Source of the DNA: Actinomycetota bacterium
GTDB lineage: Bacteria; Actinomycetota; Acidimicrobiia; Acidimicrobiales; Ilumatobacteraceae
Assembly (NCBI GenBank): GCA_018882725.1
Contig: VERK01000002.1
Location: 1 to 41,842 of the forward strand
Direction: 5' to 3'
Length of the DNA: 41,842 nt
Notes under the pieces: model-generated
Databases searched by the model: none
Seen by the model: only the letters and a program-made list of their open reading frames with translations
What the model was told of the DNA's origin: nothing
Position numbers and translations under genes: made by a program
Shown: piece after piece, positions 1-41,842 of the stretch
Numbering within the stretch: the first letter of the stretch is position 1
Layout: the number at the start of each line of letters is the position of its first letter

Positions 1-363
1 ACCCTGGGCCGAGAGCATCAACAAGTGCTTCTTGGCCGAACGGTCGAGCGTGTACGACGCGTAGTACTCCTCGGCGATGTCGCTCGCGTGTTCGACCCAC
101 AGCCGCTTCACCACGTGGCCCTTGATGTCCATGCCGAGAATGTTTCCGGCGTGGAGGCGAACCTCGTCGGTGTTGTTGGCCAACTTGATGCCGCCGGCCT
201 TGCCGCGGCCACCCACTTGCACCTGCGCCTTGACGACGACCGGGAAGCCGGATGCACTGGCAACCTTCACGGCTTCGTCGACCGTGTCGGCGACGCCTCC
301 GGGGCTGACGGGGATGTCGAAGCGGGCGAAGTACTGCTTGCCCTGGTATTCGAACAGGTCCAT
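1..363 (-). CDS. sucC: Succinyl-CoA ligase (ADP-forming) beta subunit, N-terminal part (runs off the window edge)
   Basis: Reverse-strand translation MDLFEYQGKQYFARFDIPVSPGGVADTVDEAVKVASASGFPVVVKAQVQVGGRGKAGGIKLA is a typical SucC ATP-grasp N-terminus; SD-like AGAGGA upstream. Confidence 0.93.
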   Translation of the reverse strand, partial: MDLFEYQGKQYFARFDIPVSPGGVADTVDEAVKVASASGFPVVVKAQVQVGGRGKAGGIKLANNTDEVRLHAGNILGMDIKGHVVKRLWVEHASDIAEEYYASYTLDRSAKKHLLMLSAQG

Positions 364-427
364 GTCGGGGGATCCTCTTTCTGTTCGCGATCGGTTACGG
401 ACGAAGTTGTTGAGTGGCGCGGCGCGG

Positions 428-844
428 TTACACCGTGACGGCGTCTTCACGCGCGTCGAGTTCGATTTCGAGCCACTGTGCGATGGCCTTGAGCGACGAA
501 CCAGGGCCGAAGATCTCCGCCACTCCCTGCTCGCGCAGTGTGCGGGCATCGGCATCGGGAATCACGCCGCCGCCGAACACGAGCATGTCGGCGAGATCAC
601 GTGAGCGCAGTTCTTCCATCACGCGAGGGAAGAGTGTGAGGTGGGCACCGGAGAGAAGTGACAGGCCGACCGCGTCGACGTCTTCTTGAAGTGCGGTCTC
701 GGCGATCTGCTCGGGGGTCTGGTGCAGACCGGTGTAGATGACCTCGAACCCGTGGTCTCGCAGAGCACGGGTGATGGTCTTGGCCCCGCGATCGTGGCCG
801 TCGAGGCCAGGCTTGGCGACGACGATTCGATACGGCCGCTTCAC
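428..844 (-). CDS. Stand-alone cobalamin B12-binding domain protein (acyl-CoA mutase small-subunit type)
   Basis: RPYRIVVAKPGLDGHDRGAKTI carries the DxHxxG B12 motif, plus GLSLLSGAH and FGGGVIPDAD; GTG start at 844 is more plausible than the longer ORF. Confidence 0.88.
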   Translation of the reverse strand: MKRPYRIVVAKPGLDGHDRGAKTITRALRDHGFEVIYTGLHQTPEQIAETALQEDVDAVGLSLLSGAHLTLFPRVMEELRSRDLADMLVFGGGVIPDADARTLREQGVAEIFGPGSSLKAIAQWLEIELDAREDAVTV

Positions 845-938
845 GGCGGTAGACCCTAGGTCCTGCCCGCCCGGGGCGCACATTTCGCCCCGAGCAGGCC
901 ATCAGCCGGCGTCCCACCGCGAACGCCGCCTGACGAGA

Positions 939-1589
939 TCAGTGGGCGCGCAGGATCGCCCCGCCGAACGAGCCGGTGGCCACCAGGCGGACGACCTGGC
1001 CTCCCTCGACGACCGAGACGACCGCGACGAGGCCATCGGGGTCGGCCGCGGTGATCTGGTCGAGGACGGCATCGGTCAGGTTGGCGTCCAGAACGGCCAC
1101 CTGTGACTGCGTCGTACTACCCGCATCTTGAACACCGCGGGGGGTCGGCGTCTGACCCACCGGGTCGAGGTCGACCGAGTCGTTCATCGCTGGCTGGTCG
1201 CTGCCGACCGAGCCGGTGCTCGGCGAATCGTCCGAGATAGCGCCAGCATCGTCACCGGCATCGTCGCCCGAGTCGTCACCAGCATCGTCACCCGGATTCG
1301 GGTTCGAACCACTGGGCTCGCTCTGGTGGGTGTGATCGTCATGTCCGTAGCCGTGGCCGTTGCCATGGTCTTCGTGCCCGCGGCCGCGACCGGGGTTGTC
1401 GTCTTCGTCATGGCCGCGAACCGCGTCGGGGTTCGGATGGCCGTTCTCCTCGTGAGCCTCCTGGCTACGACTCGATGACCTCTCGGCTCCATTGCTGGCA
1501 GCGGCACCCGAGACACCAGCGCCCAGAACCACCGCGGTCGCGGCGGTGAGGGCGAGGGCCAGGCGGAGGGGGCGGCGGTTGATCTTCAC
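939..1589 (-). CDS. Secreted low-complexity protein rich in His/Asp/Gly
   Basis: GTG start with signal peptide-like MKINRRPLRLALALTAATAVVLGAGVSGAAA, then GHDEDDNPGRGRGHEDHGNGHGYGHDDHTHQ and GDDAGDDSGDDAGDDAG. Confidence 0.7.
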   Translation of the reverse strand: MKINRRPLRLALALTAATAVVLGAGVSGAAASNGAERSSSRSQEAHEENGHPNPDAVRGHDEDDNPGRGRGHEDHGNGHGYGHDDHTHQSEPSGSNPNPGDDAGDDSGDDAGDDAGAISDDSPSTGSVGSDQPAMNDSVDLDPVGQTPTPRGVQDAGSTTQSQVAVLDANLTDAVLDQITAADPDGLVAVVSVVEGGQVVRLVATGSFGGAILRAH

Positions 1590-1695
1590 GGTGGTTCCTT
1601 TCGTCGTGAGCGCCCATTGCGCTCTCACCGGACAAGAGGCCCCTGGCACACGGTCCTCGCAAAAACTTCGGAAATTTCTTGGGCAGACTTGGGCC

Positions 1696-2196
1696 GTGCG
1701 TCGTCCCGAGCTCCGCTCCCCCTTGGCCCGGGCCGTGGCCCCGGTGGCGGCCGGACTCGGCTTCTTCACGGTCCTCGGTCTCCTGATGTGGGGAATCGCG
1801 TCGCTGATGGCCGGTGAACAGGCCCAGACCACCACCTTCACGCCCGATCGTCTGCAGGTGGGCTCGATCACGCGGTGGGCCGATTCGATCGACGCCGATG
1901 GACCCGTGTTGTTCCCTGGTCTCGGCACCACATCGGGTGAACGCACGCTCGTACTCGACCACAACGGCACCAACGTCGAGAAGGGTTGGGTCGTCTACTA
2001 CGCGTACCCCGCCGATCGCGGCCCCGAGTGCGCGGTCGAACAAGTGGAGGGCACCGACGACTTCGTCGACTGCGAGGGTCGAACACTCGACGTGACCGAA
2101 TTGTCGCCGCCCACCAACGGCGAATACCCGATCGTCGAAGACCGCAAGACGATCTTCATCGATCTGGGTGAACGTCCCGCCGACACCACGCCGTAG
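1696..2196 (+). CDS. Putative membrane-anchored protein of unknown function
   Basis: GTG start; N-terminal TM segment VAPVAAGLGFFTVLGLLMWGIASLMA followed by an extracytoplasmic domain. Confidence 0.65.
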   Translation: MRRPELRSPLARAVAPVAAGLGFFTVLGLLMWGIASLMAGEQAQTTTFTPDRLQVGSITRWADSIDADGPVLFPGLGTTSGERTLVLDHNGTNVEKGWVVYYAYPADRGPECAVEQVEGTDDFVDCEGRTLDVTELSPPTNGEYPIVEDRKTIFIDLGERPADTTP

Positions 2197-2209
2197 TTCA
2201 GCGGACGCG

Positions 2210-3052
2210 TCAGCGCGGGAACAACTGCGGAAACCACTGACCCGACAATGGCTCACCGGGTGTGCGCGGATCGCGATCACCGAACAACTGTGTGAAGTCG
2301 GGTGAGCACGTCCACTCGCGCGGTGCGAACACCATGTCGTCTCCGAGCACACGCAGACTGAACACTCGCCGTCGTCCATTGCCCGACACCCCCGGCGCGC
2401 CGTGAACAGTGAGCATGTGGAACGCGATCGCGTCGCCCGGCTCGAGCGACCATGACTTGATGTCGAAGTCGTCTCGATGCGCGTCGAAGTCGGGGAGTTC
2501 GGTGAGTGAACCCTCGGGGAACCACTTGGCTTCCTTGGTGAGGAACGATCGCGGCATGAGCCATGGTCCGAGGTGAGTACCCGCCACCAATTCGAGGCAC
2601 GACGACACGTCCACCGGATCGACCGGAATCCAGAAACTCACGTTCTGACGACCTTCGACGTCGTAGTACGGCTGATCCTGATGCCACGGTGTGCGTTGTC
2701 GGGTGCGCGCCTCCTTCACCAGTACATGGTCGTGATACAGCCGGATCGCGCGGCTGTCGGTCAACTGCGCGGCCACGTCTCCGAGCGTCGTGATTCGCAT
2801 GAACTCCCCGAACGACTCGTGGTCGCGCCAGGTGCAGAAGTCTTCGATGAAGAACCCCGGATCGTCCGGTGAGCTCGCCACCTTGGCCCGTGGACTCGGT
2901 GTCGCAAGAACGTCGTCGATTCCGGCCGTGAGCAATTCGATCTCGCGGGGCGAGACGACACCGCGCAGAACAACCGCACCATCACGTCGATACGTCTCGA
3001 CGTCGGAACGACTCACGGTGACTCGCGATACCACCTGTTCATTCTGATACAC
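2210..3052 (-). CDS. Phytanoyl-CoA dioxygenase (PhyH) family protein
   Basis: PWHQDQPYYDVEGRQNVSFWIPVDPVDVSSCLELVAGTH and GDAIAFHMLTVHGAPG: Fe(II)/2OG HxD...H layout. Confidence 0.9.
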   Translation of the reverse strand: MYQNEQVVSRVTVSRSDVETYRRDGAVVLRGVVSPREIELLTAGIDDVLATPSPRAKVASSPDDPGFFIEDFCTWRDHESFGEFMRITTLGDVAAQLTDSRAIRLYHDHVLVKEARTRQRTPWHQDQPYYDVEGRQNVSFWIPVDPVDVSSCLELVAGTHLGPWLMPRSFLTKEAKWFPEGSLTELPDFDAHRDDFDIKSWSLEPGDAIAFHMLTVHGAPGVSGNGRRRVFSLRVLGDDMVFAPREWTCSPDFTQLFGDRDPRTPGEPLSGQWFPQLFPR

Positions 3053-3074
3053 GCCGTCTGATACAAGAGAACGC

Positions 3075-3602
3075 GTGCCCTACACGCCGATCATCGGAAC
3101 TCTCGGCTACATGATCGACCGAGCCAACGACACGGTGTTGCTGGTCCATCGCAACAAACGCGCCGGTGACGAGCACCTCGGCAAGTGGAACGGTTTGGGG
3201 GGAAAACTCGAACCAGGTGAAGATCTCGCGGCTGGTATGCGACGGGAGTTGCTCGAGGAAGCGCACATTCACGTTCGTGCCATGACTCTTCGCGGAACGA
3301 TCTCGTGGCCCGGATTCGGAGCCAACGGCGAGGACTGGTTGGGCCCGATCTTCCTCATCGATCGCTGGGACGGAACACCACCGGCGTCGAATGCCGAGGG
3401 TGACCTGGCCTGGATCGCCACCGAACGCATCCGACGGGCCTGCAGTGACGACGCGGCCGTGCGCGAGTCGGCTGACTTGCCGATGTGGGAAGGCGACCGC
3501 TTCTTCTTGCCGTTGGTGTTCGACGACGACCCGCGGCCCTTCCATGGTGTGATGCCCTACGCCAACGGTCGGCCGGTCTCGTGGACCTTCGAGCGCTGGT
3601 GA
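3075..3602 (+). CDS. NUDIX hydrolase (MutT / 8-oxo-dGTP diphosphatase-like)
   Basis: Nudix box GGKLEPGEDLAAGMRRELLEEAHI. Confidence 0.9.
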   Translation: MPYTPIIGTLGYMIDRANDTVLLVHRNKRAGDEHLGKWNGLGGKLEPGEDLAAGMRRELLEEAHIHVRAMTLRGTISWPGFGANGEDWLGPIFLIDRWDGTPPASNAEGDLAWIATERIRRACSDDAAVRESADLPMWEGDRFFLPLVFDDDPRPFHGVMPYANGRPVSWTFERW

Positions 3603-3668
3603 ACACCGACGCTCACACTGATAACGCGTCCGGCGCACACTGAATCACGCTGTCTTCGTTCCCTCTCC

Positions 3669-3926
3669 ATGCCCGAGAGGAATTCGTTCTGGCGTCGCAC
3701 CTTCGACGCCGCCCGATCGCACGGCGATTGGCATCGTGTCGACAAGCTCTACACACGCAACACCGCCGCTCAGATCGCGAGCGACATCCGACGTGCGCAT
3801 CTCGACGGACGTCAGTCGATCCGGACACAAGGAATTCGTCGGGGTGAACAATGGGAGGCCCGCTGGTCCGACATCAAGACCGGCGCACCGGGCGATTGCG
3901 AAGTGTGGATCAGACTCGTGCGCTGA
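3669..3926 (+). CDS. Small hypothetical protein, paralogue of the convergent ORF 3936..4268
   Basis: Shares FW...D.AR...W.RV...YT..TAAQIASDIR..H......GI..GE.W.ARW with the convergent ORF. Confidence 0.65.
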   Translation: MPERNSFWRRTFDAARSHGDWHRVDKLYTRNTAAQIASDIRRAHLDGRQSIRTQGIRRGEQWEARWSDIKTGAPGDCEVWIRLVR

Positions 3927-3935
3927 TCACGCGCA

Positions 3936-4268
3936 TCACTTCTGGTAGCCGACGAACTTGATCCAGATCGAGAAGCTGCCGGGCGGGCACTTCTCGTCGG
4001 CACCCCATCGTGCGGTCCACAACTCGCCGGGGAGAATGCCGCGCACACGCAACGTGTCGAGCGGACGACGATGCGACGAACGGATGTCGCTCGCGATCTG
4101 AGCCGCAGTCGACGCGGTGTAAAAGCGCTGCACGCGAACCCAGCGACTCTGTTGGCGCGCCTCGTCGAGTGCGAGCACCCAGAACGACTGACGTTGCCAG
4201 TGCCCACCGTTCGGTGGCTCTTCAGCCACGACACGCCGCGACGCTCTCGAGTGGCCCCGCTCCGCCAT
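3936..4268 (-). CDS. Small hypothetical protein, paralogue of 3669..3926
   Basis: FWVLALDEARQQSRWVRVQRFYTASTAAQIASDIRSSH...RVRGILPGELWTARWG aligns with the neighbouring ORF over most of its length. Confidence 0.65.
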   Translation of the reverse strand: MAERGHSRASRRVVAEEPPNGGHWQRQSFWVLALDEARQQSRWVRVQRFYTASTAAQIASDIRSSHRRPLDTLRVRGILPGELWTARWGADEKCPPGSFSIWIKFVGYQK

Positions 4269-4373
4269 GCCCTCAGTGTCGTCAATAGAAGTAGATCTGT
4301 CATCACAATCGGTGAGAACCGTCTACACCATTTTCTTAGACGATTAAGGAAATAGCTCCAGGTGACGACGAGT

Positions 4374-4964
4374 TCACGCCGCTGACGTGCTCACACCATT
4401 AGTTGCTAGGCCATCCACGACTAACCGGGCCTTCTCTTGTGCTCGATGAACTCGACGCAACACGGTGGTGTGCGATTCAGCGTTGATGCCGGCCACCTCC
4501 GAGAAGTTGAGACCCACCAGACGAGTTCGACAGAAATCGCGCTGCTCGTCGGAGGTCATGGTGGACAGCACGGCGCCGAGGAGTTCGCGGCCCTCGATCT
4601 CGGTCGTGGCGTCGACATCGGATGCGTGCGACTCGATCGTGTGATCGAGGGACGACACGTCGCGACCGCGACGGGCTCCGGCACCACGTTGGGCGTCGTT
4701 GCTACGAATGGCATCGACCAACAACGACTTGCGAATCGCCCGCACGTAGGCCGCGCCGCTCGGATACTGGTCGACTTCCCGACGAACCGTCTTCACCAAA
4801 CGCAACGACAAGCGCGACACCGCTTCGTCGGCCAAGCCATACGGCAATTGGCGCGATTCGAAGATTCGGCGCGCGGTGGCGAGAGCCTCGCTCACGAATG
4901 CTTCTTCGCGGGCCGTGAATGCGATCCGCTGAGACGGATGGACTCGACGCTTCGACATGCTCAC
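4374..4964 (-). CDS. Sigma-70/ECF-like RNA polymerase sigma factor-related protein
   Basis: Region 2-like YVRAIRKSLLVDAIR and region 4-like LLGAVLSTMTSDEQRDFCRTRLVGLNFSEVAGINAESHTTVLRRVHRAQEKAR; SD-like AAGGAG upstream. Confidence 0.6.
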   Translation of the reverse strand: MSMSKRRVHPSQRIAFTAREEAFVSEALATARRIFESRQLPYGLADEAVSRLSLRLVKTVRREVDQYPSGAAYVRAIRKSLLVDAIRSNDAQRGAGARRGRDVSSLDHTIESHASDVDATTEIEGRELLGAVLSTMTSDEQRDFCRTRLVGLNFSEVAGINAESHTTVLRRVHRAQEKARLVVDGLATNGVSTSAA

Positions 4965-5044
4965 TCCTTCGCCGCCCCGGTTGGTTCGGCGAGACCAGAG
5001 TGACCAGGGGGTGTGTCAGAGAACAGGTGTTCGATGCACGAACA

Positions 5045-6577
5045 TCACGACGAGCTCTTGTCACGCAAATGCCGGCCGATGTAGGCGACCACCACCTGCT
5101 GCGTCTCGTTGTCGAAGAACACGTGCACTCGGTACAGGCTGGCACCCTTGCCGTTGCGGATGTGGGCCACCGCGTACTCCGTTCGACCACGCCACGTGAA
5201 CGCGTAGTCCTCGGAGAACTTGCGCTCGGCGGTGTCGGAAATTCCACCGGCGTAATTCAGCCCGAGGCTGCGGCACGAGATGGTGAGTGATGCGTTGTTG
5301 ATGCGACCGCTCTTCCAGTCACCGGCCACTACGTCGAGGCGGACCAGATCTTCGAGAAGTCGATCGGCGTTGACACCGTCGAGGTGCGCGGCGGTTTCGA
5401 TCGCACGTTGATGGAACGTGAGGTGTGTGCAGAGATCGCGCGCCTTGGCCACCGCGTCGGAAGCCGACGATGCTCGTAACTCGGTTCCCCGCTTGCCCAG
5501 TCGAATTTCGAGGGCCACGTTGCGCTGCACCAATTGATCGACGAGACCTTCACGATTCTCGAGAAGTTGGTTGCGCTCGTCGATGGTGCGATCGGCCTCG
5601 GCCAGCGCCTGCTCGAGTTCGTCGATGCGGTTGTACGCCTCCTGCCAACCTTCGAGGGCCGCGCTGTACTCGTCCCAAGCCACCGACTGATCCGACGAGT
5701 CGGTGGTGGCGACCGTCGGCGTGGTGGGAACCACGATCGCCGCCGCCGTGGCGATCGTTTCGGCCGCCTTGGGCTCGCGTGGACGCCGGGTGAACGCCGG
5801 CGAACGCAACGGAGCGAGCGAATTGAATGCGGCCTCGTTCACCAATGCGAGACAGTCACGTAGTTCGTGCTCGGCTTCGACCGCGGTGACCTTCGACCCA
5901 CCCCACTGGCGCACGTCGCGACCCGGCCAGAACAGAGTCAGCCCGCGCGCGTTGAGAACCTCGAGGCCGTACAGAGCGTGGAAAGCAGTACGAGCCGCGT
6001 CACCTTCGAGTCGGTAGAGATGAGCCTGACCGGCGACACGGAGTCCGATCGACTCGACCTTGTACAGCGGTGTGCTCCTGGACGGCACGGTCTCGACCAA
6101 CACCGGCAACAGGCGACCCTTGGCGTCGCAGAAGGCCGCGACTTCTTGGGCCGCCATCGACTCGGACACCAATCGGACGCCCGCGAGTACGCGCTGGTTG
6201 GCGTCGTACAGGCGAGCGATCTCGAGAACGCGTGACACCAACTTCTGTACTGAAGCCACCGGGACATCGTTGGACGTCGGTGCGATGCGGCGTCCACCCG
6301 GGACGAGAACCACCCGCGCTTCGAAGGTGGTGGTCGTGTCGTCACTCGCAATCGTGATCGTGGTGGTGGCCACTGAGTTGCCGACGAGACCACGATCGAC
6401 CGACAAACGCCACCACCGTTCGGGTTGATCGTTGTCGACACGTACGGAGACACCGGCCTCACGTTCTTCGAACGGATGCTCGACCTCCACCCAATCGGTG
6501 ACCACGCGGCGGACCGAGTCGGTCTGCGCCGGAGTCCAGGCCGGTCCATCGAGGCGCATGGCGTAGACCGGTCGCAT
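5045..6577 (-). CDS. Uncharacterised 510-aa coiled-coil protein with C-terminal VHVFFDNETQQVVVAYIGRHL tail
   Basis: Long ORF with consistent coding bias; central coiled coil (IDELEQALAEADRTIDERNQLLENREGLVDQLVQRN); compact C-terminal basic/hydrophobic domain. Confidence 0.75.
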   Translation of the reverse strand: MRPVYAMRLDGPAWTPAQTDSVRRVVTDWVEVEHPFEEREAGVSVRVDNDQPERWWRLSVDRGLVGNSVATTTITIASDDTTTTFEARVVLVPGGRRIAPTSNDVPVASVQKLVSRVLEIARLYDANQRVLAGVRLVSESMAAQEVAAFCDAKGRLLPVLVETVPSRSTPLYKVESIGLRVAGQAHLYRLEGDAARTAFHALYGLEVLNARGLTLFWPGRDVRQWGGSKVTAVEAEHELRDCLALVNEAAFNSLAPLRSPAFTRRPREPKAAETIATAAAIVVPTTPTVATTDSSDQSVAWDEYSAALEGWQEAYNRIDELEQALAEADRTIDERNQLLENREGLVDQLVQRNVALEIRLGKRGTELRASSASDAVAKARDLCTHLTFHQRAIETAAHLDGVNADRLLEDLVRLDVVAGDWKSGRINNASLTISCRSLGLNYAGGISDTAERKFSEDYAFTWRGRTEYAVAHIRNGKGASLYRVHVFFDNETQQVVVAYIGRHLRDKSSS

Positions 6578-6622
6578 CCCTCCAGTCTCGCCCCTGGCCC
6601 CGGCACCTCCTACCCTCGGAAC

Positions 6623-7075
6623 ATGTTCGATGCCTGGTCAGATGCAACGGCCGAGGCTCTGGTGGTGGCCAATGCGGCGGCCGCTCTCGTGATGACTGGC
6701 CTCATCTGGTTCGTTCAGATCGTCCACTACCCCTTGTTGGCCAACGTCCCGGCCGACCAGAGCACACGGGTGGCCGAAGAGCACCAGCGACGGACTTCTT
6801 ATGTCGTCGCTCTCCCGATGGCCGTGGAGGGTCTCACGACTCTCGCACTCCTCGTCGACCGTCCGAGCGACATCGCGGTGATCTGGCCCTGGTTCGGAGC
6901 AGTGCTCGTTGCAATCGCGCTCGCCTCCACCGTGTTGTTGTCGGTTCCTCTGCATGCACGCATGGCGCGAGCGTTCGATGCGACCACTGGTCCGAGGCTG
7001 GTTCTCACCAATTGGCCGCGAACGATCGCGTGGACACTTCATGGTGTCGTCGGTGTGGTGATGCTCGCGCCGTAG
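6623..7075 (+). CDS. Small integral membrane protein (about 4 TM)
   Basis: Alternating hydrophobic segments; ATG preceded by TACCCT at -6 (leaderless layout). Confidence 0.75.
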   Translation: MFDAWSDATAEALVVANAAAALVMTGLIWFVQIVHYPLLANVPADQSTRVAEEHQRRTSYVVALPMAVEGLTTLALLVDRPSDIAVIWPWFGAVLVAIALASTVLLSVPLHARMARAFDATTGPRLVLTNWPRTIAWTLHGVVGVVMLAP

Positions 7076-7105
7076 GCTGATGTTCGATCGGGCAGGAGAA
7101 CGCTC

Positions 7106-8797
7106 ATGGACAATCAGACCGGCGTCGACAGCTCGGGATTCGAAGAACTCGGCCTACGGCCGCAATTGCTCGCGTCGTTGTCGACGCTCGGCTACGAAGA
7201 ACCCACCCCCATCCAGCGTGAAGCGATCCCTCTGCTCCTGCGCGGACACGATCTACTCGGCCAAGCAGCCACCGGAACCGGCAAAACCGCCGCGTTCGCG
7301 TTGCCGATCCTCGAGAAGATCGACCCCTCGCGTTCCAAGCCGGCACCGTCAGCCCTCGTGCTCGTCCCCACTCGCGAACTCGCGATGCAGGTGAGCGAGG
7401 CCATCTACAAGTACGGCAACCAACTCGGCGCCAAATGCGTTCCGATCTACGGTGGCCAACCCATCGGCCGCCAGATCGACGCCTTGCGTCGCGGAACCCA
7501 CGTCGTCGTGGCGACCCCGGGCCGTGCGCTCGACCACATCCGCAAGGAAACTCTCGAATTGGGCGATGTCGAGATGGTGGTTCTCGACGAAGCCGACGAA
7601 ATGCTCGACATGGGATTCGCTGAAGATCTCGAAGCCATTCTCGAGTCCTTGCCGCCGGCCCGACAAACAGTTCTCTTCTCGGCGACCATGCCGCCGCGTA
7701 TCGAGAAGATCGCACGCGAGTATCTCAGCGAACCAGTGCGTGTCACCATCGAGCGCAAAGCCAGCCAGCCAGGTTCGATTCCCCTCGTTCGCCAATCCGC
7801 GTACATGGTCCCGCGTTTCCACAAAGCGGCCGCACTCGGTCGCATTCTCGACATCGAAGCACCCGAGGCCGCGATCGTCTTCTGCCGCACCCGCGGCGAA
7901 GTCGATCAACTCACCGAAACACTCAACGGACGCGGGTACCGCGCCGAAGCGCTGCACGGCGGCATGGATCAAGAGCAGCGCGACCGAGTGATGGGGCGCG
8001 TGCGCGCGGGTACCGCCGATCTACTCATCGCCACCGACGTGGCCGCCCGCGGACTCGACATCGAACACCTCACACACGTGGTCAACTTCGACGTTCCGTC
8101 GGCACCCGAGTCGTACGTTCACCGCATCGGCCGGGTGGGGCGAGCGGGCCGTGAAGGTGTGGCCATCACCATCGCCGAACCACGTGAGCAGCGCATGCTC
8201 CACAACATCGAGCGGCTCACCAAGCAGAAGATCTCGTTCGAGAAGGTCCCGTCGGTCGAGGCACTCCGCGCCAAGCAGATGGAACTCACGACCGAGAACG
8301 TTCGTGAAGCACTCAGCCTTCCCGACTTGAGCACGTTCGACGAAGTGATCGACGAACTCTCCAAGGAATTCTCCATCGCCGACATCGCCCGCGCGGCCAT
8401 CAAGTTGGCGCACGACGCCGAGCAATCGACTCTCGACGAAGTCGAGATCCCCGATCTCTCGATCGACCGCCCCGAACGTGGTGCACGTCGTGAGCGCGAC
8501 TCGTTCCGCGATCGCGAGCACGGTGGAAAGCGCGAACGTGGCGAACGGTTCAGCGGCAAGACGTCGCGGCTCTGGGTGTCGGTGGGTCGCAAGTCGGGCG
8601 TCCGCCCGGCCGATCTGGTGGGTGCCATCGCCAACGAGAGCGGAGTTCCCGGACGCGACATCGGTGTCCGCATCTTCGATTCGCACTCGATCGTCGAAGT
8701 CCCGGCTTCGCGGGCCGCTCACGTGATCGACTCGATGCGCAACACCGTCATCCGTGGCAAGCGTGCGAGTGTGCGTCACTTCAAGGAGGACAGATGA
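7106..8797 (+). CDS. deaD: DEAD-box ATP-dependent RNA helicase (DeaD/CsdA-like, with DbpA-type C-terminal RNA-binding domain)
   Basis: ATGTGKTAAFALP, PTRELA, VLDEADEMLDMGF, FSATMPP, ATDVAARGLDIEHLTHVVNFD, HRIGRVGRAG; C-terminal RLWVSVGRKSGVRPADLVGAIANESGVPGRDIG. Confidence 0.96.
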   Translation: MDNQTGVDSSGFEELGLRPQLLASLSTLGYEEPTPIQREAIPLLLRGHDLLGQAATGTGKTAAFALPILEKIDPSRSKPAPSALVLVPTRELAMQVSEAIYKYGNQLGAKCVPIYGGQPIGRQIDALRRGTHVVVATPGRALDHIRKETLELGDVEMVVLDEADEMLDMGFAEDLEAILESLPPARQTVLFSATMPPRIEKIAREYLSEPVRVTIERKASQPGSIPLVRQSAYMVPRFHKAAALGRILDIEAPEAAIVFCRTRGEVDQLTETLNGRGYRAEALHGGMDQEQRDRVMGRVRAGTADLLIATDVAARGLDIEHLTHVVNFDVPSAPESYVHRIGRVGRAGREGVAITIAEPREQRMLHNIERLTKQKISFEKVPSVEALRAKQMELTTENVREALSLPDLSTFDEVIDELSKEFSIADIARAAIKLAHDAEQSTLDEVEIPDLSIDRPERGARRERDSFRDREHGGKRERGERFSGKTSRLWVSVGRKSGVRPADLVGAIANESGVPGRDIGVRIFDSHSIVEVPASRAAHVIDSMRNTVIRGKRASVRHFKEDR

Positions 8798-9180
8798 GTA
8801 TCGCCGATGAGCGCTACGTGCTGCTCACCACGTTCCGCAAGGATGGTTCTCCGGTGAGCACTCCGGTCTGGATCGCGCCCTTGTCGGGTCGCGACGTGTG
8901 TTTCACCACCAGCGGAGACGCCGGCAAGGTCAAGCGCATCAACCGCACACCCCGCGTCACGCTCCAACCCTGCGACATGCGGGGGCGGCTCAAGGCCGAC
9001 TCCACCTCCGTGGGCGGTTCGGCCCGGGTCGTCACCGGCGCCGACTTCGCCCCCGTGGAGAAGGCGGTGGCCAAGAAATACGGCATCCAGTACCGGCTGG
9101 TGGTGTGGTCGGGGGCCCTGACCTCGGTGTTCAAGCGCACCAAGACCGCCGACGCCGGAATCGTCATCACCCTCGACTGA
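8794..9180 (+). CDS. PPOX-class F420-dependent oxidoreductase-like protein
   Basis: YVLLTTFRKDGSPVSTPVWIAPLSGRDVCFTTSGDAGKVKRINRTPRVTLQPCDMRG; overlaps the helicase stop by 4 nt (ATGA). Confidence 0.88.
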   Translation: MSIADERYVLLTTFRKDGSPVSTPVWIAPLSGRDVCFTTSGDAGKVKRINRTPRVTLQPCDMRGRLKADSTSVGGSARVVTGADFAPVEKAVAKKYGIQYRLVVWSGALTSVFKRTKTADAGIVITLD

Positions 9181-9237
9181 CCAGAACTAAGGTCAGTTCG
9201 ACGGCCGACCCCACGGCCGCATTGAGGGAGGAAATCC

Positions 9238-10491
9238 ATGCTCAGCAAGACCCGCGGGTCGCTCGGGCTCGCTCTCGTCGCAGCGCTTGGCATCGGCCTC
9301 GTTGCCTGCGGCGGCGACGACGAGTCGAGTGAACCGGCAGCAACAGAAGCCCCCGCCGCATCCGAGGCACCGGCTGGTAGCGATGCTCCGGCTGGCACCG
9401 ACGCTCCGGCGGAAGGCGCATCACTCGCCAACTTCACACCGTGGAGCGCCGACGCGCCCGTCGTCGACTGTGCTCCCGACGAAGGACCGCTGAAGGCGGC
9501 CTGGATCTACGTCGGCCCCACCAATGACGGTGGCTGGACTCAGCAGCACGACGCTGGTCGACAGGCCGTGCAGGATCACTTCGGTGACGCTGTCGAAACC
9601 ACGTACAAAGAGAACGTGCCCGAAGGGCCGCAGGTTCTCCAGACCATCGAAGACCTGATCGCTGACGGCAACACCGTCATCTTCGGTACGTCGTTCGGAT
9701 TCCAGGACGCTTTCGTCGAAGCAGCAGCGGCTCACCCCGACGTGTGCTTCGAGTTCGCCACTGGTTACAAGGGTGCCGACAACCTGTCGCAGTTCTACGG
9801 CGCCGCCGAAGACACCGACTTCCTCGCTGGTATGGCGGCCGGTGCGGCATCGAAGAGCGGCAAGCTCGGTTACCTCGCTTCGTTCCCGATCGCCGAAGTC
9901 CTCCGCGGTGTCAACGCGTGGACCATGGGTGCTCGCATGATGAACCCCGACGCCACCGTGAACGTGGTGTGGGTCAACAGCTGGTTCGATCCGCCGAACG
10001 AGCGCAAGGCTGCTGAGGCGCTCATCGCCGAAGGCGCCGACGTGCTCGGTCAGAAGGGCATCGACTCGCCGGCCACCGGTGACGCCGCCAAGGCTGCCGG
10101 AGTGCCGTGGGCCGGTTACAACACCGACCAGAGCGCCAACTACGGCGATGTCTGGTTGACCGCCACCGAGTACGACTGGTCGGTATACGAGATCGCTCGT
10201 ATTCAGGCCGTCCTCGACGGTGCGTGGGTCGCCGGCAACTACTACGGAAACTTGTCGGATGGCTTCGTCACCTTGGCTCCGTTCGGTGATCTGGTTTCGG
10301 AAGAGACCCGTGCCGCGATCCAGGCCGAACTCGAGAAGCTGACGGCAACGCCGGGCTCGCAGTTCACCGGTCCGATCAACGACAACAAGGGCAATGAAGT
10401 CCTCGCCGCTGGCGTGAGCCACACGTTCGAGGAACTCATGAGCATGGCGTACTTGATCGAAGGCGTGGTCGGAGACATCCCGGCCAGCTGA
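9238..10491 (+). CDS. BMP-family (PnrA/Med-like) ABC transporter substrate-binding lipoprotein
   Basis: Lipobox region GIGLVACGGDD; KAAWIYVGPTNDGGWTQQHDAGRQAV; FATGYKGADNLSQFYGAAEDTDFLAGMAAG; SD GGAGGAAAT. Confidence 0.93.
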   Translation: MLSKTRGSLGLALVAALGIGLVACGGDDESSEPAATEAPAASEAPAGSDAPAGTDAPAEGASLANFTPWSADAPVVDCAPDEGPLKAAWIYVGPTNDGGWTQQHDAGRQAVQDHFGDAVETTYKENVPEGPQVLQTIEDLIADGNTVIFGTSFGFQDAFVEAAAAHPDVCFEFATGYKGADNLSQFYGAAEDTDFLAGMAAGAASKSGKLGYLASFPIAEVLRGVNAWTMGARMMNPDATVNVVWVNSWFDPPNERKAAEALIAEGADVLGQKGIDSPATGDAAKAAGVPWAGYNTDQSANYGDVWLTATEYDWSVYEIARIQAVLDGAWVAGNYYGNLSDGFVTLAPFGDLVSEETRAAIQAELEKLTATPGSQFTGPINDNKGNEVLAAGVSHTFEELMSMAYLIEGVVGDIPAS

Positions 10492-10515
10492 CGTTCGACG
10501 TCAACGATGTGCGTT

Positions 10516-10547
10516 GGGCGGGCCCGCGAGGGCCCGCCCTTCGTTTT
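10516..10547 (+). terminator. GC-rich hairpin with GCGA (GNRA) tetraloop followed by TTCGTTTT
   Basis: GGGCGGGCCC-GCGA-GGGCCCGCCC perfect 10-bp stem then TTCGTTTT. Confidence 0.8.
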
Positions 10548-10574
10548 GTCCCGCGAGGGCCCGCCCTTCGTTTT
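10523..10574 (+). repeat. Two tandem copies of CCCGCGAGGGCCCGCCCTTCGTTTT (terminator duplication)
   Basis: 25-bp identical units at 10523-10547 and 10550-10574. Confidence 0.9.
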
Positions 10575-10639
10575 CACCCCAAGGTTTTTCGAGGGGTGCC
10601 ACTCGGCCATCTAGGGTTGGGGCGGAAGGGGGCACCGCA

Positions 10640-12166
10640 ATGACTTCTGCTGTGCGCATGACGGGAATCGTGAAGCGCTTCCCTGGGGTCGTGGCCAACG
10701 ACGGGGTCGACGTCGACATCCGCGCTGGCGAAGTGCACGCCCTTCTCGGTGAGAACGGTGCGGGCAAGTCCACTCTCTCCAACATCTTGACCGGCCTGTA
10801 CCGGCCCGACGAGGGAACCGTCGAGATCAACGGTCAGGCGATGCAGTTCTCGTCACCTCGTGACGCGCTGGACGCTGGAATCGGCATGGTGCACCAGCAT
10901 TTCCGTCTCGTGTCCACGTTCACCGTCGCCGAGAACGTGGTGCTGGGCGAACCCGACTCTCCGTTCATGATGGATCAGAGTCGAGTCGCCCAACAGGTCG
11001 AAGAACTGAGCAATCGCTACGGCCTCGCGGTCGACCCCTCGGCTCGCATCTGGCAGTTGAGCGTCGGCGAGCAGCAGCGAGTCGAGATCATCAAGGTTCT
11101 CTATCGCGGCGCGAAGGTCCTCATCCTCGACGAGCCAACCGCAGTTCTCACACCCATCGAAGCCGATGCGCTCTTCAAGACTTTGCGCGCCATGGTGGCC
11201 GAGGGGCGCACCGTGATCTTCATCTCACACAAACTCGACGAAGTCATGAAGGTGAGCGACCGCGTCACGGTGCTGCGCGGTGGCAAGACGGTCGGCACCG
11301 TCGAGACCGCCAACACCAATACTCGCGAGTTGGCCAGCCTCATGGTGGGCCGATCGGTCGAGTTCAATCGAGTCACTCGCAGCAACCCGGCCGATGTGTC
11401 GCACACCGTCCTCACGCTCAGCGGCGTGTCGGCCCGCGACGACCGCGGTCGCGACGCTCTCCACGGTGTCTCGCTGACTGTCGGACGTGGGGAGATCGTG
11501 GGCGTGGCCGGAGTGGCCGGCAACGGTCAACGCGAACTGGCCGAGGCGATTTCCGGGATGCGTGCGCTGTCGAGTGGCCACATCGACGTTTCCGGTGAGC
11601 GTGTGCAGTCCGGTCGCGCTCGATCAGCCATCGCCAAAGGTGTCGCCCACATCCCCGAAGATCGCCTCCACACCGGTCTCGCCTCGTCCCATTCGGTCGA
11701 AGACAACTTGGCGCTCAAGAACTACCGCTCGAGCAGTCTGTCGAAGTTCCGAGTTCTGCGACGCAAGGCCATTCGTGCTCAGGCCACCGATCTCGTTCAG
11801 AACTACGACGTGAAGACCCCCGACACCGTGACTCCCGTGCGCTTGTTGTCGGGTGGAAACGTGCAGAAGGTTCTGCTCGCGCGCGAGTTCTCATCGCTGC
11901 CCAAAGTTCTCATCGCGGCCTCCCCTACTCGCGGTCTCGACGTCGGCGCCATCGAAACCGTGCGAGCACGACTCGTGGAAGCGGCCGAACGAGGTGTCGG
12001 CATTCTTCTCATCAGCGAAGATCTCGACGAGATCATGTCGTTGGCCGATCGCATCGTCGTCATGTACGAGGGCCGTCTCGTCGACGAGGTTGCCGCCGAG
12101 GCGGCCGATCGCGAGCGTTTGGGCCTCACGATGGGCGGAAGCACCGTGAGCGGAGGTGCCCGATGA
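10640..12166 (+). CDS. BMP-associated ABC transporter, duplicated ATPase (nucleoside importer type)
   Basis: GENGAGKSTLSNILTGL, SVGEQQRVEIIKVLYRGAKVLILDEPTAVLTP and second-half LLSGGNVQKVLLAREF...PTRGLDVGAIE. Confidence 0.95.
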   Translation: MTSAVRMTGIVKRFPGVVANDGVDVDIRAGEVHALLGENGAGKSTLSNILTGLYRPDEGTVEINGQAMQFSSPRDALDAGIGMVHQHFRLVSTFTVAENVVLGEPDSPFMMDQSRVAQQVEELSNRYGLAVDPSARIWQLSVGEQQRVEIIKVLYRGAKVLILDEPTAVLTPIEADALFKTLRAMVAEGRTVIFISHKLDEVMKVSDRVTVLRGGKTVGTVETANTNTRELASLMVGRSVEFNRVTRSNPADVSHTVLTLSGVSARDDRGRDALHGVSLTVGRGEIVGVAGVAGNGQRELAEAISGMRALSSGHIDVSGERVQSGRARSAIAKGVAHIPEDRLHTGLASSHSVEDNLALKNYRSSSLSKFRVLRRKAIRAQATDLVQNYDVKTPDTVTPVRLLSGGNVQKVLLAREFSSLPKVLIAASPTRGLDVGAIETVRARLVEAAERGVGILLISEDLDEIMSLADRIVVMYEGRLVDEVAAEAADRERLGLTMGGSTVSGGAR

Positions 12167-13266
12167 GATCACCGGTTCGTTTCGAACGACGACTCGAGCA
12201 ACCGAAGTGGCTCAACTGGGCCATCCCGGTGGTGTCGCTGATCGCGGCCCTCGTCCTCGGTGCCATCGTGTTGTTGGCCACCGGCAAGAACCCCCTCGAC
12301 GTGTACAGCCGCATCTTCGAACGCGGTTTCGCCGGCACTCGCGCCCTGTCCGGATCCATCAAGACGGCGACACCGCTCGCGTTCACCGGGTTGTGCGCAG
12401 CCATCGCCTTCCGCATGGGCCTCATCAACATCGGCGGCGAAGGTCAGTTCTACATGGGCGCGGTGGGCGCCACCTGGGCCGGTCTCGTGTTCGGCGGCGA
12501 TCTCCCCACCGGTGCCGTGGTGATCGTCATGGCACTGAGCGGCATGGTGTGCGGTGGCCTCTATGCCGCGATCGTCGGCGTGTTGCGCGCCAAGTTCAAC
12601 ACCAACGAAATCATCACGTCGTTGATGATGAACTACCTCGCGGCGATCTTCCTCAACTACCTGATCTACAACTCCACGTCGTACTGGCGTGATCCCGAAT
12701 CGCGCAACTTCCCGGCCGGTAAGCCGATTCCCGATCGTGCCGACTGGAACTTTTACGAAGTAGGCGGCATCAAGATTCCGCTCGCCTTCCTCATCGCGAT
12801 CATCGCCGGTGCGGCGATCTGGGTTCTGTACAAACGCACACGATTCGGCTTCGAAGTGGGCGTGATCGCCGATTCACCCAAGGCCGCGCGATACGCCGGT
12901 ATTCGCACCACGTCCACCATCGTGATCGTTCTGGCTCTCTCCGGCGCCTTGGCTGGTTTGGGTGGCGCCGCCGATGTGGGCAACTTCCGTGGCCTGCTCG
13001 ACTCGAAGGGATTGCAGATGTCGGGCTACGGATACACCGGCATCGTCGTGGCCGCCTTGGCCCGACTCAATCCGATCTCCACGTTGTTCGTGGCGGTACT
13101 GATCGGTGGTCTCACCAACGCCGGCTTCGCGCTCCAGGGCCCCGATTTTCCGAGCGGGCTGGTGGGCACGCTGCAGGGTCTCATCTTGTTCACCGCCGTG
13201 GCTGGTGAGGTGCTCGTGAAGTACCGAATCAGACGCAATCGTCGGGCGGCGGCGGTGATGGCATGA
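12163..13266 (+). CDS. ABC transporter permease (nucleoside/BMP type)
   Basis: Multi-TM protein; GLINIGGEGQFYMGAVGATWAGLV motif; ATGA overlap with upstream ATPase gene. Confidence 0.93.
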   Translation: MRSPVRFERRLEQPKWLNWAIPVVSLIAALVLGAIVLLATGKNPLDVYSRIFERGFAGTRALSGSIKTATPLAFTGLCAAIAFRMGLINIGGEGQFYMGAVGATWAGLVFGGDLPTGAVVIVMALSGMVCGGLYAAIVGVLRAKFNTNEIITSLMMNYLAAIFLNYLIYNSTSYWRDPESRNFPAGKPIPDRADWNFYEVGGIKIPLAFLIAIIAGAAIWVLYKRTRFGFEVGVIADSPKAARYAGIRTTSTIVIVLALSGALAGLGGAADVGNFRGLLDSKGLQMSGYGYTGIVVAALARLNPISTLFVAVLIGGLTNAGFALQGPDFPSGLVGTLQGLILFTAVAGEVLVKYRIRRNRRAAAVMA

Positions 13267-14222
13267 ACAGCAACATCTTCGTCATCATCGCGTCATCGGC
13301 CATCTTCTACGGAACGCCGCTGTTCTTCGCAGCACTCGGCGGAATCTTCACCGAACGAAGCGGTGTGCTCAATCTCGGCGTCGAAGGGACCATGCTCCTC
13401 GGTGGCGTGTCGGGCGCCTGGGCCTCGCAGCACGTACCTGGTTCGGCCTGGTTCACCGTGCTCGCGGCCATCATCATCGGCATGGCCGCCGGTGCACTCA
13501 CCTCGACGTTGCTCGCGTTCCTCTGCGTCACACTGCGTACCAACCAGACGGTGGCTGGTCTCGCCATCACGATCTTCGCCGGTGGCGTCGGTCTGTCGAG
13601 TTACTTCGCGAACATCTGGAAAGTCGCCGAGGCTCCGGTCGATCGACAAGTGCGCCGCCTCGATGTGTTCGGTTGGGCTGATGCACCCGTGGTCGGTCCG
13701 ATTCTGTTCAATCAGACGATCCTCACGTACTTGTCGTGGGTCCTGGTGGTGCTCGCGAGCGTCTACCTGTTCCGCACTCGGTTCGGATTGCAGTTGCGTG
13801 CCGTTGGCGAGTCGCCGCAAACCGCCGACGCCATGGGCATCAACGTGGTGAAGTACCGCTACCTGCACACCATTCTGGGTGGAGCGTTGGCCGGGCTCGG
13901 CGGCGTTTACTACAGCCTGGCGATCGTGCCCACGTGGGTCGACGGAATGACCAAGGGGGCCGGCTGGATCGCCATCGCCTTGGTGATATTCGGCTTCTGG
14001 CGGCCGAGCATCACCTTGATCGGCGCCTACTTGTTCGGTGCACTGCAGTCGCTGAGTTCCACGCTCAAGGCCCGCAACGTTCAGATCAGTGGCGACGTAC
14101 TCGATGCGTTGCCCTTCTTCATGACCATCGTCGTTCTCGTCCTCGTGTCGACTCGCTTCGCCCACCGCCGACTCGGCGCACCGGCGGCCCTGGGTGTTCC
14201 GTACGAGCGCGAAGAACGATGA
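13263..14222 (+). CDS. ABC transporter permease (nucleoside/BMP type)
   Basis: FTERSGVLNLGVEGTMLLGGVSGAW motif; ATGA overlap with upstream gene. Confidence 0.93.
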   Translation: MNSNIFVIIASSAIFYGTPLFFAALGGIFTERSGVLNLGVEGTMLLGGVSGAWASQHVPGSAWFTVLAAIIIGMAAGALTSTLLAFLCVTLRTNQTVAGLAITIFAGGVGLSSYFANIWKVAEAPVDRQVRRLDVFGWADAPVVGPILFNQTILTYLSWVLVVLASVYLFRTRFGLQLRAVGESPQTADAMGINVVKYRYLHTILGGALAGLGGVYYSLAIVPTWVDGMTKGAGWIAIALVIFGFWRPSITLIGAYLFGALQSLSSTLKARNVQISGDVLDALPFFMTIVVLVLVSTRFAHRRLGAPAALGVPYEREER

Positions 14223-15220
14223 CGTCGATCAGCAACGTCTCGCCCGCTCTTCGCCACATCTGGCATCCAGTCGGACGCGTCGATGACTTCGGCGACACAC
14301 CCACGCGGGTCGAACTCGTCGGGGAGGGCTACGTCGTCGTTCGGCTCGACGGCGAGCTGCGCGCGTTTCTCGACGTGTGCCCTCACCGATTCGCCCGGTT
14401 GTCCGATGGTGTGGTGATCGACGACACCATCCGCTGCCCGTATCACGGCTGGCAATTCTCCGCCGAGGGTCGCTGTGCGCACGTGCCCGCACTGGGCGAC
14501 GACGCCACTCTCCCGCCGGCCCGTCTCACCGCACCGCACGTCAAAGAGGCGTACGGACTCTTGTGGATCGCGCCCGACGAACCGGTCACCGACATCCTCA
14601 CGATCCCCGAATGGGACGACTCGTCGCTCGACAAGGTCTGGGTTCCACCGGTCGATGTCGCGGCTGGTGCCGCCCAGATCGTCGACAACTTTCTCGACTT
14701 CGCGCACTTCCCATACGTCCACGCCGGCACGTTCGGTTCCGACAAGGACCGTTTGGTGCACGACTACTCGACCGAACGCACATCCGATGGCTGGGGCTTC
14801 GTCGTCGAGTACCCACACGTGATCGAAAACCACGAAGACCCGCTCGTCGCCCGCGGTGAGCATCCACTAGTTCAGCCTCGCGAGATGCGTTACGACTTCC
14901 GGGTGCCTTTCACCGCCAACTTGCGGCTGTTTCTTCCGCTCACAGGCATGGTCAACGCGATCGTTCTGTGGTGCCAGCCGATGAATGCATCCACGACACG
15001 GGTGCACATGGTGATGATTCGCAACGACACCCAGACCGACGCCGACCGACAAGCCGCTATCGATTACGAGTTGGCCATCTTCACCGAGGATCGCCGCATC
15101 ATCGAACGTCTACCGTCCACCGAGATTCCACTCGATCGGGGTCAAGTACACATCCGCTCCGACCGGCACACGGTGGAGTTCCGGCGCATCCTGCAACGCC
15201 TGGTCGAGTCGACGAGCTAG
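14219..15220 (+). CDS. Rieske [2Fe-2S] oxygenase alpha subunit (VanA/N- or O-demethylase-like)
   Basis: Rieske CPHRFARLSDGVVIDDTIRCPYHGWQF; mononuclear iron region VDNFLDFAHFPYVHAGTFG; ATGA overlap with permease gene. Confidence 0.92.
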   Translation: MTSISNVSPALRHIWHPVGRVDDFGDTPTRVELVGEGYVVVRLDGELRAFLDVCPHRFARLSDGVVIDDTIRCPYHGWQFSAEGRCAHVPALGDDATLPPARLTAPHVKEAYGLLWIAPDEPVTDILTIPEWDDSSLDKVWVPPVDVAAGAAQIVDNFLDFAHFPYVHAGTFGSDKDRLVHDYSTERTSDGWGFVVEYPHVIENHEDPLVARGEHPLVQPREMRYDFRVPFTANLRLFLPLTGMVNAIVLWCQPMNASTTRVHMVMIRNDTQTDADRQAAIDYELAIFTEDRRIIERLPSTEIPLDRGQVHIRSDRHTVEFRRILQRLVESTS

Positions 15221-15227
15221 CGGAGAC

Positions 15228-15812
15228 CTAGTCGAGGCGCACGAACTCGAGGGTGCACTCCGCACCCGACGAGTCGACCATCCGATGGTGCAGCAAGCCA
15301 TCCACGAACGACCGCGTGTGGGTCTCGAGGCCGGCTGACGTGTCAATTTCCATCACGAGGTCGGTGCCGTGGAACAACGTGACAATGGAAACCGGACCGG
15401 ATGGCGAATCGAGGAAGACCGCGGTTTCGCCGTCAACGGGAAACTTCTGAACCGTCTTGCGTCGGCGAACCTCGCCGATCGAACGCGTCTTCACGGTGAC
15501 GGTGAGTTCGCCATCCTTGAAGTCGATGTCGGTGGTCGTGCGGTTGAACTCGTCGCTGATTCGCTTCTCGATGTCGGCGGGCCCGACTCCACGAGCGGCC
15601 AACCAATCGCGGTATCCGGTGTGGCCGACGAACTTCCAGAGTCCGCGCCACGGGTAAATGGGGTCGTCGAGTTCGACCTTCTGGGCCTTGGGCTTGCGAC
15701 GACGATGTGGCGAGAACGCCGTGTTGAGAGCCTCGGCCCGCGCCCGCTGAGCCATCTTGCCGACGATGGCCTCGGTCTTGGGAGGTCGTGCGAACTTGGC
15801 CAGAGACTTCAT
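15228..15812 (-). CDS. Hypothetical protein, possibly beta-barrel (FABP/lipocalin-like)
   Basis: ATG at 15812; MKSLAKFARPPKTEAIVGK...WRGLWKFVGHTGYRDWLAARG...DIDFKDGELTVTVKTRS...THTRSFVDG strand-rich pattern. Confidence 0.6.
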   Translation of the reverse strand: MKSLAKFARPPKTEAIVGKMAQRARAEALNTAFSPHRRRKPKAQKVELDDPIYPWRGLWKFVGHTGYRDWLAARGVGPADIEKRISDEFNRTTTDIDFKDGELTVTVKTRSIGEVRRRKTVQKFPVDGETAVFLDSPSGPVSIVTLFHGTDLVMEIDTSAGLETHTRSFVDGLLHHRMVDSSGAECTLEFVRLD

Positions 15813-15839
15813 GACGAACAGATCGTAGTCTGTCGAGTC

Positions 15840-16418
15840 GTGACCCGATTCGGAGCCGATTACTACCGGCGCTTCTACGGGCGTGGCGGAGTCCACGACA
15901 AGAACTCCATCGCCCGACTCGCATCGGCCGTCCACGGTCTGTGCTCGTGGTGGGGTGTTTCTCCCCGCAGCGTTCTCGACGTGGGGGCGGGGCCGGGGCT
16001 GTGGCGCGACTGGTACCACCGCGAACATCCGAAGGTCCGGGTGGTCTCCACCGACGTGAGCGAGTACGCCTGCACGAAGTACGGACACGAGCAACGAGAC
16101 ATCGCCACCTGGCGTCCGGCCAAGCCGTTCGATCTCGTGATCTGTCACGGCGTTCTGCAGTATCCGAGCGACGCCGACGCCGAATCAGCGATCGAGAACC
16201 TGGCTCATGCGTGTCGACACGTGATGTACCTCGAAGTGCCGACGCGTGCCGACTACCGAACCATCGTCGATCCATCGGCCACCGATATGGACGTACACCA
16301 ACGAACCGGCGACTGGTATCGCACGCGACTCGAACGACACTTCATTCAGGCTGGGGCCGGGTTGTGGGCCCGCAAGGGCGGCCACGTTCTGTTGTACGAA
16401 CTCGAACGAACGCGCTGA
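15840..16418 (+). CDS. SAM-dependent class I methyltransferase
   Basis: SVLDVGAGPGLWRDW, VVSTDVSEYACTKYG, PFDLVICHGVLQY. Confidence 0.85.
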   Translation: MTRFGADYYRRFYGRGGVHDKNSIARLASAVHGLCSWWGVSPRSVLDVGAGPGLWRDWYHREHPKVRVVSTDVSEYACTKYGHEQRDIATWRPAKPFDLVICHGVLQYPSDADAESAIENLAHACRHVMYLEVPTRADYRTIVDPSATDMDVHQRTGDWYRTRLERHFIQAGAGLWARKGGHVLLYELERTR

Positions 16419-16419
16419 G

Positions 16420-17703
16420 TCAGACGCGAAGCGCGCGACGCACGGGGCGATCCCAGCCGGGCTGACCCGTGGGTCGCGGACCGGGCCACAGACGCGGTCC
16501 CATCTCGACCATGCCGTGATGCGACCCGTACTCACCGAGCAGGTTGAGATAGGGCTCGGCTTCGAAGGCTTCAGCACCGCGCACGCCGGTTCCCTTCCAC
16601 ACACCCGTGGCCAGTAGTTCGATCGCGACCACCGGACAAATGGCGGTCTGCCACAAGACGGCCTGCGAACCCCACTCGCGCATCGTGGTCTCGTTGTCGG
16701 CCACGTGATACAGGTACACCTCGCGGTGTTCGCCGTACGACGTGCCCTTCACCCAGATACCCGCGCAGGTCTTGCCGTGCATGAGGTGACCCAGTCGGGC
16801 CGGGTTAGGGAGGACCGCAGCCAGAACGTCACGCGGTGACACCTGCACGTCACCCACCCGAATCGGATCGGTGGAGTCGAGACCGAGGTACGCGAAGGTC
16901 TTCAGCCAGTCGATGAACTCGGCGCCCAAGCCGTACTTGAACGTGACGCGATTGCAGTCGACTTCACGCGGAATGAGAATGACTTCTTCGTGTTCGACGT
17001 TCACGCACTCGATCGGGCCGATGCCGGCCGGGAAATGGAAGATCTCGGGCTCGCTGAAGCACTCGGTGGTGAAGAGTCCACGCTCGCGCTCCCACACGAT
17101 GGGCGGATTGAGACATTCTTCGATGGTGGTCCAGATCGAGAAGGTGGGCGCGAAGTCATAGCCGTCGATCGAGAGGTTCGAACCGTCGCGCACACCGATC
17201 TCGTCGATGGTGTCGAACAGATTGTCGGCGGCGTAGCGAGCGAAGATGTCGGACAGGCCGGGCTCGACGCCCATACCGACGAGAGCCAACAGCCCTTTCT
17301 CACGCCACGCAGTGTCGGCGTCGAGTTGCTCTTGGCCGAGCGGGATTCCGACTTGGTTGTAGGGGTCGGTCGGGTGTGGCCGACTCAGGTTCATGGCCAT
17401 GTCGAGATAGTTCGTGCCGGCCCGGAAGCAGGCCTCGAAGATCTCTTCGTTGAGACGAGGGTCGCAAGCGTTGACGACGATGTCGGCCTTGGTTCGCGTG
17501 ATGAGCGCGACGAGTTCGTCGACCGAGCGAGCGTCGACTTGCGCCGCCGCGAAGCGGCCCGGATCGTCGAGTTCGCTCACCGCCTTCTGTGCGGAAGCCA
17601 ACGAGATGTCGGCGATCGTGAACGAATCGAAGAAGGCGCGTGTTTCAGCGATGGAGGCCATCGAGGCTCCAACGCCGCCAGCGCCGATCACCAGGATGTT
17701 CAT
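16420..17703 (-). CDS. Saccharopine dehydrogenase family protein
   Basis: MNILVIGAGGVGASMASIAE Rossmann start; ADIVVNACDPRLNEEIFEACFRAGTNYLDMA. Confidence 0.9.
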   Translation of the reverse strand: MNILVIGAGGVGASMASIAETRAFFDSFTIADISLASAQKAVSELDDPGRFAAAQVDARSVDELVALITRTKADIVVNACDPRLNEEIFEACFRAGTNYLDMAMNLSRPHPTDPYNQVGIPLGQEQLDADTAWREKGLLALVGMGVEPGLSDIFARYAADNLFDTIDEIGVRDGSNLSIDGYDFAPTFSIWTTIEECLNPPIVWERERGLFTTECFSEPEIFHFPAGIGPIECVNVEHEEVILIPREVDCNRVTFKYGLGAEFIDWLKTFAYLGLDSTDPIRVGDVQVSPRDVLAAVLPNPARLGHLMHGKTCAGIWVKGTSYGEHREVYLYHVADNETTMREWGSQAVLWQTAICPVVAIELLATGVWKGTGVRGAEAFEAEPYLNLLGEYGSHHGMVEMGPRLWPGPRPTGQPGWDRPVRRALRV

Positions 17704-17803
17704 GAAAAATCAGTCCAATGCGGGGAACGGTGTGAACCGTGACCTTCTTTCTACCCGCAAAACGGCGCTGTGGCGCGCCACTCGAATATCAAGAAATGGT
17801 TTC

Positions 17804-18541
17804 TCACTTCAAGAATGATTCGAAATGCATTGCAATGTCCCGAACGACCTGCGGTTTCGCGACGGAATTCACAAAACGATCGCGATCGATACCAACGAAC
17901 ACCGACGCACCTTTCCAGTGACCGATTGGCTCATCCTCATCCACCACTCGCGGTAACGCGCGTGACCAATCGCGATTGGTGTCGATCAACGTGGTGACAT
18001 CGCTGTGAACCACGTGATCGGCTGATCGATACAAGCCGTAACCGATCGATCCGGTGCTCGACGTGACGATCGAATCGAGACCGGCCATTCGTGAGGCGAC
18101 GAAATCGAACGGAAGTGCAAAACCGGCCGCGCGACTCCACGTCTCGGCCTCGCTGCGATGCAGCCACGACATCTTCGTGACCGCGTGGCGGGCCTCGGGA
18201 ACGATTCCGGTTTCGCTCTCCCACCATTCGGGGGCCAGTTTCTTGCGACACCAGCCGGCGTCGGGTTCGGACCGCTCGTCGTCCCACACTGCCCGCACCG
18301 GTCGACCCGCCGAATCGAGAACCACCAGGCCCGACGCGAAGGCGGCCACGCCGACTGCCGAGATCACTGGATTGCCGAGACGACTCCAGGCTTGGTCGAT
18401 GACCCGTAGCCACTCGAGAGGAGAGACCTCACCGTCCTCGAGTTCGTGCTCGATCGTCACGACGTCGCCCACCTCGCGGCGCGTGTCGTCGAAGACACCA
18501 ACGGTGGTCGAAGCGAGAGAGACGTCGATGCCAGCGATCAC
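17804..18541 (-). CDS. FGGY carbohydrate kinase-like N-terminal domain only (truncated or degenerate)
   Basis: AGIDVSLASTTVGVFDD...VSAVGVAAFASGLVVLDSAGRPVRAVWDDERSEPDAGW...VTKMSWLHRSEAETWSRAAGFALPFDFVASRMAG...SSTGSIGYGLY; ORF ends near the expected inter-domain boundary. Confidence 0.55.
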   Translation of the reverse strand: MIAGIDVSLASTTVGVFDDTRREVGDVVTIEHELEDGEVSPLEWLRVIDQAWSRLGNPVISAVGVAAFASGLVVLDSAGRPVRAVWDDERSEPDAGWCRKKLAPEWWESETGIVPEARHAVTKMSWLHRSEAETWSRAAGFALPFDFVASRMAGLDSIVTSSTGSIGYGLYRSADHVVHSDVTTLIDTNRDWSRALPRVVDEDEPIGHWKGASVFVGIDRDRFVNSVAKPQVVRDIAMHFESFLK

Positions 18542-18545
18542 CTGA

Positions 18546-19313
18546 TCAGACTCCCACGGTCTCGCCGATGGCACGAATCGGACGCAGACGGTGATACAGC
18601 CGGAAGCGTTCCACCGAGTGACGCGTGATGTGGGCTTCGGCCTCGGCCAGATCGTCGGTGACGAGAAGCAAGTCGAGATCGCCACGGTCGATCATGCCTT
18701 CCTCGACCATCACATCGAGTTGCGCCAGCAACGGCGCCCAGAACTCTCGTCCCATCAGTACCACCGGGAAGTCGCTCACTTTGCCGGTCTGAATGAGCGT
18801 CAGAGCCTCGAATAACTCGTCGACGGTGCCGAAACCGCCCGGCATCACGACGAAGGCGTACGAGTACTTCACCAGCATGACCTTGCGAACGAAGAAGTAC
18901 GAGAACTCGACGCTCACGTCGACGTACGGATTGGCAGATTGCTCGTGCGGTAGGACGATGTTGCAACCGATCGAATGGCCACCAGCCTCTTTGGCGCCAC
19001 GATTGGCCGCTTCCATCACACCGGGTCCGCCACCCGTCATCACCGAGAACCCCAATCGACTCATCGCCGCACCGACCTCGCGAGCCAACTCGTACTCGGA
19101 ATCACCCTCACGCACGCGGGCCGAACCGAAGACGGTGACACAGGGCCCTACGAAGTGCAGTTGACGGAACCCGCGCAACATTTCGCGCGTCACCCGGACG
19201 ACGGTCCGCAGCTCACGGCGTCGGAGTCGCGGACCGCTGAGGAACGATCTGTCCCGAGCAGCCGATGACTTCGAAGCCGTCGATGACTTTCGTCCCTGGG
19301 GGTTCACATCCAT
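18546..19313 (-). CDS. LOG-family (TIGR00730-type) nucleotide 5'-monophosphate nucleosidase-like protein
   Basis: VTVFGSARVREGDSEYELAREVG, MTGGGPGVMEAANRGAKEAGG, VMPGGFGTVDELFEALTLIQTGK; ATG at 19313 or 19334. Confidence 0.9.
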   Translation of the reverse strand: MDVNPQGRKSSTASKSSAARDRSFLSGPRLRRRELRTVVRVTREMLRGFRQLHFVGPCVTVFGSARVREGDSEYELAREVGAAMSRLGFSVMTGGGPGVMEAANRGAKEAGGHSIGCNIVLPHEQSANPYVDVSVEFSYFFVRKVMLVKYSYAFVVMPGGFGTVDELFEALTLIQTGKVSDFPVVLMGREFWAPLLAQLDVMVEEGMIDRGDLDLLLVTDDLAEAEAHITRHSVERFRLYHRLRPIRAIGETVGV

Positions 19314-19332
19314 ACCCGCAAGACTGCCACCC

Positions 19333-19692
19333 ATGGAACTCCATATTTACGGCACCGAGGTCATGAACGACATCGTTCCGCTGGTCCACGACTTCCGACA
19401 CGCTGCTCCCGACGTGATGAGAGCATTCGCCGATCTCCACGGAGCGACGATGAAGGCGGGCGCACTCGACACCAAAACCAAGGAACTGATCGCCCTGGCA
19501 ATTTCCGTGAGCAAGCAATGCGATGGATGTATCGCGTCGCACGCCAAAGGTGCAGCCAAGGCCGGCGCCACCGACGCCGAGGTCGCCGACATGCTCGGCG
19601 TGGTGGTGCTCATGAACGGTGGGCCAGCCACGGTGTACGGACCGAGGGCACTGTCCGCATTCCGGGATTTCGCTGGAGGTGTGGCAACCTGA
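19333..19692 (+). CDS. AhpD-like / carboxymuconolactone decarboxylase family protein
   Basis: LDTKTKELIALAISVSKQCDGCIASHAKGAAKAGATDAEVADMLGVVVLMNGGPA (CxxC..H); ATG at 19363 is an alternative start. Confidence 0.9.
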   Translation: MELHIYGTEVMNDIVPLVHDFRHAAPDVMRAFADLHGATMKAGALDTKTKELIALAISVSKQCDGCIASHAKGAAKAGATDAEVADMLGVVVLMNGGPATVYGPRALSAFRDFAGGVAT

Positions 19693-19697
19693 GAGCG

Positions 19698-20537
19698 ATG
19701 CCCCGTCGCTCACGTCTCACCATCGCCACCGTCAACGTCAACGGTCTGCGCGCCGCCGCTACCAACGGGATCAAAGGTTGGCTCGACGATCGTCAGCCCG
19801 ACATCGTCACGATGCAAGAAGTACGCGCGCCCGATGCCCTCGTTCCCGAGTTGGTGAAGTCGGTGGCCGGCCCCAAGTGGTCGGTGGCCCACGACGAATG
19901 CGAGCAGAAGGGTCGTGCCGGGGTCGCGGTGGCGTCACATCGGCCCATCGTCGCGCGCCGGGCCGGACTCCAGAAGTTCGCCGCCGATTCCACACCGTTC
20001 AGTGACAGCGGACGCTGGATCGAGGTCGACTTCGACACCGCCGATGGCCGTGGTCTCACGGTCATCTCGTCGTATGTGCACACCGGTGACGCCGAGTCAC
20101 CCGCGCGGATGGCCGAGAAGTTGGCCTTCATGCGAGCCACTACGAAGCGGCTTCAGGCGCTCAAGAAGACGAAGCGGCACGTGTTGCTCACCGGCGACCT
20201 CAACGTGGCGCACCGCGAAGTCGATCTCAAGAACTGGAAGGGAAACCTGAAGAGCGCCGGCTTCCTTCCCGAGGAGAGAGCCTGGTTCGACGAGTTGTTC
20301 GATCGTCACAGTTGGGTCGACGTGGCCCGCAAACTCAGCGGTGACGGCCCGGGGCCGTATTCGTGGTGGTCGTGGCGTGGAAAAGCGTTCGACACCAACG
20401 CCGGTTGGCGCATCGACTACCACATCGCGTCACCCGACTTGGCCGACGCCGCAGTGGAGACCATCGTCGATCGCGCACCCTCGTACGCCGAACGCTGGTC
20501 GGATCACGCGCCGGTGGTGGTGACGTACCTTCTGTGA
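19698..20537 (+). CDS. xthA: Exodeoxyribonuclease III (AP endonuclease)
   Basis: IATVNVNGLRAA, QEVRA, LLTGDLNVAHREVDLKNWKGN, WRIDYHIASP, SDHAPVVV. Confidence 0.93.
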   Translation: MPRRSRLTIATVNVNGLRAAATNGIKGWLDDRQPDIVTMQEVRAPDALVPELVKSVAGPKWSVAHDECEQKGRAGVAVASHRPIVARRAGLQKFAADSTPFSDSGRWIEVDFDTADGRGLTVISSYVHTGDAESPARMAEKLAFMRATTKRLQALKKTKRHVLLTGDLNVAHREVDLKNWKGNLKSAGFLPEERAWFDELFDRHSWVDVARKLSGDGPGPYSWWSWRGKAFDTNAGWRIDYHIASPDLADAAVETIVDRAPSYAERWSDHAPVVVTYLL

Positions 20538-21430
20538 TGTCCGTTTCGGCGCAACACCGTGACGGTGGTGCCGAGGACGAGCGCACCGATCAACGACACG
20601 ATGACTCCTTGCAGAATCTCGTTGTCGATCGTGTCGAACACATAGGAGCCGATGCAGATCACGGTCAGGATCGCTCCGCCCACGACTTGTTCGATTCGCA
20701 AGAAACGGACTCCCGACCAGAAAAGAAGCACCGCGACCGCCAGTGACGGGAGCAAGCCGAGGACTCCCCCGATGTCGCCCAGCCACACCGGGGTGGCCGA
20801 CACGACAGTGACCACGCCAGCCGCGCGGAGAACCACCGCCAATCCCACGTTCTGTTGACCAAGAACGAGAACGAGCGCGCCGCCCGCCACGAAAAGTGTT
20901 GCACTGGTGGCGCCATCCCACTTGAAGTGCTCCACGAGTCCGACGCCGATCGCCTGTAACGATGGGAGCAACGCGAGGCTCGCTGAGAACCGGGCCGACG
21001 GCAACCGAATGAAACTCCAGGTGGCACCCACCGCTCCACCGACCACGGCGATCCACTCTCCGTCCCAGTCGGCTTCAGCGAGGAGCAGCGCACCGGCGGC
21101 AACGAAGGACCCAAGCGCGATGAGTTCGAGAACCTCACCAGCGGTCGGTTGCCAATCGCGACCGCGGATGAACTTCTGCGCCAACCACGCGGCGACGAGG
21201 AAGACTCCGTAGAGAGCAATGGCAATGGATACCTTCGACGCTTCTTCGAACAACGCGACGACGAGGCGAACGAGGCCGAGCGCAAGAATGGCGAGACCGA
21301 GATACGTGAGCGCCGATCGCCACTGGATGCGATATCGAGGCGCCCGCAGCAACTCGTCAGCCTTGGCAGGACCGATTCGTCGATCGACGACCAATTCCTG
21401 GACCAGTTCGGACAACGTCTTGTCAGCCAT
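20504..21430 (-). CDS. DUF2157-like multi-TM membrane protein
   Basis: MADKTLSELVQELVVDRRIGPAKADELL... then about 10 hydrophobic segments; SD GAGGAGG upstream of ATG 21430. Confidence 0.75.
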   Translation of the reverse strand: MADKTLSELVQELVVDRRIGPAKADELLRAPRYRIQWRSALTYLGLAILALGLVRLVVALFEEASKVSIAIALYGVFLVAAWLAQKFIRGRDWQPTAGEVLELIALGSFVAAGALLLAEADWDGEWIAVVGGAVGATWSFIRLPSARFSASLALLPSLQAIGVGLVEHFKWDGATSATLFVAGGALVLVLGQQNVGLAVVLRAAGVVTVVSATPVWLGDIGGVLGLLPSLAVAVLLFWSGVRFLRIEQVVGGAILTVICIGSYVFDTIDNEILQGVIVSLIGALVLGTTVTVLRRNGHHRRYVTTTGA

Positions 21431-21519
21431 CTCGACCTCCTCGACGCATCGAAACACCCAGCACAGGGGAAAGGTGATCGACCAAGCACGATCGGGACGA
21501 ACGTTCGTCCCGACCGCGA

Positions 21520-21888
21520 TCAGCGAGAACCGTTGGCTGTGCGGTAGGCGCGATAGACCGACACGAGCGAGTCCTTCTGCTCGTCGGTCAACGACGAGTC
21601 AGCGCGGATGGCGTCTTCGGCGGTCGAGGGCACGATCTCGACTGCTGCGTCGTCGTCGAGCATGCCGGCATCGCCGAGCAGTTCTTCGGCCGAGACGTTG
21701 AGGGCCTTGGCGATCGAACGCACCACGCGAACCGACGGTTCGTGAAGACCTCGTTCGATCTGACTGAGATACGGGTTCGACACCTGCGCCAGTTCAGCCA
21801 ACTGGCGCAGACTCATCTGCGCGAGTTGGCGCTGGCGACGAATGGTGGCACCGAGGACACCCAGTCGATTGCTCCAGTCGTCGCTCAT
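21520..21888 (-). CDS. XRE-family HTH regulator (Rv0474/MLDSR-like)
   Basis: MSLRQLAELAQVSNPYLSQIERGLHEPSVRVVRSIAKALNVSAEELL. Confidence 0.92.
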   Translation of the reverse strand: MSDDWSNRLGVLGATIRRQRQLAQMSLRQLAELAQVSNPYLSQIERGLHEPSVRVVRSIAKALNVSAEELLGDAGMLDDDAAVEIVPSTAEDAIRADSSLTDEQKDSLVSVYRAYRTANGSR

Positions 21889-21907
21889 GAGGAGGCGACG
21901 AACCGGC

Positions 21908-22252
21908 TCAGGAGGCCGGGGCGACCGTCTTGGCGATCTTGCTGGCGAACTCGATCTGCGCCTGGGCGACCTTGACGGCGAAGTCGATGTTGGCCGTGAT
22001 CGCCTTGCGGACGTTCACAACGACCGGGCGAGCCTTGGCCGGGGCCACGCGGTCGACGGTGGCGACGGCGCGCTCGACGACGGCGATCGTGCGCTCCTGG
22101 CCCTTGGCCACGCCCGTGGCCAGTGCGGCGCGGGCGACTTCGGGCTTGAGGTTGGCGGTCACCTTGTTGACCAGAACGCGCGGATCGCGCGACGAGGCGG
22201 CCTCGGCGACAGGGGCGGTGGTTGCTTCTTCGGTGGTCTTTTTCTGAGCCAT
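21908..22252 (-). CDS. Phasin/HBHA/MLDS-like Ala-Lys-rich amphipathic protein
   Basis: PRVLVNKVTANLKPEVARAALATGVAKGQERTIAVVERAVATVDRVAPAKARPVVVNVRKAITANIDFAVKVAQAQIEFASKIAKTVAPAS; adjacent to XRE regulator. Confidence 0.75.
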   Translation of the reverse strand: MAQKKTTEEATTAPVAEAASSRDPRVLVNKVTANLKPEVARAALATGVAKGQERTIAVVERAVATVDRVAPAKARPVVVNVRKAITANIDFAVKVAQAQIEFASKIAKTVAPAS

Positions 22253-22258
22253 GCTTGA

Positions 22259-22289
22259 AGAATACGACCGAGTGCTTGGTATGCCAAGC
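22259..22289 (-). promoter_or_regulatory. Leaderless sigma70-type promoter TTGGCA-N17-TATTCT, 6 nt before ATG; palindrome GCTTGG-TATG-CCAAGC overlaps the -35
   Basis: Direct reading of the reverse strand; palindrome at 22274-22289. Confidence 0.65.
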
Positions 22290-22329
22290 GGAACTGCCGT
22301 GCCGCTGGTCACTCCATCGCGTCGGGCGC

Positions 22330-23007
22330 TCAGGACTGTTTGGGCTGGTCAGGGAACATCGAGGCCACGAAGAACCCCATCAGACCGAACCAGGCGGCCG
22401 GGGTCGGCCCGTCGTCACCCAGCACGCCCACGATATTCGAGCCCAGGCTGAGGGCGTTGATGGCCGTGGCCACGGCGACGGGGTCGAGGTCGTCGCGGAA
22501 CATGCCGCGCTGCTGAGCCTTGGTGAGCACGTCGACGAAGGCGCGCTGGCCTCGCACCTGCAGATCACGCATCAGTTCGCGAAGTTCAGGGTCGCGACGG
22601 GTGCTCACGAGCAACTCGAACCTTCGCCACCGGGCGTCCACGTGTTCGGGATCGAATGGGTTGGCCAAGAACGGCGTCAACTGCGCGAGGTAGTCGTCGC
22701 GGCCAGTTGCCGTGTCGAGGGCGGTGTTGATGCCTTCCACGGTCGCTTCGATGGATCGCCGAAGATGTTCGGCCAGTGCCTGCCGAATGAGATCGTCACG
22801 ATCTCGGAAATGCCAGTAGAGCGAGCCGGTTGTGACCCCGACCTCGGAGATGATGTCGTCGAGACGAACCGCGTCGATGCCCTTCTCGAAGATCAAATCG
22901 AGCGTCGCATCGATGAGGGCCATGCGCGAGTCGATGCGCGGCTTCGGCTTGGGTGAACTCGCTTTCGAGCGCGCCGGGCGATGCGCCGGACGTCGTGATG
23001 TCGTCAC
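22330..23007 (-). CDS. TetR/AcrR-family transcriptional regulator
   Basis: MALIDATLDLIFEKGIDAVRLDDIISEVGVTTGSLYWHFRDRDDLIRQAL HTH; leaderless GTG start. Confidence 0.93.
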   Translation of the reverse strand: MTTSRRPAHRPARSKASSPKPKPRIDSRMALIDATLDLIFEKGIDAVRLDDIISEVGVTTGSLYWHFRDRDDLIRQALAEHLRRSIEATVEGINTALDTATGRDDYLAQLTPFLANPFDPEHVDARWRRFELLVSTRRDPELRELMRDLQVRGQRAFVDVLTKAQQRGMFRDDLDPVAVATAINALSLGSNIVGVLGDDGPTPAAWFGLMGFFVASMFPDQPKQS

Positions 23008-23014
23008 GCACGAA

Positions 23015-23044
23015 ACTGTACAGGGCGATTCGAAGTTGGCTCAA
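23015..23044 (-). promoter_or_regulatory. Leaderless promoter TTGAGC-N18-TACAGT, 7 nt before the GTG of the TetR gene
   Basis: Direct reading of the reverse strand. Confidence 0.55.
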
Positions 23045-23925
23045 CGGCTGGTACTCACACCCAGAACCTTCAGGAAAGCCTCGTGTGTATGGTCTACCTC
23101 GAGGTCGGTGACGACTTCGATTTTCGACGACCCGTCCAGGGCCCCCCGCACTCGGCCATCCGCCTCGACCGTCACCGCCATCGGCGTGAACGTGAAGAGG
23201 TGGGGGTGGGTCACCGCGAGCAACGTGAGCGGATCGTGGGCCCAACTCCGATCGTTCGGCATCCCGGGACGAAGACTCGACAGCCATTGCCAGAACCGTC
23301 GAGCTTGATCGGCCATCACCTCGCCGAGGGGATGCACGGCCGCGATGCAATCGACATCGGTCTCGTCGACTGCGACGCGCAAAGTTTGGTCGAGTGGTAC
23401 GACCGTGATGGCTGCGCCCGATGTCATCACGATCTCTGTGGCATCGACATCGCAGGCGAAGTTGTGCTCGGGCCAGCCGGCCTGGAACTCGCCGCCCATC
23501 ACGAACAATCGCCGAACATTGCGAGCAAACAACGGGTCGCGTTGGATCGCAGTAGCGATGTTGGTCAAGGGACCGATGGCGAGCACATCGAGAGTTCCGG
23601 GGTCAGTGGCCGCCAGCTCGATCAGCACGTCAACTGCATCTCGGGACGCGTACGACGCATCGTTCATGCCGGGAACACCCTCACCCTCGTGACCACCCCA
23701 CACGACGGCCTTTCCGCTCATGGGTTGCTCGCACCCTCGATACACCGGGACATCGAGACCCAGCGTGGACAGCGCGACCGATGCGAGCCGTGCCCGCAGG
23801 TCGGTGTCGCCGTACACAACCGTGACCGCTTCGAGCTCGACCGTTGGAAGGCCCGGCACCATGGCGAGCGTCCAGAGATCGTCCACATCGGTTCCGATGT
23901 CAGTGTCGATTACGAGACGAGTCAC
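23041..23925 (-). CDS. Inosine/uridine-preferring nucleoside hydrolase (IUNH family)
   Basis: RLVIDTDIGTDVDDLWTLAM (DTDxGxDDD-like Ca site), IGPLTNIATAI, FVMGGEF, NFACDVDA. Confidence 0.92.
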   Translation of the reverse strand: MTRLVIDTDIGTDVDDLWTLAMVPGLPTVELEAVTVVYGDTDLRARLASVALSTLGLDVPVYRGCEQPMSGKAVVWGGHEGEGVPGMNDASYASRDAVDVLIELAATDPGTLDVLAIGPLTNIATAIQRDPLFARNVRRLFVMGGEFQAGWPEHNFACDVDATEIVMTSGAAITVVPLDQTLRVAVDETDVDCIAAVHPLGEVMADQARRFWQWLSSLRPGMPNDRSWAHDPLTLLAVTHPHLFTFTPMAVTVEADGRVRGALDGSSKIEVVTDLEVDHTHEAFLKVLGVSTSR

Positions 23926-23990
23926 CGTGTCATCCTCTCTCACCCACGAGCCCGACCCACGAATCACCGTCTCGGCCTACCATCACAACC

Positions 23991-24428
23991 ATGCACGACG
24001 CCCCGCGCACCGATCCTTGGTACCGCACACCACTGCGTTTGCTTCTCGGCGCGGCACTCATCGGAGCGGGAGTCGCCCACCTCACCACTCAGCGCACCGA
24101 GTTTCGGGCTCAGGTGCCGAGTTGGGTCCCGCTCGACGAGGACCTCGTGGTGGTGGTCTCCGGAATCGTCGAGATCGCTCTCGGCGCGGCCCTGATCGTT
24201 CTACATCGACATCGCGTCCTGGTTGGCGCGATCGTCGCCGCGTTCTTCGTCGCGATCTTCCCCGGCAACATCGCGCAATGGAGCGAGCGGGTCGACGCAT
24301 TCGGACTCGACACCGACACCGAGCGGTTCGTTCGACTCTTCTTCCAGCCGGTGCTCGTGGTGTGGGCACTCGCCGCCACCGGAGCCTGGCGCGCGTACCG
24401 AGCCAGGCGCCGACCGACGGAGAGCTGA
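23991..24428 (+). CDS. DoxX-like small membrane protein
   Basis: Four TM segments: RLLLGAALIGAGVAHL...VVSGIVEIALGAALIV...VGAIVAAFFVAIFPGNI...LVVWALAATGAW. Confidence 0.8.
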   Translation: MHDAPRTDPWYRTPLRLLLGAALIGAGVAHLTTQRTEFRAQVPSWVPLDEDLVVVVSGIVEIALGAALIVLHRHRVLVGAIVAAFFVAIFPGNIAQWSERVDAFGLDTDTERFVRLFFQPVLVVWALAATGAWRAYRARRRPTES

Positions 24429-24431
24429 ACG

Positions 24432-24579
24432 GTCCGAAATTGAAGTGAGGGCCGACCTTGCGGTCGGCCCTCACTTCAATTGGTGGCGGGGAGGGGAACC
24501 GTCGCTTCGCTCCTCCCAAATCTCGTGCCCGTCCGAAATTGAAGTGAGGGCCGACCTTGCGGTCGGCCCTCACTTCAAT

Positions 24580-24596
<17 letters not shown>
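24432..24596. repeat. 66-bp direct repeat (24432-24497 and 24531-24596) containing a 20-bp-stem hairpin and 17 nt of tRNA 3' end
   Basis: Identical GTCCGAAATTGAAGTGAGGGCCGACCTTGCGGTCGGCCCTCACTTCAATTGGTGGCGGGGAGGGGA units, 99-bp period. Confidence 0.95.
24537..24580 (-). terminator. 20-bp perfect-stem hairpin with GCAA tetraloop (minus strand) directly after tRNA CCA, followed by TTTC
   Basis: AATTGAAGTGAGGGCCGACC/GGTCGGCCCTCACTTCAATT; identical copy at 24438-24481. Confidence 0.75.
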
Positions 24597-24656
<60 letters not shown>

Positions 24657-24704
24657 TTGACCTCATCAGCCTAGGGGTCGGTTGGGTCGGCTCCAACGCC
24701 CCGA

Positions 24705-25430
24705 TCAGGACATGTCTCCGCGCTCGCGCGGAATCAGCCAATCGAGGACCTCGAGCAACTTCTCGCTCAACCGTTTGGCCGCCATCGACAAGTTGGCGTT
24801 GAACTGATCGGCAGTGGCCGTCGGATGGTCGACCAGGTCGGTGATCGCCTTGAGTGCCATGAACGGAACCGACATCTGCTCGCACACGTAGGCAACGGCC
24901 GCCGCTTCCATGTCTTTCACCGCGGCGCCTGATGCGGAGATCATCAGACGATCGTCGTCGTTCTCGTCGAGTGAATTACTGGTGGTGACGATGCCCGTCT
25001 TCAAGCCGAGCGTCGCCGCCATCTGCCGAGCGGGCAACACCGGGTACGCACCGATTCCGTATTCACGAAAACCTTCGAGTGCGATGCGCCGGTCGTGATG
25101 CACGACGCAGCCATCGCTCACGTACACATCACCAATCGCGCCGCCGGCACGTTCCCATCCCCCGGCGGTCCCGGCCGAGATCACCACGTCAGGTCGAAAT
25201 CGATCGATGGCCACATAGGTGCTCAACGCAGCCGGCTCGGTTCCGATCGAGTCGACACCGAAGCGGCGGTCACGCCCGTTCAACGCAATGAGAATCTCCG
25301 ACCGGTGCCGCGTGGCCGTGAACCAACGCACGACCAACGGCGCCACACCAGTGGCCGCTTCGGCCGAGAGCGCCGTGAGTACCGGGGAAGCCTCGGCACT
25401 CATGGCCATCACGACCGCGATGCGCTTCAT
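24705..25430 (-). CDS. 5'-methylthioadenosine/S-adenosylhomocysteine nucleosidase-like protein
   Basis: MKRIAVVMAMSAEASPVL, VVISAGTAGG, VKDMEAAAVAYVCEQMSVPFMALKAITDLVD. Confidence 0.9.
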   Translation of the reverse strand: MKRIAVVMAMSAEASPVLTALSAEAATGVAPLVVRWFTATRHRSEILIALNGRDRRFGVDSIGTEPAALSTYVAIDRFRPDVVISAGTAGGWERAGGAIGDVYVSDGCVVHHDRRIALEGFREYGIGAYPVLPARQMAATLGLKTGIVTTSNSLDENDDDRLMISASGAAVKDMEAAAVAYVCEQMSVPFMALKAITDLVDHPTATADQFNANLSMAAKRLSEKLLEVLDWLIPRERGDMS

Positions 25431-25484
25431 GCACGAATCGTAGAGCCCCGGTCGAGGTGTGAACGGCGACTACCTTTCATACCA

Positions 25485-25898
25485 GTGGGACTCTTCGGAC
25501 GTTCAAAGAAAGCCAGGCAGGCCGAACTCGATTCGATGCGAGCACAGATCGCTGCCATCAGCGATCAGGTGCAATCGCTGGTTCACAGTGAAACGTCACA
25601 GCGCGAACAACTCGAGGCGCTCCTCGTTCGCCTCAACGGGCTCGATGCGCGCATCGTCCAAGTGGGACACGAGGTCACCCACCAACTCGGCGAGTTGTCG
25701 GGCGACATCGACACGCTCTCGGCACGCTCGAACCAACTGGCTTCCGACGTGGGCGAGCTCACCGCGCTTCCGCAGGTGGTCGACGGTGTGAAGAGCGATC
25801 AGGCCCGGCTCGCCAACGAGCAAGCCCGCTACGAGATCGCCTTCCGCCAAGATCTGGCCGAGATCGTCGAGATGCTCACCAAGCGCCGTTCGGCCTGA
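25485..25898 (+). CDS. Coiled-coil protein of unknown function
   Basis: GLFGRSKKARQAELDSMRAQIAAISDQVQSLVHSETSQREQLEALLVRLNGLDARIVQ heptad pattern. Confidence 0.75.
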   Translation: MGLFGRSKKARQAELDSMRAQIAAISDQVQSLVHSETSQREQLEALLVRLNGLDARIVQVGHEVTHQLGELSGDIDTLSARSNQLASDVGELTALPQVVDGVKSDQARLANEQARYEIAFRQDLAEIVEMLTKRRSA

Positions 25899-25904
25899 CG
25901 AACC

Positions 25905-28868
25905 TCACGCACCCAGCAGAGTGAGAGCCCGCGAGATTCGCTGCTGCGCCTCGCCAACCTTCTCTTGGTAGAGGCCGAGATCACCATCGCGCAGAGCCTC
26001 GTCGGCCTCGTCGAACAGAGCCTCGGCTTCTTCGAGCAACACGACCGGATCGTCCGATGTCACTCCCGGCGTGGTCGGAGTTGTGGAACCACCAGTTGAG
26101 CCCCCTGATGTGGAGCCCGACGTGGAACCAGACGTGTCGGTTCCGGTATCGGCACCGTCGTCGGCCTGACCCGAACCGTCGTCGAACACTTCACCAAGAT
26201 CGACATCGGCCTGCGGGAACAAACGGTTGATCGCATCCGACAAGGTGTCGCCGATCACCGAGCGACCGTCGTACCAAGCCAGCACTCGACGCACGAACAC
26301 CTGCTTCGAACCCGGATCGTCGGGGCGCACATAAAGCGGGCGTACCCACACCAAGCCGTCACCCACTGGGAAGAACTGCAACTGACCAAACACCACACGA
26401 GAACCACGCTGGTCGAGCAAGGTGATCACCGGAGCAATTTCGGTGTCGCTCTGCAATTCGGCGGCCACCGTGGCCGGCCCTTCCGGCAACGACCCGTCGA
26501 TGCGGTACACCGTGAGTTGACCGTACGTCTCGGGTTCGCTCGACACGACCATCACCGCGCGGAGTTCCTTACGGGCGTCATCGGACGAGAACGGAACGAA
26601 CGGGCGCAACAACGAGAACTGCGAGCTGTCGCGATCGGGTGCGTGGAAGAACGTGTAATACGGCTCGAAGCGGCTCACGTTGGCGTCAGCCACGTCACCG
26701 GTATTGGCCTGGCTGGCCTCGTCCACCAGTGCGACTCCGGCTGCGGCGTTCGACACCTCAGGTTCACGCGGGGCGGCCTGGGCCACACTCCACGCCGCGT
26801 CGCGGTTGAAGAACTGATCGGCATCGGCGAACTGATAACGGCCGTACAGGTTGGTCTGAACACGGAACAGATCTTCGGGGTAGCGGAAGTGCTGACGCAG
26901 TTGGTCGGGCACCTGATCGCCAGCGGTGAACAGACTCGGATACGCCTTCGACCACGCGCGGATGATCGGGTCGGTCGGATCGATCACGTAGAGCGTGACG
27001 TCGCCCGAGTACGCATCGATCACGGCCTTCACGCTGTTGCGGACGTAATTGAAGTTGTGATTGAGGCCCGATCCAGGTGTGAGTTGATCGGTGTTGGCCT
27101 TCTGCGCGTACGGGTAACGCGAGGTGGTGGTGAACGCATCGATGACCCACTTGACGTCGCCGTCGACGACCACCGGGTAGGGGTCGGCGTCGAGATGCAA
27201 GAAAGGCGCCAATTTCGTGACTCGATCGCGCACGTCACGCACGTGGAGCAGACGCGAATCGCTCTTGATCAAGCTCGAGCCGAACAAGTTGAACTCGCCG
27301 AAGTGCACAGCCATCGCGACGCGGCGAAGCGAGGAGTTGAGTCGAATGCCACCATCACCGGCGTACTCTTCGGGCTCGGTACCCGGACAGGCCTGCTCGA
27401 CCTGATCGGTGTTGACGATCGCATAGCCCGGCTGCTGAGTACCCACGTACAACTGCGGACGATCGACGTCGATCGGCGCGTAAATGGGGCGGCCATCACT
27501 CGTGATGCGACTGGCCGAAGCGGCCACCACACCGCAACCATGGGTGTAGATGAGATGGCGCGACACCCACGTCTTGTTGGGGATTCCGGCCGAGTTCAGT
27601 TCGCGCGCCGCCACGAGCGTCTGCTGCACGCGACCGTCGATCTCGTAACGGTCGACATCGAGGTCGTTGATCGAATAGAACGCCAGCTGACCTTCGTCGA
27701 GCGAGAAGCGGTCGCGCATCTCGGTCACGTCGAGCAAACGGGCATCGGCCAGGGCGGCCGAATCGTTGACCACTTCCTCGGTCGATACGTCGCCGAGCGA
27801 GACGGCTACGGTCTGCACCTTGTCGAGACCCATCGCTACCTGGGTGGCGTCGATGTTCCGCTCGATGTAGGGCCGTTCACGAGTGGTGACGTTCGGCTGC
27901 ACCACGAAGCGCTGAATGACGGCTGGGTACACCGCGCCAGCGATCACGGCCACCAACGCCCACAACGCCATCGACAACAGCGGAAGTCGCCATCCGCCCC
28001 AGCGCAAGCCGGCGAGGAACAACGCCGCCACGAGAAGGCTCACGAGAATCAGCAAGTTGATGGCCGGCAGTTGTGCCTTCACATCGGTGTAGGTGGCTCC
28101 CTGCACCACTCCACGCGTGGAAACGGTGAGTTCGAAGCGCTGCAGCCAGTAGTCGACCGCCTTGATGGCGGCGAGCAACGCGAACATCACGCTGAGTTGA
28201 ATGCGAGCACCACGGGCGACTCGTTCGCCCGGCGTCTGAACGCGAATCGAACCATTCAAGAAGTGGAGGATCGCCGAGAGAATCACCACGAACACGAGGG
28301 CCGCGAAGGCCCAGTCGATCACGTACGTGAGGAACGGCAGGCGGAACACGTAGAACCCGACATCGACGCCGAACTGCGGATCGTCGGTGCCGAAACTCTG
28401 CGAGTTACGGAAGAGCAACCACGACTGCCACTGGCTGGTGGCCGGCAGACCCACCAACAAACCGAACACGATCGACACCGCGAAGCGCAGCAAACGCGAA
28501 CGACGTCCGATGATCTGGCGGTACCGCTCGACGACTTCTCGCTCAGGCCCAGTGGGCAAATCTTTGGGGGCGAGTCGCTCAGCCAGCGTCAGGCTGAACA
28601 GACAGACGACGGCGAACGCGGCGCTGAACATCGCACCGAGCAGAACCTTCGCCCACAGCGAATCCCAGAACACGCTGCTCTGGTCGACCGAGTCGAACCA
28701 CAGCGCGTCAACATAGAAACTGGCCAGTTGTCGTGCCGAGAGCACGAGCAACAACAGGATCGCCGCAACGACGATGAGGATGATCCGCCCGCGCGACACC
28801 CAACGGGGTCGGCCGGTCGACGACGACCGGCGGCGCGGACCACGGGGAAGGTCCGAGGGGATGCGCAC
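25905..28868 (-). CDS. UPF0182 family large membrane protein
   Basis: ASFYVDALWFDSVDQSSVFWDSLWAKVLL...YVRNSVKAVIDAYSGDVTLYVIDPTDPIIRAWSKAYPSLF, the characteristic UPF0182 segment. Confidence 0.95.
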   Translation of the reverse strand: MRIPSDLPRGPRRRSSSTGRPRWVSRGRIILIVVAAILLLLVLSARQLASFYVDALWFDSVDQSSVFWDSLWAKVLLGAMFSAAFAVVCLFSLTLAERLAPKDLPTGPEREVVERYRQIIGRRSRLLRFAVSIVFGLLVGLPATSQWQSWLLFRNSQSFGTDDPQFGVDVGFYVFRLPFLTYVIDWAFAALVFVVILSAILHFLNGSIRVQTPGERVARGARIQLSVMFALLAAIKAVDYWLQRFELTVSTRGVVQGATYTDVKAQLPAINLLILVSLLVAALFLAGLRWGGWRLPLLSMALWALVAVIAGAVYPAVIQRFVVQPNVTTRERPYIERNIDATQVAMGLDKVQTVAVSLGDVSTEEVVNDSAALADARLLDVTEMRDRFSLDEGQLAFYSINDLDVDRYEIDGRVQQTLVAARELNSAGIPNKTWVSRHLIYTHGCGVVAASASRITSDGRPIYAPIDVDRPQLYVGTQQPGYAIVNTDQVEQACPGTEPEEYAGDGGIRLNSSLRRVAMAVHFGEFNLFGSSLIKSDSRLLHVRDVRDRVTKLAPFLHLDADPYPVVVDGDVKWVIDAFTTTSRYPYAQKANTDQLTPGSGLNHNFNYVRNSVKAVIDAYSGDVTLYVIDPTDPIIRAWSKAYPSLFTAGDQVPDQLRQHFRYPEDLFRVQTNLYGRYQFADADQFFNRDAAWSVAQAAPREPEVSNAAAGVALVDEASQANTGDVADANVSRFEPYYTFFHAPDRDSSQFSLLRPFVPFSSDDARKELRAVMVVSSEPETYGQLTVYRIDGSLPEGPATVAAELQSDTEIAPVITLLDQRGSRVVFGQLQFFPVGDGLVWVRPLYVRPDDPGSKQVFVRRVLAWYDGRSVIGDTLSDAINRLFPQADVDLGEVFDDGSGQADDGADTGTDTSGSTSGSTSGGSTGGSTTPTTPGVTSDDPVVLLEEAEALFDEADEALRDGDLGLYQEKVGEAQQRISRALTLLGA

Positions 28869-28877
28869 ACGCGCAGG

Positions 28878-30794
28878 CTAGTTGCGCACAGGAACAAGTG
28901 CACAGCGGCAGCCCGCATGTGCTGGTGCGTGAGTGTGACCTGTGGGGAACGCATCGCCTCCACAGATTGCACCCGCCAACGAATTGTCTTCTGCATCAGG
29001 GCAACCCGGTCCAGCCGGATCGAACTTCCAACATACGTTCATGTCGGGAGTGAGTGCCGACAACGCGCCGCGCCCGAAAGCGGTGTACGCGATGTCGTCG
29101 ATGTGCTCGTCGACGATCTGGTTCTTCCATTCGCGATACACCGAACGCACGAGCGATGACAGTTCGGCGTTGCTCCCACCGGCCTGTGAGATCGAACGGC
29201 TCAGTCGTTCGCGCAACGGTTCGACGAAGGCGGTGATGATCGCCTCGTCGACGGCCTTCAATTGCGGAGCCACCATCTCGGCCAAAGCCTTGTCGGACGG
29301 GACCGACCCGCTCGTGTGGATCGAGCGCGCACCCGCAATGGCGGCCGACTTCACGGACGCCGACAACGCCGAGCAGAACCGCTTGGTGTGATCGGACTTG
29401 GGCCCGACGATCGCGTCGAGTGTCTTGACGACAGCGCGACCACGGAGAATGTCGAGTACTTCGTTCTGCTCATCGGCCAGAACTCGCTTGATCTTGCGAC
29501 CCATCGTCAACACGAGCGGCACCAAGATTTCGTCGCGCGATTCGAACGTGGTGACCGAATCAGCCAGATCATCGAGCTTGGGCGACGGGGTCACCGCCTT
29601 CGGAGTCGACTTCGGAGCTTCCTCCACGGCTTCCATCGGAGCCGACGCGCCTGACTTGCTGTTGGCCTCCTTGGCCACCGACTCGGCGCTGGCGCGACGC
29701 AACTTGGCGAAGATGTCATCGACCGGAACGGCCGGACGGGCCGCCGACTTCACCGGTTCGGAGTGGGCCGGTTCGGCCGGAGTGGGTTCGGTCTTGCCGA
29801 ACAACTGAACGACGTTCGACGGCTTGGGGGTCTCGACGACGGGCTCGACCACCGGCGCGGGCGTTTCCACGGCAACGGTTTCCTCGACTGTGTCGACCTC
29901 TTCGACTACCGGTGCGTCGACGACCACCGAGTGCACTTCTTCCATCTCGGCGACAGTCAACGAGGCCGTGGGGTTGTCGATACTCGGGTGACGCACCACG
30001 ACGTGCTCGTGCACTTGCGTGTCGGCATCGTCGCGATCCTGGTCGTAGAACTGCGTCGGCATCGGACGACGCATCGACTCATGCATCTCGTCGGCCTGCA
30101 CCACGATCGGAACCGGTCCGGTGGTGTTGGCCAGATTCACGAACTCCGACGGCTCGTCACCCGCGTCAGCAAGGTCGCGCAACACGTCGTCGGTCGCGAT
30201 CCGTGCGCGCTCGAACGACTGCACCAAACGGTCGCGACCGTGAATGAGGTCTTCGATCTGTTCGCGGGCGAGTTCGCGTCGGCGGGCCACATCGGCCAGC
30301 ACGCGCTCGCGGTACGCACGCGCTTCTTCCACCATGTCTCGGCCTTGCTGCTTGGCCATGAGGATTTCGGCCTCGGCATCGGAGGCGGCGTCCTGTCGGC
30401 GGCGGGCCGCTTCGAGTTCGGCTTCTTCGCGAATACGGGCGGCGTCTTCGGTGGCGTCACGGAGCAGGCGCTGGGCGGTTTCTTCGGCCCGGGCCCGGAT
30501 CTTGCCGGCGGCTTCGCGGGCGGCCTGGATGATGCGGGCGGTCTCTTCGCCCAGCATTTCGGTGATCGCGTCGTCGTCGAGCTCGGCCGGGATGAACGGC
30601 GAGCCCTCCGGACGGTTGGCCACTTCCCGCTCGAGGAATCGCTCGCGCTCCTGGAGGCGCGACAACTCGGCAGCGACCATGCGCAGGAAGTCGCGGACCT
30701 CGGTTGGGTCGAATCCGCGGCGACTGGTCGGGAACGAGGCCCCGGCAACGGCGGCCGGGGACGACGGATCAGGACGCGAAAATGAAATAGCCAC
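28878..30794 (-). CDS. DivIVA-domain coiled-coil protein with C-terminal phage Mu gpF-like Cys/His motif
   Basis: N-term ASFPTSRRGFDPTEVRDFLRMVAAELSRLQERERFLE (DivIVA); C-term VCWKFDPAGPGCPDAEDNSLAGAICGGDAFPTGHTHAPAHAGCRCALVPVRN (MuF-like HxxCRC). Confidence 0.8.
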   Translation of the reverse strand: MAISFSRPDPSSPAAVAGASFPTSRRGFDPTEVRDFLRMVAAELSRLQERERFLEREVANRPEGSPFIPAELDDDAITEMLGEETARIIQAAREAAGKIRARAEETAQRLLRDATEDAARIREEAELEAARRRQDAASDAEAEILMAKQQGRDMVEEARAYRERVLADVARRRELAREQIEDLIHGRDRLVQSFERARIATDDVLRDLADAGDEPSEFVNLANTTGPVPIVVQADEMHESMRRPMPTQFYDQDRDDADTQVHEHVVVRHPSIDNPTASLTVAEMEEVHSVVVDAPVVEEVDTVEETVAVETPAPVVEPVVETPKPSNVVQLFGKTEPTPAEPAHSEPVKSAARPAVPVDDIFAKLRRASAESVAKEANSKSGASAPMEAVEEAPKSTPKAVTPSPKLDDLADSVTTFESRDEILVPLVLTMGRKIKRVLADEQNEVLDILRGRAVVKTLDAIVGPKSDHTKRFCSALSASVKSAAIAGARSIHTSGSVPSDKALAEMVAPQLKAVDEAIITAFVEPLRERLSRSISQAGGSNAELSSLVRSVYREWKNQIVDEHIDDIAYTAFGRGALSALTPDMNVCWKFDPAGPGCPDAEDNSLAGAICGGDAFPTGHTHAPAHAGCRCALVPVRN

Positions 30795-30853
30795 AGATCA
30801 AGGGTACGGAATACCTGTGGACAAGGGGTGGCAATCGCCGAATCGTCCCAGCG

Positions 30854-32002
30854 TCAGCCGCGTGTGACGGGTTGGCCTCCCCAACCTTCGAGCGCAGCGA
30901 GCGCCTCAGAGAGACTCGAGACCGTGGCGATCTCCAACGACGATCCCACCGCGCGGCGCGCCGCTTCGACATCGGCCGGGTCCTGTCCGGCCGGAACGAT
31001 GAAGTAGCGCGCACCCGAGCGCTGAACCGCGATGGCCTTCTGAACGAGCGCGCCGATCGGACCCACCGAGCCGTCCTCGGCGATCGTGCCCGTGAGGGCC
31101 ACTCCCCCGGGCGGCGACAACTCGCCCGGCGACAACTCGTCGATGAGTGCCACCGTGAACGCCAGGCCAGCCGATGGTCCGCCGATCTCGTCAGTGTCGA
31201 TGCCGATCTCGAAGGGCAGCTTCACCGTGCGCGTGTCACGGGCGTTGAATCCGATGATCGTGCGTTTCGGATCGTCGGGACTGGCCATGAGTTCGACCTT
31301 CACCGTGCGCACTTCGTCGGCCGGAGCATCGAACGGGCGCAGCACGAGACGAATCACGTCGCCGGGCTCGGCATCGGCCAACGCCTTCGACAGATCAGTC
31401 ACCACGTCGATGTCAATCGCGTCGTCGGCCGATCCGGTGTCGTCAGCAGTGAGGTCGACCTTCACGATCGTGTCGCCCACCGACAGCACACGGCAGGCGC
31501 GAAGTTCGGGAGCATCCGGCGGGCAGAGTGCCGGGTCGAAGCCGCCCACCTGAGCCGGACCCATGTCGAACGACGCATCGAGTCCGAGATAGTCGAGCGC
31601 AACGAACGACGCGATCTCCTTGGCCGTCGACATCGCACCGAGTTGGACCGTGCGGTTGGCGTCGGGATCGCAGTCGCCGAATCGCTGCTCACACGTCTGC
31701 ACGTCGACGTATGGATCGATCCAGCCCATGAACGACTGGAGTGGAGCCAGCTCACTACCCAGAGCGGTCACGAAACGAACGCTGCGATTCGGCTCGAAGA
31801 CACCCACACCGTCAGTTTCGCCGTCGATCGAGAGGCGGGGAGCCACCAACTTGGCCCGACCCGGCGCGGTTTCGAAGCGTTGCATCGGCCACACCATCGC
31901 CCCGATCACGACGACCATCACGAGAAAGGCCACAGTGGCGAACGGAACGCCCCACACCGGACGAGTCGTCCCGGCTACTTTGTCGTTTCGAGTGTCACTC
32001 AC
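30854..32002 (-). CDS. Membrane-anchored PDZ/Lon-like serine protease (YlbL-like)
   Basis: N-terminal TM; ELMASPDDPKRTIIGFNARD; Lon catalytic EIGGPSAGLAFTVALIDEL...VALTGTIAEDGSVGPIGALVQKAIAVQRSGARYFIVP (Ser/Lys dyad). Confidence 0.92.
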   Translation of the reverse strand: MSDTRNDKVAGTTRPVWGVPFATVAFLVMVVVIGAMVWPMQRFETAPGRAKLVAPRLSIDGETDGVGVFEPNRSVRFVTALGSELAPLQSFMGWIDPYVDVQTCEQRFGDCDPDANRTVQLGAMSTAKEIASFVALDYLGLDASFDMGPAQVGGFDPALCPPDAPELRACRVLSVGDTIVKVDLTADDTGSADDAIDIDVVTDLSKALADAEPGDVIRLVLRPFDAPADEVRTVKVELMASPDDPKRTIIGFNARDTRTVKLPFEIGIDTDEIGGPSAGLAFTVALIDELSPGELSPPGGVALTGTIAEDGSVGPIGALVQKAIAVQRSGARYFIVPAGQDPADVEAARRAVGSSLEIATVSSLSEALAALEGWGGQPVTRG

Positions 32003-32312
32003 TGATCTCACCGTTCGTGTCGCCGCGATTGCTGCCTTCGCCTTGCTGGCGTTGATCGCGGTCGGCTGGAGACAGCCTGCCAGACAACGTGCGCGGAGCC
32101 ACCGCACCGAGGCGACGACGTCGCATCGATCGACTCATTCAACGACGCACGGCGTCGACGAACCCGTCGTCACCCTGGGTGACGACGTGAAACAACGAGT
32201 GCTACGTGTCACCGCGCTCGGAGGGATCGCCCTCGTGGTCAGTGCCGTGGTGGCCACCCTCGTGTCGGTTGCGTTGGCCTGGCTCGTCACCAACATCATC
32301 GATCGGCTCTGA
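31992..32312 (+). CDS. Small membrane protein of unknown function
   Basis: GTG start, two TM segments (VRVAAIAAFALLALIAVGW; GGIALVVSAVVATLVSVALAWLV). Confidence 0.5.
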   Translation: MSLTDLTVRVAAIAAFALLALIAVGWRQPARQRARSHRTEATTSHRSTHSTTHGVDEPVVTLGDDVKQRVLRVTALGGIALVVSAVVATLVSVALAWLVTNIIDRL

Positions 32313-32315
32313 CCA

Positions 32316-32909
32316 ATGACCGACGTCCAACACCTCGAGCGACGCCGCACAGTCGTGATCGCCGGCCACACCGGTGATGTCGCCGTCGTTCAGTCGGGTC
32401 TCGACGATTCCGACGCCGGTGTGCGCGAGGCGGCCCTCGGGGCAATGGCCCGACTCGGTGTCTTCGATGCGGAGATGGCTCGGCGCTTCGCCACCGACTC
32501 CGAGCCGCGCGTTCGACGACGGGTGGCCGAGTTGTCAGCGGCGCTCGTCGACTTCGATCTGTTGCCGCTGCTCTCCGATGACGACTCGTCGGTGGTGGAA
32601 ACCGCCGCCTGGGCCTGCGGCGAGCAAGTGGAGATCGCCGACGCGACTCTGCACCGCGTCATCACGTTGGCCACCACGCACGACGACATGCTCGTTCGCG
32701 AAGCTGCGGTGGCGGCTCTCGGTGCCATCGGTGACGAGCGAGGTCTGCCAGCGATTCTTCACGGCTGTTCCGACAAACCTGCAATTCGACGCCGCGCGGT
32801 GCTGGCACTCGCACCGTTCGACGGTCCTGACGTGGAGGCTGCCTTGAAGGCGGCTCTCGACGATCGCGATTGGCAGGTTCGGCAGGCCGCCGAAGATCTG
32901 CTCGGCTGA
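32316..32909 (+). CDS. HEAT-repeat domain protein
   Basis: Repeated units: DSDAGVREAALGAMARLGVF; DDMLVREAAVAALGAIGDERGLPAIL; AIRRRAVLALAPFDGPDVEAALKAALDDRDWQVRQAAEDLL. Confidence 0.85.
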   Translation: MTDVQHLERRRTVVIAGHTGDVAVVQSGLDDSDAGVREAALGAMARLGVFDAEMARRFATDSEPRVRRRVAELSAALVDFDLLPLLSDDDSSVVETAAWACGEQVEIADATLHRVITLATTHDDMLVREAAVAALGAIGDERGLPAILHGCSDKPAIRRRAVLALAPFDGPDVEAALKAALDDRDWQVRQAAEDLLG

Positions 32910-33476
32910 TCAGAGCCCTTCGACGATCAGCAGCACACCGAACACCACGAACGACACCGTCGCTCCGATTCGGATGGTTCGCTCAGGGAGGCGCGCGCCC
33001 AACTGCTGGCCGACCACGATTGCGAGAGCATCGGCCGCCACCATGCCAAGCGTGGACCCGACCCAGGTGCCCCACGCGCTCTCCTTGGTGGCCAACGTGA
33101 TGGTGGCCAGCATGGTCTTGTCACCCAACTCGGCGAGGAAGAACGCGACGCTGGCTGCGACCACTGCGTTGCGTGTGGACCGTTCGGCGGCTTTCGACTC
33201 GTCTTCGTCGAGCGAATCGCCCCGCCACGTCCAGGCGGCGAACAGCAAGAAGGCGAAGCCGGCGACCACCGCGATGGTGTCGGTGGGAAGTTGCGCACCC
33301 ACCACCGCGCCGATGCCCACGCTGATGGCATGGGTGACCGCGGTGGCGATGGTGATACCAACCAGCACCGGCCAGGCGCGATAGCGAGCCGCGAAGGCCA
33401 ACGCCATGAGCTGGCTCTTGTCGCCGAGTTCGGCCACGAAGATGACGCCGAAACTGAGGAAGAGCGCGGACAACAT
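32910..33476 (-). CDS. TMEM165/GDT1 family (Mn2+/Ca2+ exporter-like) membrane protein
   Basis: Two copies of the E-x-G-D-K-[TS] motif: FVAELGDKSQLMALAFA and FLAELGDKTMLATITLA. Confidence 0.93.
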   Translation of the reverse strand: MLSALFLSFGVIFVAELGDKSQLMALAFAARYRAWPVLVGITIATAVTHAISVGIGAVVGAQLPTDTIAVVAGFAFLLFAAWTWRGDSLDEDESKAAERSTRNAVVAASVAFFLAELGDKTMLATITLATKESAWGTWVGSTLGMVAADALAIVVGQQLGARLPERTIRIGATVSFVVFGVLLIVEGL

Positions 33477-33505
33477 GAGAGCGCTCCGACAGTACAGTCG
33501 GGCCG

Positions 33506-34975
33506 GTGGGGACCCAAGTATTCGCGCGGCACGTGAGCACGCTTCCCGTCGACGACGATCATCCGTATCGCACCGGAGCGTGGCGTCCGCAGACGACCGA
33601 GTACACCGCCACCGAACTCCCGGTGGTCGGCACGATCCCGCACGATCTCAACGGCGTATATCTGCGCAACACCGAGAATCCACTCCATCCGAACTTCGAG
33701 CGATACCACCCGTTCGATGGCGACGGAATGATCCACATGATGTCGTTCGCCAACGGGGCGGCCGAGTATCGCAATCGTTTTGTTCGCACGATCGGACTCG
33801 AGGTCGAACGCGAGGCCGGTGGAGTTCAGTGGGCCGGCTTGGCCGAATCACCGAAGAAGTCGCCGCGCACCGATGGCTGGGGTGCACGCACTCGCATGAA
33901 AGACGCGTCGAGCACCGATGTGGTCGTGCACGCGGGCGTCGCGTATTCGAGCTTCTATCAATGCGGCGATCTCTACCAGCTCGATCCGCGAACACTCGAC
34001 GATCGCGGGCGCGCGTCCTGGAACGGGAAGTTCCCGTCGTGCGGCGTCTCCGCGCACACCAAGGTCGACGAACTCGCCAACGAGATGTTGTTCTTCAACT
34101 ACGAGACAACTGCACCGTTCATGCACTACGGAGTGGTCGATGCCAACCACGACCTCGTGCACTATGTGCCTATTCCGCTCGCTGGAGCTCGTCTCCCGCA
34201 CGACATGGCGTTCACCGAGAACTTCGCGATTCTCAACGACTGTCCGCTGTTCTGGGATGCCGATCTCGTCGCCAAAGGCGTCTACGCCACCAAGTGGCAC
34301 CCCGAAATGCCCACGCGCTTCGCGGTGATCCCCCGGCGTGGGCAATCGAGCGACATCAGGTGGTTCGAAGCCGACCCCACCTACGTGTTGCACTGGATCA
34401 ACGCCTTCGAGACGCACGATCACGAGGGTCACTGGGTCGTTCTCGACGGTTTCTTCCAACATTCGCCGTCGCCGTACATCCCACCCGACGCCGACATCAA
34501 CACCCGGCTCTTTCGTTTCCTCGATCTCTACGCGATGGACTCACGCCCGTACCGTTGGCGTTTCAACCTCACGACGGGTGAAACCCGCGAGGGACCGTTG
34601 AGCGACGAAGTCACAGAGTTCGGGATGATCAACGGGCGCCACGGCGGTCGGCCGTATCGCTACTACTACTCGGTGGTTCCCACTCCGGGTCGCTTCGAGT
34701 TCGACGGCATCACGCGCAACGATCTGCACACCGGAAAGAAGGAGTCGTACTTGTTCGGGCCAGGAGTGTTCGGTAGCGAAACGGTCATGGCCCCGCGCGA
34801 TGGCGCAACATCGGAAGACGACGGTTACCTGGTCACGTTCACGATCGATGTGAACAACGACGTGTCGGAGTGTCTGGTGTTCGATGCCCAGGGTGTGGCC
34901 GAGGGGCCACTGTGTCGTATCCGCCTACCCGAGCGCATCAGCAGCGGAACCCACGCCTGCTGGTCGCCGACCTGA
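33506..34975 (+). CDS. Carotenoid (retinoid) cleavage dioxygenase, RPE65 family
   Basis: LNGVYLRNTENPLHPNFERYHPFDGDGMIHMMSFANGAAEYRNRFVRT; SAHTKVDELANEMLFFNYE; LPHDMAFTENFAILND; conserved His ligands. Confidence 0.93.
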   Translation: MGTQVFARHVSTLPVDDDHPYRTGAWRPQTTEYTATELPVVGTIPHDLNGVYLRNTENPLHPNFERYHPFDGDGMIHMMSFANGAAEYRNRFVRTIGLEVEREAGGVQWAGLAESPKKSPRTDGWGARTRMKDASSTDVVVHAGVAYSSFYQCGDLYQLDPRTLDDRGRASWNGKFPSCGVSAHTKVDELANEMLFFNYETTAPFMHYGVVDANHDLVHYVPIPLAGARLPHDMAFTENFAILNDCPLFWDADLVAKGVYATKWHPEMPTRFAVIPRRGQSSDIRWFEADPTYVLHWINAFETHDHEGHWVVLDGFFQHSPSPYIPPDADINTRLFRFLDLYAMDSRPYRWRFNLTTGETREGPLSDEVTEFGMINGRHGGRPYRYYYSVVPTPGRFEFDGITRNDLHTGKKESYLFGPGVFGSETVMAPRDGATSEDDGYLVTFTIDVNNDVSECLVFDAQGVAEGPLCRIRLPERISSGTHACWSPT

Positions 34976-34994
34976 AACCCGAAGAGGTGCACCG

Positions 34995-35639
34995 ATGAGC
35001 GATTTCCTACTACCGACCCCTCAGGTGATCGCCGCATACGAAGGCGTGCGGGAGCGAGTGATCGATCTGCTGCGTACGACGCCGGAGCCCGACGGCGATC
35101 GCGTGGTACCACACTGTCCGTCGTGGACGGTGCGCGAACTCGCGGCGCACCTCGTTGGTCTTCCCGAAGACATCCTCGCCGGACGCATGGAAGGGGTCAC
35201 AACTGACGCGTGGACACAGGCCCAAGTCGAGCGCCATCGCGGTGAGTCACTCACTCAGTTGGCCGACGCGTTCGAGGCGTCGATCGAACCGTTCGCCGCG
35301 ATCCTTCCGCATGTCCCAACTCCCGTGAATTCGCAGATGGTGATGGACGCCGTCACCCACGAACACGATCTGCGGTTGGCTCTGGGTCGCGCCGGGGCTC
35401 GTGACTCCGATGCGGTGGCCGTGGCGGTCGGCTGGTTGCTCGACATGGCCGAGAATCGTTCGAGCGGACTCGGGCGACAATTGCAGTCATCGGGCTTGTC
35501 GTCGTTCGCTCTGCTGCGCGTGATGAGCGGCCGTCGGGCACCGGCGCAGATCGCAGCACTCGGCCTCGACGCCGACTCCTTGGTCGCGTTACTGGCCGGC
35601 ACGCCACTGAAGCCGCCTGCCCAGTCGATCGACGAGTGA
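34995..35639 (+). CDS. Maleylpyruvate isomerase/mycothiol-dependent (TIGR03083-like) DinB-fold protein
   Basis: VPHCPSWTVRELAAHLVGLPEDILAGRMEG...VMDAVTHEHDLRLALGRAGARDSDAV. Confidence 0.85.
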   Translation: MSDFLLPTPQVIAAYEGVRERVIDLLRTTPEPDGDRVVPHCPSWTVRELAAHLVGLPEDILAGRMEGVTTDAWTQAQVERHRGESLTQLADAFEASIEPFAAILPHVPTPVNSQMVMDAVTHEHDLRLALGRAGARDSDAVAVAVGWLLDMAENRSSGLGRQLQSSGLSSFALLRVMSGRRAPAQIAALGLDADSLVALLAGTPLKPPAQSIDE

Positions 35640-35653
35640 CCCGAGCACGGCGG

Positions 35654-35683
35654 TTGTCGATTTAGTCAATAGTTGACTAATCT
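35654..35683 (+). promoter_or_regulatory. Leaderless mod-operon promoter TTGTCG-N18-TAATCT with palindrome TTAGTCAA-TAG-TTGACTAA (35662-35680) between and overlapping the elements
   Basis: Perfect 8-bp inverted repeat; -10 ends 6 nt before modA ATG at 35690. Confidence 0.75.
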
Positions 35684-35689
35684 GATCCG

Positions 35690-36430
35690 ATGCGTTTCCG
35701 GGCCGTGTTCATTGTCGCGAGCCTGACGATGATCGGGGTCGCCTGCGGAGGCGACGACGCCGAGCGTCGACAACTCGACGTGATGGCAGCCAGTTCACTC
35801 GCCACAGCCTTCGAGATCCTCGAATCCGAGTTCGAAGCAGCCAATCCCGACATCGACGTTCGCGTCACGACCGGTTCGTCCAGCAACTTGGCTTTGCAGA
35901 TCGAGAACGGTGCACCATCCGATGTGTTCGCGTCGGCTGACGAGTCGACCATGACCAAGGTCGCCGACTTCCTCGTTCCCGACTACCGAGTGTTCGCCAC
36001 CAACCAACTGCAGATCATGGTCGCCCCAGACAACCCGAAGAACATCCGGTCACTCACCGATCTCGAACGCGACGATCTCATAGTGATCACCGCCCAAGAG
36101 GGAGTTCCGGTTCGCAGTTACACCGACGAGATGCTCGCTCGAGCCGGTGTCATCGCCAACTTCCGATCGTTCGAAGCCAATGTGGGTGGCATCGTCACCA
36201 AGATCACGAACGGTGCGGCCGACGCCGGAATCGTCTACCGAACCGACGTGATCGCCGCTGGTTCGCGGGCATCGGGAGTCGACATCCCCGGCGACCAGAA
36301 CGTCATCGCTCGCTATCCGATCGCCGTGCTCGCGAACTCGACTCGACGTGACGAAGCCAATGCGTTCATCGCTTTCCTGGACGGCCCCGGACGCGAGACG
36401 CTCCGAGATTTCGGATTCGGCAGCCCGTGA
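35690..36430 (+). CDS. modA: Molybdate ABC transporter substrate-binding protein
   Basis: LDVMAASSLATAFEILESEFEAANPDIDVRVTTGSSSNLALQIENGAPSDVFASADESTM. Confidence 0.93.
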   Translation: MRFRAVFIVASLTMIGVACGGDDAERRQLDVMAASSLATAFEILESEFEAANPDIDVRVTTGSSSNLALQIENGAPSDVFASADESTMTKVADFLVPDYRVFATNQLQIMVAPDNPKNIRSLTDLERDDLIVITAQEGVPVRSYTDEMLARAGVIANFRSFEANVGGIVTKITNGAADAGIVYRTDVIAAGSRASGVDIPGDQNVIARYPIAVLANSTRRDEANAFIAFLDGPGRETLRDFGFGSP

Positions 36431-37251
36431 AGACCCCGCCTTCGGCGCGTCGCATCCACGACCGAGCACCCTGGCCAGTGGTGGTCGTCGCAACTCTCGC
36501 CATCGCTTTCTTCGCCCTCCCTTTCATCGGGTTGTTGGGACGCACCCCGTGGTCCGATCTCTTCGACGTTCTCGGTGAGAGTCGTGTTCGAACCGCCCTG
36601 TGGTTGTCGATTCGAACGTCGGTTGCCTCGGCCATCGCATCGTTAGCGTTCGGAGTTCCATTGGCCTGGGTTCTCGCCCGCGGTCGATTCCCCGGACGCA
36701 GCGCCGTGCGCGCACTGTGCACGATGTCGATGGTTCTTCCGCCGGTCGTTGGTGGTGTTGCACTCTTCTTCTCGTTCGGTCGCCAAGGGGTGTTCGGACG
36801 ATTCCTCGACGACTGGTTCTCGTTTCAGTTCACGTTCAGCGTGTGGGGTGTGATTCTCGCGCAGACGTTCGTGGCCATGCCCTACCTCGTCCTCACCGTC
36901 GAGGCTGCGATCCGCCAAGCCGACGCTCGTTTCGAGGATGCTGCTCGCTCGCTCGGTGGCTCACGGTGGTACGTGTTCCGACGCATCACGGTTCCTGCCA
37001 TTCGACCAGCGCTCATCGCCGGTGCCGTCTTGGCCTGGGCCCGTGCACTCGGCGAGTTCGGCGCAACCATCACGTTCGCCGGCAACTTCCCAGGCACCAC
37101 CCAAACCATGTCGATCGCGACGTATCTGGCTCTCGACACCGATGCACGTGAGGCCTTGGTTCTCAGCGTCGTCATGATCGCCACTTCGTTCGCGGTGCTG
37201 TTCGGGCTTCGCGACCGTTGGATGGGCGCAGCAACAGGAATGTCCCGATGA
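36427..37251 (+). CDS. modB: Molybdate ABC transporter permease
   Basis: Six-TM permease; RFEDAARSLGGSRWYVFRRITVPAIRPALIAGAVLAWARALGEFGATITFAGNFPG EAA loop; ATGA overlap. Confidence 0.93.
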   Translation: MKTPPSARRIHDRAPWPVVVVATLAIAFFALPFIGLLGRTPWSDLFDVLGESRVRTALWLSIRTSVASAIASLAFGVPLAWVLARGRFPGRSAVRALCTMSMVLPPVVGGVALFFSFGRQGVFGRFLDDWFSFQFTFSVWGVILAQTFVAMPYLVLTVEAAIRQADARFEDAARSLGGSRWYVFRRITVPAIRPALIAGAVLAWARALGEFGATITFAGNFPGTTQTMSIATYLALDTDAREALVLSVVMIATSFAVLFGLRDRWMGAATGMSR

Positions 37252-37970
37252 CCCTCGACGCCCGGTTCTCAATCGTCCGTCCCACGTTCTCTCTCGACGT
37301 CGACGTGAACGTCGCACCGGGCGAAACACTCGCGGTTCTCGGTCCGAACGGTGCCGGCAAGACCACGTTGCTGCGAGCGCTCGCCGGTCTGGCTCCGATC
37401 ACTCGTGGTTCGATCAGTCTCGACGGCACCGTGCTCGACGATCCTGAACACTCCGTGTTCGTTCCGGTCGAGAAGCGACCAGTGGGTTTCGTGTTCCAGG
37501 ACTACCTCTTGTTCCCCAACATGACCATCATCGAGAACGTGGCGTTCGGGCTACGCGCTCGCGGAACAGCGCGCGAAGCCGCACGTGCTCGTGCTGGTGA
37601 ACTGCTCGAATGGGTCGGTCTGAGTGAGCACGCGCAGAAGAAGCCCGGTCAGATCAGTGGCGGCCAGGCGCAACGAGTGGCATTGGCCCGAGCCATGGCG
37701 GTGTCGCCGAGATTGCTGCTCCTCGACGAACCGTTGGCTGCTCTCGATGTGACCACTCGCCGATCGGTGCGCACTGATCTGTCACACCTCTTGACCAATG
37801 TCGACAGCGCTCGCATCCTCGTCACGCACGATCCTCGCGATGCACGGGTTCTCGCCGATCGGTTGGTCATCATCGAGGACGGCCGCATCGTACAGAGCGG
37901 ATCATTCGACGGGATCGCGGCCAACCCAGCAACGCCGTACGTGCACGAGTTGCTCGGGGACGTGTCGTGA
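37248..37970 (+). CDS. modC: Molybdate-type ABC transporter ATP-binding protein (short, no obvious TOBE domain)
   Basis: LGPNGAGKTTLLRALAGL, GFVFQDYLLFPNMT, QISGGQAQRVALARAMAVSPRLLLLDEPLAALD. Confidence 0.9.
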   Translation: MTLDARFSIVRPTFSLDVDVNVAPGETLAVLGPNGAGKTTLLRALAGLAPITRGSISLDGTVLDDPEHSVFVPVEKRPVGFVFQDYLLFPNMTIIENVAFGLRARGTAREAARARAGELLEWVGLSEHAQKKPGQISGGQAQRVALARAMAVSPRLLLLDEPLAALDVTTRRSVRTDLSHLLTNVDSARILVTHDPRDARVLADRLVIIEDGRIVQSGSFDGIAANPATPYVHELLGDVS

Positions 37971-38485
37971 GTCGGGCCTCACGCAGCGCGAGCGAACTTC
38001 TGCTCGGCGAGTGGGCTTGTCTCGGAGTCATCGCCGAGAAGCCGAGCCACGGATTCGCGGTAGCCACTCGTTTGGCGTCCACCGGAGACCTGGGTCGTAT
38101 CTGGTCGTTGTCGCGACCCCTCACCTACCGCGCCATCGATCAACTCATCGGGCGCGGATATATCGAGACCCGCGGTGAAGAGCCCGGGATCGCCGGTGGC
38201 CAGCGCACCGTGCTGCGCATCACTCGCTCGGGGCGGGCCGCTCTCAACGCTTGGCTCACTCTGCCGGTTCCACACCTTCGTGATCTGCGCAGTGAGTTGT
38301 TACTCAAACTCGAGATTGGCCAACAGGTTGGAGTTCAGCAGGCCTCGATGCTGAAAGAGCAGCGACGAATCGTCGACGGCATCATCCGTGGTCTCGAAAA
38401 GACCATCGACAACGACGACATCGTCACGGCGTGGCGAATCGAATCGGCCGAAGCGGCGCGCCGATTTCTCGACCGGCTCGGCTGA
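37967..38485 (+). CDS. PadR-like winged-helix transcriptional regulator
   Basis: LLLGEWACLGVIAEKPSHGFAVATRL...WSLSRPLTYRAIDQLIGRGYIETRGEEPG...RTVLRITRSGRAALNAWL; ATGA-type coupling (GTGA) to modC. Confidence 0.85.
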   Translation: MSRASRSASELLLGEWACLGVIAEKPSHGFAVATRLASTGDLGRIWSLSRPLTYRAIDQLIGRGYIETRGEEPGIAGGQRTVLRITRSGRAALNAWLTLPVPHLRDLRSELLLKLEIGQQVGVQQASMLKEQRRIVDGIIRGLEKTIDNDDIVTAWRIESAEAARRFLDRLG

Positions 38486-38487
38486 CG

Positions 38488-40077
38488 TCAGTTCTCGACG
38501 CCGGCCAGAATGGGCTTGAGCGTGAGTTCGGGTTCGTCACTCATGAGTCGTTGCAGGCGGTACTTGTTCTCGAACAGTGCGACGAGTTCGCCGTCACCGC
38601 GCTTGAGAATGCGAATTCCACCGATGCGACGCAAACGTTCGACCGACTCTTCGTCGGTGAGCCGAATGGCCTGGTAGCCCGCCGGCTCGATGCGGCTCGG
38701 CGCGTTGAACTCGTGTTCGAGGCGGTGCGCGAACACTTCGAACTGCAATTGACCGACCGCAGCGAGGACGGGGTCGGCGTCACCCATGTCGGGGTCACGC
38801 AGAACCTGCACGACACCTTCTTCATCGAGTTGCGACAAACCCTTGCGGAACTGCTTGTACTTGCCGGTGTCGATCGGGCGCGCGGTGGCGAACACCTCGG
38901 GTTCGAAGCGCGGAACACCGGGAAACTCCACTCGTGGTCCGGCGTACAGCGTGTCGCCGATCTGAAGTCCGGCGGCGTTGATCAGGCCGATGATGTCTCC
39001 GGGATAGGCCCGCTCGATCGTCTCGCGCTCTGAGCCGAATGCGGTCGTGGCGTACTTGGTACCTACCGGCTTACCGGTGCGGGTGTTGGTGACATCCATC
39101 GAGCGTTCGAACTCGCCCGAGCACACACGCGCGAAAGCCAAGCGGTCGCGGTGGTTCGGATCCATGTTGGCTTGAACCTTGAAGACGAACGCGGCGAACG
39201 GTGCATCGATCGGTCGACCTTCCCCGTTCACGTCGAGACGCGGAGAGGGTGGCGGCGCGTAGTCGACCACGGCGTCGAGCAGCATGCGCACACCGAAGTT
39301 GGTGAGGGCCGACCCCACGTACACCGGTGTCGACTCACCGGCGAGGAACGACGGCTCATCGACGTCGGCACCGATGGCGTCGAGAAGGCCACAGCCATCG
39401 AGCGCAACCCTCCAGGCGTCGCCTTCCTCCGCAGCGGCCTGTTCGCGACTCACGAATTCCTCCGGTGCCAACGACGCTCCGCGAGCCGTGCGCGTGAAGC
39501 GGATGTATTCGCCATTACGGCGATCGATCACACCGCGGAAGTCGCCCGGGATACCGACCGGCCAGGTGACCGGCGTGGGACGAAGACCAATTTGCTCTTC
39601 CACCTCGTCGAGCAACTCGAGCGGGTCGCGACCGGCCCGGTCGTACTTGTTGAAGAAGGTGACCACGGGCAGTCGCCGGGTGCGACACACCTGGAACAAC
39701 TTGAGTGTCTGCGACTCGATGCCCTTGGCGGTGTCGAGCACCATGATCACCGCGTCGACGGCAGCAAGAACGCGATAGGTGTCTTCGGAGAAGTCGCGGT
39801 GGCCCGGAGTGTCGAGCAGATTGAACACGTGATCGCGATACGGGAACTGCAGCACGGCCGACGAAATGGAGATGCCACGTTGACGTTCGAGCTCCATCCA
39901 GTCGGAGGTGGCTCCACGACGATCGCCGCGCGCGTGCACCGCGCCGGCTTCTTGGATGGCGCCGGCGTACAGCAAGAACTTCTCGGTCAGCGTGGTCTTG
40001 CCGGCGTCGGGGTGGCTGATGATCGCGATGGTGCGGCGCTTGGCCGCCTCGGCACGAACGTTCACGACTTCCGACAC
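38488..40077 (-). CDS. prfC: Peptide chain release factor 3
   Basis: AIISHPDAGKTTLTEKFLLYAGAIQEAGAV, RGISISSAVLQFPYRDHVFNLLDTPGHRDFSEDTYR, FFNKYDR. Confidence 0.96.
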   Translation of the reverse strand: MSEVVNVRAEAAKRRTIAIISHPDAGKTTLTEKFLLYAGAIQEAGAVHARGDRRGATSDWMELERQRGISISSAVLQFPYRDHVFNLLDTPGHRDFSEDTYRVLAAVDAVIMVLDTAKGIESQTLKLFQVCRTRRLPVVTFFNKYDRAGRDPLELLDEVEEQIGLRPTPVTWPVGIPGDFRGVIDRRNGEYIRFTRTARGASLAPEEFVSREQAAAEEGDAWRVALDGCGLLDAIGADVDEPSFLAGESTPVYVGSALTNFGVRMLLDAVVDYAPPPSPRLDVNGEGRPIDAPFAAFVFKVQANMDPNHRDRLAFARVCSGEFERSMDVTNTRTGKPVGTKYATTAFGSERETIERAYPGDIIGLINAAGLQIGDTLYAGPRVEFPGVPRFEPEVFATARPIDTGKYKQFRKGLSQLDEEGVVQVLRDPDMGDADPVLAAVGQLQFEVFAHRLEHEFNAPSRIEPAGYQAIRLTDEESVERLRRIGGIRILKRGDGELVALFENKYRLQRLMSDEPELTLKPILAGVEN

Positions 40078-40130
40078 AGAGATGTGAATCTACCGACTGG
40101 GTTCGAGCGCTCACCGTCTACTGTCGAGAT

Positions 40131-41366
40131 GTGACGTCGACCGAATCGCTGGGAACACGCAAGTCGTTTCGCGGCGAAGCCGGCCGACGCGAGTTCATGG
40201 CCCAAGTGACGGTCTTCATGGCGCTCATCGCCATCGCGATCGACTTGGTCCTGCCCGCTTTCCCCGAAGTTCGCCAAGCGTTCTCGATGCCATCCGATTC
40301 GACTCACGTCACGTGGGTCATCACCGTTTTCTTCTTGGGCATCGCCGTCGGTCCATGGCTCTTCGGTCCAGCGTCCGATCGATTCGGTCGTCGACCGATG
40401 TTGTTCGCGAGCCTGGCTCTCTACATCGTCGGAGGACTGCTGTCAGCTCTCGCGAGTTCGTGGCCTCTTCTCATCGCCGCCCGATTCGTGTGGGGAATCG
40501 GCGCCGCCGGTCCGCGCACGCTCACCAATGCGATGGTGCGTGATCGCTTCGAGGGCGACGTGATGGCGCGACTGATGTCGTTCATCATGGCGGTGTTCTT
40601 GATCGTCCCGATCATCGCCCCGGCCATCGGTGCCGGACTCATCGAGATCTTCCCGTGGCGATCGGTGTTCGTCGCTCCGGTCGTGATCGCCGTTCTCATG
40701 GCCGTGTGGGCGTTGCGCCTTCCCGAGACGCTTCCGGTCGAACGCCGACGTCCGTTCACCTGGCGAGCCGTCGGTGAGGCCAGCCGTGAGGTGTTCCGCA
40801 ATCGAACGACTCTGTCGTTCATGTTCGCCAACATGTTCACCTACGCCATCCTCACCGCGTACCTCGGGGCGTCCGAAGTGATCATGGAAGACGTCTACGA
40901 GCGAGGCAATCTGTTCCCACTCTTCTTCGGCGTACTCGGAGTGTTCTTCGCATTGAATTCGCTCAACAACGCGCGACGTGTGAAGAACGTCGGGCTGTAT
41001 CACCATCTACGTCGTTCGGTTCATTTCGGGTCGGTCGCGGCCATTGCGTTCGTCTTGGTCTCGTTCACCGGTGGCGGTAAGCCGAACTTCTGGATCTTCG
41101 CCATCGCTCTCGCCTTGCTGATCCCAGTGGCCCAAGGCCTCGGTCCTCTCGCGAACACCGCCGCCATGACTCCTCTGCCACACATCGCCGGTACCGCATC
41201 GTCGGTCATCACCACCATCACCACGGCCGGTGGTGCGTTGCTCGGTGGCGTGGCCAACTCGACCTTCGACGGCACGGTGCGCTCGTTCGCCGCGTGGTCC
41301 ACCGGCTTCTTCGCTCTGTCCACCTTGCTGATTCTTCGAGCCACCCGCGAGGTTTCACCCACATGA
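40131..41366 (+). CDS. MFS transporter, Bcr/CflA drug-resistance type
   Basis: 12-TM pattern; [41 protein letters not shown] motif. Confidence 0.9.
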
Positions 41367-41842
41367 CCCGCCAACCCGCCGTCTTCATCGGTCATGGCAG
41401 CCCCATGAACGCACTCGAGTCGAACCGATTCACCAATCGTTGGCGCGAGTTCGCGGCCACGCTGCCCATGCCGCGCGCCATCGTCACCGTGTCGGCTCAC
41501 TGGTATATCAACGCGACCGCCGTCACCGCGATGCAGACACCGCGCACCATCCACGACTTCTACGGCTTCCCCGACGAATTGTTCGCGTTCGATTACCCGT
41601 GTCCGGGCTCCAACGAGGTCGCCCGCGAAGTGGTGGACGCTCTCGCCCCCGTGTGGGTCGGACTCGACACCGACAGTTGGGGGATCGACCACGGCACCTG
41701 GTCGGTGCTCGCACACATGTTCCCAGCCGCCGAGGTGCCGGTGCTGCAGTTGTCGATCGACGCCACCAAGTCGTTCACCGATCACGTAGCACTCGGTGCG
41801 AGCCTCGCAGCGCTACAAGATGCGAACATCCTCGTTCTCGGC
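41363..41842 (+). CDS. Class III extradiol ring-cleavage dioxygenase (YgiD/DODA-like), N-terminal part (runs off the window edge)
   Basis: [78 protein letters not shown] overlap with MFS gene. Confidence 0.9.

Follow-up and report, generated by a model that had tools for sequence, protein, structure and literature searches.

The window, i.e. the whole 41,842-nucleotide stretch of DNA that was analysed, harbours on its minus strand an ORF of 638 amino acids at 28878–30794 (GTG start at 30794, stop at 28878–28880). Other mechanically called ORFs overlap this interval, but only the 638-aa ORF has family matches and orthologues, including one in a genus-level relative (G071) with 94% identity across the full-length protein. 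The product joins a DivIVA-type N-terminal half to a C-terminal domain of the phage MuF kind and is flanked by genes of two membrane proteins. The layout suggested by an earlier sequence-only reading (DivIVA N-terminus, coiled coil, acidic Pro/Val linker and Cys tail) was confirmed at this position, and the N- and C-terminal sequences quoted there match the ORF exactly. The features of the locus are as follows:

28878–30794, minus strand: DivIVA-MuF fusion gene, 638 aa, GTG start; the architecture is the same across the class
30399–30749, minus strand: DivIVA domain (residues 16–132), the predicted pole/septum-targeting N-terminus and the start of the coiled coil (PF05103, structure profile, model)
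30165–30398, minus strand: remainder of the conserved coiled coil (residues 133–210; conserved columns, model)
29559–30164, minus strand: acidic Pro/Val linker (residues 211–412) with a conserved short element, IFAKLRRA, near residue 361 (dN/dS)
28881–29558, minus strand: predicted MuF domain (residues 413–638; PHROG 2662, Pfam MuF, TIGR01641, hhalign, Foldseek)
28902–29030, minus strand: Cys/His tail of the MuF domain, W589 to C631, W...C.D..DN...FPTG...H..C.C (135-sequence count, dN/dS)
25905–28868, minus strand: UPF0182 membrane protein, next gene downstream (PF03699, E 1e-241)
30854–32107, minus strand: PDZ-Lon (YlbL/SepM-like) membrane protease, upstream (Lon_C PF05362; the SepM family scores below its cut-off)

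The three genes are closely spaced, with 9 nt between the stop of the fusion gene and the start of the UPF0182 ORF, and with the PDZ-Lon ORF ending 59 nt upstream of the DivIVA-MuF ORF. Comparison with the G071 orthologue gave dN/dS values of 0.035 for the DivIVA domain and 0.033 for the MuF domain (0.027 for its Cys/His tail) versus 0.143 for the linker; hence both ends of the fusion are under strong purifying selection, while the linker is much less constrained. Within the linker, residues F362, K364 and R366 stand out as conserved alignment columns.

The assignment of the N-terminal half rests on a PF05103 match at residues 16–132 (36.6 bits against a cut-off of 28), on a profile of 29 relatives (A5), which matches the solved structures of DivIVA, Wag31 and GpsB with E values of 4e-8 to 6e-5, and on a predicted model in which a break separates a short helix from a long helix or coil. 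The protein thus shares with DivIVA/Wag31 the N-terminal membrane-targeting segment and the coiled coil, but it is longer, carries MuF and sits between PDZ-Lon and UPF0182. By the NCBI cut-off it does not count as a canonical Wag31 orthologue: the Wag31 equivalog NF050102 scores only 34.3 bits, far below the required 260. In the genome from which the window was taken (89% complete) the fusion is the sole DivIVA match, and the same holds true for G071, G153, G039 and G190; other relatives encode a second, shorter DivIVA elsewhere in the genome.

The C-terminal domain was compared with phage proteins mostly at the level of the family, using an alignment of 40 relatives (A1). PHROG 2662, which comprises portal proteins with a C-terminal MuF part, was matched by 35 of the 40 homologues (best E 7.5e-15), in one case over the whole domain (485–706 of 717 residues), TIGR01641 by 28 and Pfam Phage_Mu_F (PF04233) by 13 (best 6e-6). 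Taken alone, the window sequence gave a weak match to TIGR01641 (E 0.2) and no match to Pfam MuF. An hhalign comparison of the host family with 11 phage MuF proteins reached 96% (E 1.3e-9) over the tail, and a profile of phage MuF proteins recovered 60 of 140 host C-termini at E<1e-3; it matched none of 9,880 other ORFs and none of 140 shuffled tails. The AlphaFold (AF2) model of the domain (pLDDT 96, pTM 0.92) is mostly helical with a compact tail. A Foldseek search of a viral library returned 32 structures at E<1e-3, the named ones being mostly MuF, minor capsid, head-morphogenesis and portal or portal-fusion proteins; the corresponding fold search of the PDB yielded no meaningful match to solved structures. 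As judged from the profiles and the predicted fold, residues 413–638 are a phage MuF domain and the resemblance is more than chance. The opposite notion, that the CRC tail is a coincidence in a domain unrelated to phage MuF, could draw only on the weakness of the window's own tail when searched alone, and it is refuted beyond serious doubt by the family profiles, the 9,880-ORF specificity test and the fold search, all of which concur. The MuF-like C-terminus claimed in the sequence-only reading has thus been borne out over the last ∼225 residues, and so has the conservation of its CRC ending among orthologues; the lack of either was to have refuted the claim.

Among the 135 homologues with a complete tail, over which all tail residues were counted, both cysteines of the CxC are invariant (135/135), and the tail histidine and the tail tryptophan are each retained in 133, a level of conservation far above chance. 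The preceding CxxC is more variable: both cysteines are present in 108 sequences, only the first in 21, including the window protein, and only the second in 6. No sequence lacks both (0/135), but a rule that at least one of them is always kept was discarded as not significant, about 0.9 such sequences being expected by chance. In phage MuF proteins the CxxC, HP and CxC are all invariant. Prophage portal-MuF proteins of related genomes, which are matched by host and phage profiles alike, share with the host form the C..C..N and the P.G before the histidine. The Cys/His tail is inferred to act as a structural knot, probably with bound zinc, fastening the domain at its C-terminal end; zinc binding remains a guess, and one CxxC cysteine is missing in 27 of the 135 proteins, that of the window among them. 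The window protein ends 7 residues past the last tail cysteine, and no toxin family was found after MuF. The protein thus does not show the toxin domain after MuF that would mark a MuF polymorphic toxin.

The domain was found in 135 of the 198 sampled genomes of the class Acidimicrobiia, i.e. in about two thirds, and in 14 sampled genomes outside the class, in some other actinobacterial families. Its carriers include the cultured relatives Aquihabitans sp. G128, Acidiferrimicrobium sp. IK and Aciditerrimonas ferrireducens. Many of the listed absences within the class fall in a single genus (g40 of family f21) with genomes of ∼1 Mb. The gene order proved to be the same well beyond the window: in 131 of 134 loci the fusion gene is followed on its own strand by UPF0182 (41/41 in the class set, 13/13 outside the class and 77/80 in GTDB), and in 91 of 121 class loci PDZ-Lon immediately precedes it (38/41 and 53/80 in the class and GTDB sets, respectively). 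Some GTDB loci come from the same genomes as those with G handles, so that these counts overlap. Where PDZ-Lon is more distant, a few kb upstream, a WalK-like sensor kinase gene lies between in the three loci that were examined. Loci with such a non-adjoining PDZ-Lon include L149, L150, L152, L153, L155, L159, L046 and L235; the interval of L046, L153 and L235 holds a large sensor kinase (PAS-HAMP-HisKA), that of L235 being closest to WalK, and in L153 the kinase is followed by a lipoprotein-like ORF with no Pfam match. Where the fusion gene is missing altogether (families f12, f14 and f21 and the outgroups G205 and G206), PDZ-Lon adjoins UPF0182. The direct neighbourhood of these two genes, given in the sequence-only reading for mycobacteria, which lie outside our sample, was seen in the sampled lineages that lack the gene.

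Several lineages have retained only a part of the fusion. In one (L204, L213) MuF occurs without the DivIVA domain, still between PDZ-Lon and UPF0182, whereas L181, L307 and L309 have kept DivIVA together with UPF0182 and have no MuF; some members of family f23 also have DivIVA without MuF. The ends of the fusion are therefore separable, and the constant feature is the place beside UPF0182. In L161–L164 the helices of the domain are kept and the Cys tail is lost; one genome (G013; L161, L162) has two whole trios of PDZ-Lon, DivIVA-MuF and UPF0182, both without the Cys tail. Since UPF0182 is retained by lineages without MuF, without the tail or without both domains, UPF0182 can exist in the absence of either domain. 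Separately, MuF without the DivIVA domain was also noted beside UPF0182 in L202.

The relationship to phage proteins is closest for the portal-MuF proteins, namely those of PHROG 2662, of Arthrobacter phage Mufasa8 and of prophages found in genomes of the same order (e.g. G501, G507). The whole C-terminal domain aligns with them, including the motif C..C..N...G..(W/F)P.G...P.H; the phage form, however, is fused to the portal and lies in a packaging module, while the host form resides on DivIVA in a housekeeping locus. With SPP1 gp7 and Mu gpF (PF04233, TIGR01641) the host domain has the predicted fold class and the Cys/His tail in common, but the genes of these phage proteins adjoin portal and terminase genes and the proteins enter capsids (PMC5576092, PMC6316719). 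No portal or terminase was met beside the host gene, which almost always lies between PDZ-Lon and UPF0182, and no other virion genes adjoin it. The host rows, 54 in a tree that also contains 13 phage MuF domains, all fall on one side of a branch with an SH-aLRT support of 97, although the phage sample was small, being limited to an annotated phage collection and prophages. Together, the tree and the synteny favour one old capture from a portal-MuF gene followed by vertical descent. In agreement with this, the three operon proteins are co-inherited, their distances being correlated with r of 0.45–0.67 as against permutation maxima of 0.21–0.26. The direction from phage to host is inferred because roughly one in three tailed phages carries MuF (PMC5576092), as against few host lineages. 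It thus seems that the cell has put a part of a virus to work, and the view taken in the sequence-only reading, that a portal-associated domain of phages was domesticated on a DivIVA scaffold, is supported by the profiles, the fold, the synteny and the tree alike; of the roles mentioned there, that of a toxin-like effector is not supported, no toxin domain having been found, and neither is that of a DNA sensor, given the acidity of the domain (see below).

As to function, we tentatively propose, at somewhat short of even confidence, that the protein is an adaptor of the cell pole or septum, in which the DivIVA scaffold carries a domesticated portal-MuF domain that docks a partner. The two domains and their conservation, the selection and the fixed operon are supported by sequence comparison and structure prediction; localisation, interaction and phenotype are inferred. 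The DivIVA end would self-assemble where the membrane is curved, at poles or septa, and the MuF end, which docks at the portal ring in phages, would now bind a host protein at the cytosolic face of the membrane. The favoured candidate for this partner would be the multi-pass UPF0182 protein encoded directly downstream, PDZ-Lon may act on the same complex from outside, and the outcome would be that UPF0182 (and PDZ-Lon) is gathered or regulated at growing poles or division sites. The function of MuF in phages is unknown (PMC5576092), but the SPP1 MuF protein gp7 attaches to the portal and, while not required for assembly, increases infectivity (PMC6316719), and because of this portal binding a docking role on DivIVA is the simplest transfer. 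The choice of UPF0182 is a best guess that relies on synteny only, which indicates a shared pathway and not contact; the constant adjacency, its persistence in L204 and L213 without DivIVA, the doubled trio of G013 and the co-inheritance of the three genes speak for it. A membrane quality-control or polar complex, as inferred before, is plausible. In Bacillus subtilis YlbL clears the cell-division inhibitor YneA (PMC6051672), which by analogy may fit a division or growth-zone theme for the locus. The upstream neighbour is a PDZ-Lon protease of the YlbL/DdcP kind; here, however, it is merely a neighbour of the DivIVA-MuF gene and has no known substrate.

The N-terminus of UPF0182, MRIPSDLPRGPRRR (28788–28868 of the window), contains a short basic R-x-P motif that recurs in many genomes of the class with the gene and is absent from the outgroups sampled. 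It was considered as a MuF-specific binding mark and dropped, as it also occurs beside MuF-less DivIVA; it is retained as a lead only.

The rival that survives best, though it is unlikely, needs no partner protein at all: the MuF half would be a cap for the assembly or stability of the DivIVA polymer, acting through homo-oligomer contacts. The largely helical fold of the domain and its compact tail would suit such a role, as would the loss of MuF from proteins that keep DivIVA; yet the domain persists in the one lineage without a DivIVA domain, and in the sampled loci it is almost always found beside UPF0182. Less probable still is a DNA-binding MuF half that anchors the chromosome at the pole, so that a single protein would achieve what DivIVA does in other bacteria via RacA, ParA or ParB. 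Links between DivIVA and the chromosome are known (PMC10714820), and gp7 is called a DNA-binding protein, at least in a title cited by the SPP1 review (PMC6316719). However, all 40 MuF domains sampled are acidic (mean pI 5.3, net charge −21 to −1), which makes tethering less likely, and the operon contains membrane proteins, not segregation genes. An anti-phage device, i.e. a MuF decoy placed at the pole to capture the portals of incoming phages or to interfere with their assembly, appears very improbable: the portal binding of MuF in phages (PMC6316719), the prophages with portal-MuF proteins in the same order and the existence of defence by a block of virion assembly (PMC10884400) lend it some appeal, but defence genes are mobile and fast-evolving, whereas this gene is vertically inherited, operon-bound, conserved and under purifying selection, and no defence genes were noted beside it, albeit without a dedicated search for defence families.

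The literature searched yielded no paper in which DivIVA is connected with MuF or with Acidimicrobiia. It is possible, if on balance doubtful, that the adaptor represents the first known cellular MuF family, in which a phage portal-docking domain has turned into a permanent receptor at poles or septa for a membrane machine of the host (UPF0182 together with PDZ-Lon); in some genomes this domain would reside on the only detectable DivIVA-type protein. In that case a portal-like ring or binding surface might exist on UPF0182 or on its complex, and a virion part would be added to the short list of phage pieces in bacterial cell-polarity machinery. A conserved non-phage MuF with a confidently predicted fold and with its likely partners as operon neighbours would offer a direct route to the MuF binding target, as well as a first point of access to UPF0182, a membrane protein that is widespread and curated only as “uncharacterised” or “hypothetical”. 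Lastly, four public MAG records (L207, L218, L233 and L236), labelled Bifidobacterium breve or Acidobacteria, were found to hold an Acidimicrobiia-type locus, and their labels look wrong.
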